Positions 1 through 64,000 of a DNA stretch of 64,000 nt are shown piece by piece. Position numbers and translations under genes: made by a program. The notes beneath the pieces were generated by a model. It was not told the DNA's origin, ran no database searches, and saw nothing but the letters and a program-made list of their open reading frames with translations. Within the stretch, counting starts at the first letter, position 1. Each line of letters begins with the position of its first letter. The DNA is from Pantoea allii (GTDB lineage Bacteria > Pseudomonadota > Gammaproteobacteria > Enterobacterales > Enterobacteriaceae): positions 620,001-684,000 of the forward strand of contig NZ_NTMH01000040.1 of assembly GCF_002307475.1 (NCBI RefSeq), written 5' to 3'.

Positions 1-1095
1 CTGACGGGCGGTATCCAGGCAACCGGCAATTATCCCGGTCGGGCGCGCAATGCGGTTGAGCTGCGTGCCGATCTGGATAAAGCCATGTCGTTAATTCCCG
101 GCCCGAAAAGAGTCAATCTGCATGCTATCTATCTGGAAAGTGATCAGCCGGTTGAGCGCGATGCAATTGAACCGCAGCATTTCCGTCACTGGGTCGAATG
201 GGCAAAGCAAAACCAGCTCGGGCTGGATTTTAACCCGACCTGTTTTTCCCATGCGCACAGCGCGGAGGGTTTCACGCTGGCGCACGCCGATGCGGGCATC
301 CGTCAGTTCTGGATCGATCACTGCAAAGCCAGCCGCCGCATTTCGGCTTACTTTGGTGAGCAGCTTGTCACGCCTTCCGTTATGAATATTTGGGTACCGG
401 ATGGGATGAAAGATCTCACGGTCGATCGTGCGGCACCGCGCCAGCGTCTGGTCAGCTCACTGGATGCGATTATCAGCGAAAAATACAACCCGCAACACCA
501 TATCGATGCGGTTGAAAGCAAGCTGTTTGGCATCGGTGCAGAGAGTTATACGGTAGGCTCCAACGAATTCTGCCTGGGCTTCGCCGCCAGTCGCCAGATT
601 GCGCTGACACTGGATGCGGGCCATTTCCATCCTACCGAAGTGATCTCCGACAAAATCTCGACAGCGATGCTGTTTGTCCCGCGGCTGCTGCTGCACGTCA
701 GCCGTCCGGTGCGCTGGGACAGCGATCATGTGGTCCTGTTGGATGATGAAACCCAGGCCATTGCCCATGAAATCGCACGCCAGAAGCTGTTCGATAAAGT
801 GCATATCGGTCTCGACTTTTTTGACGCCTCAATCAACCGCATTGCCGCCTGGGTGATTGGCACACGCAATACCAAAAAAGCCTTGCTGCGTGCCCTGCTG
901 GAACCGAGCGATCAGCTCAGAGCGCTGGAACGTGAAGGGGATTACACCGCGCGTCTGGCACTGCTCGAAGAGCAAAAATCTCTGCCGTGGCAGGCGGTCT
1001 GGGAAGCCTGGTGCCTGCGCCATGATGTGCCGGCCGATGCCAGCTGGCTGAGCGAGGTTCGTCACTATGAACACCACACATTGCGTCAACGCTAA
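1..1095 (+). CDS. rhaA: L-rhamnose isomerase, 5' end outside window
   Basis: Isomerises L-rhamnose to L-rhamnulose in the cytoplasm, the first step of rhamnose catabolism. The frame is open from base 1 ([13 protein letters not shown]...), so the N-terminal part, about 55 residues judging from the roughly 419-residue family length, lies before the window. Family-typical segments are visible, such as [14 protein letters not shown] and [15 protein letters not shown], the latter in the metal and substrate site region. It is followed after 10 bases by rhaD and then rhaM, the usual rhaBADM order. Identity is secure from overall sequence recognition and context. Confidence 0.97.
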
Positions 1096-1105
1096 GGAAA
1101 AGGCT

Positions 1106-1948
1106 ATGCAAACTATTTTGAACGCTGAGTTTGTGCAGGGGATGGTGAAAGTCACCAGTGATATGTGGCTGAAAGGCTGGGATGAGCGTAATGGCGGCAA
1201 TGTCAGCCTGCGCCTGTTACCGGAAGAGGTAGCCCCTTTTGCTGCCGATTTTTACGCGCAGCCGCGCTGTGTTGAGTTAAGTCAGCCTGTCCCGGACCTG
1301 GCCAACGACTGGTTTCTGGTCACGGGCTCGGGCAAGTTCTTTCGCAACGTTCAGCTTGATGCCGCGGACAGCCTGGTCCTGCTGCAGGTGGATGACAAAG
1401 GCTTGTCGTATCGCATCCATTGGGGGCTGAGTAACGGTGGAATGCCGACATCAGAACTGGCGTCCCATTTCCAGTCGCACGCTGTACGCAAACGCGTTAC
1501 GCAAGGGGCCGACAGGGTGATTATGCACTGCCATGCCACAAACTTTATGGCGCTGAGCTATGTCGTCAACCTCGACGCCGCGCGCTTCACTCGCCTGCTG
1601 TGGGAAGGCAGTACCGAATGCCTGGTGGTGTTTCCGGATGGCGTCGGGGTTCTGCCCTGGATGGTGCCCGGCACGGATGACATCGGTCAGGCGACCGCTG
1701 ACGAAATGGCCACTCACAGCCTGGTCATGTGGCCGTTCCACGGGATCTTTGGTGCAGGACCGACGCTGGATGACACCTTCGGCCTGATCGATACCGCGGA
1801 GAAGTCGTCTGAAGTGGTCGTGAAAGCCCTGTCGATGGGCGGCATACGTCAGAGCATCACGACGGCGCAGTTAATCGCGCTGGGTGAACGCTTTAATGTC
1901 AAGCCCTGGCCGGCGGCGCTTCAGGCGGTGCGCAGTGATGTTGCGTAA
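1106..1948 (+). CDS. rhaD: Rhamnulose-1-phosphate aldolase
   Basis: Class II zinc aldolase that splits L-rhamnulose-1-phosphate into dihydroxyacetone phosphate and L-lactaldehyde. The 280-residue protein matches the family length (274 in E. coli). Features seen are the N-terminal [11 protein letters not shown], the TGSGKFF phosphate-binding loop, and zinc-ligand histidines in the VIMHCHATN and [10 protein letters not shown] segments. The start at 1106 is preferred to an in-frame ATG at 1067 because it follows an AAGGAAAAGG ribosome site and avoids overlapping rhaA. The gene overlaps rhaM by 11 bases, which suggests translational coupling. Confidence 0.97.
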
Positions 1949-2252
1949 GGCGTTTGTGATGCAGGTGCATCCGGACTGCCACGATGAGTATCTGCGCCGT
2001 CATTCGCCCATCTGGCCTGAGTTGGAACAAACGCTTAAAGCGCACGGTGCGCATCACTATGCCATCTGGCTGGATACGACGCGCCACCTGCTCTTTGCCA
2101 GCGTGGAGATCGAATCAGAGGCGCGCTGGCTGGCGGTGGCGCAGACGGCGGTGTGCCAGCGCTGGTGGGCATCCATGCAGGATGTGATGGTGACGAATGC
2201 GGATAACAGCCCGGTCAGCGAACCATTACAGCCCATGTTCTATCTGCCTTAG
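1938..2252 (+). CDS. rhaM: L-rhamnose mutarotase
   Basis: Interconverts the alpha and beta anomers of L-rhamnose. The 104-residue product begins [18 protein letters not shown] and contains HSPIWPEL and HHYAIWLD, characteristic of the RhaM/YiiL family, which is also 104 residues in E. coli. The start at 1938 (ATG) lies inside the end of rhaD. An upstream in-frame ATG at 1884 would add 18 residues with no homology. It is the last gene of the operon here. Confidence 0.95.
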
Positions 2253-2266
2253 GCCGTTATCGGGCG

Positions 2267-2294
2267 ACAGGGCCGGATGAAAAGGGCCCTGTCC
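2267..2294 (+). terminator. Hairpin after rhaM
   Basis: A perfect 9-bp inverted repeat (GACAGGGCC / GGCCCTGTC) with a 10-base loop lies 14 bases after the rhaM stop. There is no uridine run, so it may stabilise or terminate the rha transcript weakly. A second GC-rich hairpin (GGCGGTG / CACCGCC) follows about 35 bases later. Confidence 0.4.
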
Positions 2295-2367
2295 TGCGCA
2301 GGGTTGCGGCGGTGGTGCTCTGGCGTCACCGCCGACCTGCGTAATGGCGCTGCGGAGGGCGACAACC

Positions 2368-3792
2368 TCAGTAGCGAACCCGGCTGCTGCCCAGGCGCAA
2401 GTTGGGCACGGCTGACATGACCGGGCCAGGGATCACCGGCATGCCGTTCAGCATCGACAAAAATGCCTGTGCCCAGTGATGGCTGTCATGCAGATGCAAG
2501 CCCTTCATCAGGCGCGCATGCAGATGTCGCCGTTCACGCAATGGCATCTGCAGGGCGCTGTGAATGGCATCGGCCATGGCATCCGGATCGTAAGGATTGA
2601 CGATAAGCGCACCGTCCATTTGCTCTGCCGCGCCAGCAAACTGCGACAGAATCAGCATGCCTGGGTTATCCGGGTCCTGCAACGCCACATACATTTTTGC
2701 CATTAAACTCATTCCCGACATCAGCGGCGTGACCAGCGCTACGCGTGAGGCGCGATAAATGCCCGCCTGTTCCTCACGGCTGTAGGCATGAGTCAGACAG
2801 TTAACGGGATACCAGTTCATCATGCCGTGTACGCCGTTAAATTCGCCGCAAAGGGTTTCTAACGTGTGCGCGATGCCCGGTGCCCGGTCTGCGTAGCCCG
2901 CAGCGTGCGGTGCCAGCTGTAGCAGGGTGATATTTTTTTGATAAACCGCATGTTTGCGCAGCAGCACCTCTATCGCGCTGATGCGGTAAGGCAGTCCGGC
3001 GCTTTCATCAAGATGGCCGCCGCTCAGTACGGTGTTTTCCGCTAAGCTTTCACGGCACTGCATTTCCATAAAGGCACAGCTGTTGCTGTCACGCAGACAG
3101 CGCACATCATCAAGATCAATCCCGACAGGAAAGACGCCGAGCTTCACAATCCGTCCCTGCACGCGAATGCTGTCGGCGCTCAGGCGCTCGGTACGACATT
3201 CGCTCTCCAGCCAGACGATAAAGTTGTTCATGTCCTGAACGGTCTGAAAGCCAATCAGGTCACAGCACAGCAGCGATTCTGTGAGCCAGCGCCAGTCGGG
3301 AATCGCCTCAAACATCTTGCCCGAGGGAAAAGGTTGATGCAGGAAAAAGCCCACCGGGTTGGTCAGTCCGGCCTCTCGAAGGTAGTGGGCGCAGCCTAAC
3401 AGGTGGTAATCCTGTATCCAGATGGCGTCGTCGGGCATGGCGTTTTCACTGATGACCTGTGCGTAGGCTTCGTTAATTTTTTTATATTCCCGATAGCCGT
3501 CAGCAGAGAAGCGGGCCAGGTCCGGACGCTGGTGGAAAACCGGCCACATCCCTTTATGAACATACTGGTGATAACCTTCATTCACCTCGTCCCTGGACAG
3601 AGGAAAGGTCAGGGTTGCATAAGCGCCTTTCTGCTGAGCGCTCAGCGGCCTCGGCGCATCAGGAGGCAGAACCGCCGTCTCGCCATCCCAGCTGATCCAG
3701 AGTCCGCCGTTGCGGGAAAGAAGACCTTCATAAATGGCGGACAGGGTGGAACGTTGTGAATGATTGTGTGATACCAGGATAAAACCTGACAT
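2368..3792 (-). CDS. OtsA-like trehalose-6-phosphate synthase homologue, catalytically degenerate
   Basis: A 474-residue GT20-fold protein, the same length as E. coli OtsA, which makes trehalose-6-phosphate from UDP-glucose and glucose-6-phosphate. The fold is clearly kept (GGLWISWDGET, WIQDYHLL, GFFLHQPFP, SQFAGAAEQ). Compared from memory with E. coli OtsA, the key binding and catalytic residues are replaced: the N-terminal Arg is Asn10, the ERLDYSKG motif reads GGHLDESAG (Arg to His260, Lys to Ala265), the Arg of TSRGD is Ala, and LRDGMNLVAKE reads LMSGMSLMAKM (Asp to Ser359, Glu to Met367). Trp32, Tyr74, Trp83, Asp128 and His152 remain. It is therefore probably not a normal synthase. No otsB is adjacent. 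Start 3792 has a good ribosome site (AAGGAAAACACC-ATG). An upstream in-frame extension to 4044 has no support. Confidence 0.85.
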   Translation of the reverse strand: MSGFILVSHNHSQRSTLSAIYEGLLSRNGGLWISWDGETAVLPPDAPRPLSAQQKGAYATLTFPLSRDEVNEGYHQYVHKGMWPVFHQRPDLARFSADGYREYKKINEAYAQVISENAMPDDAIWIQDYHLLGCAHYLREAGLTNPVGFFLHQPFPSGKMFEAIPDWRWLTESLLCCDLIGFQTVQDMNNFIVWLESECRTERLSADSIRVQGRIVKLGVFPVGIDLDDVRCLRDSNSCAFMEMQCRESLAENTVLSGGHLDESAGLPYRISAIEVLLRKHAVYQKNITLLQLAPHAAGYADRAPGIAHTLETLCGEFNGVHGMMNWYPVNCLTHAYSREEQAGIYRASRVALVTPLMSGMSLMAKMYVALQDPDNPGMLILSQFAGAAEQMDGALIVNPYDPDAMADAIHSALQMPLRERRHLHARLMKGLHLHDSHHWAQAFLSMLNGMPVIPGPVMSAVPNLRLGSSRVRY

Positions 3793-3910
3793 GGTGTTTT
3801 CCTTATGGGCGGGCAGGGCATCAGTCGCCGTGCCCGATGTCCAACAGTCGTCGTGTGGAGGTCGGATGAGAAACTGCAGCAGGCCGCACATGGCAAGGCG
3901 TCCTGTTCGC

Positions 3911-4462
3911 TTAATGGTGTTGGGTGCGGTCAGCACGCACCGAATCACCCAGGCCATCAGGTGAAACCGTCCTGAGATAAATGCCCGGCAGCGCGTCATG
4001 ACAAATAAACCCGTTACGTTCCAGAAAAGCCGGCGCGCTGTCACTCAGGGCAATAATGCGCTGGCAGCCACTGGCACCGGGATGTGTCATACAACAGTGC
4101 AGCAGCCAGGAGCCCAGCCCGACATAGCGATATTCCGGCGAGATAAACAGGTCCTGTATTATCCAGGTTTCGGCCATATCGGTGATCACGCGCGCAAAGC
4201 CAATCTGGCGGGCATGGCGATAAAGCCCAAAACAGAGACTGCTGTTCAGTGCCAGCGTCAGAAAGCGCGCATCAGGGATCGCCGCACCCAGCCACTGGGC
4301 AATCAGCCGCGGGTTGAGCATGGCCGGATCGGTATTAACCTCCATCGTCTCTCTGAACCATTTACGGGGAGACATCAGGCGAAGGCGCTGCTGCTCGGCA
4401 AGATCCGCCACCACGGCATCACCACAAACCGGCAGGAAAGAGGACGCATTCACGCATTTCAT
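3911..4462 (-). CDS. GNAT-family N-acetyltransferase
   Basis: A 183-residue protein with a C-terminal GNAT acetyl-CoA-binding motif: LFISPEYRYVGLGSWLL contains the R-x-x-G-x-G signature, followed by a helix and a strand (RIIALSDSAPAFLERNGF), where the F-x-x-x-GF end is typical of the fold. The substrate cannot be told. Start 4462 is chosen because AAGGA lies about nine bases upstream; an in-frame start at 4489 has none. The gene is co-directional with the degenerate otsA-like gene, 118 bases apart, so the two may be co-transcribed. Confidence 0.75.
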   Translation of the reverse strand: MKCVNASSFLPVCGDAVVADLAEQQRLRLMSPRKWFRETMEVNTDPAMLNPRLIAQWLGAAIPDARFLTLALNSSLCFGLYRHARQIGFARVITDMAETWIIQDLFISPEYRYVGLGSWLLHCCMTHPGASGCQRIIALSDSAPAFLERNGFICHDALPGIYLRTVSPDGLGDSVRADRTQHH

Positions 4463-4825
4463 CAACGGCTTCCTTGTACATGGACGCATCTGCGCCCGGT
4501 GCTGTAGATTTAAGCGCCCGGCGTGTAAAAGTGGCGTAAAAAAAATCTGATGCGGTGTAAAAAGGGTGCAAAGGAAAAGCGACGAGGTGGGCGCGCCGAG
4601 CCCGTTATCCGACGTTAAGGCTGGGCTGGAGTGAGTTATCGAAAGATCCGCGCCCGCAGAACAGGCGTTATTTTCTTAATACCGGGCACAGCTTAAGACT
4701 ACGGCCAGAAGACAGAGAAGAATTGTTCGCTCGTAAGCCCGATGTTTAACCCCTGAACGGCTTACTGAATTTCAACGGTGTCTTTACTGGTGTCGCATTA
4801 TTCCGATCGCCGCTTTAACGGCTAA
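4463..4825. other. Intergenic stretch, no gene seen
   Basis: About 360 bases between the GNAT gene and the sugar-transporter gene, whose 3' end is at 4875. Both strands were read. Only short frames with no ribosome site or family likeness are present. It probably holds the promoter of the GNAT/otsA-like pair at its left end. Confidence 0.5.
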
Positions 4826-4863
4826 CGGATGCGTAACCCACTGGCAGGCGGGTTACGCATCCG
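4826..4863 (-). terminator. Perfect 14-bp hairpin after the GPH transporter gene
   Basis: CGGATGCGTAACCC and its exact reverse complement are separated by 10 bases, starting 12 bases after the stop of the leftward transporter gene. The downstream side on the minus strand is only modestly T-rich, so a rho-independent terminator is likely but not textbook. Confidence 0.55.
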
Positions 4864-4874
4864 TCACCCTCCGC

Positions 4875-6419
4875 CTACAGGGGTGAATTCACGGCGGTAT
4901 CGTTAGTTTTTTTCGCCGGTGTGACGCCCCAGACTTCGTCATATTCATACCCGGTCAGCGATTTGATCACTTTGCGCGTTTCTGCATCGCAGTCTTTAGG
5001 TGCGCCGCCAAGCTTACGACGTGCGACTTCTTTGATCAGCAACCTGTGACTGCTCTGGGTCAGCTTGAACTTATAGGTCAGCCAGAAACTGATGGCCAGT
5101 AGTGTGCCAGACACAAACACCATCAATACCACAATGGCATTAATCGCACTCTCGGGTTGGGCGCCATTTCCTTTCGTAAAACCGCTTTCCTGCAGGACGA
5201 CCCCAATCATAAAGATGGCAATGGCGACAGAGCTTTTACGGGTTAACACCATTACGCCAGCAAAGATTCCCTCCCGACGCTTGCAGGTGACCATCTCATC
5301 AATATCAGGAATAAAACTGTAGATGTTCCAGGGAATGTAGAACAACCCGGCACGGGCGATGCCCATAAAAAGAAATATCGCGCTGAACAGAAGGGCCGGT
5401 ACCTGCCAGTGCCAGAGATAAACGGCAAACAGAAAGAATAAGATCACCAGAATACTGAGATAAGAAATTCTCAGTGCGGTTGAGGGCGTCATATTTAACC
5501 GGCCTAACAGCATCATAAATACAAACGTACCCGGGATAGACATAAACATCATGTTGCTCAGTAACAGAGAGGCCAGTGAGGCGTCCTGTTTCAGACCGTA
5601 AATCACAAAGTAGGTAAAAACGGCCAGGAAGACATCCATTGCGGTAAATGAGCAGATATAAATCATCAGATGCTGGCGAAAGGCTCTGATTTTGAATGAT
5701 GAAATCAGGTCCACAAACAAATATTTAAAATGCGCCAGGAAATGACCTTTCCTGACCGGGTGGATCTCATCAGGCTGCCCGGTCTGTATATCTTTCGCTT
5801 CCCAGGTCGTGAGCCAGGTAATAAAGACGGCAACACAATAAATGACCGAAAAAATGATCCCCGTCAGCGTGTAAGTGATGGCGTTATCTTTGCCGGTGTA
5901 GGTCATGAGCAGCCCCGGCACGGAGACAGCCAGAAAACTCCCGAGCGAAGAGAACATCAGGCGCACGCCGGACAGACGCGTACGCTCGCTGAAGCGGTTG
6001 GTCATCTCAGATGACAGGGTTTCCCACGGGACCAGCACCATTGCAGAGAGTAATTCAATAGTGAGGTACGTACCGAGATAATACCAGTAGCTCATGTCCG
6101 TCACCCACAGTGCGCCATACAGCAGCATCAAGGGTGACGACATTAATAAAAAGAAGCGGCGGCGGCCAAATTTACGGCCCGCCCATGTATTGCCGAAATT
6201 ATCGGTGATGTAACCCATTATCGGGCTTAAAACAGAATCGATGACGCGGGCAATGGCAAATATAGATCCCGCTTCAAATACCGATAATCCGCAATAAGTG
6301 GTGTAAAAAAATAATAGCCAGGCACCGATAACGGCAAAAGCGCCTCCGCCAAATAAATCCGTTAAGCCGTAGCCGATTGCCACGCCATAACCTACGCGAC
6401 GCTGAGTGGGTTTAACCAT
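4875..6419 (-). CDS. GPH-family (MFS) sugar:cation symporter
   Basis: A 514-residue inner-membrane transporter with about 12 hydrophobic segments. The N-terminus (YGLTDLFGGGAFAVIGAWLLFFYT) and the loop DNFGNTWAGRKFGRRRFF are typical of the glycoside-pentoside-hexuronide symporter family (MelB, YicJ, oligogalacturonide TogT type). It lies downstream of two Gfo/Idh/MocA dehydrogenase genes on the same strand and near a divergent LacI regulator, which suggests uptake of the glycoside or sugar acid that the dehydrogenases process. The exact substrate is unknown. The C-terminal tail after the last membrane segment is long and polar (about 60 residues). Confidence 0.85.
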   Translation of the reverse strand: MVKPTQRRVGYGVAIGYGLTDLFGGGAFAVIGAWLLFFYTTYCGLSVFEAGSIFAIARVIDSVLSPIMGYITDNFGNTWAGRKFGRRRFFLLMSSPLMLLYGALWVTDMSYWYYLGTYLTIELLSAMVLVPWETLSSEMTNRFSERTRLSGVRLMFSSLGSFLAVSVPGLLMTYTGKDNAITYTLTGIIFSVIYCVAVFITWLTTWEAKDIQTGQPDEIHPVRKGHFLAHFKYLFVDLISSFKIRAFRQHLMIYICSFTAMDVFLAVFTYFVIYGLKQDASLASLLLSNMMFMSIPGTFVFMMLLGRLNMTPSTALRISYLSILVILFFLFAVYLWHWQVPALLFSAIFLFMGIARAGLFYIPWNIYSFIPDIDEMVTCKRREGIFAGVMVLTRKSSVAIAIFMIGVVLQESGFTKGNGAQPESAINAIVVLMVFVSGTLLAISFWLTYKFKLTQSSHRLLIKEVARRKLGGAPKDCDAETRKVIKSLTGYEYDEVWGVTPAKKTNDTAVNSPL

Positions 6420-6522
6420 CGATAAAATTCCTGTTCTGGTAGGTGTTTTATAACGGCAGAGGTGCGCGATGCTGCCGTCTCTGTTATAGACAGAAGTGGA
6501 AATAAAGTCGGTCAGCGGTAGG

Positions 6523-7587
6523 TTATCCCGCGTTAGCTAACATCTGTGCTTTAATGCATAATTCGGCGGCTTTAAATGCATGTTCTTGCGTCATAGCCTG
6601 TTCAGTGCGATGCAGACAGTCATTAATTAACTGGCCGAAAAACGGAAACCCCACGGTGCCAGAAACGCTGTAACGAAATTCGCCGTCATTATTAACCAGG
6701 TACACTACGTCCTGCTCATCGCGCGTCAGATCGGTGTATTTGCGGATTTCGATGTATCCTTCGGTGCCAAGTAACGTCATGCGTCCGTCACCCCACGTTG
6801 ATAAGCCATCAGGTGTGAACCAGTCACAGCGAAAATAACCCGTCGCGCCGTTTTCGCCCGCCAGCATTGCCTCACCGAAATCTTCAAACTGCGGGTGGAA
6901 AGGATGACTGAAATTGCGGACCTGACTGGCGACCACCGTGGCGTCGCGGTTGCCGGTGTAATAGAGGAACTGCTCTATCTGGTGGCTGCCGATATCACAC
7001 AGGATGCCGCCAAAATAACGGCGCTGGTAGAACCAGTCTGGTCGGCCCGTGCCTTCCCGATGTGGACCCGTGCCTAGTGTCTGGACGACCTGGCCAATTG
7101 CGCCTTGTTCAACCAGTTGCCCGGCGAATACCGCACTTTCCACATGCAGACGCTCGCTGTAATAAACGGCATATTTACGGCCGGTTTTGACACACATCGC
7201 TCTGGCATCGTCGAGTTGTTCCAGAGTGGTCAGGGGAGCCTTATCGGTAAAATAGTCTTTATCGGCCGCCATGACCTTCAGCCCCAGCGCGCAGCGCTGT
7301 GAGGGAATAGCGGCGGCTGCCACTAACTGCACCTGCCGATCGGCAAGGATCGTATCGAGTGAATCGGCAATCTGTACGTGCGGAAACTGCTGGACGAATT
7401 TATCGACCTTGGCCGCATCCGCGTCATAAACCCACTTCAGGGTTGCACCGGCCTCGGTAAGGCCATTGCACATGGCATAAATATGTCCATGATCGAGCCC
7501 TGTGGCGGCAAAGATAAACTCGCCTGGATTGACTACGTGCTGCGGCTTGCCTTTCGGCGCGTAATTCATGCCATCCTTTTTATTCAT
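6523..7587 (-). CDS. Gfo/Idh/MocA-family oxidoreductase (first of pair)
   Basis: A 354-residue NAD(P)-dependent sugar dehydrogenase-like protein. It has an N-terminal Rossmann domain (FIFAATGLDHGHIYAMCNGL) and a C-terminal alpha/beta domain (FGGILCDIGSHQIEQFLYYTG, with the conserved D-I-G-x-H-x-x-x metal or substrate motif). The usual E-K-P motif is replaced by TDKAPL, which still carries the lysine. Start 7587 follows TGAGGAAACAACC. The gene lies 10 bases after the other dehydrogenase gene, so they form an operon. The substrate is not identifiable. Confidence 0.85.
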   Translation of the reverse strand: MNKKDGMNYAPKGKPQHVVNPGEFIFAATGLDHGHIYAMCNGLTEAGATLKWVYDADAAKVDKFVQQFPHVQIADSLDTILADRQVQLVAAAAIPSQRCALGLKVMAADKDYFTDKAPLTTLEQLDDARAMCVKTGRKYAVYYSERLHVESAVFAGQLVEQGAIGQVVQTLGTGPHREGTGRPDWFYQRRYFGGILCDIGSHQIEQFLYYTGNRDATVVASQVRNFSHPFHPQFEDFGEAMLAGENGATGYFRCDWFTPDGLSTWGDGRMTLLGTEGYIEIRKYTDLTRDEQDVVYLVNNDGEFRYSVSGTVGFPFFGQLINDCLHRTEQAMTQEHAFKAAELCIKAQMLANAG

Positions 7588-7597
7588 GGTTGTTTCC

Positions 7598-8767
7598 TCA
7601 CGCAAAATTTTTACCCAACGGGATGTCGTCGACATCAGCGAAGTTATCTACTGAAGCCTGCTTTTCGTAGAAATGGGGCGCACTGGCAATCAGTCCGCCG
7701 GTACAATAGAAGGCGTCATCTTCAGGAATAGGTAGCGAGACCGTACTTTTGGTGATGGCCGATTTATAGATGGCGGTAATTAATTCCAGCGACCGTTTAC
7801 CCTGCTCGCCATCGATTAATGGCGCACACTGTTGCTCAATGGCGCAGAAAAAGTCATTCACCTGCCCGGCATGCAGCGTCCAGTTCAGAGGTGGCACATC
7901 GGCATATAAGCGCTCCAGCTCGCTTTCCAGAGCAATATTGTTATCTTTTTCCGGAAAGCCATTCTCCGCGGCCTGGTTAGCCACGGTTTTCCAGGGCGCA
8001 GAGAGGCGCGCTTTTTCACCCTGTAGGATGATTTTTTGATCTTCTCCGTGATGCACAACCGAGGCCGTTAGCTGCGCAAGAGTTCCATTCGGAAAGCGGA
8101 AAATAGCGGCGCTGAGATCCTCGACTTCGGCGTTGTCGTGGGCCACGTTGCCCATCATGGCAACCACTTCACTGGGGGCACCGAGCATCCACTGCATGGC
8201 ATCGATATGGTGCACCGCATGATTAAGCGTACAACCGCCGCCTTCTTTCTCCCAGGTGCCACGCCACCACAGGTCATAATAAGAGTGGCCCCGCCACCAG
8301 AATGAATCGACCTGTGCGTGACAGATTTTCCCTGCCAGCCCCGAATCAACAGCGGCTTTTAAGCGCCAGAAGGCATCGGTAAAACGGTTCTGTGCCACCA
8401 CGGAAAGGACCTTTCCGCTGGCCTTTTGCGCCGCCATCATGGCATCGCACTCTTCGAGTGATGCCGCCATTGGCTTTTCGCATAACACATGTTTTCCCGC
8501 CTGTAGTGCCGCAATGGTGTTTTCTGCGTGCACATAGGGTGGGGTGCAGACATCAACGACATCAATATCTGCGCCTTCTGCCAGCATCGCATGATGATCG
8601 CTGTAAACGCGCACATCCTGCAGGCCATAACGCTGTAATTTATCGCGGGCTTTGTCAGGATAAACATCAACAACGGCGACAATTTTGCCGCGTTCAGGAA
8701 ATTGCAAAAATGCCTGAATATGTAAATTGGCAATGTTGCCCATGCCCACTATTGCAATTTTTAGCAT
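7598..8767 (-). CDS. Gfo/Idh/MocA-family oxidoreductase (second of pair)
   Basis: A 389-residue dehydrogenase with the canonical nucleotide-binding motif IVGMGNIANLH, the catalytic-lysine motif CEKPMA, and a C-terminal GGGCTLNHAVHHIDAMQWML segment. It probably oxidises or epimerises a sugar or sugar-lactone with NAD(H). Start 8767 (MLKIAIVG) has GGAGAATAAGC upstream; the in-frame start at 8839 would add 24 residues before the Rossmann fold. It is the first gene of the leftward operon with a second dehydrogenase and the GPH transporter, divergent from a LacI-family regulator. Confidence 0.88.
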   Translation of the reverse strand: MLKIAIVGMGNIANLHIQAFLQFPERGKIVAVVDVYPDKARDKLQRYGLQDVRVYSDHHAMLAEGADIDVVDVCTPPYVHAENTIAALQAGKHVLCEKPMAASLEECDAMMAAQKASGKVLSVVAQNRFTDAFWRLKAAVDSGLAGKICHAQVDSFWWRGHSYYDLWWRGTWEKEGGGCTLNHAVHHIDAMQWMLGAPSEVVAMMGNVAHDNAEVEDLSAAIFRFPNGTLAQLTASVVHHGEDQKIILQGEKARLSAPWKTVANQAAENGFPEKDNNIALESELERLYADVPPLNWTLHAGQVNDFFCAIEQQCAPLIDGEQGKRSLELITAIYKSAITKSTVSLPIPEDDAFYCTGGLIASAPHFYEKQASVDNFADVDDIPLGKNFA

Positions 8768-8923
8768 GCTTATTCTCCATTGGTTCGCTGGGTTGTGGTG
8801 CCTGCGGAAGACCATAAAAAAGCGCTGGAGAGGGGACAAACTGTTTTTGTGAGAATGTTCGCAGAGCGAGGCGGATGTTTGTGAACGGAATGTAAAATCA
8901 CCGTATTATCAATCCACTATAGC

Positions 8924-8943
8924 TGCAAAAAATTGCAAAAAAT
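8924..8943. promoter_or_regulatory. Tandem 10-bp repeat in the divergent promoter region
   Basis: TGCAAAAAAT occurs twice back-to-back in the 197-base gap between the dehydrogenase operon and the LacI-family gene. The position suits a regulator site or an A-tract-curved promoter element. It is not a classical LacI-type palindrome, so the assignment is a guess. Confidence 0.3.
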
Positions 8944-8964
8944 GATTGGGATGGGGATCACATT

Positions 8965-10032
8965 ATGGCTGGCAAGCTCAGAATGGACGAAATTTCAGCA
9001 GAAACGGGCTATTCCGTCAGTACGGTTTCGCGCGTGCTGAGCGGTAAATCCTACACCAGTGATAAAGCACGTGAGGCTATCGTCAGTTGTGCGCGTCGTC
9101 TTGGCGTATTGCATGAAATGGTAAGCAGCCGCCTGTTGATCAACAGCCTTATTGTGTTTGCCCCAGCGCGCACCTTTACCCCGCGTGGCGATCATTTTTA
9201 TCTCGAAGTGACGCGCGGCATCGCAGAAGCCTGTGCAACGCACGACGTTCATATCAGCTACTATCCGCTTGAGGAACAGCGTGCCGATGTGAAGCTGTTT
9301 CTTGAAAAGGCGGGTGCAAAAAGTAACGACGCTATCATTATCATCGGGACTGACGACCAGGCGATTTTCAATCTGGCAGCGACACTCAATAAGCCCTGCG
9401 TGTTAATTAATTCCCGAGACAAAGACATGAAGCTGGATGCGGTTTCACCCGATCACCATGCGATTGGTTTTGGGGCTATGCAGCATCTGTTTGAACAGGG
9501 CCATCGTCGCGTGCTGACCGTGACCTGTCTGAGCCGTGAGACGCTGTTTCTGCGCCTGGAAGGCATTAAAGATGCTTACCGCCATTTTCATATTCCGTTT
9601 AGTCCGCAGAAAGACCTGATTGTGATCGAAGCCTATTCCTCTGGTGAGACCGAGGACGCGCTTAATCGCTGGCTGGATAGTCATCCACGTGAAGCGTGGC
9701 CAGATGTTATCTTGCCGGTAGGTAAAGGCATTATCACCGGGGTACAAAATGTGTTGCGTGCCCGATCGTTGCGTATTCCCGAGGATATGTCGTTGATGAC
9801 TACCGATCTGGCGAGCCGGTTAGCCGGGCCGCCAGACACATCCATCACTGGCTTTGCCGTGCCCTGTCGTGAACTGGGCTACGAGGCGATTCAGCTACTG
9901 CAGAACCGCCTGAATCGTCCCCAGGCACCGGTTTATAATCTGCTGTTGCAGGGAATCCTTATGGATGGAGGGACGGTCGCCAGAGCCACCCGTCATGCGG
10001 CGCGGGATGAGATTCGTGATGAAGAGGGTTGA
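8965..10032 (+). CDS. LacI-family transcriptional regulator
   Basis: A 355-residue DNA-binding repressor. The N-terminal helix-turn-helix reads MDEISAETGYSVSTVSRVLSG, followed by the hinge and a periplasmic-binding-protein-like effector domain (VISRDK, GHRRVLTVTC, DLASRLAGPPDTSITGF). It is transcribed divergently from the GPH/Gfo-Idh-MocA operon and most simply controls it in response to the transported sugar or a derivative. The ribosome site before ATG 8965 is weak (GGGGATCACATT). The C-terminus carries about 15 extra charged residues. Confidence 0.88.
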   Translation: MAGKLRMDEISAETGYSVSTVSRVLSGKSYTSDKAREAIVSCARRLGVLHEMVSSRLLINSLIVFAPARTFTPRGDHFYLEVTRGIAEACATHDVHISYYPLEEQRADVKLFLEKAGAKSNDAIIIIGTDDQAIFNLAATLNKPCVLINSRDKDMKLDAVSPDHHAIGFGAMQHLFEQGHRRVLTVTCLSRETLFLRLEGIKDAYRHFHIPFSPQKDLIVIEAYSSGETEDALNRWLDSHPREAWPDVILPVGKGIITGVQNVLRARSLRIPEDMSLMTTDLASRLAGPPDTSITGFAVPCRELGYEAIQLLQNRLNRPQAPVYNLLLQGILMDGGTVARATRHAARDEIRDEEG

Positions 10033-10039
10033 AAGGGGA

Positions 10040-10437
10040 TAAACACCATTAATTGTGCGGTCAGGTAACCGACGTGCTCACGCTGTATCATTGTTTTTAA
10101 CGTTTTTTTCGATGAGTTTTTTAACGCTCAATCTTCCAGACTCAGGTCGGCAAACATCTCTTTGAAGCGGCGTTTTTTTCCTCAAGAGCTTTCATCTTTT
10201 CGATATCAGAGGCTTTCATATAGCCAAACTTCGCTTTTCAGTTGTAATACGAATACTCAGTTATTTCCGCTTCGCGGCAGACATCCTTAACGGTACGTCC
10301 GGTTTCGACGGACTTCAGAACGGCAATGATCTGGTGTTCGGTGAGTCGGGCTTTACGTATGGCAATCAATTCCGAGTACATAACAGTATGTCGGAAGCAC
10401 TCTGAAATAGAATGGATCGGTTTACAGGGGGAAGGTC
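10040..10437 (-). pseudogene. IS3-family (IS407-like) transposase remnant
   Basis: Read on the minus strand from about 10358, the frame gives RKARLTEHQIIAVL, VETGRTVKDVCREAEI, KAKFGYMKASD and, after a shift, RRFKEMFADLSLED, which is the usual OrfA of this IS group. The start codon is ATA, a TGA replaces the Trp before KAKFGY, there is a frameshift near 10170, and a further stop follows. A trace of OrfB (REHVGYLTAQ) follows before the homology ends. The element probably begins at 10437 (minus-strand TGACCTTCCCCC). It is dead and truncated. Confidence 0.75.
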
Positions 10438-10923
10438 AAGGCACAAGCACAAAACAAACCTACAAGCGGCAAGTCTAAGACACCGATATCCACTCAGATT
10501 CGCCTAAAAGTTACTATTAATTATTTTTATGCCCAGCACCCAAAAGAGTAACATATCATGCGTTTAGCATTTTTCACTTTTAGCAAGAGCCTGCTGCTTT
10601 AGTAGGACTCTGGCAGCTATGAGCGAGGATAAAAGATAATAATTGCGATGGCCCCAAAGTAATCACATCAGTATGTATGTATGTATGTATGTATGTATGT
10701 ATGTATGTATGTATGTATGTATGTATGTATGTTGAATTTAACCAAAAACATGCATAGCTTCCAACTGCTTTTTTTTCATTCCATTACAAGAGGATAAAAA
10801 ATTATCTTTAAAATCTGGTGGGGGAGAGTGTAGTCGCTGTACTGCATCTTTATTTCCTTCTAACTCCCGTAACTGTGCAATTGTGCTTCTACGAATCGAT
10901 GAGAGAAAAAAATCCCCAGCATT
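10438..10923. other. Intergenic stretch with microsatellite, no gene seen
   Basis: AT-rich DNA of about 490 bases between the IS remnant and a small secreted-protein gene. Apart from the tetranucleotide tract, only short unsupported frames are present on either strand. Confidence 0.5.
10671..10732. repeat. Tetranucleotide microsatellite (GTAT)15.5
   Basis: Sixty-two bases of uninterrupted GTAT/ATGT repeat (15 full units plus GT). Four is not a multiple of three, so slippage would shift any frame running through it, the hallmark of phase-variable loci. No convincing gene runs through it: the plus frame gives a VCMY repeat with flanking stops, and the minus frame (MFLVKFN then IHTY units) stops at once. 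It lies about 190 bases beyond the 3' end of the leftward small secreted-protein gene. Confidence 0.95.
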
Positions 10924-11139
10924 TTATTTATGGCTCTTTAAATAATTAGTTAGTATTTTAGACGATGCTTGAATTGCTTTTTCCTCAGAAAAACCCAAAG
11001 TAAAGTGAGAATTAATGACATTGTATTGGTATAGGCATACTGCTTCAGCCATTTGTTTAGCTTGCTCATTTGGGGAGGGCTGACTAGCCCACGATTGGGA
11101 AGTAATGAGTAATATAAGCAGTAACAATCGTTTTTTCAT
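10924..11139 (-). CDS. Small secreted protein of unknown function
   Basis: A 71-residue product starting MKKRLLLLILLITSQSWA, a clear Sec signal peptide with an A-x-A-like cleavage site (SWA/SQ), leaving a mature protein of about 53 residues rich in polar and charged residues (NEQAKQMAEAVCLYQYNV...). It has a single cysteine after processing. I do not recognise a family. The start at 11139 is chosen for the signal peptide; a longer frame to 11202 exists. The ribosome site is weak. Confidence 0.5.
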   Translation of the reverse strand: MKKRLLLLILLITSQSWASQPSPNEQAKQMAEAVCLYQYNVINSHFTLGFSEEKAIQASSKILTNYLKSHK

Positions 11140-11417
11140 GTGTAGAATCCATAATATTTGTAATGCAATATTTAAACCTTTAAAACGTAGCTTTGACAAC
11201 AACCACTAAAGTGCTTCCCTTAAATCAACTGAGACTGTCGATCTCCACGTTCGCTCTTGGCTCGTAACGGACATGAACACAGTGCAATTTAAGCTGATAG
11301 CAACCAGCTGGGTAACTTTTAAAGGGAGTTTCTGCGTTTCCATTCATTCACCACATCACCTAAATTTTGGGGGATATCACTTCTAATTTGCCTGGGAAAA
11401 TGTTGTGGTGAAAAGTT

Positions 11418-11873
11418 TCAAACGCTACAAAGCTCATTAGCACGTAATTTCCATTCGTCAACCTGAGTGGGGTGGTCAAAAGAGTAATAAACGCAAGCAT
11501 CCTCAGGCAGAATATTACGCAGTGCCTGCATGCAGTTGGCCTCACAGGGCCGCAATTCAATATAGGCAGCCGTGATTGGTATTACATCATCGGTGGAATA
11601 GCGCTCGATGCGGTTTATCGCGGCAACGAGAGCCGCCATTTCGCCATGCAGCCTGACCCAATTATGGGTATAGATTCCTGGTGGCATGCTTATCTGCATC
11701 CGACTGTTTCCGAACGCATAACGAATATTACCCCGTAGCCTGTACTGGACTACTGCACAGCAGGACTCAGGACCGAAACCAGGCTGTTTCACCAAATTCT
11801 TTTTGTCCTCCAGCGTGCGCCTGACAATCGGATACCCGGAACTGAGGGAGTATTCAGTTTTTATAAGTTGCAT
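11418..11873 (-). CDS. Orphan cytidine-deaminase-fold protein
   Basis: A 151-residue protein with the architecture of the zinc-dependent nucleic-acid/nucleotide deaminase superfamily. There is an HGE motif at the start of a helix (VRLHGEMAALVAAINRI), a strand, then ELRPCEANCMQALRNILP with two cysteines at the start of the next helix, and a following strand (ACVYYSF). His and the two Cys would bind zinc and the Glu would activate water. The cysteine spacing is C-x3-C rather than the usual C-x2-C. Many bacterial members are toxin domains, but here the domain stands alone without a secretion domain or evident immunity gene. Start 11873 has AAAGGAAACTCTG upstream. Substrate and role are unknown. 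Confidence 0.65.
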   Translation of the reverse strand: MQLIKTEYSLSSGYPIVRRTLEDKKNLVKQPGFGPESCCAVVQYRLRGNIRYAFGNSRMQISMPPGIYTHNWVRLHGEMAALVAAINRIERYSTDDVIPITAAYIELRPCEANCMQALRNILPEDACVYYSFDHPTQVDEWKLRANELCSV

Positions 11874-11975
11874 CAGAGTTTCCTTTACTTGAACATTCTT
11901 AATCAATCATATGGGGTTCCGGCGCAAACTTCCATAAGAACAGGGCACTTAGGGGCTGGAAAAATTAAGGTCCGC

Positions 11976-12188
11976 TTAATACGCTTCAGGGAATTTAATA
12001 TTCATATTAGAGCCTTGCGTTTTCCTTACGGCTTCACCAGGCATATAACTGCCGTTCCGCAACTGTACGGACTCTCGTTCATATCTGTGGTTCAGTCTGT
12101 CAAGCCAGTGCTTTATGGTCTGGGTCAGTGAGTATTCAGTTCGTAAGGGAAAACCTAATGATGATTCACCGATATGAGCAGGGGAATC
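11976..12188 (-). pseudogene. Possible gene fragment without start codon
   Basis: A 70-codon open stretch on the minus strand upstream of the deaminase gene reads ...FPLRTEYSLTQTIKHWLDRLNHRYERES... and ends in TAA. It has natural amino-acid composition but no ATG or GTG start with a ribosome site. The TEYSL segment also occurs near the N-terminus of the deaminase protein (KTEYSLSSGYP), with an 11-base identity at DNA level, so the two may share an N-terminal module. No family recognised. Confidence 0.25.
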
Positions 12189-12343
12189 TCAGCAGCCATC
12201 ATGTCTCTGTCTGACGATCTATGTTTATCCGTTAAATGGTATTTGCGGCCTAAATATTCTTACCGGCGCAGGCCAGTCCGGTTCAATCGTAAGATTCGGT
12301 TTGAGCTGTGAGTTCAATGGGGGCGGTGCAACGCGATCCTTAA

Positions 12344-12682
12344 TCAAAGGGGGACGTTGTGTAAACTTTTATCCAACATATCAGCCCATTCCTGCATCAT
12401 CACTTTACGTTCATCAATATAGGCCGCATGGTTGTAAGTGCGGCGGACATTGTTGGTGTCAGCATGTGCAAGTTGGGCCTCGATAGCATCTGATCGATAG
12501 CCCATCACGTTTAAACGAGTACTGCCTCTGGTTCTGGTAGCATGTGGGCTAAATACCACTCCAGCCAATGCTTTTAAGTAGCTGACGCAGGGAGTGCGAT
12601 GTCATTGGACCTTGGTGCTGCCATGCCCGGTTAATCCCTGTTGTGTTCTTAGCATTTTACGACTTGAGAGGAAAGGGAGATA
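12344..12682 (-). pseudogene. P4-type integrase, 3' remnant
   Basis: The minus strand encodes the C-terminal part of a tyrosine recombinase: LRTQQGLTGH, then after frameshifts HSLRQLLKSIGWSG, SPHATRTRGSTRLNVMGY, and AQLAHADTNNVRRTYNHAAY. The last segment contains the H-x-x-R box, the second conserved His and the nucleophilic Tyr. At least two frameshifts and a small deletion near 12560-12620 break it. It abuts the end of an IS3-family copy at 12683, which appears to have inserted within this gene. It overlaps in content with the truncated integrase at 22595-23647, so these are two different copies. Confidence 0.75.
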
Positions 12683-12955
12683 TGAATCGCAGACACCTCA
12701 GAGTCATTTAAGATGACTTAAAGAGAGGTGCCCATGATCGGTAAGCGTTATCCCGAAGAGTTTAAAATTGAAGCAGTCAAACAGGTCGTCGATCGTGGTT
12801 ATTCTGTTTCCAGCGTTGCAACACGTCTCGATATCATCACCTACAGACTTTACGCCTGGATAAAGAAGTACGTTCCGGACTCATCCACTAATAAAGAACC
12901 GTCAGATGCTCAGGCCGGGATCCGCCGTCTCCAGAAAAAGCTGGAGCGGGGTTGT
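12683..12955 (+). mobile_element. IS3-family element, left-end fragment with partial orfA
   Basis: Begins TGAATCGC-AGACACCTCAGAGTC, matching (with a short deletion) the end of the larger IS copy at 21384-22587. It then carries the same orfA start (ATG at 12734, KRYPEEFKIEAVKQVVDRG). The frame departs from the other copy after about 72 codons (RRLQKKLERGCRRQR, stop at 12970). Everything downstream of that is missing. It lies in inverted orientation to the other copy. Confidence 0.8.
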
Positions 12956-13269
12956 CGCCGGCAACGGTAAGCGGCGGGTCTTTCTCATCCGCCATTATCG
13001 GAGCACCTGTGGTGATGCCTCTGATATCAATATTTTCTCTTTCGAAGCAGCCGAGCATTTTCTGAAATACATGAGCAGTTATCGTAACTATTCATGAAAG
13101 TCTCTTGTCCGCTCCTCGCTCATATGGGAGATTAGGATGACATCAGTCTGCTTTATGCCACGAGAGGACATTTAAACAGCAATGCCATCGTTGCATAATA
13201 AAAAAGATGACGAATAGTTTTTTTACGCAAGGTAAATGCTGATTCCACAGCCAAATAAAGGGAGTAAGC
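12956..13269. other. Stretch without a recognised gene
   Basis: About 310 bases between the IS fragment and the SDR gene. Short frames only. The last 100 bases are AT-rich and presumably hold the SDR promoter. Confidence 0.5.
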
Positions 13270-14010
13270 ATGGGAAGGTTTCAGGGTAAACGTATATTGA
13301 TCACGGGTGGGACAAGCGGCATGGGGCTGGCAGGCGCTCAGCGAATTGTCTCTGAAGGTGGGCATGTAGCTATTACGGGGCTTAATGAAGAAAGGCTGGA
13401 ACGCGCACGCAGTATCCTTCCTGTGGCATCGCTTGTTCTGAAAAGCGATGCTGCAAGCGAAACTGACATAAATGTGCTGCAGGAAGCTATTGATGGCTGG
13501 AGTAAACTTGATGGATTATGGCTTAATGCTGGTTTCGCGGAACTAAGCTCTCCGGGATCTGTAACAGCAGATTCATTTAATCGCATGATGAACGCTAATG
13601 TGCGCGGCCCAATGCTACAGCTGGCAGCGCTCTCCAAATCACTTAATTCAGGCGCATCCGTTCTGGTGACGTCATCCTCATCTGTATATGAAGGTGCGGC
13701 GATGACAAGCCTGTATGCATCGACGAAAGGCGCTGTTATCGCTATGGTCAAAAGCTGGGCTTCTGCTCTGGCTGAACGCGGTATACGCGCCAACACGTTG
13801 GTGCCAGGTCCGATTGAAACCAACTTCAGGCACTTTTTGCCAGAAGAGTCGCGTCAGCAGTTTGAAGATTTTGTGGTAAAACAGGTTCCTTTGGGCCGCT
13901 CAGGAACAGCAGCAGAGGCCGCTGCAGTTGCCCTTTTTCTCCTGTCCGATGACGCATCTTATGTTACCGGCAGCCAATATGCGGTAGACGGCGGCCTGGT
14001 ACATTACTGA
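13270..14010 (+). CDS. SDR-family oxidoreductase
   Basis: A 246-residue classical short-chain dehydrogenase/reductase. It shows the cofactor motif TGGTSGMGLA near residue 13, the NAG-type segment LNAGFAE, the catalytic Ser stretch VTSSSSVYEG, the Y-x-x-x-K motif YASTKG, and the C-terminal SYVTGSQYAVDGG. A Gly/Thr-rich motif followed by an acidic-poor beta2 suggests NADP(H), but the substrate is unknown. AAAGGGAGTAAGC precedes ATG 13270. It lies directly upstream of a broken quinone-oxidoreductase-like gene, an arrangement common in small TetR/LysR-controlled redox operons; no such regulator remains. Confidence 0.85.
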   Translation: MGRFQGKRILITGGTSGMGLAGAQRIVSEGGHVAITGLNEERLERARSILPVASLVLKSDAASETDINVLQEAIDGWSKLDGLWLNAGFAELSSPGSVTADSFNRMMNANVRGPMLQLAALSKSLNSGASVLVTSSSSVYEGAAMTSLYASTKGAVIAMVKSWASALAERGIRANTLVPGPIETNFRHFLPEESRQQFEDFVVKQVPLGRSGTAAEAAAVALFLLSDDASYVTGSQYAVDGGLVHY

Positions 14011-14064
14011 TTGTTATCAGGGTTCATAAAAGCAACTGAAATTGGTCCAGTAACGTTCGCTTTT

Positions 14065-14330
14065 AGCTTGTTGGAAGTGACGAAGTACTTGTTCAAGTGC
14101 ACGCCGCCAGCCTTAATCCACTTGAAAGGCGACCAAACCCAACATTCCCGCTCATCCTGGGAACTGATGTATCCGGAGTCGTTGCAGCGGCCGGCAATAA
14201 CGTCTCTCTGTTCAGCCCAGGCGATGAGGTCTATTCAATGGTGCGCTTTCCGGAGGGGATAATGAATGGCAGCAGTGCCTATGCAGACTATGTGAGTATT
14301 CCCTCATCGGAACTGGCGTTAACACATCAG
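14065..14330 (+). pseudogene. Quinone oxidoreductase/zinc-less alcohol dehydrogenase, internal fragment
   Basis: Reads GSDEVLVQVHAASLNPLERR, FPLILGTDVSGVVAAAGNNV, FSPGDEVYSMV and SAYADYVSIP, the N-terminal GroES-like domain of medium-chain dehydrogenases. An in-frame TAG precedes it, so the start is lost. After LAL the homology ends and the frame runs on to a stop at 14447 through an unrelated tail (SPAQKMAAVLIEDIDLQL...), which looks like the end of a different gene joined by a deletion. The catalytic and Rossmann domain is absent. Confidence 0.7.
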
Positions 14331-14447
14331 GCCTATCGCAGTGCCTCGCCGGCGCAGAAAATGGCGGCGGTGCTGATTGAGGACATTGATTTACAGCTCA
14401 TCGACCTTCACCGGCGGGCCGCGCTGATGCGCAGTCACCTGAATTAA

Positions 14448-14903
14448 GATGTCGAAGTGGTTGTTTTCTGATCACTCCTTTTAATGTCGCTTATGCTGCC
14501 GCCGGTGGGCGTTTATCCACAGGGTTAGGTGCCGGATATGCACCCGGGCTGTGGACAACAGAGAACAAGGATGTTGCTGTGCGCCGCTTTATTCCGCCTC
14601 TCGCGGGAGAAGGCAGAAAACCCGGTCCGTGCGGTCTGCGGCCGTTGCCGTGCCTTCACTTTAGCCCGACCACTGCGTGATCAAGAGATCGCTTCGCTCG
14701 CCTCCTCCCCAGTTCGCACTCCCTCCACGGGGCTTACTCCCGTCGCGCTTCCGCTCAGTCTTCGCGTCATCGCGTGCATAATCACGGCTCCGCTCGATTG
14801 CGCTGCGGCCTCGTCGTCGCTCCTGATCACTCCGCTTTTCGTCGGGCTGTCATTCAGGCACGGCACAGGCCGTATCTGTCATCCCCTTAAGCGAGGCGTT
14901 TGT
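14448..14903. other. Stretch without a gene; DnaA-box-like sites
   Basis: About 455 bases, GC-rich and strikingly free of credible coding frames. A perfect DnaA-box sequence TTATCCACA lies at 14513-14521 and a one-mismatch inverted copy at 14550-14558. Together with the plasmid-type genes that follow, this could be the trace of a plasmid or integrative element, but two boxes alone prove no origin. Confidence 0.35.
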
Positions 14904-15326
14904 ATGCAGGAAATGAATCAAGCCCGTTTCGTCGACGGGGACGCACGAATGCGCTTTTTACCCATGCTGTTTTCCAGCGACTTTTTGCGCTCAGAACTCA
15001 ACGTTTATCACTAGGCAGAACGCTTTCTGGAAGGTTACAACGGCGGTTTCTGGGAGTTTGTGCAGTTACCCAATGGCGGAGGATTCATGCAGTCGCCTGG
15101 CGATGAGTACCGTTTCCGTAACCCTGAAAACTGGACGGATATGATCGTTTCAGCGGAGGTGGCGGGCATCATTCTGACTGCACTGGTGCTTAATCACCGT
15201 AGCTGGATGCACAGCCACCATGATCAGGAAGAACTCTGCGCCCACTTTTGTGAACGTTACGAGCAACTGATGGCGTATGCAGATACGCACACCGAGGGCG
15301 GCGCGCTGTTCCGCGCACTGGACTGA
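14904..15326 (+). pseudogene. Antirestriction protein (ArdB/KlcA family), amber-interrupted
   Basis: ArdB/KlcA proteins, carried by plasmids and integrative elements, block type I restriction. The frame from ATG 14904 (MQEMNQARFVDGDARMRFLP) runs through ELNVYH, meets TAG at 15012-15014, then continues in frame as AERFLEGYNGGFWEF, LPNGGGFMQSPGD, FRNPENWTDMIVSAEVAGI to TGA 15326. The single stop falls where the family has an aromatic residue (Tyr TAC to TAG would explain it). The rest of the 140-codon gene is intact, so inactivation may be recent. Confidence 0.75.
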
Positions 15327-15369
15327 TTGATCAGGGGCGGTGAGACCGTCCCTTACAGGAGAAAAAAAC

Positions 15370-15756
15370 ATGCATGGCAACGTAAATGAAGTCTGCGCCT
15401 GGCTGCTGGAAAACTATATCCCTGGGTGCACCCTGACCGTTCTGGTGTGGACAATCGAAGATGTGGAAGTCTGCAGCGAAGAAATGGGCATTACCGAACA
15501 AGAGTCTGTCGAGGTGCTCAGACGCATCTCACTGGATGAAAACTACATTGAGCACGGTATCAACGGACAGACCGTATGGGAGCATCTCAGTAATATTCGG
15601 GCGATGATGCATCAGGTACGCGAAGTCAGCTTTGATGCACGAAGCCTTCAGACGCTGGCCGAAGCAGCAGGGCGTTTAGTCCAGACCGGAGGAGAAGACG
15701 ACCCCAGTACGATTTTGCAGGCTGTTGCTCAGGCGAGAATGGCACTGAACAGATAA
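15370..15756 (+). CDS. DUF1380-like plasmid/ICE protein
   Basis: A 128-residue acidic protein beginning MHGNVNEVCAWLLENY, followed by TLTVLVWTIEDVE and ITEQESVEVLRRIS. This matches my memory of the DUF1380 family found next to antirestriction genes on F-like plasmids and integrative elements. Function is unknown. Start 15370 is preferred to 15340 because ACAGGAGAAAAAAAC lies just upstream. It follows the ardB/klcA pseudogene by 43 bases and precedes a small gene by 8, as a plasmid-type leading-region operon. Confidence 0.65.
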   Translation: MHGNVNEVCAWLLENYIPGCTLTVLVWTIEDVEVCSEEMGITEQESVEVLRRISLDENYIEHGINGQTVWEHLSNIRAMMHQVREVSFDARSLQTLAEAAGRLVQTGGEDDPSTILQAVAQARMALNR

Positions 15757-15764
15757 GAAGAAAA

Positions 15765-15953
15765 ATGAAACTGTCACCGCAGAACCGCAGCATCCTTTGC
15801 CAGTACAAAGCCCTGATAAACGAGCGCAGCCGTTTCTGTGGTCAGAGAGAACTCAGGACGGAAGAGATCATAGATGAAATCTGCCATTACATGACCTGTC
15901 AGTGTGCCGTATATATTAGCGGCCACTTTATTTTGCAGAGCGGCAAAGGTTAA
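15765..15953 (+). CDS. Small protein of unknown function
   Basis: A 62-residue basic protein (MKLSPQNRSILCQYKALINERSRFCG...) with four cysteines, 8 bases downstream of the DUF1380-like gene and preceded by AAGAAGAAAA. Not recognised. The operon position suggests a plasmid or ICE accessory gene. Confidence 0.45.
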   Translation: MKLSPQNRSILCQYKALINERSRFCGQRELRTEEIIDEICHYMTCQCAVYISGHFILQSGKG

Positions 15954-16913
15954 TCAGTAACGTTCAGGCGGTTGCGGCCCGCCTGTCAGCCTGCCAAAAC
16001 CTGCGCCTTCGGCGGCGGAACGGCAGGGCGCGCGCCTGACGGCGCGATCACCGCACCGCCTCTGATAACGGTATTCTTCCGTGGTGCTTTTACCGCCATT
16101 CATTCCAGTTTTTTTGTCGTGGTGCGTGACCGGAATAGCCGGTTATGCGGGCGTGCTGTCGGCTGTCATGCTCCGCACAGAGCCGTCTCGCCGTCTCTGC
16201 CCGGGCCCGTTCCGGGGCAGCGGGTTTCCATCCTGACGCAACACCTTTCGCTTGCAGCAGCCGTCCTGGCTGCGCCGCGCAGTCGCGCCGTTTGCGGCGC
16301 TCCACGCACCCCGCCAGTACACACGGCGGGATGTAAGGGGCAACGCCGTTTCCGGGGCGCCTGTGTTTACACTGATCGGCCAGTAAACGTTCCCGCGTAA
16401 TATTGAATATTTTTGACGAATTGAAGTTAGAACTGTTAATTTTCATATTGCATACATCTGTGCTGTTTCGTGCGGTTTTGCTGTTTGTTGCGTTATTACG
16501 CATGCGTGATTATTGAATTGAGCGAGTCATCAGCAAACGTGGATAAATACCGCAATCATGCCCGGCTTTCGTGAAGCGTATTTCTGGCTCAGCATGTACG
16601 GTGAATGTCGCAAAAAACACGGAGGCGGGTAACCATTTCATATTTATCAATTTTCATGTGTTTGCGTAAAATACGACGTGCTGTGTCTGTGCATAAAAAT
16701 ACCTTCTCAGGCATCCCGTGCAAGATAAGTTGTTACAGACGCGCACTATGCGCTTTGAGCATGTTGCCAGTACCTGTATGAGGTTATTTAAATTCCACTT
16801 AAGACACATATTCAACAAGCCACTTTTAGAGTTTCTCTTTCATCACACCTCGCGCAAGATTTTATTTTGCATTTTTATTTATTTAAAACATTGGAGTACA
16901 GGAACTGGTCGAA
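15954..16913. other. Long stretch without a recognised gene
   Basis: About 960 bases. The first 440 are very GC-rich with many short inverted repeats (for example GGCGCGCGCC), the rest AT-rich. Many frames are open by composition alone but none has a ribosome site plus family likeness. A 36-codon frame ending at about 16631 (MPGFREAYFWLSMYGECRKK) could be a gene tail. Confidence 0.4.
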
Positions 16914-17240
16914 ATGGAAGTTCAGAACGAGGCGACACACTGTGAGATAAATTTCTCGTCAATGGTCAATGAGCTTCTCGGATTCGGTCTGATGGTAAAG
17001 AACCATCAGGGTGAGAGCAGTAAGTTTGACACTGAGGGGTTTAACCGTGACCTCATACGTAAAGTTTCAGGAACAAGGGAAGGAATAAGTATTTTAATGG
17101 CAATGGTCTAAGAAATCTACCTGAATATGCGCGGAGAAAAAAACGAAGAGGCGCTGGAGACAATTCTGGACAGAAATCTGTCAGAGGTTAATGATGCAAA
17201 AGACAAGGCGTCAACTAAACATTTCCTGCAAGAAGAGTGA
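16914..17240 (+). pseudogene. Unknown gene interrupted by one in-frame stop
   Basis: ATG 16914, preceded by ACAGGA, opens a frame that meets TAA at 17109-17111 after 65 codons and then continues in the same frame for 42 further codons to TGA 17240. The second part (EIYLNMRGEKNEEALETILD...) has good coding composition, so the two probably were one 108-residue protein. No family recognised. It could also be a 65-residue gene followed by a chance frame. Confidence 0.4.
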
Positions 17241-17375
17241 ATTAAAATTATCTTCACCGCCTATATCAGACGGTGTAATTTTCAGTAATCAGGTAAACCT
17301 TTTACAGGAAGGATGACTAAACATGTTGATCCTTTTTCAATAACTGATCTTATCCTGATATTGCCATGTAACGAT

Positions 17376-17664
17376 TTAATATAGCTTTATGATGGTCAGG
17401 CCCAGTTCCAATCCCTGCAGTGTATCTTCCTTTACTCCCTGATTAAAAGGCCAGAAAAGTAAATCTAATTTCTTTATATCAAAACCCTGACTTGTATCGC
17501 TAACACGTATGAATAGAGTGTTGTTTAATAATTTTATATTTAAGTTAATAACGCCTTTGTTTATTTTTTTATTCGCATTATCAATGAGGTTGTGCACGAT
17601 AGATATGAGATTTACTTCTCGGAAATTATTTGACTTTCGCCATTGGTAACTCTTACCAATAACT
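17376..17664 (-). pseudogene. Sensor histidine kinase ATPase-domain fragment
   Basis: The minus strand reads VNLISIVHNLIDNANKKI (N box), VSDTSQGFD (G1 box), LFWPFNQG (F box) and GLELGLTIIKLY (G2 box, with Glu for the usual Gly). This is the catalytic ATPase domain of a two-component kinase without the sensor, dimerisation domain, start codon or C-terminus. A TAA bounds it upstream. Confidence 0.7.
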
Positions 17665-17687
17665 TATTCCTATTTCCTTCGTTAAAA

Positions 17688-18740
17688 TCACCCTTTCACC
17701 AATAGTGGGGGGATTTCAATCGTTCCTGAAGATACTTCTCCGGTATCAATGATTTTAAAAACAGCATCCAGCATTGCCGGTACATCCTGACGAATCATAG
17801 AAATATTATGCCCAAGCAGTGATACAAACGGATCCCAGTCAAAACAGCCCAATGGCGGTTGTTTTTTGTTAATCAGTCCACGCTGCGCCAGCCAACCTAC
17901 CACGCCTTCGAGAGAGATAGTTGAATTAATAAAGATACCCGGCAGGTGAATTTCACTATTATCAAAAGCATCTTCCAGGGTCAGGGCAATGTTGCCGAGA
18001 GAATAGCCTCTTACCAGCAGGTTTTCTTCCGGCACGCAGAGTCCATGGGCTGCATGAGCATCAATAAACCCCCTGAGACGCTCAGCAGTATTATGATCTG
18101 TTTTACGCCCCCCAATAAAGTACAGGGGTGATGTTGTACCGTAACGGGCAGTACTCTGAGCCAGAATGGTTTCAGTTAATTTTTTTGCGCCAGTATAATT
18201 ATCAGAGATAATCGACGGAGCCAGTGTCCCGGGTAAGTCGAGATTAATTACAGGCACTCCTGCCTGCTGACAAAGCCCGGTGATTTTGTCCGGAAAGGTC
18301 GCCCCGGTAGCCACAATCCAGTCCACCTGCCACGAAAGCATAACCCGGGCTGCTTCCAGCTCCAGTTCTGGATCCCTGCGAGTACAGGTAATAATCGGCA
18401 GCATATTGCGCTCTCGTGCCATTTCTTCAAAGCGCTCGGCTATCGAACCAAAGTAGCGGTTATCGTACCTGGGAACCAGCATACCAATAACGTTGGATTT
18501 TTGGCTACGAAGCAGGCTTGCCTGCCGATTCAGCGCATAGCCCTGCTCTTCGGCAATTTTTTTTACCCTGTCCGCCAGTGATTTACTGATCCGCCGTTTT
18601 TCCCAGCTCCCGTTCAAAATTGCGCTCACGGCACTAGCCGATACGCCGGTAAGTTTCGCCAGATCATAGATAGTCGTTTTCTTGATTTTTTCTGTTCGTG
18701 TCACAAATCCAACCCCATTTTTTTGAAGACTCTTGCCCAC
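17688..18740 (-). CDS. LacI-family regulator of the ribitol genes
   Basis: A 350-residue repressor with helix-turn-helix TTIYDLAKLTGVSASAVSAILNG near residue 21 and an effector domain (VIGMLVPRYDNRYFG, DWIVATGA, FIGGRKTD, GCFDWDPF). Divergent from rbtD with a 122-base gap, so it is most likely the ribitol operon repressor; this is inference from position. The frame begins at GTG 18740 without a clear ribosome site. A GTG at 18701 (VTRTEKIKK), after GGGGTTGG, is an equally plausible start that gives a standard-length N-terminus. Confidence 0.85.
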   Translation of the reverse strand: MGKSLQKNGVGFVTRTEKIKKTTIYDLAKLTGVSASAVSAILNGSWEKRRISKSLADRVKKIAEEQGYALNRQASLLRSQKSNVIGMLVPRYDNRYFGSIAERFEEMARERNMLPIITCTRRDPELELEAARVMLSWQVDWIVATGATFPDKITGLCQQAGVPVINLDLPGTLAPSIISDNYTGAKKLTETILAQSTARYGTTSPLYFIGGRKTDHNTAERLRGFIDAHAAHGLCVPEENLLVRGYSLGNIALTLEDAFDNSEIHLPGIFINSTISLEGVVGWLAQRGLINKKQPPLGCFDWDPFVSLLGHNISMIRQDVPAMLDAVFKIIDTGEVSSGTIEIPPLLVKG

Positions 18741-18790
18741 TTTTTTTTAAAGTGATACCACAGCTTCATCGGTTGAGCGAGTAAAAAACA

Positions 18791-18826
18791 GTACGCCCCC
18801 GGTTTTTGCACCCTTAATGGGCGTAC
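18791..18826. promoter_or_regulatory. Candidate operator in the regulator-rbtD gap
   Basis: Perfect inverted repeat GTACGCCC / GGGCGTAC with a 20-base spacer, in the short divergent promoter region between the LacI-type regulator and rbtD. It could bind two repressor half-sites or form a hairpin in the rbtD leader. Not a classical LacI-family 14-mer. Confidence 0.35.
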
Positions 18827-18862
18827 AGAAACCTGATTTTTGACATATAAAAGGATTATAAA

Positions 18863-19612
18863 ATGACCTCATCAAATTCATCCATTACTACTTCCCTTGA
18901 AGGTAAGGTGGCTGCCATTACCGGTGCAGCTTCCGGCATCGGTCTGGCCTGTGCAAAAACATTGCTGGCCGCAGGTGCAAAAGTTGTTCTCATCGATCGC
19001 GACGGCGAAAAGCTGAGCAAGCTGGTTACTGAACTGGGCGACAACGCATTTGCCCTGCAGGTTGATTTAATGAAACCGGAGCAGATTGACAATATGCTTT
19101 CCGACATTATTAACCTGACTGGGCGTCTGGATATTTTCCATGCCAATGCAGGGGCCTATGTTGGCGGACCCGTAGCGGAAGGCGATCCTGATGTCTGGGA
19201 TCGGGTGCTCTGTCTGAACATTAATGCTGCTTTCCGTTGCGTCCGCGCAGTCCTGCCTGAAATGATCAAACAAAAATCTGGTGACATCATCTTTACCAGT
19301 TCTATTGCCGGCGTTGTTCCTGTTATCTGGGAACCTATTTATGCCGCATCTAAATTTGCCGTGCAGGCGTTTGTGCACACCACGCGTCGTCAGGTTGCAC
19401 AGTACGGCGTTCGTGTCGGGGCGGTGCTGCCGGGTCCTGTGGTAACGGCTCTGCTTGATGACTGGCCGAAAGCCAAAATGGACGAAGCACTAGCTAATGG
19501 CAGCCTGATGCAACCAACTGAAGTTGCAGAATCCGTATTGTTTATGGTGACACGCTCTAAAGGAGTCACCGTACGCGATTTAGTCATTCTGCCAAACAGT
19601 GTCGACCTCTGA
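18863..19612 (+). CDS. rbtD: Ribitol 2-dehydrogenase
   Basis: NAD-dependent SDR that oxidises ribitol to D-ribulose. The 249-residue protein reads almost like Klebsiella RbtD as I remember it: [53 protein letters not shown] (Y-x-x-x-K) and the C-terminal [27 protein letters not shown] precedes the start. It is followed after 48 bases by a pentulose kinase, together converting ribitol to D-ribulose-5-phosphate. Confidence 0.93.
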
Positions 19613-19660
19613 GCCAGGCATAGCCGGCAAACAGCAACAATTTTTTCAGGTGAAGAAAGT

Positions 19661-21271
19661 ATGAATAACGAGAATAAAGCGGTTATTGGCATCGATGTCG
19701 GTTCAGGTAGCGTTCGTGCAGGCATCTTCGATTTGGAGGGCAGGCTACTGACGCATGCTGTTCAGAAAATTAATGTCTTTCGCCGTTCAGGCAACCGCGT
19801 GGAGCAGTCCAGCACAGAAATCTGGCAGGCGATTTGCCATTGCGTCAGACAATCCCTTGAAACGACCGGAATACGCGCTGAAAACGTGGCAGGACTGGGT
19901 TTTGATGCGACCTGCTCTCTGGTTGTGGTCGGTGAAAATGGCCGCCCACTCGCCACCAGTGCTGACGGTAATGCCGATCAAAATGTCATCGTATGGATGG
20001 ATCACCGGGCGACCCGGCAGGCAGAAAGAATCAATGCCACCCAACATTCTGTACTGAAATATGTGGGGGGGAAAATTTCACCGGAGATGGAAACACCCAA
20101 AATTCTCTGGCTGAAAGAAAATCGCCGCGAGGTTTACGATAACGCCTGGCAATTTTTCGACCTGGCAGACTATCTGACCTGGCGCGCTACAGGCGATCTG
20201 ACGCGCTCCATTTGTACCGTCACCTGCAAATGGACATGGCTTGCCCATGAAAACCGATGGGACCCTGACTACTTCCGTACGATTGGACTGGGCGATTTGG
20301 CTGATGAAGATTTCAGACGTATCGGCCAAAAAATGTCCGCGCCAGGTATGCCTTGTGGTGATGGTCTGACTGAAGACGCGGCCCGTGAAATGGGACTGTT
20401 GGTCGGTACTCCGGTTGCCATTGGCATGATTGATGCGCATGCGGGAGGGATCGGTACGGTCGGCGTTGCTGGCGGGGCATTAAGCAATCTGGCCTATGTC
20501 TTCGGTACCTCTTCCTGCACCATGACCAGCACCCGGGAGGCGGTTGCCGTACCAGGCGTGTGGGGGCCTTACTACTCTGCAATGGTTCCCGGTTACTGGC
20601 TGAATGAAGGTGGTCAAAGCTCTGCGGGGGCAGCAATAGATCAACTAGTGGCGATGCACCCTATAGGGGCTAAAGCAACGGAAATGGCCGCGAAAGCAGG
20701 CATATCATTACCGGTATTTCTCGCCAATCTGGCGCAGGAGAAATCTGTGACGACTTCTGCTGCCGTTGAGCTGGCTGAAGGCATTTATGTTGTGCCTGAA
20801 TTTCTGGGAAATCGCGCGCCGTTCGCCGACCCACATGCCCGCGCCATCATTGCCGGACTGGGGATGGAACGCGATCTGGATAGTCTGGTTGCGCTTTATG
20901 TCGCCGGCCTTTGTGGTATCGGCTATGGCCTGCGCCAGATCGTCGATACACAAGAAGCACAGGGCATAAAAACGGACAGCATCGTCATTAGCGGCGGGGC
21001 TGGACGTCATCCACTGGTGCGTCAGATTCTGGCAGATGCATGCGAATTACCGGTCATCTCAACCACGTGCAGCGAACCCGTTCTGCTTGGTTCTGCCATT
21101 CTGGGGGCCGTGGCAGCAAATATTGCACCATCCGTCGTAAGTGCGATGAAACAATTTACTCATAAAGATCAGTCTTATTTGGTAAGCGAAACGTACCGCG
21201 CAACCCATCAGCGTCGCTATGAAAAGTACCAGCGCTTACAGCAAACGGCCAGAATGCTTCAGACGTCATAA
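19661..21271 (+). CDS. rbtK: D-ribulokinase (FGGY family)
   Basis: Phosphorylates D-ribulose to D-ribulose-5-phosphate, which enters the pentose phosphate pathway. The 536-residue length equals the family. The N-terminal ATPase phosphate-1 motif is VIGIDVGSGSVRAGIFD, WMDHRAT is the substrate region, and GGAGRHPLVRQILAD is the adenosine motif. Downstream of rbtD and sharing its operon, hence the D-ribulose assignment. GTGAAGAAAGT precedes ATG 19661. A hairpin (CAGGGG / CCCCTG, 21296-21322) lies between it and the remains of the transporter gene. Confidence 0.9.
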   Translation: MNNENKAVIGIDVGSGSVRAGIFDLEGRLLTHAVQKINVFRRSGNRVEQSSTEIWQAICHCVRQSLETTGIRAENVAGLGFDATCSLVVVGENGRPLATSADGNADQNVIVWMDHRATRQAERINATQHSVLKYVGGKISPEMETPKILWLKENRREVYDNAWQFFDLADYLTWRATGDLTRSICTVTCKWTWLAHENRWDPDYFRTIGLGDLADEDFRRIGQKMSAPGMPCGDGLTEDAAREMGLLVGTPVAIGMIDAHAGGIGTVGVAGGALSNLAYVFGTSSCTMTSTREAVAVPGVWGPYYSAMVPGYWLNEGGQSSAGAAIDQLVAMHPIGAKATEMAAKAGISLPVFLANLAQEKSVTTSAAVELAEGIYVVPEFLGNRAPFADPHARAIIAGLGMERDLDSLVALYVAGLCGIGYGLRQIVDTQEAQGIKTDSIVISGGAGRHPLVRQILADACELPVISTTCSEPVLLGSAILGAVAANIAPSVVSAMKQFTHKDQSYLVSETYRATHQRRYEKYQRLQQTARMLQTS

Positions 21272-21344
21272 TCAGTAATGACATCCTTATAACATCAGGG
21301 GCCGGAATAAACGGGACCCCTGCACCCTACAAACAGAGGTTATT

Positions 21345-21383
21345 ATGTCCTAAAGTAATAAACAGTGGATGGGGTTACAAAAT
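21345..21383 (+). pseudogene. rbtT: Ribitol transporter gene, only the first ~12 codons left
   Basis: AGAGGTTATT-ATG is a strong start signal. The codons read M-S-stop-S-N-K-Q-W-M-G-L-Q before the IS end. This resembles the start of the Klebsiella ribitol/D-arabinitol transporters (MS-x-NNKQWYGL, from memory), and a transporter gene belongs in this place in the rbt operon. Codon 3 is TAA, and the IS begins at about 21384. The gene is thus doubly dead. Confidence 0.6.
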
Positions 21384-21401
21384 TGAATCGCCACGGATAA
21401 T

Positions 21402-22280
21402 CTAGACACTTTCGAGTCGTTGGTAATACTGGTTTTCATATTCTGCCGGCGACATCTGATCGCCAGAACCATGCCGACGCTTACTGTTATAAAACATTTC
21501 GTAGTATTCAAAAATATCGCTGCGGGCTTCTTCCCGCGTTCCGTAGATCTTTTTCTTTATCCGTTCACGCTTCAGCAACTGGAAAAAGCTTTCTGCAACC
21601 GCATTATCATGGCAATTACCGCGATGGCTCATGCTGCTTTCCAGGCCGTGTGATTTCAGGAACGATTGTGTACTGACTGCCCTGACCCGAGCGAACCAGC
21701 ACCTGTTTTTGGGGATTACGCCGCCATACAGCCATCAGCAATGCGTTCAGGACAATGTCCTTTGTCATCCGGGGTTGCATTGACCAGCCGATAATTTTGC
21801 GTGAGAACAGATCAACAACCACGGCAAGATACAGCCAGCCTTCGTGAGTCCTGATATAGGTTATGTCCGTTACGCAACGCTCATCCGGAGTACCCGGATT
21901 GAACTGTCGCTGGAGCCTGTTGGGCGACACGATACTGGCCTCGCTTTTACGTGCCTGCGGGCTTCGGTATCCGACCTGAGCTTTTATCCCGGCAGGTTTC
22001 ATAAGTCGCCAGACTTTGTTGACTCCGCAATGTTGCCCGCTGTCCCGCAGATCCAGGTGGATCTTGCGATAAACACAGACGCATCCCGATTCCAGCCAGA
22101 ACTGTTTGATCTGTCCCGTCAGTCTCAGGTCTACCTGATAGCGTTGTGAATGCAGTTGCTGAAGCCAGGCGTAAAAGCCACTTGGATGAACATCCAGCAA
22201 CCGACAGAGCAGGCGAACAGGCCAGCTACCGGTGTTGTCACGGATAAAGACGTACCTCAGTCGGACAGCTTTGCGAAGTA
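21402..22280 (-). pseudogene. IS3-family transposase OrfB, broken
   Basis: Integrase core of the DDE type: LLDVHPSGFYAWL, VTDITYIRTHEGWLYLAVVVDLFSRKIIGW (first Asp region), VLVRSGQGSQYT (second Asp expected here as HSDQGSQYT; Gly replaces it). After SQYT a short deletion shifts the frame, and the C-terminal part (RGNCHDNAVAESFFQLLKRE, with the catalytic Glu) continues in another frame down to 21402. Inactive. Confidence 0.8.
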
Positions 22281-22534
22281 CGTCGTGGTTTTTTTAATAT
22301 GTCCCGTTCGTCGGTAACCTGCTTCAGTTCTTTCTGGAGACGGCGGATCCCGGCCTGAGCATCTGACGGTTCTTTATTAGTGGATGAGTCCGGAACATAC
22401 TTCTTTATCCAGGCGTAAAGGCTGTGAGTGGTGATATCGAGACGTGTTGCAACGCTGGAAACAGAATGACCACGATCGACAACCTGTTTGACTGCTTCAA
22501 TTTTAAACTCTTCGGGATAACGCTTACCACTCAT
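22238..22534 (-). CDS. IS3-family transposase OrfA
   Basis: Helix-turn-helix DNA-binding subunit (MSGKRYPEEFKIEAVKQVVD, RGHSVSSVATRLDI, HSLYAWIKKY) ending in the leucine-zipper region RRLQKELKQVTDERDILKK. The A7 run just after DIL is where a -1 shift would fuse it to OrfB. In the zero frame it ends PRRTSQSCPTEVRLYP. Start 22534 (ATG) follows GAGAGGTGCCC. Confidence 0.8.
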   Translation of the reverse strand: MSGKRYPEEFKIEAVKQVVDRGHSVSSVATRLDITTHSLYAWIKKYVPDSSTNKEPSDAQAGIRRLQKELKQVTDERDILKKPRRTSQSCPTEVRLYP

Positions 22535-22594
22535 GGGCACCTCTCTTTAAGCCATCTTAAATGACTCTGAGGTGTCTGTTAAACCTGTGGCGAT

Positions 22595-23647
22595 TTATTG
22601 TGCCTCAATAGCATCAGGTCGATAACCCATTTCGTTCAAACGGGTACTGCCTGTGGTTCGTGTTGCATGTGGGCTATACGTTCCGCTCCAGCCGAGGTTT
22701 TTCAGTAGCTGGCGCAGTGAGTGCGGTGTCATCGGGCCACGCGGGTTATCTCGCCCCGGGAAGATATGCTGTTGATGCCCGGTTAATCCCTGTAGTGTTC
22801 TGAGCATGTTGACCGCTTGTGAGAGAAGGGGAATAACATGTTCTCTGCGAGCTTTCATGCGCGCAGCCGGAATGGTCCACAGTGCATTACCAAGATCGAA
22901 TTCTGCCCATTCAACCTCGGTGGCTTCGGCTGGTCGCGCCAGCGTCCACCACATCAGCCACATGCAATAGTTAACCTGATACGAGCCACGGCTGTTATCA
23001 AAACAGCTTAATAGCTTCCCGATTTGCTGAGGATTTAGTGCCTGTTTGTGCTGTGTCTTATTAGCCGGAAGGGCCTTGCGCACAGGCCAGACAGGATCAC
23101 TATCAGCTCTAAGTGTCGCTACTGCCAACTCGAAAACCGATGAAATGGTTCTACGTGCTTCAGCGGCAACAGTCGGAGCGCCGCGCTTAGCCGTTTCCTG
23201 AAGAATTTTAAGAATGTGATGCGGGGTGATTTCCCTGATAGGAAGTTTGCCGATGGCGGGGAAAACTACACGCTCAAGCATATCAAGGCGGCGAGTTTTG
23301 GTGATTTCAGCCCAGTCTTTCATCTGCAACCACTCTTTGGCGACTAGCTCAAAGGTGTTGGATGCGTCATTGACCTTGCGGATCTTATCTAACTGGCGAG
23401 CCTGAGTAGGGCTAACTCCATTCGCGACTTGTTTACGCGCTTGCTCGCATTTCTCGCGAGCTTCGGCAAGTTTAACCGTCGGGTACTCACCCAGCGCAAA
23501 CATGCTGGATTTACCGTTAAGTTTAAACCGATAGCGCCACGCCTTTTTGCCATTAGGTTTAACTTCAAGGTATAAGCCATTGAAATCGTTGAGACGATAG
23601 AGCTTTTCTTTCGCTTTTGCTGTGCGGCATTGAGTATCAGTGAGCAT
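22595..23647 (-). pseudogene. P4-type tyrosine integrase, 3'-truncated by the IS
   Basis: A 350-residue remainder of a roughly 400-residue integrase. The N-terminal DUF4102-type arm-binding domain (LTDTQCRTAKAKEKLYRLNDFNGLYLEV), core-binding domain and most of the catalytic domain are present, with Arg in LARPAEATEVEW and H-x-x-R in HATRTTGSTRL. The stop codon TAA is supplied by the end of the IS immediately after EAQ, so the second His/Trp and the nucleophilic Tyr are lost. It lies next to the 3' end of ychF, as expected for an integrase at an island boundary. Confidence 0.85.
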
Positions 23648-23777
23648 AACGATTCCTTGTATATTTATTATACCGTTATTGTACTCACTAAAAATAAAGA
23701 TGGAAGTTTGATGTACTCACCTGCGTACTCATTTTTGACTGCGCTTCTACGAAATCATTTGAGACGCTATGAAACGA

Positions 23778-23801
23778 AAATCCACGCAAGTGCGTGGATT
23801 T
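23778..23801 (-). terminator. Rho-independent terminator after ychF (bidirectional)
   Basis: Perfect 11-bp stem AAATCCACGCA / TGCGTGGATTT around two bases, followed by TTTTCGTTT on the minus strand (downstream of ychF) and by TTTAATCATTTTTT on the plus strand. Confidence 0.85.
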
Positions 23802-23860
23802 AATCATTTTTTGTGAAACTCATGAGATTCAATGAAGCCTCATGAGACAACACATTTTAT

Positions 23861-24952
23861 TTAGACGTTAAACAAAAAGTTCATCACGTCGCCATCTTTA
23901 ACAATGTACTCTTTCCCTTCTGAGCGCATTTTTCCAGCTTCTTTCGCACCTTGCTCGCCCTTATAGGCAATAAAGTCTTCAAACGCGATAGTCTGCGCGC
24001 GAATAAAGCCTTTCTCAAAGTCGGTATGGATTTTACCGGCCGCCTGCGGCGCGGTGGCACCGACAGGGATGGTCCATGCCCGAACTTCTTTCACGCCAGC
24101 GGTGAAATAGGTTTGCAGGTTCAGCAGGGAATAACCGGCGCGAATCACGCGGTTCAGACCTGGCTCTTCAATGCCCAGCTCGGCCATAAACTCATCGCGA
24201 TCTTCATCTTCCAGCTCGGCGATGTCGGACTCCACGGCGGCACAAACCGGCACGACCACCGAGCCTTCTTTCTCGGCGATTTCGCGCACTTTATCCAGGT
24301 ACGGGTTGTTCTCAAAACCGTCTTCGTTGACGTTGGCGATATACATGGTCGGCTTCAGCGTCAGGAAGCTCAGGTAGCGCAGGGCGGCTTTGTCTTCTTC
24401 CGTCAGATCCAGCGCACGCAGCATACCGGCGTTTTCTAAATGCGGCAGGCATTTTTCCAGGGCGGCCTGCTCAGCCTTGGCGTCTTTGTCGCCACCTTTG
24501 GCTTTTTTCTGTACGCGCTGTAAAGCACGTTCACAGGTATCCAGATCTGCCAGCGCCAGCTCGGTATTGATGGTCTCAATATCATCCGCCGGATCGACCT
24601 TATTATTTACGTGAATAATATTGTCGTTCTCAAAGCAGCGCACCACGTGACCAATCGCTTCGGTCTCACGGATGTTGGTCAGGAACTGGTTGCCCAGGCC
24701 TTCACCTTTGGATGCGCCTTTCACCAGACCGGCAATATCAACGAATTCCATGGTGGTCGGTACGACACGCTGCGGCTTAACGATCTCAGACAGCTGATCC
24801 AGACGCAGGTCTGGCATAGGGACGACGCCAGTGTTGGGTTCAATTGTGCAGAAGGGGAAGTTAGCCGCTTCAATACCCGCTTTCGTCAGCGCGTTGAAAA
24901 GAGTGGATTTACCGACATTTGGCAGGCCCACGATACCGCATTTGAATCCCAT
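23861..24952 (-). CDS. ychF: Redox-responsive P-loop ATPase YchF/EngD
   Basis: A universally conserved Obg-family P-loop protein that binds ATP rather than GTP and associates with ribosomes. The 363-residue protein shows Walker [29 protein letters not shown] (switch region), NVNEDG (the N-x-x-E variant linked to ATP preference) and a C-terminal TGS domain ([21 protein letters not shown]). It lies 107 bases downstream of pth, the conserved pair. Sequence is complete and ordinary. Confidence 0.97.
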
Positions 24953-25059
24953 GGTTTAGTACCCTTTATAGCTGGATGGGCAGAGCCATTAGGCAGGCTC
25001 CACCGGAAACGTAAGATAATTTTCGCGCATTATACACAGATTCGCGACAATCTGGGCGA

Positions 25060-25647
25060 TTAGACAGGCTTAAAGGCATGCAGGCGGTTCATCGCCTTGA
25101 TGCGATCTTCTTTTAGCCACAGTTCGGTGCAGCGCGCGGCCTCATCAATGGCATCATCAATCAGTTTTTGCTCGCTGGCCGGGGGCTTGCCCAACACAAA
25201 ACCGGTCACTTTATTTCGATCGCCAGGATGGCCGATGCCAATGCGCAGGCGATGAAAGTTATTGTTGTTGCCGAGCTTGCTGATGATGTCTTTCAGGCCG
25301 TTGTGACCGCCATGACCGCCGCCTTGTTTGAATTTCGCAATGCCCGGTGGCAGATCGAGTTCATCATGGGCCACTAAAATTTCCTCGGGTGCAATGCGAT
25401 AGAAGGTCGCCATGGCCGCCACGGCTTTGCCACTCAGGTTCATAAAGGTGGTCGGCACCAGCAAGCGCACGTCTTCACCGGCTAAAGCCAGTCGTGCGGT
25501 GTAGCCATAAAATTTGGCTTCTTCTTTTAACGACTGATTATGACGCTCAGCCAGCAAATCCAGATACCAGGCACCCGCGTTATGGCGCGTGGCGGCATAT
25601 TCAGCGCCGGGATTCGCCAGGCCCACAATCAGTTTTATGCTGCTCAC
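25060..25647 (-). CDS. pth: Peptidyl-tRNA hydrolase
   Basis: Cleaves peptides from tRNAs released by stalled ribosomes. The 195-residue protein has the expected catalytic set: Asn in [17 protein letters not shown], the catalytic His of the same segment, Asp in [11 protein letters not shown], and the [12 protein letters not shown] motif. Length matches E. coli Pth (194). It precedes ychF in the same direction and is divergent from ychH. Confidence 0.98.
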
Positions 25648-25809
25648 AAGGAATATCCTGCTGTTATAACCAAAGGGCGATAGTTTACTGTGCCGGGACG
25701 TGGATCACAAAGACTGTGCCAGAGAATTTATTAGTGTCAGTGATTAATTATTTTTCATCTAAATCAATAAGCTGGAATAACGTGTTGGTCACAAATCATC
25801 TGGTATTTA

Positions 25810-25825
25810 TGTGATTAAGTTCACA
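25810..25825. promoter_or_regulatory. CRP binding site upstream of ychH
   Basis: TGTGATTAAGTTCACA is a perfect TGTGA-N6-TCACA palindrome, centred about 90 bases before the ychH start. E. coli ychH is known to be CRP-dependent, so this is the likely site. Confidence 0.8.
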
Positions 25826-25907
25826 AATTAGCCTGACGGCATTGCCTACACTATCAGCAGTTTAACATTGTGTGCGCTCATCCGACCGCACACACAGGAG
25901 GTGAAAG

Positions 25908-26186
25908 ATGAAACGTCATCACTCACGCATGGCAGGTAATGCCCTGATGGTCATAGGTTTAATGACCATGATTCTCGGCGTCGGTTTTTCGATTGTTAAC
26001 CAACTGCCGTCGCTTAATCTGCCGCAGATACTGGCTCAAAGTGCAATGTTCGGCATTTTCTTTGGCGCACTACTGTGGCTGGTGGGTGCCTGTATCAGCG
26101 GTCGTGAAAAAGTCGAAGATCGCTATTACTGGGTCCGTCATTACGGCGATAAACGCTGCCGCCGAACCCATCATTCGTCACATTAG
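25908..26186 (+). CDS. ychH: Stress-induced inner membrane protein YchH
   Basis: A 92-residue protein with two membrane segments (NALMVIGLMTMILGVGFSIV and MFGIFFGALLWLVGACIS) and a basic tail. Recognised as YchH, which is stress- and CRP-responsive in E. coli; its biochemical role is unknown. CAGGAGGTGAAAG precedes the start. Divergent from pth and convergent with the GGDEF gene, overlapping it by 9 bases. Confidence 0.9.
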   Translation: MKRHHSRMAGNALMVIGLMTMILGVGFSIVNQLPSLNLPQILAQSAMFGIFFGALLWLVGACISGREKVEDRYYWVRHYGDKRCRRTHHSSH

Positions 26187-27332
26187 ATTTTCTGACATAA
26201 CCCGATAAGGTTCTGTTCGGTTTCTGCCTTTGGCTTTGGCGCGGTAAAGTGCTTTATCCGCCAGAGCCATCAGCTCGCCAAAATCAATATAACGCTCATC
26301 GGCGGTGGCAAAACCAATACTGACCGAATAGTCGATCTGACCAGGACGCGAAAGCTGAACGGTATGGCGCACCGCTTCGCACCAGTCTCTGGCCGGCTCA
26401 AAAGGTAAGGGCAGCAGCGCGGCAAACTCCTCACCGCCCAGTCGGGCAAAGTGACCCTCCTGTGGCAACATCCCTGAAACCCTGTGACAAAAATCAATTA
26501 ATACCTGATCCCCTTGCTGATGCCCGTAGCGATCATTAATCCCTTTGAAATGATCAAGATCGAATAAGACGACCGTTAGTGCCTTATTTTGTTTCAGGCA
26601 CTGCCGGGTCATATTATCCGCGCCGGAAAACAGCGCACGACGATTCCAGATATTGGTCAGCGGATCGTGAAGTGAGGCATTTTTTAATGCATTACGCGTG
26701 CGTTCATTCACCATCGCCAGAATGGTTACGGTGAAGCCAATCACAAAGAGCATCGATTCGATAATCACATAGACCGAAAAATCAGAACCGCTGATCGCCC
26801 CCTGTAATCCAATGGGACGGGCGTTATCCAGAAATAAGCGGGCGACATGAAAAATCAGATGTGTCCAGAGCAATAATTGTGCAGGCCAGAAGGTAGCATC
26901 CATATCGCGGCGTGCCAGCCAGAGTAAGTAAATGAATGTAGCGGTGTAAGCGATACAGAGCAGACAGAGCACCAGAACACGCAGGGATAAGCTGTCATAG
27001 AAGGCCGGGATCAGGCAGAGCAGTGACCACAAGGCCGCCCCAGCCAGGCCAGCCATCCCCGGTGATTTACCGCAAAATGTCCGAAAGGCGCTGAGTAATC
27101 CGCCGTAAGCCAGCATGACCAGCACATTGCTCACGGCCACCGGCAAGAAATGGTATCCCTGACTGCGCAGGCTACTGAGGAAAAAGGCGATCAGCGTCAG
27201 CACGATGGCGGCACAGACATAGCCCAGAATACGGTCATAGTGTGAACCGACCCAGGCAAAGAGCATAATCAGACTCATAAACCCCAGTACGTAGAGTTCG
27301 CAAATAAATAACGTAAAGACGTCGAGGTTCAT
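26178..27332 (-). CDS. Membrane-bound diguanylate cyclase (GGDEF)
   Basis: Makes cyclic di-GMP from GTP. A 384-residue protein with about six to seven membrane helices in the first 210 residues (an uncharacterised MASE-like sensor), then a GGDEF domain: HDPLTNIWNRRAL, DLDHFKGINDRYGHQQGD, and active-site RLGGEEFAALL. The residues five before GGEEF are not R-x-x-D, so the product-inhibition I-site seems absent. Start 27332 (MNLDVFTLF) is an ATG; a GTG at 27374 is further upstream. It occupies the place between ychH and prs where E. coli has dauA. Confidence 0.85.
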   Translation of the reverse strand: MNLDVFTLFICELYVLGFMSLIMLFAWVGSHYDRILGYVCAAIVLTLIAFFLSSLRSQGYHFLPVAVSNVLVMLAYGGLLSAFRTFCGKSPGMAGLAGAALWSLLCLIPAFYDSLSLRVLVLCLLCIAYTATFIYLLWLARRDMDATFWPAQLLLWTHLIFHVARLFLDNARPIGLQGAISGSDFSVYVIIESMLFVIGFTVTILAMVNERTRNALKNASLHDPLTNIWNRRALFSGADNMTRQCLKQNKALTVVLFDLDHFKGINDRYGHQQGDQVLIDFCHRVSGMLPQEGHFARLGGEEFAALLPLPFEPARDWCEAVRHTVQLSRPGQIDYSVSIGFATADERYIDFGELMALADKALYRAKAKGRNRTEPYRVMSENLM

Positions 27333-27521
27333 AGTGGACGGAGATCGCAATAAAAAGTGCGGGCAAATTACCACTCAACGTAAAAAGGCAAAAGGCCAGA
27401 TAACATAATTTTAGCGAAAGAGTTTTTCGTAGTGAGCGTGACAATAACAGAGGTGACTCATAACGAAAATTTCTGTAAATCAAGCAGCTTTGTCGGAGGG
27501 GAACGGCGAGGGAAAAAGAAA

Positions 27522-27544
27522 AGGCCGGGCATGATACCCGGCCT
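27522..27544 (-). terminator. Rho-independent terminator after prs
   Basis: AGGCCGGG / CCCGGCCT stem with a 7-base loop, followed on the minus strand by TTTTCTTTTT, 8 bases after the prs stop. Confidence 0.9.
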
Positions 27545-27551
27545 GCGAAGA

Positions 27552-28571
<1,020 letters not shown>

Positions 28572-28635
28572 TCACACGGGTATGTGAGTGCGAAACGTGC
28601 TGTGTCTGGAACGGGGTGACACAGTCACGCTATCG

Positions 28636-29493
28636 CTAATCGCCTTGCAGAGTGCGCTGTAACGGCGAGACGTTAAGGCCTCGGGCTACAAAACCGCGCA
28701 CCCATGGTGGGGCAAGCTCCAGCACCTGGCGAGCAGCATGCTCGGTGTCGAATTCAGCAAACACACAAGCACCTGTACCCGTCAGGCGCGACGGCGCGTA
28801 TTCTAGCAGCCATGAAACAAGCTCATCAACCTCACGAAAACGTTTTCTTACTACTGATTCGCAATCATTGATGAACGGAGCCTGTAAAAGTGCCGATAAA
28901 GTGCGCACGGGCGTGTCACGGGTGAGCGCCGGGTCATTAAAGACCAGCGGTGTTGCCACGCTAACGCCTGGATGTGCAACAAGATACCATTTTTCCGCAG
29001 GCAATGCTGGAGAAAGCACCTCACCGACGCCTTCGGCAAAGGCGGCATAGCCTTTCACAAAAACCGGCACGTCGGCACCCAGTTTCACGCCCATTTGCGC
29101 CAGCGCCTCGGGTGAAAAACCCGTTTGCCACAGGTGGTTCAGCGCCACCAGTACGGTAGCGGCGTTGGATGAGCCGCCGCCGAGTCCGCCGCCCATGGGG
29201 AGACGCTTTTCAATGGCAATGCGCGCACCGGCCCGGGCAGGCAGGCTGCCGTTTTCGCGCGCCGCCGCCTTGAGCATTTCGGCCGCACGCACAATCAAAT
29301 TCTGCGCATCCGGCACGCCTGGCACCGGCGTCAGCAACCTGATGTCGTCGCTCTGGTCGGGCGTGATGTCCAGGCTGTCGCCATAATCCAGAAACTGAAA
29401 CAGGGTTTGCAGATTATGGTAACCATCTGGCCGACGCCCGGTGATGTACAAAAAAAGATTCAGTTTTGCCGGAGCAGGCCAGGTGGTGATCAT
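28636..29493 (-). CDS. ispE: 4-diphosphocytidyl-2-C-methyl-D-erythritol kinase
   Basis: GHMP kinase of the MEP isoprenoid pathway, phosphorylating CDP-ME at the 2-hydroxyl. The 285-residue protein starts [23 protein letters not shown] and has the ATP loop [17 protein letters not shown] and the C-terminal [12 protein letters not shown]. Its start overlaps the lolB stop by four bases, the conserved lolB-ispE-prs arrangement. Confidence 0.97.
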
Positions 29494-30113
29494 TTCAGCG
29501 TCCAGTTATCCATGCGTAATTTAATACGTTGATCGCCTTCTTTTAATTCCAGGCTGGCGGGCAGCGGTGGGTTGACCTTGTTGTCATAGTCAGCAATGGT
29601 CACCTGCCAGTTCTGGCCGTCATGCTTATAGTTCAGACTGCGCAACTGATACTGCTCGTTGAGCTGATAATCGGTCGCATCGCCCGGCAGGCCCATCATC
29701 CACTGGCGCAGGTTGGTCAGCGGGATATCCATACCGGTCAGCTGCGAGATCATCTTCTGCGCATCGTTGCTGACATAACGTTTGCCTTTATTGTCCACAA
29801 TCTGCACCACCGAACCCTGAGCATCCAGCTGAAGCTCGGTGCTGCCTAATGGGTTCGTTAACAGCAGGCGATAGCGATCGGCTGCGGTCTGCTGCCAGTT
29901 AAAGCGGGCATAAACTTTCTGTTTATCCGACAGATAGGCGAACGCGCCGCGCGTCTGATACTGCGTGACGTGGCTGACGGCTTGCTGATGCTGTTGCCAC
30001 TGTGGCGCGGTGACGCTTGGGCCAGGGCCTTGTGGTTTATTGATGCTACAGGCAGCCAGCAGAACGCTGGCAAGGGGTAAAAGGCGCAACAGGTTGCGTG
30101 TAGAAGTCAGCAT
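29490..30113 (-). CDS. lolB: Outer-membrane lipoprotein receptor LolB
   Basis: Receives lipoproteins from LolA and inserts them in the outer membrane. The 207-residue precursor has a signal peptide with lipobox LAAC (Cys22) followed by SINKPQGP, with no Asp at +2, so it goes to the outer membrane. The body ([38 protein letters not shown]) is family-typical. ATG 30113 is used, though a TTG one codon upstream has better spacing from GGAG. Divergent from hemA. Confidence 0.95.
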
Positions 30114-30329
30114 CAAGTGGTCATCTCCTCGGACACATTTTTAATTGATAACAGGTAACGCTAACCATCCGCGTTTTAACCGTCAATGCTGTTATACGGC
30201 AAAAACGCTATGATCGGCTTAATCTTATTACAGTCATAGCCTTTGTATGGCTTTTCTTGATCTGCTGCATCTTGTAGAATGCGCTTCACAAAAACCTGAC
30301 ATTTATTGGGACAACCCAACTAAAACGCT

Positions 30330-31586
30330 ATGACGCTGCTCGCACTCGGAATCAATCACAAAACTGCACCCATTGCTCTGCGCGAACGCGTTGCGTTCGG
30401 GCCGGAGTCGCTGGAGCAGGCCTTAAACAGCCTGTTATCTCAGCCTATGGTGCAGAGTGGCGTCGTGCTCTCCACCTGTAACCGAACCGAGCTGTACCTG
30501 AGTGTAGAGCAACAGGTCGATCTCCAGGAGCGTCTGGTGCGCTGGCTGTGCGAATATCATCAGCTTGATGAAGCGGATGTGCGTAACAGCCTGTACTGGC
30601 ATCAGGATAATGAGGCGGTGAGCCATCTGATGCGCGTTGCCAGCGGGCTGGACTCCCTGGTGTTAGGTGAGCCTCAGATTCTGGGCCAGGTGAAAAAAGC
30701 CTTTGCCGACTCTCAGCGCGGCCATGCGCTCAGCAGCGAGCTGGAACGCATGTTCCAGAAAACGTTCTCCGTTGCCAAACGCGTCCGTACCGAAACCGAT
30801 ATTGGCGCGAACGCCGTGTCCGTAGCCTTTGCCGCCTGTACGCTGGCGCGTCAAATCTTTGAATCGCTGTCCACGGTAAACGTGTTGCTGGTTGGCGCGG
30901 GAGAAACCATTGAGCTGGTGGCTCGTCATCTGAGCCAGCATCAGGTGAAAAAGCTGATCATCGCGAACCGTACCCGTGAACGGGCGGAAGTGCTGGCAAA
31001 TGAAGTGGGCGCCGAAGTGATCAGTCTGGCCGATATCGATTCCCGTCTGGCCGACGCCGATATTGTGATTACCTCTACCTCCAGCCCGTTGCCCATTATT
31101 GGTAAAGGGATGATGGAACGTGCGCTGAAAGCGCGCCGTAATCAGCCGATGCTGCTGGTCGATATTGCGGTTCCACGCGACGTGGAGCCGGAAGTGGGCA
31201 AGTTAGCCAACGCCTATCTCTACAGCGTCGATGACCTGCAGGCCATCATTGAGCAAAACCTCGCCCAGCGTAAAGCCGCTGCGGTGCAGGCAGAAAGCAT
31301 CGTCGTGCAGGAATGCAGTGATTTTATGGCATGGCTGCGTTCGCAAGGCGCGGTCAACACCATTCGCGAGTATCGCTCTCAGGCAGAGGATATTCGCGCA
31401 GAGCTGGAAGGCCGTGCGCTACAGGCGCTACAGCAGGGTGCCGACCCGCAAAAAGTGATGCAGGAACTGGCCCATAAGCTGACCAATCGTTTAATTCATG
31501 CACCAACCAAATCTCTTCAGCAGGCCGCCCGCGACGGCGATAGCGAACGCCTGCAGATTTTACGCGACAGCCTGGGTCTCGATTAG
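30330..31586 (+). CDS. hemA: Glutamyl-tRNA reductase
   Basis: Reduces glutamyl-tRNA to glutamate-1-semialdehyde with NADPH, the first committed step of C5 haem and siroheme synthesis. The 418-residue protein matches the E. coli length. Seen are [15 protein letters not shown], the catalytic cysteine in [12 protein letters not shown], the nucleotide-binding [16 protein letters not shown], and the C-terminal dimerisation helix. It starts the hemA-prfA-prmC operon, divergent from lolB. Confidence 0.98.
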
Positions 31587-31628
31587 GCACACTGCTGTCG
31601 TCATCTGTTACGGGAATCCCACAGTTAA

Positions 31629-32711
31629 ATGAAAACCTCTATTGTTGCTAAACTGGAAGCGCTGCAGGAGCGCCACGAAGAAGTGGAAGCGATGCTGGGC
31701 GATGCCGGCGTGATTGCCGATCAGGACCGCTTTCGTGCTTTGTCGCGGGAATATGCTCAGTTGACCGATGTCACTCGCTGTTTCCGCGACTGGCAGCAGA
31801 ACCAGCAAGATATCGAAACCGCTAAAATGTTGCTCGACGATCCAGAGATGCGCGATATGGCGCAGGAAGAGCTGCTGGAAGCGCGCGAAAAAAGCGAATT
31901 GCTGGAGCAACAACTGCAGCTGTTACTGCTGCCGAAAGATCCCGACGATGAGCGCGACTGCTTTGTGGAAGTGCGCGCCGGTACCGGCGGCGATGAAGCA
32001 GCCATCTTTGCCGGTGATTTATTCCGCATGTACAGCCGTTACGCCGAAGCACGTCGCTGGCGGGTAGAAATCGTCAGTGCCAATGAGGGCGAACACGGCG
32101 GCTACAAAGAAGTGATCGCCCGCGTGATGGGCGACGGTGCCTATGGTCGGCTGAAGTTTGAGTCAGGCGGACACCGTGTTCAGCGTGTACCGGAAACCGA
32201 ATCCCAGGGCCGTATCCACACCTCCGCCTGTACGGTGGCGGTGATGCCAGAACTGCCGGAAACCGAGCTGCCGGAAATCAATCCGTCGGATTTAAAAATC
32301 GACACCTTCCGCTCCTCAGGTGCCGGTGGTCAGCACGTTAACACCACCGACTCCGCGATCCGTATTACCCACCTGCCAACCGGTATCGTGGTGGAGTGCC
32401 AGGACGAACGTTCTCAGCATAAAAACAAAGCCAAAGCCTTGTCCGTACTGGGCGCACGTATTCATGCGGCTGAAATGGCAAAACGTCACGAAGTCGAAGC
32501 CAGCACGCGCCGTAATCTGCTCGGCAGCGGCGATCGTTCCGACCGTATTCGCACCTACAACTTCCCCCAGGGCCGCGTAACCGACCATCGTATCAACCTG
32601 ACGATCTACCGTCTGGACGAAATCATGGAAGGCAAGCTGGACAGTCTGATTGAGCCTATCGTGCAGGAATATCAGGCTGACCAACTGGCAGCGTTGGCCG
32701 GTCAGGATTAA
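31629..32711 (+). CDS. prfA: Peptide chain release factor 1
   Basis: Recognises UAA and UAG and triggers peptide release. 360 residues, as in E. coli. The codon-recognition tripeptide region ([18 protein letters not shown]) and the GGQ motif ([15 protein letters not shown]), methylated by PrmC, are present. It lies 42 bases after hemA, and its stop overlaps the prmC start by one base. Confidence 0.98.
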
Positions 32712-33553
32712 TGGATATCCGTCACTGGCTCAAGCAGGCGGTCGCCACCTTATGCGGGGGCGACAGTCCGAAACGAGACGCCGAGATCCTGCTGGGGTTT
32801 GTCACCGGCAAATCCCGCAGCTGGCTGGTGGCCTTTGATGAAACCCTGCTCACGGATGCCCAGTTGCAACAGCTAGAGGTTCTGCTGGCGCGTCGCGCCC
32901 GGGGCGAACCCATTGCCCATCTGGTGGGCGAACGGGAGTTCTGGTCGCTGCCGCTAAAGGTGAACGACGCCACGCTGATACCACGGCCCGACACGGAAAT
33001 ACTGGTGGAACAGGCGCTGGCGCATCTGCCCGCGTCACCTTCGCGGGTGCTGGATCTTGGCACCGGAAGCGGGGCGATTGCCCTGGCGATCGCCAGTGAA
33101 CGTCCGGATTGTGACATTATTGGCATCGATCGCATTCCTGCGGCGGTAGAACTGGCAAAACGCAATGCCGATTATCTGGCCATCCCTAACGCCACTTTTT
33201 TACACAGCCACTGGTTTGCGCAGCTCACGCCTGCCCGCTTCGACCTGATCGTCAGTAATCCTCCCTATATCGACGCCAACGATCGTCATCTTAACGAGGG
33301 CGATGTGCGCTTCGAACCGCGCAGCGCTTTGGTGGCGGACGAGGCGGGCATGGCGGATTTACGGCTGCTAATTGAACAGGCGGTCAACTGGCTGCAGCCT
33401 GGCGGTTGGCTGCTGCTTGAGCACGGCTGGCAACAGGATGAAGCCGTGCGTCAGCTGATGCAACAGCACCATTATCTGTCCGTGGCGACGGCGAAGGATT
33501 ATGGCGGTCATCCCCGGGTCACGTTTGGGCAGGCAGCCTCCGGTCCGGCTTAA
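32711..33553 (+). CDS. prmC: Release factor glutamine methyltransferase
   Basis: Methylates the Gln of the GGQ loop in RF1 and RF2 using S-adenosylmethionine. The 280-residue protein has an N-terminal helical domain, FWSLPLKVNDATLIPRPDTE, the SAM motif VLDLGTGSGAIALAIA, and the substrate motif VSNPPYID. Start is directly at the prfA stop (TAATG). Confidence 0.97.
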   Translation: MDIRHWLKQAVATLCGGDSPKRDAEILLGFVTGKSRSWLVAFDETLLTDAQLQQLEVLLARRARGEPIAHLVGEREFWSLPLKVNDATLIPRPDTEILVEQALAHLPASPSRVLDLGTGSGAIALAIASERPDCDIIGIDRIPAAVELAKRNADYLAIPNATFLHSHWFAQLTPARFDLIVSNPPYIDANDRHLNEGDVRFEPRSALVADEAGMADLRLLIEQAVNWLQPGGWLLLEHGWQQDEAVRQLMQQHHYLSVATAKDYGGHPRVTFGQAASGPA

Positions 33554-33591
33554 GCGCGCGACTGAATACTGAAGAACAACATGGATGAACG

Positions 33592-33990
33592 ATGTTTGCT
33601 TACTATCCGCTAATTAAGAATCTGCACCTGCTGACCGTGGCAGTCACCATTTCGCTGTTTTTGCTGCGTTTTTACTGGCAACGCGTGGGCTCTGCCATGC
33701 TGCAACAGCGCTGGGTGCGCATTCTTCCCCATATTAATGACACGCTGTTGCTCCTGAGCGGCGCATCGCTGGTGATGATCACCCATTTCTATCCGTTTTC
33801 GCCTCAGGGAAGCTGGCTGACTGAGAAGCTGTTAGGCGTTATTATCTATATTGCCCTTGGGTCGGTGGCATTAAGTCGCCGCCCTCGTTCTGACCGCACC
33901 CGCTGGATCGCCTTTATCGTGGCATTGATTGCGCTGGTGACGATCATTAAGCTGGCACTGAGTAAAATGCCGTTACTGGGGATAGTATGA
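33592..33990 (+). CDS. sirB2: SirB2-family inner membrane protein (YchQ)
   Basis: A 132-residue hydrophobic protein with four predicted membrane segments (LHLLTVAVTISLFLLRFYW, LLLLSGASLVMITHFYPF, and two more). It belongs to the SirB family named from Salmonella invasion-gene work; its molecular role is unclear. Conserved position between prmC and sirB1; its stop overlaps sirB1 by four bases. Confidence 0.9.
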   Translation: MFAYYPLIKNLHLLTVAVTISLFLLRFYWQRVGSAMLQQRWVRILPHINDTLLLLSGASLVMITHFYPFSPQGSWLTEKLLGVIIYIALGSVALSRRPRSDRTRWIAFIVALIALVTIIKLALSKMPLLGIV

Positions 33991-34796
33991 GCTCCACCGA
34001 ACAACTTGATTACAGTGAGACGCCGCTGTGTGAGGCAGTGATTGGTGCCACGATGGCCATCCGCACTGACTTTCCGGCGCTGTCGGTTGAAGCACAGTTA
34101 GCTGCGTTAGTGGCAGAAGCCCGTGACTACGTCAGTCAGGAACAGGATGCCGATTTAAAGCTCGAAAAGCTGCTGGAGCTGTTTTACAAACAGTGGAAAT
34201 TTGGCGGTGCCAGCGGGGTTTATAACCTGTCAGATGCACTCTGGCTGGATAAGGTCCTGAAAACCCGTCAGGGCACGGCTGTGTCGCTGGGCGTGATTTT
34301 GCTGCATATCGCGGCTGAACTCGAATTGCCCCTGATGCCGGTTATTTTCCCGACCCAGTTGATTCTGCGTGCCGACTGGCTCGACGGGGATAAATGGCTG
34401 ATTAATCCCTTTAACGGGGACACGCTGGACACGCACACGCTGGAAGTGTGGCTAAAAGGCAATATCAGTCCGCTGGCGCGTCTGTATGATGACGATCTGG
34501 ACGAAGCCAAAACCGAGAGCGTCATGCGCAAGATGCTGGATACGCTGAAAGCGGCGCTGATGGAAGAGAAGCAGATGGAACTGGCGCTGAACGTCAGCCA
34601 GGTGTTACTGCGGATTGATCCAGATGATCCCTATGAGATTCGCGACCGTGGTTTAATTTACGCTCAGCTTGAGTGCGAGCATATCGCGTTAAATGACTTA
34701 ACCTACTTCGTTGAACAGTGTCCTGAAGACCCGGTCAGCGAGATGATCAAAGTTCAGATTCACGCAATCGAACAAAAACGCGTGACGCTGCATTAA
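33987..34796 (+). CDS. sirB1: SirB1-family protein (YchA), transglutaminase-like/TPR
   Basis: A 269-residue cytoplasmic protein with a SirB1 transglutaminase-like N-terminal domain (VYNLSDALWLDKVLKTRQGTAVSLGVILLHIA) and TPR-like helices towards the end (ALNVSQVLLRIDPDDPYEIRDRGLIYAQLE). No classical Cys-His-Asp triad is evident. Function unknown; the gene order with kdsA is conserved in enterobacteria. Confidence 0.92.
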   Translation: MSSTEQLDYSETPLCEAVIGATMAIRTDFPALSVEAQLAALVAEARDYVSQEQDADLKLEKLLELFYKQWKFGGASGVYNLSDALWLDKVLKTRQGTAVSLGVILLHIAAELELPLMPVIFPTQLILRADWLDGDKWLINPFNGDTLDTHTLEVWLKGNISPLARLYDDDLDEAKTESVMRKMLDTLKAALMEEKQMELALNVSQVLLRIDPDDPYEIRDRGLIYAQLECEHIALNDLTYFVEQCPEDPVSEMIKVQIHAIEQKRVTLH

Positions 34797-34812
34797 GCGT
34801 CACCCCAGATAA

Positions 34813-35676
<864 letters not shown>

Positions 35677-35692
35677 GCTGTCTGCACAAAAT

Positions 35693-35720
35693 AAAAAAGA
35701 GCGACAATTCGCTCTTTTTT
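35693..35720. terminator. Bidirectional terminator between kdsA and chaA
   Basis: Perfect 12-bp inverted repeat AAAAAAGAGCGA / TCGCTCTTTTTT with loop CAAT, giving T-runs on both strands between two convergent genes. Confidence 0.92.
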
Positions 35721-35739
35721 TTCGTCTCAGGTCAGCGGG

Positions 35740-36831
35740 TTACAGCATGATTGTCATCAGGTAACCGATAAACAGGGCCAGATGGGCCGCGCCGTTCAGG
35801 ACATTGGTTCGGCCAGTAGAGAAGCTGAGCTGACACAGAATCAGTGACGCAATCATAATCACCATCTGCGGTGGCTCCAGGCCAAATACCAACTCTTGTC
35901 CGGTCAGGGTTGCGATGATAGAGACGGCAGGTACGGTGAGTGAAATGGTCGCCAGCACCGAGCCAAAGAACAGGTTCATGGCGCGCTGTACCTGATTCAT
36001 CAACACGGCTCTGATCGCCCCCAGTCCTTCTGGCGACAGAATCAATAACGCCACCAGAAAGCCGGTAAACTGCTTAGGCGCGTTCATCTCACTCAGTAAA
36101 TGCTCCAGCGGGTTGGCATTCATCTTGGTCACGGCAATGACCGCAATCAGATGGATAATCAACCAGATAGCATGCCAGACGCTGCTGTGGGCAGAGGGTT
36201 TACCGTGATGGGGATCGCCATCATCGCTTTCATCTTCATGCTCATACACAAACAGGCTCTGATGGGTTTTGGTCTGGATTAACAAGAAAACGCCATACAT
36301 TGCAGCGGAGATCGCGGCAATCAGCAGTGCCTGGGCCGTCGTGAAGTTCCCACCGGGTAACGCATTCGGGAACACCAGCACCAGGATGGCCAGCGGAAAA
36401 ATGGCAATCAGGTACTGTTTTACCCCGGCCAGATTCACGTACTGCGTGGCAAACTTATTCCCGCCCAGCAGTAGCGCAAAGCCGACCAGACCACCGGTCA
36501 CGATCATGATGATGGAATAAAGTGTATCGCGCATCAGGGCGGGCGCGGCATCACCGGTTGCCATCAGCGCCGAGATTAAGCTGACTTCAAGAATGACCAC
36601 CGACAGGCTGAGAATCAGCGAGCCATAGGGTTCACCGAGACGATGCGCCAGAACATCCGCATGGCGCACCACGCTGAAGGCGCTGCTAAGAATCGCCACC
36701 AGCGCGAGTAAGTTAATACCAACCACAATGGGCAGTGAGGTTTGTGCATTAAAAAAATAGAGTATGCCAAGGGCAATAAGGGGAAGTATCAGTGAAAACT
36801 CTTTGTGACGTGTTTTTTCATGTGAAGGCAT
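35740..36831 (-). CDS. chaA: Sodium-potassium/proton antiporter ChaA
   Basis: Inner-membrane Ca2+/CaCA-family antiporter that exports Na+, K+ and Ca2+ in exchange for protons at alkaline pH. The 363-residue protein has about 11 membrane helices with the two alpha-repeats visible as GSLILSLSVVILEVSLISALM and SPEGLGAIRAVLMNQVQRAMNLFFGSVLATISLT, plus an acidic central loop (YEHEDESDDGDPHHGK) that may bind cations. Convergent with kdsA. Confidence 0.96.
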   Translation of the reverse strand: MPSHEKTRHKEFSLILPLIALGILYFFNAQTSLPIVVGINLLALVAILSSAFSVVRHADVLAHRLGEPYGSLILSLSVVILEVSLISALMATGDAAPALMRDTLYSIIMIVTGGLVGFALLLGGNKFATQYVNLAGVKQYLIAIFPLAILVLVFPNALPGGNFTTAQALLIAAISAAMYGVFLLIQTKTHQSLFVYEHEDESDDGDPHHGKPSAHSSVWHAIWLIIHLIAVIAVTKMNANPLEHLLSEMNAPKQFTGFLVALLILSPEGLGAIRAVLMNQVQRAMNLFFGSVLATISLTVPAVSIIATLTGQELVFGLEPPQMVIMIASLILCQLSFSTGRTNVLNGAAHLALFIGYLMTIML

Positions 36832-37196
36832 TCACCATCCTCTCTGCTGAATAAAAGGGGTAATTCATTTACCCACCATTACATTGAAACTTATAGGTTA
36901 CGCAGTTTAACTTTTCAATGGCACCTAATGTAAAAATTTACCGCTTTTTACTTTTAAAGGGATTTTGCCTGAAAGGCGGATAACTTTATCTTATTGGGTA
37001 TTTTATTCACTAAATCAGTAACAAGCATCAAACGGCTGTGGCGTTATCCTGGATTTTATCAAGATAAAAGTTCAGGGAAGGTTGTCGTTAAGCTGCCATT
37101 GAAGGCAAAATCCGTAAAAGCGGTAATAAGTGCGGGTTTGCATTTTCACTCATCTACGCCATGCTTATAAATTCGCTTGTTAACTGAGGAGACATG
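36832..37196. other. chaA-chaB intergenic region
   Basis: About 365 AT-rich bases between the divergently transcribed chaA and chaB. No gene on either strand. It must contain both promoters; no clear operator was identified. Confidence 0.5.
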
Positions 37197-37427
37197 ATGC
37201 CTTACGCTAACCGAAACGACCTTCCCGAGAGTGTGAAAAACGTTTTGCCTGCACATGCTCAGGACATCTATCAGCAGGCTTTTAACCACGCCTGGACAGA
37301 GTACAAGCATCCCGATGACCGTCGCGGTGATGAATCCCGTGAAGAGGTGGCGCACAAGGTGGCCTGGTCGGCGGTAAAACATCAATACCAGAAAGGCGAT
37401 GATGATAAATGGCATCCTAAAAAGTAG
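37197..37427 (+). CDS. chaB: ChaB family protein
   Basis: A 76-residue protein nearly identical in pattern to E. coli ChaB (DLPESVKNVLPAHAQDIY, SREEVAHKVAWSAVKHQY, GDDDKWHPKK). It is described as a putative regulator of ChaA; evidence for that is thin. Two ATGs stand in tandem; the second (37197) is preferred because it matches the E. coli N-terminus and has better spacing from GAGGAG. Confidence 0.95.
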   Translation: MPYANRNDLPESVKNVLPAHAQDIYQQAFNHAWTEYKHPDDRRGDESREEVAHKVAWSAVKHQYQKGDDDKWHPKK

Positions 37428-37909
37428 TGCCCAGCGCCATTATCACGCGAACGTCAGGTCACTCCGCGTCGTCCTGTAGTCTTTCCCATGGACGGGAAGG
37501 CATTTTTCTGTCTTGGTGCGTGCAGGCATTTACGGCTTTATTTCACGCCGAAACGGTCATTTAACGCAACAACCTTGCTCGTTAATCTGGCTATATACGG
37601 TCATTAGCGGGTAACCCTTTTTACGTTATTTTTCATCCGCTAAGCCATTCAGACGGCGCGCAAGCAACCTGTAATAACGGGCTGTTACATCTCCTGTTTT
37701 TTTAAAATATCCTTTTGGTGTGCAATTAACCTTTCTGTTAATACCGCAATATAGGCAAATTTTTACTTTCTACTCCTACTCTTGCTTGCAACTGATTGTG
37801 TTAATAATTAATGTCAGTTTAATGAACAGAGCGTAAATTAGTGAATGTTGAACATAACAAAGCAGAGGAGCCACTTACACAGGACGTGGTGAAAGTCGAG
37901 GAGGTCGCA
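37428..37909. other. chaB-chaC intergenic region
   Basis: About 480 bases without a supported gene. The end includes an in-frame but poorly supported GTG-started extension of chaC from 37841. AT-rich from 37680, suggesting a separate chaC promoter, unlike a tight chaBC operon. Confidence 0.45.
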
Positions 37910-38584
37910 TTGCTAACCCGGGAATTCTTATTAAAAGCGGATTGTAAAACATCATTTGGTGATATTGAGGAGACACTCCTGTGGAGTTGTGAACAGCGCG
38001 CGGCATCGCTGGCGGCAACCCTGGCCTGTCGGCCCGATCACAGCCCGGTATGGATCTTCGGCTACGGTTCTCTGATGTGGAATCCTGTTTTTGAAGCTGA
38101 TGAAGTTGCGTCGGCGTCGCTGGACGGCTGGCATCGCGCCTTTTGCTTACGCCTGACTGCCGGGCGCGGCACGGCTTCGCATCCGGGACGTATGCTGGCG
38201 TTGAAAGAGGGCGGTATTACCCGCGGGCTGGCGTTTCGCCTGCCGGAAGAACGTCTGCATGACGAACTGGAACTGCTGTGGAAACGTGAAATGATCACCG
38301 GATGCTATTTGCCTACCTGGTGTGAGCTGACGCTGGAAGACGGACGTCGCGTTTCTGCCCTGGTGTTTATTATGGACCCCCGCCATCCGCTGTATGAGGA
38401 TGATACCTGCCCGCAGGCGGTTGCGCCGTTAATTGCTGCGGCGACCGGGCCGCTGGGTTCGAATGCCCAGTATCTCTTCTCGCTGGAAGAAGAGCTGACC
38501 AAACGCGGAATGGAAGAGGACGATCTGATCCGCCTGGCGCATCAGGTACGTGCGCTGCAACAAGACTGGCTGAAGCAGGCCTGA
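37910..38584 (+). CDS. chaC: Glutathione-specific gamma-glutamylcyclotransferase ChaC
   Basis: Cleaves glutathione to 5-oxoproline and Cys-Gly. The 224-residue protein shows WIFGYGSLMWNP (the Y-G-S-L signature loop), HRAFCLRLTAGRGT, LWKREMITGCYLP and the catalytic Glu region LLWKRE. The start chosen is TTG 37910, because GAGGAGG stands five bases before it and the resulting MLTREFLLKADCKT aligns with E. coli MITRDFLMNADCKT. An upstream GTG (37841) would add 23 unmatched residues. Confidence 0.93.
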   Translation: MLTREFLLKADCKTSFGDIEETLLWSCEQRAASLAATLACRPDHSPVWIFGYGSLMWNPVFEADEVASASLDGWHRAFCLRLTAGRGTASHPGRMLALKEGGITRGLAFRLPEERLHDELELLWKREMITGCYLPTWCELTLEDGRRVSALVFIMDPRHPLYEDDTCPQAVAPLIAAATGPLGSNAQYLFSLEEELTKRGMEEDDLIRLAHQVRALQQDWLKQA

Positions 38585-38613
38585 ACCATGCACCGATCCA
38601 GGCTGGCACCGAA

Positions 38614-40023
38614 TTAATTGGTGGGATTAATCAGCCAGGTGCCGGGTTTATCAATCAGAAGTGACTGACTGCGAAGCCGGTTCCCGGCCCGCACGTCAAT
38701 ACGGTACTGCCCGGCGGCCAGATTCAACACCGCAAAACCGTTGCTGCTGGCATGCACCGCAACGGGCTGACCGTTCAGCACCACCTGTTCGTCGCTGGTG
38801 AGCTTAAGATAGACCATCGCCAGACCGGCGGGTACCGTGCCGGTAGCCGGTAACGACGCATGGCTCTTATCGACGAGCGAAGCAGCAGGCGTACGCGTAT
38901 TCTCAATCCAGACTACTACCGCCACCGCAATCATCGCGACGCCAGCCAGCGCCAGTAATCCCGGCGACAGGAGACGTACGTTGCGTCCGGTTAACGGCTC
39001 GGCCATCGTGGCACCGTGATTCATGGCTAACACGACCGGCGGCACGGTCTCGGCTGACGCGGCGTCGCTGATAGACTGCTCATCATTACGCTGTTGCAGG
39101 CTGTTCACCACCGCCTCAACGTCGCTGACGGGCAAATCAATCAGCGCGGCAAACTCATCAATGTTCTGCGGGCGATCGTGGGGCCTCATCGTCAGCGCGC
39201 AGTCAATCGCGTGCAGCAGCGGCAGCGAGTAGCCCTGCGGTTTACGTGCCACCAGCGGTTGGTAATTATCTTCAATGCAGCGCACCACGCTGACCGGCGG
39301 CGGAGAGCCTGTAATCAACGTATGCAACACGGCGCCCAGCGCATAAATGTCCGTCCACGGACCCTGTTCACTTTCGCCTTCTTCACTGTACTGCTCAATG
39401 GGCGCAAAACCCGGTTTGAGCATGATTTCAGTTTCGTCGGAAAGGTTGCCAATCTCTTTACGGGCGGAGCCAAAGTCGAGCAGCACCGGCAGCTGATTTT
39501 CCTGAATCTGGATGTTATCCAGCGAGATATCCCGATGCAGGTAGCCCGCCTGATGAATGGTGTTGATAGCGCCTAACAGCGGCGGCAGCAGACGACGTAT
39601 CCAGGCTTCTGAAATCGCCTCATGGCTGGTGACCTGCCACTCTTTTAACGTCATGCCGTTGTAGTAGAGCGTGCCCATGTAGGCAGTGCCGTTCTGTTCC
39701 CAGAAGCGCAGGACGTGAAGTAAACCAGGATGGTTAAAACGCGCCAACAGTCGGGCTTCCTGAATAAAGCTGTTCAGGCCCGCGTTAAACAGCTTTTGAA
39801 ACCGTTCACCGCGCAGCGCCAGTGATAAGTCTTCGGTTCTTACCGCCAGCGACACCGGCATGTACTCTTTAATCGCAATCGTGCGTTCGAGTTGGTGATC
39901 CCATGCGCGGTAGACAATGCCGAAACCGCCGCCGCCAATCACCTCTTTAATTTCGAACTCGTTAAAACGATATCCGTCAGGCAAGGCATTCGGTATTGTT
40001 TTCTGACTGTCATTTGCCGACAT
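38614..40023 (-). CDS. ppkA: T6SS-associated Ser/Thr protein kinase (PpkA/Stk1-like)
   Basis: A 469-residue kinase. The cytoplasmic Hanks-type domain spans about residues 20-300: glycine loop IGGGGFGIVYRAWD, Lys in IAIKEY, catalytic HRDISLDN, DFGSAR and PWTDIYALGAVLHTLITG. One membrane helix follows (LSPGLLALAGVAMIAVAVVVWI, about 352-373), then a roughly 95-residue periplasmic PEGA-like region (YLKLTSDEQVVLNGQPV). All catalytic residues are present. With the PP2C phosphatase and FHA protein upstream it forms the threonine-phosphorylation switch known from Pseudomonas H1-T6SS. Last gene of the leftward cluster. Confidence 0.88.
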   Translation of the reverse strand: MSANDSQKTIPNALPDGYRFNEFEIKEVIGGGGFGIVYRAWDHQLERTIAIKEYMPVSLAVRTEDLSLALRGERFQKLFNAGLNSFIQEARLLARFNHPGLLHVLRFWEQNGTAYMGTLYYNGMTLKEWQVTSHEAISEAWIRRLLPPLLGAINTIHQAGYLHRDISLDNIQIQENQLPVLLDFGSARKEIGNLSDETEIMLKPGFAPIEQYSEEGESEQGPWTDIYALGAVLHTLITGSPPPVSVVRCIEDNYQPLVARKPQGYSLPLLHAIDCALTMRPHDRPQNIDEFAALIDLPVSDVEAVVNSLQQRNDEQSISDAASAETVPPVVLAMNHGATMAEPLTGRNVRLLSPGLLALAGVAMIAVAVVVWIENTRTPAASLVDKSHASLPATGTVPAGLAMVYLKLTSDEQVVLNGQPVAVHASSNGFAVLNLAAGQYRIDVRAGNRLRSQSLLIDKPGTWLINPTN

Positions 40024-40067
40024 AATAGACTCTCTGAACGGGGCCTGCTTGTCAGGCTACGCGGTAA

Positions 40068-41021
40068 TTAATGGATGTTACGCCATGCACCTTCAGCAGG
40101 ATCGACCCGATCCGCGCGTAAGGCGTCGACAAGTAACACATTCACTTTTTGCGACGATGTCATACCGGTCGCCCAGCGGCTGCGCAGGGCAGTAATGCGC
40201 GAGGTCAGCGCGCTGGCATTCTGCTGTGCCGCCGTTTTATCGGCTTTGATCAATAAGGTTCCGTCAAAACGCCACAGATGCTGCTGTACATCAAAGGGCA
40301 AGACCATCCAGCTGTCTGGCGCATCGGAACGGGCCAGAATCATGCGCTGGTTATTGACGTCCACAATTTGCAGATGCTGGTCGGATAGCGTCAGGTTGGC
40401 AATGGGATAGCCCTGATAAAAGCTGATCGCAAGCGTCTGTGGTTGCGCGCTACCGCTCAGGGTTATGTCACTTTTACCTTCCAGCCAGCCCTCGGCGGAG
40501 CACTGCTGTTTACCGATGTCAGGCACAAACATGGCCAGCCCACGCGCGTCCCAGGCCGTGCGAAAACGGCAGCCGTTTGGTAAGGCGAAATGCTGCAGCG
40601 GCGTGCCGTCTGCCGGACGCGACAGGCTGGGCGAGACCGCACTCTGTGCCGGGGCAGTGGCTTTGGCATCGGTATTCACAATCAGTCGCCAGTTTTGCAA
40701 TTTGCTGGCGCTGCCGCTGGCCAGCACGTGGCCCTCGCTATTGGTCATTTGCCAGGGCAGCACGTCCAGATCGTTACACTGATTGGCTAACAGCGTGCCC
40801 ACGCGCGGCAAAAACGTTTTTAAAACCTCAGCATCCTGACCTTTACCCGACACAATACGCAGCGGCAGTGTTTCCTGGCACCACTCATCCGGCGTTTTGC
40901 CCGCAACGTTGTCGATATACACTTCCAGTTCAAGACTGGGTGAATACACCACGCGATAATTTTCCGCCTGCGCAGTAAAGGCCATAAACAACGTGGCTAT
41001 AGCGGGCAACCACAATTTCAT
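40068..41021 (-). CDS. Periplasmic protein of the T6SS-like cluster, unknown function
   Basis: A 317-residue exported protein (signal peptide MKLWLPAIATLFMAFTAQA/EN). It has four to five cysteines in pairs (DEWCQETL / NQCNDLD and NGCRFRTAW / KQQCSAEG), which suggests two disulfides. The second half contains repeated beta-like stretches (TLAISFYQGYPIANLTLSDQHLQIVDVNN). AAAGGAATTCT precedes the start. Placed between the phosphatase and kinase genes, it may sense or transmit a periplasmic signal to the kinase, as TagQRST do elsewhere, but I recognise no family. Confidence 0.6.
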   Translation of the reverse strand: MKLWLPAIATLFMAFTAQAENYRVVYSPSLELEVYIDNVAGKTPDEWCQETLPLRIVSGKGQDAEVLKTFLPRVGTLLANQCNDLDVLPWQMTNSEGHVLASGSASKLQNWRLIVNTDAKATAPAQSAVSPSLSRPADGTPLQHFALPNGCRFRTAWDARGLAMFVPDIGKQQCSAEGWLEGKSDITLSGSAQPQTLAISFYQGYPIANLTLSDQHLQIVDVNNQRMILARSDAPDSWMVLPFDVQQHLWRFDGTLLIKADKTAAQQNASALTSRITALRSRWATGMTSSQKVNVLLVDALRADRVDPAEGAWRNIH

Positions 41022-41034
41022 AGAATTCCTTTAA

Positions 41035-41811
41035 TCAATAACCTGATGGCAGAAAACGCGCTGAATCGGCCAGCGTATAAAGCAGGGTGGCATCTTGCGG
41101 CTCACCAATCCATACGGCCAGTGCGCTAAGGTTGTCTTTCTTTACGTCGCGGCTCACCGCCTGTTCCATTAACATCAGCCACTCGTCACAGGCATTCACC
41201 ATGCGCAGCGCCTGCTCCATTTCCGTGGTGGTCAGGTTGAGCCAGAAACCGTCGCTACAGACTAAAAACGCATCGCCATCTTCCAGCATGATTTCTTCTG
41301 AGAAGCTCACCGGATGGGCAGGTTCTATGCCGAGCGCATTATAGAGTAAATTACTGTTAATTCCGGTATTTTCATAGCCCGCATCGCTTAACTTTTGCGC
41401 CAGACTGTGGTCACGCGTGACCTCATTCAGCACCCCGTGACGGAAGTGATAAACCCTGCTGTCACCCGCGTGCGCCCACCATGCGCGCTGTCGCGTACGG
41501 TCGATAAACAGGCCTGCCAGCGTGGTGCACATGGTGGAAAAATTCGGATTATTACCCTGGGCTATTTCAAGTAATGATCGGCACTTTTCAACCGCCTGCC
41601 GGGTAAGGGCTGGCGTCACCTGGTCGCAGGTGAGTAATTGTTCAATCAGAACATCGCACACCAGCTGCGCCGCCTGGTCGCCGCCGGGCAAGCCAGCCAC
41701 GCCGTCGCACACCACAAAGCAGGCTTTGCGTTCATCCACTATGACGCCGGTTCGATCCTGATTCTCAGCGCGCAGCCCCTGCTGATACTGACTGGCAAAG
41801 GCGATATTCAT
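41035..41811 (-). CDS. pppA: T6SS-associated PP2C-type phosphatase (PppA/Stp1-like)
   Basis: A 258-residue protein phosphatase of the metal-dependent PPM family. The motifs appear in order: RAENQDRTG, FVVCDGVAGLPGG, WAHAGDSRVYHF, FLVCSDGFWLNL and KKDNLSALAV, giving the full set of metal-binding aspartates. It should reverse PpkA phosphorylation of the FHA protein. It overlaps the upstream FHA gene by four bases (ATGA). Confidence 0.9.
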   Translation of the reverse strand: MNIAFASQYQQGLRAENQDRTGVIVDERKACFVVCDGVAGLPGGDQAAQLVCDVLIEQLLTCDQVTPALTRQAVEKCRSLLEIAQGNNPNFSTMCTTLAGLFIDRTRQRAWWAHAGDSRVYHFRHGVLNEVTRDHSLAQKLSDAGYENTGINSNLLYNALGIEPAHPVSFSEEIMLEDGDAFLVCSDGFWLNLTTTEMEQALRMVNACDEWLMLMEQAVSRDVKKDNLSALAVWIGEPQDATLLYTLADSARFLPSGY

Positions 41812-42935
41812 GCGTCATCCGTGCGCGTCTGTGAGTCTTTGTACTGATTCACTTCCATGTCATAGGCATGAAGAAAGGCTTCCCCAAACAGCGTGTGGAA
41901 ATCGTCTTCGATTTCCCCGGCGGTACGCTGGTAGCGGCGGGTAAAATAGTCCCACAGGGCAGCTTTTTTAAAGGGGGAAAAGGGGGTTTTCGACACCGCG
42001 CCGTCCGCGCGTGCCTGTTCTTCCAGCCCCTGAGGATTAAACGACTGCAGCATCGCGGCGATAATCGCGCGGATTCCGGCAATCATGCCCAACTGATGCG
42101 CCTGCAGATCGACCAACGCATCGCGCACGGCCTGTTCGGGCTGCATAAAGCCCGGCATCTGGCTTTGATACATCTGCATCAAGACGGTTTTGCCTGAGGG
42201 GAGAATTTTGAAGGGATTGTTGGCCTCGTTCAGGATCATCGTCATTTCGGCTTTGACGCCACGTTTCAGAATGGAACGCGACGACAGCAGGGCAACCGTA
42301 CCTTGAGAGAACAGGCTTAGCATCCGGCCTGTAGTGCGCATTTGCTCTTCGCTGATCACCGTACTGTGGCCGTTTTTCAGCCCCATTCCGTCCAGCAGCG
42401 CCGCCACCAGCTTGTCCTGATCCAGCCCGGCGGCAAAGGGCGCATGAAAAGTTTCGCTAATCTGGGGATCGATCGCCAGCCTGGCGTCGCCGCGACGTTC
42501 AGGACGCTTCGGTACAGGCTCTTCCGTGACTTCCTCTACCTCCGCATGCTCGGGAATATCCAGCGGATTGCTACGTGTGGCGGCATGGGAAAAAAACGCC
42601 AGAGGATCGCTGTTCACGCCGTGATACGCCGGATCGCGCACGTCGATGGCGTAGTCACCAATGCGCAGGGCGTCACCGTGCTTGAGGTGCACCTGCATGC
42701 CGCGCTTAAGCGGCACACCGTTGTGTTCGACAGGCGTAACGCTGCCCTGATTGGTCAAACGGCATTCGCCTTCGCCTGACAGGTGCACCAGCGCCTGCAG
42801 ACGCGAAATAGAACGGGCTTCATCCGGTAACACCAGGTCGTTATCCTGGCTGCGGCCAATGGTGCCGCCCGGCGGATGAAAGGTGACGGTTTTCACCGGA
42901 ATATCAGACGTGCATTGTACGATGGTAAATTGCAT
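41808..42935 (-). CDS. tagH: T6SS-associated FHA-domain protein (TagH/Fha)
   Basis: A 375-residue protein with an N-terminal FHA phosphothreonine-binding domain (GGTIGRSQDNDLVLPDEARSISRLQALV, about residues 24-95) and a C-terminal TagH-type domain (VRDALVDLQAHQLGMIAGIRAIIAAMLQSFNPQGLEE). The usual His after the Ser-Arg of the FHA loop is Gln here. It is the expected target of the PpkA/PppA pair and in other systems licenses T6SS assembly. Confidence 0.88.
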   Translation of the reverse strand: MQFTIVQCTSDIPVKTVTFHPPGGTIGRSQDNDLVLPDEARSISRLQALVHLSGEGECRLTNQGSVTPVEHNGVPLKRGMQVHLKHGDALRIGDYAIDVRDPAYHGVNSDPLAFFSHAATRSNPLDIPEHAEVEEVTEEPVPKRPERRGDARLAIDPQISETFHAPFAAGLDQDKLVAALLDGMGLKNGHSTVISEEQMRTTGRMLSLFSQGTVALLSSRSILKRGVKAEMTMILNEANNPFKILPSGKTVLMQMYQSQMPGFMQPEQAVRDALVDLQAHQLGMIAGIRAIIAAMLQSFNPQGLEEQARADGAVSKTPFSPFKKAALWDYFTRRYQRTAGEIEDDFHTLFGEAFLHAYDMEVNQYKDSQTRTDDA

Positions 42936-42969
42936 GAGTTATCCCGTCATGGAGGACAGTAGCAACGCC

Positions 42970-43668
42970 TCACTCAAACATCGGTGGATAGAGGCCATTG
43001 CGTCCCGGCTGTGCACCTGCCGCCGGATTAAACAGTAATGAGAACAGTTCCGCTGTGAGGTTGCCGCTATGCTTGTGTGTGGCATGAACGAAACCGTCAC
43101 TGCGATTGCTCCACCAGTAACTAATGTGTTGCTGAGGGTCGAAACGTTCGGCGACTTCCTGCCAGCTCAGGGTGCAAGGCAAATCGTGGAAACCGATTAC
43201 ATCCATAATATCGGAGTGCTGCTGTACCGGGATCATCAGCGGCGTCAGCGCCTGAATCTGCTGCTCCAGCTGGGCCGGCGTAAGGCGCTGCGTCACGGCG
43301 CTCAGCAGCGTGGCACCCAGTTCCTGAAACCAGTCGCCAGAGATGGTCAGCTGCGCCGGATGCCACTGGGCCAGGGGAAAGCTCAGCAGCGCCAGCAGCG
43401 GCCAGGCGCGTCCTACCCGATCGCAGGAGGGCAGCAGACAACCCATCTGCACCTGATTGCGGGTTGGGGTGATCGGTAATACGAAATTCCATACCGGCGC
43501 GCGTAAAAAGTCGGCATTGACCGCACCGTCCTGGTGATGCCAGTGCACCAGGCCTTGCTGAAACCAGTGGTTCCAGGGGGCAATAAGCTGCTCGGTTAAC
43601 CGATGATGCAAAAAGTCCCCCGTCGAGGGCAATTTGCCGTACCAGCCAGGGGCCAGAGATGCAGGCAT
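42970..43668 (-). CDS. tagF: T6SS-associated protein TagF
   Basis: A 232-residue protein recognised by the N-terminal WYGKLPSTGDFLHHRL and FLRAPVWNFVLP segments of TagF, which in Pseudomonas is a post-translational repressor of T6SS that binds the FHA protein. Start ATG 43668 (after GAGGTGAAC) is used rather than GTG 43674. It lies 13 bases after the tssM stop. Confidence 0.9.
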   Translation of the reverse strand: MPASLAPGWYGKLPSTGDFLHHRLTEQLIAPWNHWFQQGLVHWHHQDGAVNADFLRAPVWNFVLPITPTRNQVQMGCLLPSCDRVGRAWPLLALLSFPLAQWHPAQLTISGDWFQELGATLLSAVTQRLTPAQLEQQIQALTPLMIPVQQHSDIMDVIGFHDLPCTLSWQEVAERFDPQQHISYWWSNRSDGFVHATHKHSGNLTAELFSLLFNPAAGAQPGRNGLYPPMFE

Positions 43669-43681
43669 GTTCACCTCGCCA

Positions 43682-45790
43682 TTATGGGTTATGCGTCGTC
43701 AGGCGCTGTGCTTTACGGGGCGCGACGGCCAGCAGGGTATTGCTGTCACCTGCATGGTTTAAATTATCAGCCAGCTTGCCCAACATCAGCGCGTTATCGC
43801 GCGCATAAGGCGAAGACTGAATTTGCTGATCCAGCAACTGACTCAAATGCCAGTCCAGCTGCTGCAAATCACGGGCGCTGACCTTATCCGGTAACGAACG
43901 CTGCAGATTCTGCAGCAGCCAGGCGCGGAGAAATTCCCCATCATAATTTCGTGGCTGGTACAGCATCTGATAGGCCCGCAGCGCGTTACGGCTGTATTCG
44001 TTATCATCACCTGGGTCGTTACGCAGCAGGTTGGTGATCTGCTGGGCAACGCGCGGCAGTAATAAAGACTTAAGCGCATTTTGATAAAGCGCCCAGGCGG
44101 CATCGCTGACCTGATTTCCCCGGTATAACCCCGCTCGCATAGTAAACGGCGGATTATCGAGAGAAAACTGATCGGACACAGGCAACTTCACCAGGTTATT
44201 CAGAAAGGGTAGCAGATCAAAAATATTATCAGCAGGCTGATGTATCACCTGCTGACTTTGTTGTGAGATAACCGGCATTCGTGCCGAAACCTGCTGCAGA
44301 TAATGTTGGTTTTGATAGTAGCTCACCAACCATAACCCACTCATGATCACCAGCGCACCGGCCAGCATGCCGTAGCCAATCCAGTGTAAAAGCTGATTAC
44401 GGTATTCCCAGCGGCGGTTGCTGCCCGCCAGGCCGCTCTCTTTAAACACCAGATTACTCAGCAGATCGCGAATAAAAAAGCTCTGGCCTTTATTGCCGGG
44501 AATGGGGCTGTTGCGGTTAACGCGATCCCAGGCGGCAATAGAATGGGAACCGGCCTGGCGCAGCTGCAGTTTGCGGCTCAACTCGCCCATGACACGGTCA
44601 AAAGGTAATCCTTCCTGAGTGCCGCTGGTAAAAAACAGGCCGCGCGGATTCCAGGCAACGGTGTCAGCACGCTGAGAAAACACGATATCCAGATATTCGC
44701 TGAGCAGCGGGCGCAGAGACGAGAACTCCTGCGGAAACAGGAAACACTCTGCCCGCTCATTCAGATCGCGCTCGTGGGTCATCTGATCGGCAAGCTGCAA
44801 CTGAAGCTTCTGGGCTAACTGCGTAAACTGCAGGTCAAAATGCGGATGCCAGTCCTGCTTATTCGGCTTGCCGGCGTCCCAGGGGAAGGTGAACCCCCAG
44901 ATAGCATCGCGTCGGGCTTTATCCAGCGTGCCGAAGTAGCTCATGAAGCCTTTCAGCAGGTCGGTTTTGGTCAGCATGATATACACGGGGAAGTGAATGC
45001 CGGTGTGCTGATGCAGTTCGGTCAGGCGTTCGCGCAGGGCGTTGGCCTGCTCAAAACGCGCCTCGGCGGAATCGCTCAGCAAATCTGCCACGCTGATGGT
45101 CATGATGACGCCATTAATCGGCTGCCGGGCACGATAGCGCTTCAGCAAATTAATAAAGCTCTGCCACTCACTGGCGTCGCGGGCGCGCTGGCTTTCCTGA
45201 AGCGCATAGCGCCCGGCGGTATCGATCAGTACAGCACTGTCGGTAAACCACCAGTCGCAATGACGTGTGCCGCCGACGCCGCGCACCGCCTCGTGACCAA
45301 AGGTATCGGTAAGAGGGAACTTCAGTCCGGCATTCAGCAGCGCGGTGGTTTTACCGGCACCGGGCGCGCCAATCATCAGGTACCAGGGCAACTGGTAGAG
45401 ATAGTTGGCATTGATGCGTGCCCACAGGCTGCCCTGACGGCGACCAAAATGGGTGCGTTTCAGGCGCATGGCCGCGTCGCTGAAACGCTGGCTCAGCAGC
45501 GCTTCAGTCGCCTGACGCTCGGCGGGATCGTCGCTTTCTACGACTTGCAGCCGATCCAGAAGACGGCTGTTATACCAGGCACGGTAAACCGCAGGGATCA
45601 GCTGAAGCACGATCCAAAGCAGATAAAGGGTGCTCACCGCGATCTCGCGGTGCAGGGCTGGCTCAAGCGGGCGGGTTTCATCCCATGCAATAAGCGGCCC
45701 CAGCATCCACAGCAGGCAACTCAGTGCCGTGACGCCAATAAAGCTCCACAGCAGCCGATGCGTTAAAAATAAGCGAAATGAAGCGCGCAT
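43682..45790 (-). CDS. tssM: T6SS inner-membrane core protein TssM/IcmF, C-terminally short
   Basis: A 702-residue protein; complete TssM proteins have about 1100-1200. Two N-terminal membrane helices, a P-loop GTPase-like domain (Walker A MIGAPGAGKTTALLNAG, VLIDTAGRY, LTKTDLL) and a third helix near 450 (GMLAGALVIMSGLWLVSYY) are followed by only about 230 periplasmic residues. The usual C-terminal TssM domain that contacts TssJ is missing. The end runs straight into tagF without debris, so the short form may be the normal product of this locus. TGATG couples it to tssL. Confidence 0.88.
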   Translation of the reverse strand: MRASFRLFLTHRLLWSFIGVTALSCLLWMLGPLIAWDETRPLEPALHREIAVSTLYLLWIVLQLIPAVYRAWYNSRLLDRLQVVESDDPAERQATEALLSQRFSDAAMRLKRTHFGRRQGSLWARINANYLYQLPWYLMIGAPGAGKTTALLNAGLKFPLTDTFGHEAVRGVGGTRHCDWWFTDSAVLIDTAGRYALQESQRARDASEWQSFINLLKRYRARQPINGVIMTISVADLLSDSAEARFEQANALRERLTELHQHTGIHFPVYIMLTKTDLLKGFMSYFGTLDKARRDAIWGFTFPWDAGKPNKQDWHPHFDLQFTQLAQKLQLQLADQMTHERDLNERAECFLFPQEFSSLRPLLSEYLDIVFSQRADTVAWNPRGLFFTSGTQEGLPFDRVMGELSRKLQLRQAGSHSIAAWDRVNRNSPIPGNKGQSFFIRDLLSNLVFKESGLAGSNRRWEYRNQLLHWIGYGMLAGALVIMSGLWLVSYYQNQHYLQQVSARMPVISQQSQQVIHQPADNIFDLLPFLNNLVKLPVSDQFSLDNPPFTMRAGLYRGNQVSDAAWALYQNALKSLLLPRVAQQITNLLRNDPGDDNEYSRNALRAYQMLYQPRNYDGEFLRAWLLQNLQRSLPDKVSARDLQQLDWHLSQLLDQQIQSSPYARDNALMLGKLADNLNHAGDSNTLLAVAPRKAQRLTTHNP

Positions 45791-47007
45791 CAGTGTGTTC
45801 CTTGGTGAGTGCTCAGTGTTTCAGGTGCGGCAAACAGCGTGATTTCAACCCGTCGGTTACGGGTTCGGTTTTCGCTGCTGTCGTTGGGCAGCAGGGGATC
45901 GCTGTCACCGCGTCCTTCCGAGCGGATCACATGCGCATCGGCAAGCTGAACCTGAAGCAGCTGGCTGACGGCACGCGCCCGGGCAAAAGAAAATTCGTAG
46001 CTGGAGGCAAAACGGCTGCCGTCCACGGGTTTATCATCGGTAAACACCGACACCAGAATCGTGCCCTTAACATCTTTCATCGCGCTGGAGACCCGCGCCA
46101 GAATGGCCCGGCCCACCGGATTGATCACCGTGCCTTGCTCGGCAAACAGCTTGTCCGCAGGAATAATGACCTTGCTGCCAAAGGCACCGTCACTGACTTC
46201 CAGTTGGCCGGCGGCGATCACATCATTGAGCCGCTGGCGCAAATCGAGCAGGGCCTGAGGCGAAGAAGGGCGGCGATTTACCGTGATTTGCGGCAACGGC
46301 ATGTTATACAGGCTGCGCAGCAGCGGCTCGGCCGCATTGCCCAGCCGCCAGTTTAGCCCGCTGTAAATCAGGCAGCCAATCAGGGCGACGAGCATTGCAC
46401 AGGCCCAGAGCGGCACCATCGGACGTGCAAGCGTGCTGACCAGTGGATGCACCTGCACCAGCGGAGGGGAATCGGTGCTCTGCTGGGCGCGGGTTTCATC
46501 GATCAGGACTTTTAACCGTGCCCGCAGGCTGTCGCACTGTGCCCGGCCTTTTTCACTGCCCCGGTAGCGACCTTCGTAACCTAATAACAGGCAGTAATGA
46601 ATGATTTCCAGCAGCCAGAGATGCTGCTGCGGGCTTTGCGAGATACGGGACAGCAGCTGAAAGAATTTTTCACCACCCCAGCTTTCATTGTGAAACGTAA
46701 CCAGCATGCCGTTTCCGGACCAGACGCCGCGCGTGCCCCAGGGCGTTTGCGCGGCGGCCTCATCCAGAGCGCTGCAGATGCAGTAACGCGCACCAATGAT
46801 CATTTCAAACGGCAGGCCCGCCTGCTTACAGCGTTGCTCAAATACGCGCACCTCATCCATCAGCGACTGACGTAAACCCGCGGGGTCGTCATGAGTGGCG
46901 GCCTGACGAATTTGCACCACCGCATTCAGCAGTGGCGCGGCAGCGTTAAGTAAAAGATTTTCGGTACCCGAGGTCGTAACCTCTCGCGGTGATGATTCCA
47001 CTCTCAT
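45790..47007 (-). CDS. tssL: T6SS membrane protein TssL with OmpA domain
   Basis: A 405-residue fusion. The N-terminal DotU domain (about 20-200: LRQSLMDEVRVFEQRCKQ, ICSALDEAAAQTPWG, FFQLLSRISQ, YCLLLGYEGRYRG) is followed by one membrane helix (VPLWACAMLVALIGCLIYSGL) and an OmpA-like peptidoglycan-binding domain (about 280-395: ILVSVFTDDKPVDGS, FARARAVSQLL, GRGDSDPLLPND, NRTRNRRVEITLF). Usual for extended TssL. First core gene of the leftward operon after the SH3 lipoprotein. Confidence 0.93.
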   Translation of the reverse strand: MRVESSPREVTTSGTENLLLNAAAPLLNAVVQIRQAATHDDPAGLRQSLMDEVRVFEQRCKQAGLPFEMIIGARYCICSALDEAAAQTPWGTRGVWSGNGMLVTFHNESWGGEKFFQLLSRISQSPQQHLWLLEIIHYCLLLGYEGRYRGSEKGRAQCDSLRARLKVLIDETRAQQSTDSPPLVQVHPLVSTLARPMVPLWACAMLVALIGCLIYSGLNWRLGNAAEPLLRSLYNMPLPQITVNRRPSSPQALLDLRQRLNDVIAAGQLEVSDGAFGSKVIIPADKLFAEQGTVINPVGRAILARVSSAMKDVKGTILVSVFTDDKPVDGSRFASSYEFSFARARAVSQLLQVQLADAHVIRSEGRGDSDPLLPNDSSENRTRNRRVEITLFAAPETLSTHQGTH

Positions 47008-47077
47008 TACTGTGTGTTTTTCCCGCGACAGGTAGCGTTTCTGGCAGAGTGCCCAGCACGGCAGGTGTTAAATTTCA

Positions 47078-47569
47078 TTAGTTCAGAATCCAGGTCGCCG
47101 TCGCGGTATTACGGCAGGCTTTGCTGTCGCCCCCGACGTCAACGCACACTTGTTTCGTTTTCCGCGGACGCGGACGGTCATTGCGTAAGGTGTCATCGTA
47201 ACGATGCGTTTCCACGCCCGCCTTTAACGGCACGTAACCGGTTAACATCCCGTCCGGTTTATCGGCAATGGCCAGCCAGTGGTTCTCGACGCTGCCGAGG
47301 ACCTCAAAAGGTTTTCCAGCCTCAAGATAACGGACGACCTTGCCGCCGTAGTCGGGTTGGGTCATCACCGACGCGTTATACAGGGCGCGCCAGGTTTGAT
47401 TGACGGGCGTAAAGGTTGTCGGGGCAGCTACCGCATGGCGGTGTACCAGCTTCACGCCTTGAATATCACTGGTGACCAGCGTGTCATCATTCACCGAGGG
47501 CGGTGGCGTTTTGCAGCCGGACAATAACAGTCCCACTGACAGGATAAACGCTAAATTATTTTTCACCAT
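47078..47569 (-). CDS. SH3-domain lipoprotein of the T6SS-like cluster
   Basis: A 163-residue precursor with signal peptide and lipobox (MVKNNLAFILSVGLLLSGC/KTPP), no Asp at +2, so an outer-membrane lipoprotein. It has a bacterial SH3-like stretch (ASVMTQPDYGGKVVRYLEAGKPFEVLGSVENHWLAIADKPDGMLTGYVP) that could bind cell-wall glycan or a partner, and two C-terminal cysteines. It stands where tssJ would be but does not resemble TssJ. Start ATG 47569 follows GAGGAAA; GTG 47578 is an alternative. Confidence 0.75.
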   Translation of the reverse strand: MVKNNLAFILSVGLLLSGCKTPPPSVNDDTLVTSDIQGVKLVHRHAVAAPTTFTPVNQTWRALYNASVMTQPDYGGKVVRYLEAGKPFEVLGSVENHWLAIADKPDGMLTGYVPLKAGVETHRYDDTLRNDRPRPRKTKQVCVDVGGDSKACRNTATATWILN

Positions 47570-48049
47570 TTTCCTCACGATATTATCAATATACCTGCAT
47601 GTTGTTCATCAGAACACGACCGTTCACCTTCACGGGGGAAGCGCAAAAGGGTAGGCAAGCCGGTAAGATAAACGGGCAAATGACATTCATCCTGTACCGC
47701 GCTCAGTCTACCTAAGACTTTTGAGAATTCAAACCATTGCACCCAATGATATAGCATGGTAATGCGCGTTCATCATCTTCTTATCCCACCGCCCTGATGC
47801 GCCGGTTCCGCCGCCCCTGAATCGCAGAGAAAGCGGACGCTGTCAGGGCCGCCTGACAAGCCGGTTGCATAATGTCACATTCAGATGACAGGCAAAAAAA
47901 GAGTAAGCGTTCTTAACGACTTAATGGCACGCAATGCCTGGCCGGTAATGAAAACGGTCATTGTTTACGCGTCACAATCTTTAGGGACGGTGAACCGGAA
48001 GCGGCATGGCTTTTGCTTTATTCTTTTTTTGCATTGAGAGAGATGAGCA
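47570..48049. other. Divergent intergenic region between the T6SS-like cluster and nasR
   Basis: 480 bases without a supported gene on either strand. It contains the promoters of both units. A stretch at 48002-48017 has the GG-N10-GC spacing of a sigma-54 promoter (CGGCATGGCTTTTGCT) about 35 bases before nasR; the -24 box is imperfect. Confidence 0.5.
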
Positions 48050-49273
48050 ATGGATGACGCACTGAGCTGGTTGCAGGCCTCACGGCAAAGCGATATCGCC
48101 AGTCTGGAGCGACTTCGCCAGACCGGTAAATTAATTACCACGGTGAGTGAATTAGTTCATCAGCTACAGCGCGAACGCGGTGCCAGCAACCTGTGGATTT
48201 GCTCACAGGGGCGGCTGTATGGCGAGGAGCGTGAGGCGAGTGAACAGGATGTCAGCCGCAGTCAGCTTGCCTTTTGTCAGGCACTACCCAGGGCGGAGGC
48301 ACAGCCGGGATACAGCCGGTTCTGCAACCTGATAGCCGCCGCCTTGCAGGCACTGGCAGAATTGCCCGCGCTGCGCCAGCAGATCGCTGGCCTTAAGATT
48401 ACCCACGCGCAGGCCATGATGGCGTTTAGCCCGGTTATCCGAAGTTTGCTCAATCTGGTCTTTGAAGCCGCCGACACATCCAGCCACCCGGAAATTACCC
48501 GGGCACTCATTGCCCTGTTTAGCTTTATGCAGGGCAAGGAGTTGACCGGACAGGAGCGGGCACAGGGTGCCGCCGGATTTGCGGCCGGGCAGTTTAGTGC
48601 CGAACAGCGCAGTACGATGGTGGCATTAATCGAAGCGCAGGAACAAAACTTCAAAACCTTTCAGCAGTTTGCGGATGAGGCGGTGCTTCTCAGCTGGCAG
48701 CCTCTGGCCCAGCCAGGTCGGGAAATCGAACGGCTACGGCGCATCGCCTGCACCGATGGCAGACGCGACGACAGCGGTGCACTGCACTGGTTCTCACTGC
48801 TTTCGGAGCGCCTCGATCAGATGAAGTCGCTGGAGGATCAACTCTCTGCCGTGCTGATGTCGCGCTGCCGTGACGCTATCGCCCTGGCACAGCATCAGGC
48901 CGGTGAACCCTTAAGTGTGGCGCAGTCAGGCTGCAATTTTACCCTCTATGTCTCAGGCGCAGACTGGCTGGAGAATCAGCCTGCTGCCCTCAACAGCGAG
49001 GGCCTCGCTCCCCAGCTCGGGCGATCGTTACTGTCGTTGATTGGTGAACAGTCCCAACGTCTGCAGCGCCAGGCTAACGAGCTGGCCGCGATGCGCGCCA
49101 CGCTGGAAGAGCGCAAGCTACTCGACCAGGCTAAAAACTGGTTAATGCAGCAGCATGGCCTGAGTGAAGAAAACGCGTGGCAAATGCTGCGCAAAAGCGC
49201 GATGGACCAGAACAAACGCTTACCGGAAATCGCCCAGGCGATCGTAACGGTTGCCGCCACGGTGAAGCGCTAA
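48050..49273 (+). CDS. nasR: Nitrate-responsive antitermination protein NasR
   Basis: Binds nitrate/nitrite and then the nasF leader RNA, preventing premature termination. The 407-residue protein has an N-terminal NIT sensor domain (about 35-290; VSELVHQLQRERGASNLW is its helix with the ligand Arg residues) and a C-terminal ANTAR RNA-binding domain (about 340-400; LDQAKNWLMQQHGLSEENAWQMLRKSAMDQNKRL). It sits immediately upstream of its target operon, which carries an ANTAR-type double hairpin at 49430-49475. Confidence 0.93.
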   Translation: MDDALSWLQASRQSDIASLERLRQTGKLITTVSELVHQLQRERGASNLWICSQGRLYGEEREASEQDVSRSQLAFCQALPRAEAQPGYSRFCNLIAAALQALAELPALRQQIAGLKITHAQAMMAFSPVIRSLLNLVFEAADTSSHPEITRALIALFSFMQGKELTGQERAQGAAGFAAGQFSAEQRSTMVALIEAQEQNFKTFQQFADEAVLLSWQPLAQPGREIERLRRIACTDGRRDDSGALHWFSLLSERLDQMKSLEDQLSAVLMSRCRDAIALAQHQAGEPLSVAQSGCNFTLYVSGADWLENQPAALNSEGLAPQLGRSLLSLIGEQSQRLQRQANELAAMRATLEERKLLDQAKNWLMQQHGLSEENAWQMLRKSAMDQNKRLPEIAQAIVTVAATVKR

Positions 49274-49289
49274 CCCGAAAGTATTAGCT

Positions 49290-49304
49290 GCACAACGCTT
49301 GTGC
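49290..49304. promoter_or_regulatory. NtrC-type binding site upstream of the nas operon
   Basis: GCAC-N7-GTGC (GCACAACGCTTGTGC) matches the NtrC dyad. It lies about 100 bases before a sigma-54 promoter. A weaker half-matching site (GCAC-N7-CGCA) is at 49348-49362. Confidence 0.7.
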
Positions 49305-49389
49305 GTGATCTGCGTCACTACCGTGCAAAAACGGTTAAAAAACCATCGCACAGGCCCGCGCAAGGCTGTTTTGACCGCACTCCTCACTC

Positions 49390-49405
49390 TGGCACGCGGT
49401 TTGCT
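49390..49405 (+). promoter_or_regulatory. Sigma-54 promoter of the nasF operon
   Basis: TGGCACGCGGTTTGCT fits the -24/-12 consensus (TGGCACG-N4-TTGCW) with exact spacing. The transcript would start near 49416, just before the ANTAR hairpins. Confidence 0.88.
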
Positions 49406-49429
49406 TTACCTTAATGAGTATGTGTATTT

Positions 49430-49475
49430 GCTTTGCCAACGGCGGTAGAGCGAGTGCTTTGGATAAAGGCGTCCA
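49430..49475 (+). promoter_or_regulatory. ANTAR-target double hairpin (NasR binding site)
   Basis: Hairpin 1 (49430-49451) has an 8-bp stem GCTTTGCC / GGTAGAGC closing a hexaloop AACGGC. Hairpin 2 (49460-49475) has stem TGGAT / GTCCA closing a hexaloop AAAGGC. Both loops have A at position 1 and G at position 4, the signature of ANTAR-protein targets. Hairpin 2 shares bases with the 5' arm of the terminator, so forming it (with NasR bound) excludes termination. Confidence 0.88.
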
Positions 49476-49513
49476 TCCCCCTGTGAGAGCAGTGGGGAGG
49501 ACGCCTTTTTTTT
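49465..49513 (+). terminator. Conditional terminator in the nasF leader
   Basis: AAAGGCGTCC pairs with GGACGCCTTT, extended inside by TCCCC / GGGGA, and is followed by eight Ts. It lies between the sigma-54 promoter and nasF ATG 49534 and overlaps ANTAR hairpin 2, the classic NasR-controlled attenuator. Confidence 0.92.
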
Positions 49514-49533
49514 ATCTCTTCAGGGTGGCAAAG

Positions 49534-50784
49534 ATGAGCAAATCGCCAGTTTCACTTTCTCGTCGTCAACTGCTGTTATCCGGCGCAGCCGTCGGTGGAC
49601 TCTGGCTATTGCCGGGATTGCGCAACGCAGTGTGGGCGGCGGGTTCCGATGCCCCAGAAAAACCGACCGTGCGCGTCGGCTTTATTCCCCTCACCGACTG
49701 TGCGCCGGTGGTGATGGCCTCGGTTAAAGGGTTTGACAAGAAATATGGTCTGACGCTGCAGGCCAGCAAAGAAGCCAGTTGGGCGGCAGTGCGCGACAAA
49801 CTCACCTCGGGTGAGCTGGATGCCGCACATGTGCTCTACAGTCTGATCTATGGCCTGCAACTGGGCGTCGCCGGTCCCCAGCATGATATGGCGAACCTGA
49901 TGACGTTGAACAACAACGGTCAGGCCATCTCTCTGTCGAACCAGCTTAAAGCCCAGCAGGTAACCGACGGTGCAAGCCTGAAAAAGGCCATCGACGGCCA
50001 GGCGAAAGGCAGCTTCACCTTCGCCCATACCTTTCCCACCAGCACTCACGCCATGTGGCTCTATTACTGGCTGGCCAACGCCGGAATCAACCCCTTTGAC
50101 GATGTGCGCACCGTCGTGGTGCCGCCGCCGCAAATGGTGATGAATATGAAGATTGGCAACATGAGCGGCTTCTGTGTCGGCGAGCCGTGGAACCAACGCG
50201 CCATCAGCGACAATATCGGCTTTACTGCCGCTACCAGCCAGCAGATTTGGCCGGATCACCCTGAAAAAATCCTGGGCACCCGCGCTGAGTGGGTCAACGC
50301 CAACCCGAATACGGCCCGTGCGCTCACTGCCGCGGTGCTGGAGGCCGCCCGCTGGATCGATGCCTCGGACGATAACCGCCGTGAAACGGCCCAGGTGCTG
50401 GCCGGGCGGGCCTGGATCAACACCAAATCCGAAACGCTGGAAGGACGCATGCTGGGTCAGTACGAAAACGGGCTGGGTCAAAAATGGCAGGACCCCCACG
50501 CCATGCGCTTTTTCCACGACGGCAGCGTCAGCTTTCCCTATCTCTCTGATGGCATGTGGTTCCTGACTCAACTGAAGCGCTGGGGGATGGTGAACAACGA
50601 TCCGGATTACCTGGCGGTCGCAAAGCAGATCAACCGTATTGATATCTACAAACAGGCTGCCAGCGCGGTCGGCAACGTCACGCTGCCCGGCAGCGACATG
50701 CGCAGCAGCACCTTAATCGATGGCAAAGTATGGGATGGCAGCGATCCAGCCGCCTACGCTGCCAGCTTCGCTATTAAACGTTAA
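49534..50784 (+). CDS. nasF: Nitrate ABC transporter substrate-binding protein
   Basis: Periplasmic nitrate-binding protein of the NrtA/NasF family, 416 residues. A twin-arginine signal is visible (SLSRRQLLLSGAAVGGLWLLPG ending in AVWAAG). The mature part shows RVGFIPLTDCAPVVMAS, HVLYSLIYGLQLG, FAHTFPTSTHAMWLYYWL and GFCVGEPWNQRAI, typical of nitrate binders. Start 49534 (MSKSPVSLSRRQ) is preferred to 49414, which would place the start upstream of the leader terminator. First gene of nasFED-CB-A. Confidence 0.93.
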   Translation: MSKSPVSLSRRQLLLSGAAVGGLWLLPGLRNAVWAAGSDAPEKPTVRVGFIPLTDCAPVVMASVKGFDKKYGLTLQASKEASWAAVRDKLTSGELDAAHVLYSLIYGLQLGVAGPQHDMANLMTLNNNGQAISLSNQLKAQQVTDGASLKKAIDGQAKGSFTFAHTFPTSTHAMWLYYWLANAGINPFDDVRTVVVPPPQMVMNMKIGNMSGFCVGEPWNQRAISDNIGFTAATSQQIWPDHPEKILGTRAEWVNANPNTARALTAAVLEAARWIDASDDNRRETAQVLAGRAWINTKSETLEGRMLGQYENGLGQKWQDPHAMRFFHDGSVSFPYLSDGMWFLTQLKRWGMVNNDPDYLAVAKQINRIDIYKQAASAVGNVTLPGSDMRSSTLIDGKVWDGSDPAAYAASFAIKR

Positions 50785-50795
50785 GAGAGGCCGTG

Positions 50796-51668
50796 ATGAA
50801 AACCCAGACTCGTCCACTGGCGCAGCCGGTAACCGCGCCCAGCCAGGCAACGGTAGTTCCCCTTCAGGTTACGCCTAAAAAAGTACGACCGCCTGCGCGC
50901 TTACGTCCGTTGTTACAGCGCGCGATTCCGGTGCTGTGCGGCGTTCTGCTCCTGCTTCTGGTGTGGCAGATCGCCGCGCTATACAGCCAGGGCTTTCCCG
51001 GGCCTTACGCCACCTGGGAGGCGGCTAAAATTCTGTTCGCCGATCCCTTTTATAACAACGGCCCCAACGATCAGGGCATCGGCTGGAACGTCCTGGCCTC
51101 GCTGCAACGTGTGGCTGTTGGATTTGGTCTGGCGGCGCTGGTGGGTATTCCCGCTGGCTTTCTGCTGGGTCGCTTCACCTTTGTCGCGCGGATGTTCAAT
51201 CCCATCATCGCCTTGCTGCGCCCGGTCAGCCCGCTGGCCTGGTTGCCTATCGGCCTGCTGCTGTTCCAGCGCGCGGAACCGGCCTCAAGCTGGACCATTT
51301 TTATCTGTTCGATCTGGCCGATGATCATCAACACCGCTGAAGGCGTGCAGCGCATCCCGCAGGATTACCTCAACGTGGCGCGCGTGCTGCAGCTCTCCGA
51401 ATGGACTGTTATGCGCCGCATCCTGTTTCCTGCCGTGTTGCCTGCCGTGCTTACCGGCGTGCGCCTCTCCATTGGCATTGCCTGGCTGGTGATTGTTGCG
51501 GCCGAGATGCTGACCGGTGGTCTGGGGATTGGCTTCTGGATCTGGAACGAATGGAACAATCTGAACGTGGAAAACATCCTGATTGCCATTCTGCTGATTG
51601 GCGTGGTTGGCCTGCTGCTTGAGCAGGGACTGATGCTGCTGGCGCGTCGTTTTAGCTGGGATAAATAA
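50796..51668 (+). CDS. nasE: Nitrate ABC transporter permease
   Basis: A 290-residue inner-membrane permease of the NrtB/SsuC type with about six helices (IPVLCGVLLLLLVWQIAALY, VGFGLAALVGIPAGFLLGRF, ...). The EAA loop is visible (EGVQRIPQDYLNVARVLQLSEW). The N-terminus carries a roughly 45-residue polar extension rich in Pro and Arg. ATG 50796 follows AGAGAGGCCGTG. 11 bases after nasF. Confidence 0.92.
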   Translation: MKTQTRPLAQPVTAPSQATVVPLQVTPKKVRPPARLRPLLQRAIPVLCGVLLLLLVWQIAALYSQGFPGPYATWEAAKILFADPFYNNGPNDQGIGWNVLASLQRVAVGFGLAALVGIPAGFLLGRFTFVARMFNPIIALLRPVSPLAWLPIGLLLFQRAEPASSWTIFICSIWPMIINTAEGVQRIPQDYLNVARVLQLSEWTVMRRILFPAVLPAVLTGVRLSIGIAWLVIVAAEMLTGGLGIGFWIWNEWNNLNVENILIAILLIGVVGLLLEQGLMLLARRFSWDK

Positions 51669-51678
51669 GGAGAACACC

Positions 51679-52467
51679 ATGCAACCTATCATTCGCGTAC
51701 AGCAGGTCAGCCAGCGCTTTACCACCTCCGGCGGGGATTTCCTGGCGCTCGATAACGTCAGTTTCGATATCCATCAGGGGGAAACCCTGAGCCTGATCGG
51801 TCATTCCGGCTGCGGTAAATCAACCCTGCTGAACCTGATTGCGGGCTTAACCCGACCCACCAGCGGCGTGCTGCTGTGTGATAACCGTGAAGTGACCGGC
51901 CCTGGCCCTGAGCGGGCGGTGGTGTTTCAGAACCACTCTCTGCTGCCGTGGCTGACGGCGTTTCAGAACGTGGAGCTGGCGGTGCAGCAGGTCTTCAAAG
52001 GCAAAATGCACAAGGCGGAGATGCACGACTGGATCGAGCATAACCTGAACCGGGTGCAAATGAGCCATGCCATGCACAAGCGCCCCGGTGAGATCTCCGG
52101 CGGGATGAAGCAGCGCGTCGGCATCGCCCGCGCCCTGGCAATGAAGCCGCGTGTTTTATTACTCGACGAGCCTTTCGGTGCACTGGATGCCTTAACGCGC
52201 GCGCACCTGCAGGACAGCGTGATGCGTATTCAGCAGGAGTTGAATACCACCATTGTACTGATTACCCACGACGTGGATGAAGCGGTGCTGCTCTCTGATC
52301 GGGTTCTGATGATGACCAATGGCCCGGCCGCCCAGGTTGGCGACATCCTTAAGGTCGATCTGGCGCGACCGCGTTCGCGGGTGGCGCTGGCAGAGGATGC
52401 GCGTTATCACCAGCTGCGCCAGAAAGTGCTGCATTTTCTCTACGAAAAACAGACGTCGGCGGCGTAA
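51679..52467 (+). CDS. nasD: Nitrate ABC transporter ATP-binding protein
   Basis: A 262-residue ABC ATPase of the NrtD/SsuB type: Walker A GHSGCGKSTLL, Q-loop FQNHSLLPWLT, signature SGGMKQRVGIA, Walker B RVLLLDEPFGALD, and switch His in LITHDVDEA. AAGGAGAACACC precedes the start. With NasF and NasE it forms the high-affinity nitrate/nitrite uptake system. Confidence 0.94.
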   Translation: MQPIIRVQQVSQRFTTSGGDFLALDNVSFDIHQGETLSLIGHSGCGKSTLLNLIAGLTRPTSGVLLCDNREVTGPGPERAVVFQNHSLLPWLTAFQNVELAVQQVFKGKMHKAEMHDWIEHNLNRVQMSHAMHKRPGEISGGMKQRVGIARALAMKPRVLLLDEPFGALDALTRAHLQDSVMRIQQELNTTIVLITHDVDEAVLLSDRVLMMTNGPAAQVGDILKVDLARPRSRVALAEDARYHQLRQKVLHFLYEKQTSAA

Positions 52468-52477
52468 GGATTACACC

Positions 52478-55400
52478 ATGAGACAACGGCTGCTGGTGGT
52501 CGGTAATGGGATGGCGGGCATGCACACGGTGGAAACGCTGTTGCAGCTGGCGCCGACGCGTTATGACATTACGGTCATTGGCCGTGAACCGCAGGGTAAC
52601 TATAACCGGGTGCTGTTGTCGCCGCTGCTGGCCGGCGAAAAAACCGTTGAGCAAATCCTGATTCACGACCCTGACTGGTACGCACGCCATGGCATTCGCT
52701 TACTGACCGGAGAAACAGCGGAGCAGGTCGATGTGGCTGGACGCACCTTGCGGACCCAACAGCGCCTGCTGCACTGGGATCGTTTGATTCTGGCGACCGG
52801 ATCGCAGCCGCGCATGCCGCAGGTGGCAGGTATCGATCTGCCTCACGTCACGGCTTTCCGCACGCTGGAGGATGTGGATGCACTGCTGGCCGGCAGCGGT
52901 CCGGTCGTGGTAGCCGGTGGCGGATTTCTGGGCATTGAGGCCGCGGCAGCGCTTCTGGCGCAGGGACGCCAGGTGACGCTGGTGCATCGTCAGTCGCGTT
53001 TACTGGACAGGCAACTGGACGCCAGGGCGGGAGAATTACTGCTGGCTCAGCTCAGCGCGCGCGGTATCCGCTGTGAGCTGAATAGCAGTATCGCCGCAAT
53101 TGGCCCGCAGTCCGTGCTGCTTAACGATGGGCGTCAACTGGCAGCGCAACAGGTCGTTATCGCGATTGGCGTGCAGCCAGAAACCGCGCTGGCGCAGGCA
53201 TCGGGCATTCCCTGCCAGCGCGGCATCCTGGTGGACCGACAGTTACGCAGCGCGCACGCTGGTATTTATGCGGTAGGCGAATGCTGTGAAATCAGCGGAG
53301 AAACCTTTGGTCTGGTTGCGCCTTGTCTGGCGCAGGCAGAGGTACTGGCAGCGCAGCTGGCCGGTTGTCCGCAGGCCGATTTCTACAGCGAAGCCACCGG
53401 CACGCGTCTCAAGGTCAGCGGCATTTCGCTGTTCAGCGCGGGCGATATTCGTGAAGCCCCGTCAATCACCAGTTTCGATCCGCTTTCCGGACACTATCGA
53501 CGTCTTTTTCTGCAGCACGGACGGCTGAATGGGGTGCTGTTGTATGGCGACAGCCAGCAGGGTGCCGCGTTGCTTAACACACTGCATAACGCCAGGCAGG
53601 TCTCAATGAATACCCTGTTTGGCCTTGATGAACCTGAAACGCAGCCGCAGGCTGCAGGAAACTCCGTGATGAATCACTCTAAACCTGTATTAGCCGTCGT
53701 GGGCCACGGCATGGTCAGTCACCATTTTCTTGAACAGCTGGTGGCGCGTGGCCTGCATCAGCATTATCACATCGTGGTGTACGGTGAAGAGCGCCATTCG
53801 GCCTACGATCGGGTGCACCTTTCTGAATACTTCACCGGCAAAAATGCCGCGCAGCTCTCGCTGGTCGCTGAGGACTTTTTTGCCCAACACGACATTGAAC
53901 TGCGCAGCGGTTGCCGGGTAGAGGCGATCGATCGGCAACAGCGCAGCCTGCGCGACAGCGACGGCAAAGCACTGTGCTGGGACAAACTGGTGCTGGCGAC
54001 CGGTTCACGGGCGTTTGTGCCACCAGTGTCGGGGCATGAGGGCGAGCGCTGCTTTGTTTACCGCACGCTGGACGATCTGGATGCGATAGCGGCCTGTGCC
54101 GACAAAAGTCAGCGCGGTGTGGTCATCGGCGGCGGCCTGCTGGGGCTGGAAGCGGCCAACGCGCTGAAACAGCTGGGGCTGGAAACCCATGTGGTTGAGT
54201 TTGCGCCACGCCTGATGGCGGTGCAGCTGGACGAGGGCGGTGCGCTGATGCTGCGGCAGAAAATTGACGCACTGGGCGTGACGGTTCACACCTCGAAGCA
54301 GACCGAACAGATTGAGACCCAGCCCGACGGGAGCCTGGTGCTACGCTTTGCCGATGGCGGCGAACTGGCGACCGATCTGGTGCTGTTCTCGGCGGGCATC
54401 CGACCGCGTGATGAGCTGGCCCGTAGTGCCGGGATCGGTGTTGGCCCGCGCGGCGGCATTGAGATCAATGACGTCTGCCAGACCAGCGACGATGACATTT
54501 ATGCCATCGGCGAATGTGCCCTGTGGAACGGACAGATTTTTGGTCTGGTGGCGCCGGGCTATCAGATGGCGCGCGTGCTGGCCGGGCATCTGGCGGACGA
54601 GCCGGCCCGGTTCAGCGGTGCCGATATGAGCACCAAACTGAAGCTGCTGGGCGTGGATGTCGCCTCCTTTGGTGATGCGCACGGCAAAACGGCAGGCAGC
54701 CTGAGCTATCACTGGGCCGATGGTCCGAAGGGCATTTACAAGAAAATCGTGGTCAGCGCCGACAGCAAACTGCTGCTGGGCGGGGTGCTGGTCGGCGACA
54801 GCAGCGACTACGCCACGCTGCTGCAAATGATGTTAAACGCCATGCCGCTGCCGGATTCCCCTGAAGGGTTGATTCTGCCTGCGCTGAACGGCGCTCCGGT
54901 CAAAGGGCTGGGCGTGGCCACGCTGCCCGACAGCGCCCAGGTTTGCTCCTGCCACAATGTGAGTAAAGGCGATATCTGCAGCGCGGTGCAGAGCGGCTGT
55001 GGCGATATGGCCAGCATTAAAAGCTGCACGAAAGCCGCAACGGGCTGTGGGGGTTGTTCGGCATTAGTGAAGCAGGTGATGGAGTTCCAGTTGGAAAACC
55101 TGGGCGTTGAGGTGAAAAAAGATATCTGCGAACACTTCGCCTATTCACGTCAGGCGCTGTACCACCTGATCCGCATCAATGAAATCAAAACCTTTGATGA
55201 TCTGCTGGCGAGCCACGGACGTGGCTGTGGTTGCGAGATCTGTAAACCGCTGGTTGGGTCGCTGCTGGCCTCGTGCTGGAATGATTATTTACTGAAACCG
55301 GCCCATCTGCCGCTTCAGGATACCAACGATCGTTACTTCGCCAATATCCAGAAAGATGGCACCTATTCGGTCGTGCCGCGCGTACCGGGTGGTGAGATCA

Positions 55401-56551
55401 CCCCACAGGGGCTGATCGCCATTGGCGAAGTGGCGGCGCGTTACGACCTCTACACCAAAATCACCGGCGGTCAGCGTATCGACCTGTTTGGCGCGCGACT
55501 GGATCAACTGCCCGACATCTGGGAAACCCTGCTGGCGGCAGGCTTTGAAACCGGCCATGCCTACGGTAAATCGCTGCGTACGGTAAAATCCTGCGTGGGC
55601 TCCACCTGGTGTCGCTATGGCGTACAGGATTCGACGGCCTTCGCCATCGCGCTGGAGAACCGTTATAAGGGCCTGCGCGCACCGCATAAAATCAAGATGG
55701 CCGTCTCGGGTTGTACCCGCGAATGTGCCGAAGCGCAGAGCAAAGACATTGGGGTGATCGCCACGGAAAAGGGCTGGAATCTGTATGTTTGCGGCAATGG
55801 CGGCATGAAGCCGCGCCATGCGGAGCTGTTTGCCAGCGATCTGGATGATGAAACCCTGATCCGGTATGTCGATCGCATTCTGATGTTCTACGTGCGGACG
55901 GCAGATCGCTTGCAGCGCACCAGCGTCTGGATGGATAACATGGAAGGCGGACTGGATTACCTGCGCGATGTGGTGATCAGCGACAGCCTCGGTATCGCGG
56001 CGCAGCTGGAGCAGGAGATGCAGCAGGTCGTGGACACCTACCAGTGTGAATGGCAGACCACGCTGGCTGAACCCTCGCGGCGGGCGCTGTTTACCGCGAC
56101 GGTGAACAGCGATCATCCGGATGAAACGCTGCACTATGCCCGCGTACGCGGTCAGCGTCAGCCGCATACGGCGACCGGCATTCCGCTGATGCATCTGCCC
56201 GCTGACCCCTGGAGCGCGGTGTGTTCCCTGGAGGCGATCCCCGCCGGTGCGGGAATCGGTGCACGGCTTGGCAGCGTCCGTATTGCGCTGTTCCGCTTTG
56301 GCAGCGACTGTTACGCACTGGAAGATCGCGAGCCAGGCAGCGATGCCAGCGTCCTGTCCCGTGGCATCCTTGGCGATGTGGCGGGTGAACCTGTGGTCAT
56401 TTCACCGATCTACAAACAGCGCGTGCGCCTGCGTGACGGGCAAAGTCTGGATAACCCGCAGCACCAGCTGCGTTGCTGGCCGGTGAAACTGGAAGCCGGT
56501 CAGGTCTGGGTCGCCAACCGTCCACTGAACCTCATGGCGCAGGCATCATGA
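52478..56551 (+). CDS. nasB: NasC-NasB fusion: nitrate reductase electron-transfer subunit joined to assimilatory nitrite reductase
   Basis: A single 1357-codon frame. Residues 1-397 are a FAD/NAD(P)H oxidoreductase like Klebsiella NasC (VVGNGMAGMHTVETLL, ILATGSQPRMP, VVVAGGGFLGIEAAAAL), which passes electrons to nitrate reductase. Residues 398-1357 (Met at 53669) are a complete NasB/NirB nitrite reductase: a second FAD/NADH domain, two BFD-type [2Fe-2S] segments (VCSCHNVSKGDI...GCGGC near 822, and GRGCGCEIC), siroheme/4Fe-4S ligands C-x5-C (CVGSTWC) and C-x3-C (CTREC), and a C-terminal NirD-like domain. The junction GGAAACTCCGTGATGAATC has no stop in frame. In Klebsiella these are separate genes. 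ATG 52478 is 10 bases after nasD. Confidence 0.9.
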   Translation: MRQRLLVVGNGMAGMHTVETLLQLAPTRYDITVIGREPQGNYNRVLLSPLLAGEKTVEQILIHDPDWYARHGIRLLTGETAEQVDVAGRTLRTQQRLLHWDRLILATGSQPRMPQVAGIDLPHVTAFRTLEDVDALLAGSGPVVVAGGGFLGIEAAAALLAQGRQVTLVHRQSRLLDRQLDARAGELLLAQLSARGIRCELNSSIAAIGPQSVLLNDGRQLAAQQVVIAIGVQPETALAQASGIPCQRGILVDRQLRSAHAGIYAVGECCEISGETFGLVAPCLAQAEVLAAQLAGCPQADFYSEATGTRLKVSGISLFSAGDIREAPSITSFDPLSGHYRRLFLQHGRLNGVLLYGDSQQGAALLNTLHNARQVSMNTLFGLDEPETQPQAAGNSVMNHSKPVLAVVGHGMVSHHFLEQLVARGLHQHYHIVVYGEERHSAYDRVHLSEYFTGKNAAQLSLVAEDFFAQHDIELRSGCRVEAIDRQQRSLRDSDGKALCWDKLVLATGSRAFVPPVSGHEGERCFVYRTLDDLDAIAACADKSQRGVVIGGGLLGLEAANALKQLGLETHVVEFAPRLMAVQLDEGGALMLRQKIDALGVTVHTSKQTEQIETQPDGSLVLRFADGGELATDLVLFSAGIRPRDELARSAGIGVGPRGGIEINDVCQTSDDDIYAIGECALWNGQIFGLVAPGYQMARVLAGHLADEPARFSGADMSTKLKLLGVDVASFGDAHGKTAGSLSYHWADGPKGIYKKIVVSADSKLLLGGVLVGDSSDYATLLQMMLNAMPLPDSPEGLILPALNGAPVKGLGVATLPDSAQVCSCHNVSKGDICSAVQSGCGDMASIKSCTKAATGCGGCSALVKQVMEFQLENLGVEVKKDICEHFAYSRQALYHLIRINEIKTFDDLLASHGRGCGCEICKPLVGSLLASCWNDYLLKPAHLPLQDTNDRYFANIQKDGTYSVVPRVPGGEITPQGLIAIGEVAARYDLYTKITGGQRIDLFGARLDQLPDIWETLLAAGFETGHAYGKSLRTVKSCVGSTWCRYGVQDSTAFAIALENRYKGLRAPHKIKMAVSGCTRECAEAQSKDIGVIATEKGWNLYVCGNGGMKPRHAELFASDLDDETLIRYVDRILMFYVRTADRLQRTSVWMDNMEGGLDYLRDVVISDSLGIAAQLEQEMQQVVDTYQCEWQTTLAEPSRRALFTATVNSDHPDETLHYARVRGQRQPHTATGIPLMHLPADPWSAVCSLEAIPAGAGIGARLGSVRIALFRFGSDCYALEDREPGSDASVLSRGILGDVAGEPVVISPIYKQRVRLRDGQSLDNPQHQLRCWPVKLEAGQVWVANRPLNLMAQAS

Positions 56552-59169
56552 AAACCACCTGTGCCTATTGCGGCGTGGGCTGTGGCGTCGAGGTGACACT
56601 GAATCACAGCGAATCTGCACAGGTGAGTGGCGATCCGTTGCATCCGGCCAATCTCGGGAGGCTGTGCGTTAAAGGGACGGCGCTGGGGGAAACCCTGACC
56701 CGGACAGGACGCTTACTGCATCCCCAAATTAACCAACAGCCGGTCAGCATGGCGGTAGCGCTGGATGCCGCCGCCGATGGACTCCGGCAGATTATCGCGG
56801 AGCATGGCCCAGAGGCGGTGGCTTTTTACGGCTCAGGCCAGCTGCTCACGGAAGATTACTATGTGGCGAACAAGCTGATGAAAGGCTTTCTTGGCGTCGC
56901 AAATATCGACACCAACTCGCGACTGTGTATGGCTTCTGCGGTGGTGGGCTACAAGCGCGCGCTCGGAGCGGATGCGGTGCCGTGCTGTTATGAGGATCTG
57001 GATCAGGCCGATGCGATCGTCATGGTCGGCTCTAACGCAGCCTGGGCACATCCGGTGATTTTTCAGCGCCTGAAACAGGCAAAACAGCAACGGCCTGAGA
57101 TGCAGGTGGTGGTGATCGATCCCCGTCGCACCGCCAGCTGTGACATCGCTGATGTCCACCTGCCGCTGCGCCCGGGCAGCGATCCGGCGCTGTTTTCGGG
57201 CTTACTGCACTGGCTGGCGCAGCATCAGGGAATAGATGCGACGATGTTGCCACATCTGGACGGCGTTGAAACCACCCTGCAGGCCGCCAGCCAGTGGGGC
57301 ATTGCCGAGGTCGCTGAACACTGTGATCTGACCGAGGAGCAGGTGGTGGCCTTTTATCAGCTGTTTGCCCGGCGTGACCGTGTCCTGACGTTGTGGTGCA
57401 TGGGCATCAACCAGTCACAGAGCGGCAGTGACAATAACAATGCGATAATTAATGCGCATCTTCTCAGCGGAAAAATAGGCCGTCCCGGCTGTGGGCCATT
57501 TTCACTCACCGGCCAGCCCAATGCGATGGGCGGACGTGAAGTGGGCGGTTTAGCCAACCAGCTGGCGGCGCACATGAGCTTTAACGAAGCGGACTGCGAT
57601 CGTGTACAGCGTTTCTGGCACAGCCCGACCATGGCGCGCCAGCCCGGACTGACCGCGGTGGCGCTGTTTGACGCGATTGAGCGAGGTGAGGTGAAAGCTG
57701 TCTGGATCATGGGAACCAATCCGGCGGTGTCAATGCCGGAAGGCAACCGCGTGGCGCGGGCGCTGGCCAACTGTCCGCTGGTGATCGTCTCCGACGTGCT
57801 GGCGCAAACGGATACCACAGCCTTTGCCCATATTCTGTTACCTGCCCAGGGCTGGGGCGAAAAAAACGGCACCGTGACCAATTCTGAACGACGTATTTCC
57901 CGCCAGCGCGCATTTGTTGCACCCGCCGGGGAGGCCAAACCCGACTGGTGGCTACTGGCGCAGGTGGCGCAGCGGCTCGGCTTCGCCCAGGCATTTAACT
58001 GGACCCATCCGGCGGCGATCTTCCGCGAGCACGCAGCGCTGTCCGGCTTTGAGAACCACGGCGAACGCGCCTTCGACATCAGCGGTCTGGCGCAGCTCAG
58101 CGATGCCGAGTGGGATGCGCTGACGCCTGTTCAGTGGCCGATCAATGCTCAACATCCGCAAGGCTGTGCCCGGCTGTTCAGCGACCGGCGTTTTTATCAT
58201 GCCGATGGCAAGGCACGGCTGCTGCCACCGGTCACGCCGTCGCCGTTGGTGCGCAATGCCCGTTATCCCTTACTGATGAACACGGGGCGCATACGCGATC
58301 AGTGGCACACCATGACGCGCACCGGGCTGGTGCCTCGCCTGATGCAGCACTGTGACGAGCCTTTTGCCGCCTTGCATCCCGAAGAGGCGCGTCGTTATGG
58401 CTTGTCTGCCGGGGCGCTGGCGCGCGTGCAGTCAGAATGGGGATGGATGGTGGTGCGCGTGACGCTGGACAGCGGCCTGCGGCGCGGTGAACTCTTTGTG
58501 CCGATGCACTGGAACCGCCAGTTCAGCCTGCAAGGCAATGTCGGTGGCGTCGTCGCATCGACCCGTTGTCCGGTTTCGGCCCAGCCCGCCTTTAAACAAA
58601 CGGCAGTGCGCATCCAGCCGTTAGTAACCTGCTGGCAGGGCTGGCTCTGGCAGCGCGACAGTACCGCGCCCGCCGCACTGCGCTACTGGGCGCGCACGCC
58701 GTACGCCGGTTCGCAACGTTTTGTGGTGGCCGGAGAGGCCACGCCGCAGCGTTGGCTGGCGTCTCAGTTCAACCTCGAAGGCTATCAGCTGCAAACTGCC
58801 AGCGGGGGCGATCACAGCTACCGGCTGCTGGCATGGCGCGAGGGCGAGCTGCAACTGGCATTTTATGCCGATCGGCGTTTACCCGAGGTAGATCACGATC
58901 TGGTTGCCCTGGCCTTTCGTCAGGCCCCCGCGGACGCGGCTGAACGTCATGCCTTGCTGGCGGGGCAGGCGGCGCAGAGCCCTGCGACTGGCCGCCTTAT
59001 CTGTAGCTGTTTTGGCGTAGGCGAACAAACGATATTGCATGCCATTAGCCAGGGTTGCCACAGCACCCAGGCTCTGGGCAAAACGCTCCAGTGCGGCACC
59101 AACTGCGGCTCCTGCTTGCCGGAGCTAAAACACCTTCTGCTTTCCGTCTCTGTCCCGGAGGAATTATGA
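56548..59169 (+). CDS. nasA: Assimilatory nitrate reductase catalytic subunit
   Basis: Molybdenum enzyme reducing nitrate to nitrite in the cytoplasm. The 873-residue protein has an N-terminal [4Fe-4S] motif (C5-x2-C8-x3-C12 ... C40), molybdopterin domains (SRLCMASAVVGYKRALG, MVGSNAAWAHPVIFQR, NAMGGREVGG, IMGTNPAVSMPEGNRV, LMNTGRIRDQWHTMTRTG) and a C-terminal BFD [2Fe-2S] domain (CSCFGVGEQTI ... CGTNCGSC). ATGA overlap with the nasCB stop and with the next gene indicates tight coupling. Confidence 0.95.
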   Translation: MKTTCAYCGVGCGVEVTLNHSESAQVSGDPLHPANLGRLCVKGTALGETLTRTGRLLHPQINQQPVSMAVALDAAADGLRQIIAEHGPEAVAFYGSGQLLTEDYYVANKLMKGFLGVANIDTNSRLCMASAVVGYKRALGADAVPCCYEDLDQADAIVMVGSNAAWAHPVIFQRLKQAKQQRPEMQVVVIDPRRTASCDIADVHLPLRPGSDPALFSGLLHWLAQHQGIDATMLPHLDGVETTLQAASQWGIAEVAEHCDLTEEQVVAFYQLFARRDRVLTLWCMGINQSQSGSDNNNAIINAHLLSGKIGRPGCGPFSLTGQPNAMGGREVGGLANQLAAHMSFNEADCDRVQRFWHSPTMARQPGLTAVALFDAIERGEVKAVWIMGTNPAVSMPEGNRVARALANCPLVIVSDVLAQTDTTAFAHILLPAQGWGEKNGTVTNSERRISRQRAFVAPAGEAKPDWWLLAQVAQRLGFAQAFNWTHPAAIFREHAALSGFENHGERAFDISGLAQLSDAEWDALTPVQWPINAQHPQGCARLFSDRRFYHADGKARLLPPVTPSPLVRNARYPLLMNTGRIRDQWHTMTRTGLVPRLMQHCDEPFAALHPEEARRYGLSAGALARVQSEWGWMVVRVTLDSGLRRGELFVPMHWNRQFSLQGNVGGVVASTRCPVSAQPAFKQTAVRIQPLVTCWQGWLWQRDSTAPAALRYWARTPYAGSQRFVVAGEATPQRWLASQFNLEGYQLQTASGGDHSYRLLAWREGELQLAFYADRRLPEVDHDLVALAFRQAPADAAERHALLAGQAAQSPATGRLICSCFGVGEQTILHAISQGCHSTQALGKTLQCGTNCGSCLPELKHLLLSVSVPEEL

Positions 59170-59987
59170 CGCTGGCAATACACGCTTTAGATAAACTGCT
59201 GGCGCCTGAGAAGGCGTCCAGCGCAGGACGCGTCTGGTTAGTGGGTGCCGGACCGGGGGATGTCGATCTGCTCACGGTGAAGGCGCTACGTTTGCTGCAC
59301 CGTGCTGAAGTGGTGGTCTATGATCGCCTGGTCAGTGAGGCGGTCATGGCAGAAGTGCCAGACAGCGCGCTTTGTATTGACGTCGGCAAACGGCCCGGTC
59401 ATCACGGCCTGAAACAGGCACAGATCAATCAACTATTAGTCGATCTGGCCACCAGCGGGCGCAACATCGTTCGACTGAAGGGCGGCGATCCCTTTATTTT
59501 TGGTCGCGGTGGTGAAGAGATGGTGAGCCTGCAGCAGGCCAACATTGTCTGCGAAGTGGTGCCTGGTATCACCGCCGCCGTGGGGTGCGCCGCCGCAAGC
59601 GGGATTCCGCTTACGCATCGGGATTGTGCTCAGTCACTGCGCTTTATCACCGGACACGGACGCAGCGGAGAGCCTCAACTGGATGCCGCCGCACTCTCAG
59701 CCACTAACCAGACGCTGGTGTTTTACATGGGGCTGAGCTGGAGCAGCGTGATTAGCGCCCGGTTGTGTGAGTACGGTCGCAGGGAGGATACGCCGGTAGC
59801 GATTATTGAAAACGGCACGCGCCAGGATCAGCGGGTGCTGATCACCACGCTGGCAGGGCTGCCGGAGACTATTGCGCAGCAACAACCGGTTTCCCCCTCA
59901 TTGCTGATCGTTGGCGATGTCGTCCGCTACTACCGTGCCGATCTGCTTGCCCAACACTGTACAGAGGCGGCTATCCGCCAGGCGTAA
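59166..59987 (+). CDS. cobA: Uroporphyrinogen-III C-methyltransferase (siroheme branch)
   Basis: Transfers two methyl groups from SAM to uroporphyrinogen III, giving precorrin-2 for the siroheme of nitrite reductase. The 273-residue protein has VWLVGAGPGDVDLLTVKAL, VVYDRLVS, VRLKGGDPFIFGRGGEE and VPGITAAVGCAAASGIPLTHR, typical of the SUMT domain. It lacks the CysG dehydrogenase/chelatase half. GGAGGAATT precedes ATG 59166, which overlaps the nasA stop. Its place at the end of the nas operon fits extra siroheme demand. Confidence 0.93.
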   Translation: MTLAIHALDKLLAPEKASSAGRVWLVGAGPGDVDLLTVKALRLLHRAEVVVYDRLVSEAVMAEVPDSALCIDVGKRPGHHGLKQAQINQLLVDLATSGRNIVRLKGGDPFIFGRGGEEMVSLQQANIVCEVVPGITAAVGCAAASGIPLTHRDCAQSLRFITGHGRSGEPQLDAAALSATNQTLVFYMGLSWSSVISARLCEYGRREDTPVAIIENGTRQDQRVLITTLAGLPETIAQQQPVSPSLLIVGDVVRYYRADLLAQHCTEAAIRQA

Positions 59988-60018
59988 TAGCCAGGTTGTG
60001 ACCGGATGCGCGGTGACA

Positions 60019-60858
60019 TCAGGGGGCGCGGCGAGCGGGTAGCGGGGCGACCAGAACCTTCACGCCCAGCGCTTCAAACGCGCTGATGTGGGCCTGACTG
60101 ATCCCGCTGTCGGTAATCAGGTAGTGAATATGGCTCCAGTCGCAGGGGAGCGCAAACATCGACACTTTATCAATCTTACTGGAGTCGGCCACCACGTAGA
60201 CGGTGCTGGCGGATTTGATCATCGCCATTTTCACTTTGATATCGGTTTCGCTGGGAAAGCTCAGGCCGAGACGTGGCGAGATACAGGCGGTGGCGAGAAA
60301 CAGCTTCTCCGACAGCACATTCTCAAAGAAGCTGGCGGCCTTGTCACCGGAGGTCGAAAGCGTCGGAAATTTAAACGTACCGCCCGTCAGCAGCACATTG
60401 ATCCCTGGCTCGCCGCCCAGCTTCAGGGCGATATTCACGGCGGTCGTCACCACCGATAAACGCCGGATATGGCTGATGGCATCGGCGATAGCCGTGGTGG
60501 TGGTGCCGGAATCGAAAATCACCGTATCACCGTTTTCGATATGCTGGGCTGCCAGGCGTCCAATCGCGTCTTTTTCTTCCATGTGGGTCTGACGTTCCAG
60601 CTGCAGCAGGCCGGTATTCTGCTTGCCCGTCATCAGGGTCGCGCCGCCGTGATAACGCTGCACAAAGCCCTGCTTTTGCAGCATTCGCAGGTCGGTGCGC
60701 AGCGTGGCTTCGGTCAGTCCGAACGTCTTCGTCAGGGCTTTCACCGTCACCGTCCCGTCTTCCCGAATCATCTCCAGGATCTTTTCACGGCGCTGTTGCA
60801 TTTCAGCTAACTGCTCAGTTTTGCTTTTCAATCGAAACGCTCCCTCTTTTAATCGCAT
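60019..60858 (-). CDS. DeoR-family transcriptional regulator
   Basis: A 279-residue repressor: N-terminal DeoR helix-turn-helix (REKILEMIREDGTVTVKALTKTFGLTEATLRTDLRML) and a C-terminal sugar-phosphate-binding DeoRC domain (DSGTTTTAIADAI, VVTTAVNIALKLG, LLTGGTFKFPT, DSSKIDKVSMF). Divergent from an SDR/ABC-transporter operon, with a shared TTCGAA-type motif on both sides of the gap, so probably its regulator responding to a sugar or polyol phosphate. ATG 60858 lacks a ribosome site. TTG 60831 after GAGGGAG is a good alternative start. Confidence 0.88.
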   Translation of the reverse strand: MRLKEGAFRLKSKTEQLAEMQQRREKILEMIREDGTVTVKALTKTFGLTEATLRTDLRMLQKQGFVQRYHGGATLMTGKQNTGLLQLERQTHMEEKDAIGRLAAQHIENGDTVIFDSGTTTTAIADAISHIRRLSVVTTAVNIALKLGGEPGINVLLTGGTFKFPTLSTSGDKAASFFENVLSEKLFLATACISPRLGLSFPSETDIKVKMAMIKSASTVYVVADSSKIDKVSMFALPCDWSHIHYLITDSGISQAHISAFEALGVKVLVAPLPARRAP

Positions 60859-61173
60859 CGGGCTTATGGCGATAACGCGTTGTCGCAGAGTTTAACCCGC
60901 AGGTTTCGCCTTTGCGAGTCGGCAAATAAAGATGTTTATTTTCGTTCGAAAGTATAGACGCGTCACTTTTCATGACTTTTGCATCCGTTACAGCAGTGCA
61001 ATCCCTCTCTTTCTGCCTGTTTGCAACCGCGATCACGCGCTTTTAACCGAATAACGCCGTCAGACAGGCAGTGTTGCGAAATTTGATCTTAGCCACATTA
61101 ACCATCAATTCGATAGCTTATATTTTTGTTCGAAAATGAATGCGGCAAATAAAATACCAAAGAGGACAGGCGG
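60859..61173. promoter_or_regulatory. Divergent promoter region with two matching DeoR-type operator candidates
   Basis: 315 bases. TTTTCGTTCGAAA at 60939-60951 and TTTTTGTTCGAAA at 61123-61135 differ by one base. Each contains TTTCG-TT-CGAAA or a near copy, an inverted repeat like those bound by DeoR-family repressors. One copy lies upstream of each divergent gene. No gene in the gap. Confidence 0.6.
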
Positions 61174-61968
61174 ATGAGCGGTGAATATGACGTTAACCTG
61201 CGCTATGGCGTAGATACCACAATGAATCTGAGCGGCAAAGTGGCCGTGGTAACGGGCGGGCTGGGCGGTATCGCCATGGCCAGTAATCAGATGCTGCTGG
61301 AGAAAGGGGCGAGCCTGGCGCTGCTTTATCCGCCCTTTGAAGCGGATAAGGTCGACAGTGCGCGCGCAGCCCTGGCCGGACAGGTGCAGTTTATTTGCTG
61401 CGATGTAACCGATCCTGCCGACGTTGAGCAGGCTTTCGATGCCATTGTTGAACACTACGGTCATCTCGACATTCTGGTGAACTGTGCCGGCTACGTGATG
61501 CTTCAGCCGGTGCTGGAAACCGATTTTGCCGAATGGCAAAAACAGATCGCCGTGAACCTGACCGGGCCGTTTCTCTGCTCACAGGCCGCGGGCAAACGTA
61601 TGGTCAACGCCGGAAACGGCGGCAAAATCATTAATATCGCCTCACAGGCGGCGTCCATCGCCATCGACAACCACGTCGCTTACACCTCTGCCAAAGCCGG
61701 TTTGCTGGGCATGACCAAAGTGATGGCGAAAGAGTTCGCCCCGCACCGGATTAACGTTAATACCCTGTCGCCCACCGTGGTGCTCACCCCCATGGGCGAA
61801 AAAGCCTGGCGCGGCGAGAAGGGCACCGAAATGAAAAAACTGATCCCTTTAGGTCGCTTTGCCTATACCGACGAGATTGCCGCTGCCGTGCTGTTTTTTG
61901 CCAGCAACGGCAGCGACATGATCACCGGTGCCGATCTGATGATCGACGGTGGCTTTACCATCTGGTAA
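61174..61968 (+). CDS. SDR-family polyol/sugar dehydrogenase
   Basis: A 264-residue short-chain dehydrogenase. The cofactor motif TGGLGGIAMA departs slightly from G-x-x-x-G-x-G. Other features are DILVNCAGYV, the Ser of IINIASQAAS, the Y-x-x-x-K motif YTSAKAG, and the C-terminal MITGADLMIDGGFTIW. It resembles polyol dehydrogenases of the D-threitol/sorbitol type. GAGGACAGGCGG precedes ATG 61174. First gene of a rightward operon with a ribose-type ABC transporter, so its substrate is likely the imported polyol or sugar. Confidence 0.85.
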   Translation: MSGEYDVNLRYGVDTTMNLSGKVAVVTGGLGGIAMASNQMLLEKGASLALLYPPFEADKVDSARAALAGQVQFICCDVTDPADVEQAFDAIVEHYGHLDILVNCAGYVMLQPVLETDFAEWQKQIAVNLTGPFLCSQAAGKRMVNAGNGGKIINIASQAASIAIDNHVAYTSAKAGLLGMTKVMAKEFAPHRINVNTLSPTVVLTPMGEKAWRGEKGTEMKKLIPLGRFAYTDEIAAAVLFFASNGSDMITGADLMIDGGFTIW

Positions 61969-62023
61969 GGCCACCACCAGGCGCCCGTTTCCCCCTGCCA
62001 TAACGACAATAGCGAGACACACC

Positions 62024-62959
62024 ATGAAAAAAACGACGTTGCTCTGCACCACGCTTGCCGCCTGTTTGTTTTCTCACACCGCGCTGGCGGTTGAAAAAGG
62101 CACCATCATGATTTTGGTTAACTCACTGGACAACCCCTATTACGCCTCCGAGGCGAAGGGCGCAAATATGAAAGCTCAGGAACTGGGCTACAAGACTTCG
62201 GTGCTCTCTCACGGGGAAGACGTGAAGAAGCAAAATGAACTGATTGATGCGGCTATTGGCAAAAAAGTGCAGGGCATTATCCTGGACAACGCGGACTCCA
62301 CGGCCAGCGTGGCAGCCATCCAAAAAGCCAAACAGGCCGGTATTCCAGTGGTGCTGATCAACCGTGAAATTCCGGTGGATGATGTGGCGCTGGAGCAAAT
62401 TACCCACAATAACTTCCAGGCCGGTTCCGATGTAGCCAACGTGTTTGTCGAGAAGATGGGGGAAAAAGGGAAATACGCCGAGCTGACCTGCAACCTCGCG
62501 GACAACAACTGCGTCACCCGTTCAAAATCCTTTCACCAGGTGCTGGAACAGTATCCCGATATGCAGAGCGTTGCGCGCCAGGATGCCAAAGGCACACTCA
62601 TCGATGGCAAGCGCATTATGGACAGTATTCTGCAGGCTCACCCGGATGTGAAAGGGGTTATCTGCGGTAACGGCCCGGTGGCGCTAGGCGCGATTGCCGC
62701 CCTGAAAGCGGCCGGACGCAACGACGTGGTAGTAGTGGGAATTGATGGCAGCAACGATGAACGCGATGCGGTACAGGCCGGAACGTTAAAAGCCACTGTG
62801 ATGTTACAGGCGCAGGCGATAGCGGCTCAGGGCGTGACAGACCTGGATAACTATATCCAGAAAGGCACGAAACCGGAGAAACAGCGCGTGATGTTTCGCG
62901 GCATTCTGATCACACCGGAAAATGCAAAAAACGTACAGGACTTTAACTACAAGTCGTAA
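62024..62959 (+). CDS. Ribose-type ABC transporter substrate-binding protein
   Basis: A 311-residue periplasmic protein with Sec signal MKKTTLLCTTLAACLFSHTALA and an RbsB-like two-lobe fold (TIMILVNSLDNPYYASEAKGA, GIILDNADSTASVAAIQ, VVLINREI, IDGSNDERDAVQAGTLKATVMLQ). It binds a sugar or polyol for the CUT2-type importer whose ATPase follows. Start 62024 is the ATG directly before the signal peptide; 55 bases after the SDR stop. Confidence 0.92.
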   Translation: MKKTTLLCTTLAACLFSHTALAVEKGTIMILVNSLDNPYYASEAKGANMKAQELGYKTSVLSHGEDVKKQNELIDAAIGKKVQGIILDNADSTASVAAIQKAKQAGIPVVLINREIPVDDVALEQITHNNFQAGSDVANVFVEKMGEKGKYAELTCNLADNNCVTRSKSFHQVLEQYPDMQSVARQDAKGTLIDGKRIMDSILQAHPDVKGVICGNGPVALGAIAALKAAGRNDVVVVGIDGSNDERDAVQAGTLKATVMLQAQAIAAQGVTDLDNYIQKGTKPEKQRVMFRGILITPENAKNVQDFNYKS

Positions 62960-63004
62960 TCCATCGTTGTCGCGCCCGTACTGACGGGCGCCAGGGAGAA
63001 TGTC

Positions 63005-63616
63005 ATGTACAACCGACTCTGGCTGATACCGATCGTGATGGCGCTCGGTGGCTGTCGCATTGTGTCGCAGCAGGAACTGGCGGATCTTAAGAACCCACCC
63101 AATCCCCATATGGCCCATATCAATCAACTCTGGCAGCAGACGTTAGTGCCACAAATCGTCGCGCAGGCGAAACCGCTGAGTGAGTTCACACAGCGCCTGC
63201 AGTCAGAGAAGGATCTGGACAGCGCCTGTCGCGCGCTGGGCTATCGGGCGCAGAGCGAGAATCCCTGCATATTTAGCGTCAGCGTGAGCGGGGAAGTCAC
63301 CGCGCTGGATACCGCCTCGCGCAACGGCAAAATGAAAATTAAAGACGCATCAGGTGACACTGTCACGGTTCAGGTTGGGCCGATCATTCGCGGAACGGCA
63401 TTGCGGGATGCCTACAAAGGGGCCAGCTATCAGGACTTTAACGATCAGGTGCTGTTCAGCGACTTTGGCAAAGCGATCAATCAGCAGGCGGTCACCATGA
63501 TGCACAACGCCGGGGTAAAACCCGGTGACCGGGTTAACGTGGTGGGCGTTTTTAGCAGCTGGGATATCCCGCATACGCTACCCGATATCACGCCAGCCCA
63601 CATCACGCGTCAGTAA
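63005..63616 (+). CDS. DUF2291-family lipoprotein
   Basis: A 203-residue precursor with lipobox VMALGGC/RIV. The body has the KIKDASGDTVTVQVGPIIRGTALRDAYKGASYQDFNDQVLFSDFGKAIN stretch typical of DUF2291, a family that recurs between the binding-protein and ATPase genes of some ribose-type transporters. Its role is unknown; it may be an accessory substrate-handling protein. CAGGGAGAATGTC precedes ATG 63005; TAAGGAG of the next gene follows at once. Confidence 0.8.
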   Translation: MYNRLWLIPIVMALGGCRIVSQQELADLKNPPNPHMAHINQLWQQTLVPQIVAQAKPLSEFTQRLQSEKDLDSACRALGYRAQSENPCIFSVSVSGEVTALDTASRNGKMKIKDASGDTVTVQVGPIIRGTALRDAYKGASYQDFNDQVLFSDFGKAINQQAVTMMHNAGVKPGDRVNVVGVFSSWDIPHTLPDITPAHITRQ

Positions 63617-63626
63617 GGAGTTGATC

Positions 63627-64000
63627 ATGCAGGTTACTGAGCAGCAAGACGACGTCATTATTGAGACGCGGGGCCTGTCGCGGGTCTATCCGGGCGTGAC
63701 CGCCCTTGATCAGGTTAACTATCGGGTTTATCGCAACAAGGTCAATGTGCTCATCGGGGAAAACGGCGCCGGTAAATCCACCATGATGAAGATGCTGGCA
63801 GGGGTGGAAAGTCCGTCGTCTGGCGACATTTTGCTGGATGGCAAACCTGTCAGGCTGCATTCCACCCAACAGGCCGAAAAACTGGGCATCAGCATCATCT
63901 TTCAGGAGCTGAACCTGTTCCCGAATATGAATGTGATGGACAACATCTTTATCGCCAACGAGTTCTTCCAGCGCGGCGTTATCAACGAAAAGTATCAGTA
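63627..64000 (+). CDS. Sugar ABC transporter ATP-binding protein, 3' end outside window
   Basis: The first 124 residues of an RbsA/MglA-type ATPase: ETRGLSRVYPGVTALDQVNY, Walker A IGENGAGKSTMMKMLAGVE, and Q-loop FQELNLFPNMNVMDNIFIANE. TAAGGAGTTGATC precedes ATG 63627. The permease and remaining catabolic genes should follow beyond the window. Confidence 0.93.
   Translation, partial: MQVTEQQDDVIIETRGLSRVYPGVTALDQVNYRVYRNKVNVLIGENGAGKSTMMKMLAGVESPSSGDILLDGKPVRLHSTQQAEKLGISIIFQELNLFPNMNVMDNIFIANEFFQRGVINEKYQ

What the first reader, a model, noticed from the sequence alone, without database searches (positions are those of the whole stretch)
38614..47578. Type VI 'control and membrane' module without any secretion machinery
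Eight leftward genes encode a lipoprotein, TssL, short TssM, TagF, FHA, PP2C, a periplasmic unknown and a kinase, i.e. the complete threonine-phosphorylation switch and part of the membrane complex. There is no TssA-K, Hcp, VgrG or ClpV between chaC and nasR. All genes are intact with tight coupling, which argues for selection. I recall that reduced T6SS loci occur in Pantoea and Erwinia, but their function is not established. It could regulate a full T6SS elsewhere or be an envelope-stress signalling system derived from T6SS.
Basis: partly seen in the sequence, partly recalled or inferred. Interest (0 to 1): 0.66.

Follow-up and report, generated by a model that had tools for sequence, protein, structure and literature searches.

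The report
Type VI control module without weapon
Eight genes descended from a bacterial poison-injecting machine keep only its sensing switch and part of its inner-membrane anchor; they are kept intact in most relatives, even some without any such machine, so they look like a cell-envelope sensor put to a new use rather than a broken weapon.

Summary
Window 38614-47578 (-) holds tagV, tssL(+OmpA), a 702-aa tssM lacking its C-terminal part, tagF, fha, pppA, rtkS, ppkA between chaC and nasR, and no other T6SS gene. The cluster is published as Pantoea/Erwinia 'T6SS-2' (PMC3235180) or 'PA T6SS-3' (PMC3942780), role unknown. It is not a split T6SS: T6SS-1 elsewhere in this genome has its own copy of all eight. 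New here: the 'periplasmic unknown' is RtkS, the PpkA activator. The module is one old clade in 8 genera, in 57 of 61 congeners, under purifying selection, and kept in 5 genomes without TssC, TssK or TssF (two clean cases). Other lineages separately cut a T6SS down, the smallest form being TagV-RtkS-PpkA, whose PpkA is a full-length, conserved pseudokinase. TagV and RtkS coincide in 103 of 392 family genomes. Best reading: an envelope sensor (TagV-RtkS-PpkA) that switches Fha and an inner-membrane TssL/TssM complex, detached from secretion; output unknown.

The parts
47078..47578 (-). tagV homologue: SH3b lipoprotein, lipobox LSGC, +2 Lys (outer-membrane type by the +2 rule as stated in PMC7614798); GTG start as listed, an ATG 9 bases downstream
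   Evidence: NF041850 E 1e-56, 191 bits under a 300-bit cut-off; SH3_3 below its cut-off; T6SS-1 paralogue 41%; lipobox Cys and +2 Lys in 54 of 54 aligned rows (2 of 56 rows dropped as broken)
45790..47007 (-). tssL2: DotU domain + C-terminal OmpA-type peptidoglycan-binding domain
   Evidence: PF09850 E 4e-63, PF00691 E 4e-7; 51% to T6SS-1 TssL
43682..45790 (-). tssM2: truncated TssM (702 aa against 1208), NTPase motifs intact, C-terminal periplasmic/TssJ-binding part absent
   Evidence: TIGR03348 positions 1-629 of 1168; T6SS-1 paralogue 1208 aa, 54% over its first 677; Walker A GAPGAGKTT in 55 of 55 rows; 701-706 aa in 52 of 55
42970..43674 (-). tagF2
   Evidence: PF09867 E 4e-37
41808..42935 (-). 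fha2: FHA + T6SS_FHA_C, central linker shorter than in T6SS-1 Fha (375 against 634 aa)
   Evidence: PF20232 E 1e-47, PF00498 E 4e-10; lengths; Thr of A(D/E)(M/L)TMI near residue 232 in 55 of 55 rows
41035..41811 (-). pppA2: PP2C phosphatase
   Evidence: PF13672 E 8e-13; CDG and GDSR motifs in 56 of 56 rows
   Evidence: AlphaFold model pLDDT 86 matches the RtkS chain of RtkS-PpkA crystal 9k1u, Z 24.9, rmsd 1.7, 183 residues; family profile to 9k0l E 3e-63
38614..40023 (-). ppkA2: Ser/Thr kinase with a C-terminal RtkS-binding periplasmic domain (the single membrane span near residues 350-372 is my reading of the sequence)
   Evidence: PF00069 E 1e-24; last 98 residues to the PpkA chain of 9k1u E 1e-18; all kinase motifs in 53 of 53 rows (3 of 56 rows dropped)
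37841..38584 (+). chaC, conserved flank (not part of the module)
   Evidence: PF04752; found in 54 of 55 same-genus loci
48050..49273 (+). nasR (NIT-ANTAR), flank (not part of the module)
   Evidence: PF08376, PF03861; found in 40 of 55 same-genus loci; the other 15 hold only 2.2-3.2 kb beyond tagV

Best explanation
The locus is a T6SS-derived envelope-sensing phosphorelay that can no longer fire. Inferred mechanism: the lipoprotein TagV and periplasmic RtkS report the state of the envelope to the periplasmic domain of the inner-membrane kinase PpkA; PpkA phosphorylates Fha and PppA reverses this; phospho-Fha overcomes TagF and drives clustering of a TssL-TssM inner-membrane complex anchored to peptidoglycan by TssL's OmpA domain. 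With no TssJ, no TssJ-binding part of TssM, no baseplate, sheath, tube or spike, the output cannot be secretion by this locus; it is more likely a local envelope response or a relay to an unknown target. Shown here: gene content, motif integrity, family membership of RtkS and of PpkA's periplasmic domain, purifying selection, retention without T6SS. Taken from work on Serratia (PMC6082577, passages): RtkS binds, stabilises and activates PpkA; phospho-Fha against TagF. Inferred: TagV as part of the input, the signal, the output.
For: 57 of 61 congeners keep it, 54 of 55 loci next to chaC. Five module genomes have no TssC, TssK or TssF; G008 and G048 are clean cases with all eight frames whole. 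26 of 57 have no second RtkS. dN/dS of module genes 0.01-0.23 in 9 pairs (one value 0.32), near the flanks' 0.01-0.16, also in pairs with T6SS-less G008, G011, G048. PpkA motifs in 53 of 53 rows, PppA CDG/GDSR in 56 of 56, TssM Walker A in 55 of 55. The residual TssM stub (491-702) is better kept than the rest of TssM (83% against 75%). RtkS and PpkA's periplasmic domain match the two chains of one crystallised complex. TagV and RtkS coincide: both in 103 of 392 genomes, one alone in 1 and 1. Reduced T6SS loci of other lineages keep TagV, RtkS and PpkA in 40 of 41 loci found by RtkS.
Against: No output or phenotype is known. A TagV pulldown in Serratia found no partner (PMC7614798, passages), so TagV in the sensor is unproven. 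One 8-gene relative (L165) lacks tagV and G011's tagV is broken. Erwinia amylovora/pyrifoliae are reported with four genes, no kinase or phosphatase, and further decay (PMC3235180, passages), so the sensor arm is dispensable there. G039 (T6SS-less) and G002 have a broken tssM2. One PppA row of 56 has EHAD for ENQD and one a damaged end. Loci were found by RtkS, so forms without it were missed. TagV-RtkS co-occurrence is partly shared descent of one T6SS type.
Confidence: 0.58

Rival explanations
1. Trans-acting regulator or spare part of a full T6SS in the same cell: the paralogous PpkA/Fha/TagF or the short TssM mixes with T6SS-1 proteins, for example as a short TssM beside the long one.
For: 51 of 61 congeners have a TssC, and every one of these has the module; T6SS-1 paralogues are 35-65% identical over the aligned parts. 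The Citrobacter rodentium T6SS needs both a short and a full TssM (PMC4256274, abstract and passages).
Against: 26 of 57 module genomes lack a second RtkS; 5 lack TssC, TssK and TssF, with selection not visibly relaxed. The module clade holds 8 genera and stands apart from T6SS-1.
Confidence: 0.22
2. A structural envelope element: TssL/TssM and TagV tether membranes and peptidoglycan, and the kinase arm only tunes it.
For: The 3-gene relatives keep TagV-RtkS-PpkA with a dead kinase under strong selection (dN/dS 0.04-0.12 in the dead domain), so a non-catalytic role exists in this family.
Against: In the module itself the kinase motifs are invariant and the phosphatase and FHA motifs nearly so.
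Confidence: 0.09
3. A non-functional remnant of a T6SS (the published suggestion 'partial and potentially non-functional').
For: Internal deletions; decay reported in Erwinia (PMC3235180), remnants in G055, absence in three reduced genomes of 1.4-2.9 Mb.
Against: All eight frames whole in 48 of 55 same-genus loci, dN/dS mostly under 0.2, invariant catalytic motifs, one clade across 8 genera.
Confidence: 0.06
4. A split T6SS: this locus supplies the membrane complex or the switch to core genes at another place.
For: Other T6SS genes are present in the genome; the second set, on C53, was not checked for completeness and its TssF may lie on C9.
Against: T6SS-1 on C9 has its own tssJ, K, L, M, tagF, fha, pppA, rtkS, ppkA, tagV. 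Module TssM lacks the TssJ-binding part.
Confidence: 0.05

Closest known systems
Pantoea/Erwinia 'T6SS-2' locus (De Maayer 2011, PMC3235180) = 'PA T6SS-3' of P. ananatis (PMC3942780)
   Same: The same cluster by description: 8 syntenous genes in Pantoea and E. billingiae, about 52% identity to T6SS-1 paralogues, called partial and potentially non-functional; conservation already noted as a sign of selection (PMC3942780).
   Different: PMC3235180 suggests a partial duplication of T6SS-1; here RtkS and TssM trees put it in its own clade across 8 genera. Retention without any T6SS and the RtkS/TagV identities are not in the passages read.
TPP-TagF switch with RtkS of Serratia marcescens T6SS (PMC6082577)
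   Same: PpkA, PppA, Fha, TagF and RtkS; fha-pppA-rtkS order; RtkS-PpkA structural pair (PDB 9k1u).
   Different: There it controls firing of a complete T6SS; here no machine is attached.
TagV of S. marcescens (PMC7614798)
   Same: SH3b lipoprotein family.
   Different: There an accessory of an assembled T6SS, no partner found; here it travels with RtkS-PpkA without a machine.
Zorya ZorB / MotB-type OmpA proteins
   Same: TssL2's OmpA domain matches ZorB3 (E 9e-16).
   Different: A shared domain only; no ZorA-type partner was looked for.

Membership tests
Functional type VI secretion system | 13 core genes tssA-M at the locus | tested here: not met
   Only tssL and a truncated tssM
Functional type VI secretion system | TssJ and the TssM C-terminal domain that binds it | tested here: not met
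   No TssJ; TssM ends at profile position 629 of 1168; TssJ binding by the last 150 residues from PMC4256274
Pantoea/Erwinia reduced locus T6SS-2 | Eight syntenous genes including icmF, FHA, kinase, phosphatase | tested here: met
   against the description in PMC3235180 and PMC3942780 (passages); no named reference locus was compared
Threonine phosphorylation pathway (PpkA-PppA-Fha) | Catalytic motifs of kinase and phosphatase, FHA domain | tested here: met
Threonine phosphorylation pathway (PpkA-PppA-Fha) | Phospho-Thr site in Fha | tested here: inconclusive
   Invariant Thr near residue 232; equivalence to Serratia Thr438 not shown
RtkS | Sequence and fold of the PpkA-binding domain | tested here: met
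   E 3e-63 to 9k0l; Z 24.9 to 9k1u_A
RtkS | Binding to and stabilisation of PpkA | not testable with these tools
   Supported only by homology of both partners
TagV (NF041850) | Match over the curated cut-off | tested here: not met
   191 against 300 bits, E 1e-56; only 9 of 392 family genomes reach that cut-off; I call it a TagV homologue
TagV (NF041850) | Lipobox with a +2 residue other than Asp | tested here: met
   L-x-x-C-K in 54 of 54 rows

The most novel reading that the evidence does not exclude
TagV-RtkS-PpkA is a self-standing trans-envelope receptor that T6SSs use as their input arm and that evolution has repeatedly cut free of the weapon. In one branch (the window's) it still drives a full phospho-switch on an inner-membrane TssL/TssM complex; in another (Buttiauxella, Cedecea, Dryocola, Siccibacter and others) it has become a three-gene receptor whose kinase is a conserved pseudokinase acting as a scaffold. 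TagV, thought to be an accessory of the assembled machine, would then be the outer-membrane end of the sensor.
Probability: 0.4. Interest if true: 0.75.

Novelty: new variant of a known kind. Interest (0 to 1): 0.58.

Why it matters
It would show that a contractile weapon's regulatory arm can live on as a cell-envelope sensor, explain a cluster described since 2011 as a partial T6SS, and warn that counting TssL/TssM/Fha hits overcounts secretion systems. It makes the open question of the RtkS/PpkA input signal testable in organisms where no firing machine confuses the readout, and predicts a TagV-RtkS link for which I saw no direct test in the passages read (the Serratia pulldown with TagV found no partner at all).

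Tried and rejected
Split T6SS: rejected for T6SS-1 after its genes were read. Recent duplication of the Pantoea T6SS-1: not supported by the trees ('quick' trees, several long branches). Anti-phage defence: of 7 module proteins given to PADLOC (TagF left out), PpkA2 and PppA2 hit generic kinase/phosphatase models (PD-T4-6, mad6, PDC-M21C), TssL2 hits ZorB by its OmpA domain, and RtkS, Fha2, TssM2, TagV hit nothing. phmmer of TssM2 and of T6SS-1 TssM against PDB gave no hit at 1e-3, so the cut point was placed by the NCBIfam profile and the paralogue. A promoter scan found 4 sites against 4.9 in shuffles, a terminator scan 14 against 10.6. The fold of the RtkS N-terminal domain stayed open: weak rows only, Z 5.5 and below, among them pilotins AspS/EpsS. 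G025 was dropped from the T6SS-less list because it has a TssF. Flanks of the Buttiauxella triad were not found beside the triads of other genera, nor of two Buttiauxella (L188, L189), so no single insertion site is claimed. 'Kinase dead only where Fha is lost' has an exception each way: L143 (no Fha found, motifs intact) and L170 (Fha present, HLD and DPG); the 3-gene loci are one clade, so it counts as about one event. Paper searches on pseudokinase with T6SS, RtkS, Buttiauxella with T6SS terms and incomplete/orphan T6SS parts showed no report of the triad in the rows listed; one search was swamped by receptor tyrosine kinases, lists are cut at 12-20 rows, and only open-licence PMC papers are held. 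The second structure job was not used.
Full report
What is there. Between chaC and nasR the minus strand carries eight tightly packed genes, in transcription order tagV, tssL, tssM, tagF, fha, pppA, rtkS, ppkA; neighbours overlap by up to 4 bases or lie up to 70 apart. Pfam and NCBIfam support seven of the names; the 317-aa protein had no hit. TssM is 702 aa and covers TIGR03348 positions 1-629 of 1168. TssL carries an OmpA domain.

The unknown periplasmic protein is RtkS. An AlphaFold model (mean pLDDT 86, pTM 0.60) matches the RtkS chain of the RtkS-PpkA crystal complex 9k1u (Z 24.9, rmsd 1.7 over 183 residues, model residues 133-317; Foldseek E 1e-17), and the family profile finds the same deposited sequence at E 3e-63. 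The last 98 residues of PpkA2 find the PpkA chain of the same crystal at E 1e-18. The lipoprotein is a TagV homologue (E 1e-56, below the curated cut-off). So input (RtkS), kinase, phosphatase, FHA reader, TagF brake and a truncated TssLM complex are all present, as in the Serratia switch (PMC6082577, passages read).

Relation to the full system. T6SS-1 on contig C9 has a paralogue of each of the eight genes at 35-65% identity over the aligned parts and the rest of the core: tssC, tssK, hcp, tssF, tssA, B, E, G, J, clpV and a vgrG that runs off the contig end. The module's gene order is that of T6SS-1 with blocks removed: tssJ-tssK; tssA-tssB-tssC-hcp; tagJ-tssE-tssF-tssG-clpV; and the vgrG side. 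The C-terminal part of TssM and most of the Fha linker are gone too. It is therefore not a split T6SS-1. A second TssC/TssK set lies on C53; 2.1 kb of it is 87% identical to Pantoea ananatis plasmid tssB-tssC-tssK. I did not check that set for completeness. The genus is inferred to be Pantoea from this and from the published locus; the window's record is unnamed.

Spread and integrity. Of 61 same-genus genomes (window's own included), 57 carry the module (RtkS at 53% identity or more; TssM2 at 70% or more). The others are G013, G040, G051 (2.4, 2.9, 1.4 Mb; no match) and G055 (broken pieces). I examined 55 same-genus loci; of the 57, G007 is split over two contigs (L125, L126) and G038 was not fetched. 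chaC is beside the module in 54 of 55, nasR in 40; the other 15 stretches reach only 2.2-3.2 kb beyond tagV. All eight frames are whole in 48. The seven others: L069 (tagV broken), L071 (ppkA cut by the contig end, pppA altered), L074 (ppkA in two frames), L078 and L083 (tssM in two), L086 (many, with chaC and nasR broken too, so perhaps sequencing errors), L116 (tssL in two). TssM2 is 701-706 aa in 52 of 55 rows; the others are 608 (broken), 695 and 696, so the short form is ancestral to the genus.

Selection. Pairwise dN/dS (Nei-Gojobori, 9 pairs chosen by me) is 0.01-0.23 for module genes, with one value of 0.32 (pppA, the altered copy of G025), against 0.01-0.16 for chaC and nasR; some pairs have dS near or above 1. 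Kinase motifs are invariant in 53 of 53 rows (3 of 56 dropped), PppA CDG and GDSR in 56 of 56 (one row has EHAD for ENQD, one a damaged end), TssM Walker A and DTAGRY in 55 of 55.

Independence from secretion. TssC is found in 51 of 61 congeners, all of which have the module. Six module genomes lack it: G007, G008, G011, G025, G039, G048. G025 has a TssF and was dropped. The other five also lack TssK and TssF; Hcp is seen in G008 (5) and G011 (1 fragment) and not in G007, G039, G048. Of the five, G008 and G048 (99% complete) have all eight frames whole; G007 is 91% complete and split over contigs, G011 has a broken tagV, G039 a split tssM. So two clean cases and three with reservations. 26 of 57 module genomes show one RtkS only, that is no T6SS-1 of the RtkS kind; in G035, one of the 26, T6SS-1 genes are present in a draft of 240 contigs, so its second RtkS may just be missing.

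Age. Trees of RtkS (106 rows) and TssM (33 rows) make the 8-gene module one clade with 99% SH-aLRT, holding eight genera and standing apart from the T6SS-1 of the same genomes. These are quick trees with some long branches. They do not fit a recent copy of the Pantoea T6SS-1, although PMC3235180 read its IcmF tree as a partial duplication.

A wider series of cut-down loci. Loci with T6SS core genes beside RtkS: 30 and 29. Eight-gene form: 7 and 0 (one, L165, without tagV). TagV-Fha-PppA-RtkS-PpkA: 1 and 0 (L172, between chaC and nasR like the window's). An odd locus L143 (TagV, TssJ, PppA, RtkS, TagJ, PpkA): 1 and 0. TagV-Fha-RtkS-PpkA: 2 and 1. TagV-RtkS-PpkA alone: 8 and 21. TagV, RtkS and PpkA are all kept in 40 of the 41 reduced loci; RtkS was the bait, so only TagV and PpkA are informative, and the loci are not independent. 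On the RtkS tree well supported branches force at least 4 changes between the full and the reduced labels, so reduction most likely happened several times. In the family, TagV and RtkS occur together in 103 of 392 genomes, RtkS alone in 1 (G440, 73% complete), TagV alone in 1 (a 22-residue match); TssC in 231; RtkS without TssC in 4 (G079, G337, G411, G486). Part of this is shared descent of one T6SS type.

The three-gene form has a dead kinase. In all 29 such loci (28, L182) PpkA has lost the Gly-rich loop, the catalytic Lys and the catalytic Asn, and the DFG Asp in all but L162, while staying full length. In the genus of G079, which is Buttiauxella agrestis by its contig, the triad is in 12 of 12 genomes, two of which (G079, G157) have no TssC. 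The dead kinase domain is under purifying selection (dN/dS 0.04-0.12 in 8 pairs, several with dS above 1), more so than the rest of PpkA in 7 of 8 pairs. The seven eight-gene loci outside the fetched same-genus set have intact motifs. Exceptions: L170 (Fha kept, HLD and DPG) and L143 (no Fha found, motifs intact). The three-gene loci form one clade (99%), so this is about one evolutionary event.

How it most likely works. TagV-RtkS-PpkA senses the envelope; PpkA and PppA set Fha phosphorylation; phospho-Fha against TagF sets the state of a TssL-TssM inner-membrane complex held to peptidoglycan. The steps from RtkS to PpkA and from Fha to TagF and the membrane complex are taken from Serratia (PMC6082577, passages); TagV as part of the input is my inference, and the Serratia pulldown with TagV found no partner (PMC7614798, passages). 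The output is unknown. Against a general need for the sensor arm, Erwinia amylovora and relatives are reported with four genes, no kinase or phosphatase, and further decay (PMC3235180, passages).

What was known. The cluster was described in 2011 and 2014 (passages of PMC3235180 and PMC3942780 read) as partial and of unknown role, with conservation noted; PMC5561584 (abstract and passages) left it out of its mutants and cites another Erwinia mutant study that I did not read. I saw no functional test of this cluster in the rows listed (listings only). New here, as far as these searches go, are the RtkS identity of this copy, retention without T6SS, age, selection, and the series ending in the pseudokinase triad.

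Noticed in passing
L123:9449-12380 and L180-L198: TagV-RtkS-PpkA triads with a conserved pseudokinase in Buttiauxella, Cedecea, Dryocola, Siccibacter and others, with no other T6SS gene found in the few kb held on either side.
   Followed up: yes
L196 (CACSKA010000003.1): A record titled Chryseobacterium carries a triad that clusters with the one from Citrobacter sp. 18056; looks like a mislabelled or contaminated assembly.
   Followed up: no
G000 contigs C9:424014-425753, C14:3849-4037, C53: A second TssF near the end of C9 and a TssF fragment on C14, away from the TssC/TssK set on C53; the second T6SS may be broken over contigs.
   Followed up: no
G000 C9, C28, C29, C30, C45, C53: Eight Hcp matches in the genome, several away from the TssC places; the C29 and C30 copies score identically.
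   Followed up: no
window RtkS residues 20-122 against 123-317: The RtkS N-terminal domain, outside the part matched in the crystals, is better conserved in the genus (75%) than the rest (58%): perhaps a second, unknown partner.
   Followed up: partly
plasmids NZ_CP117576.1 (Escherichia albertii), NZ_CP104760.1 (Pantoea piersonii): RtkS homologues on plasmids, annotated hypothetical; context not read.
   Followed up: no
L143 (G077:C1): What looks like a decaying T6SS remnant with TagV, TssJ, PppA, RtkS, TagJ and PpkA but no Fha found.
   Followed up: no
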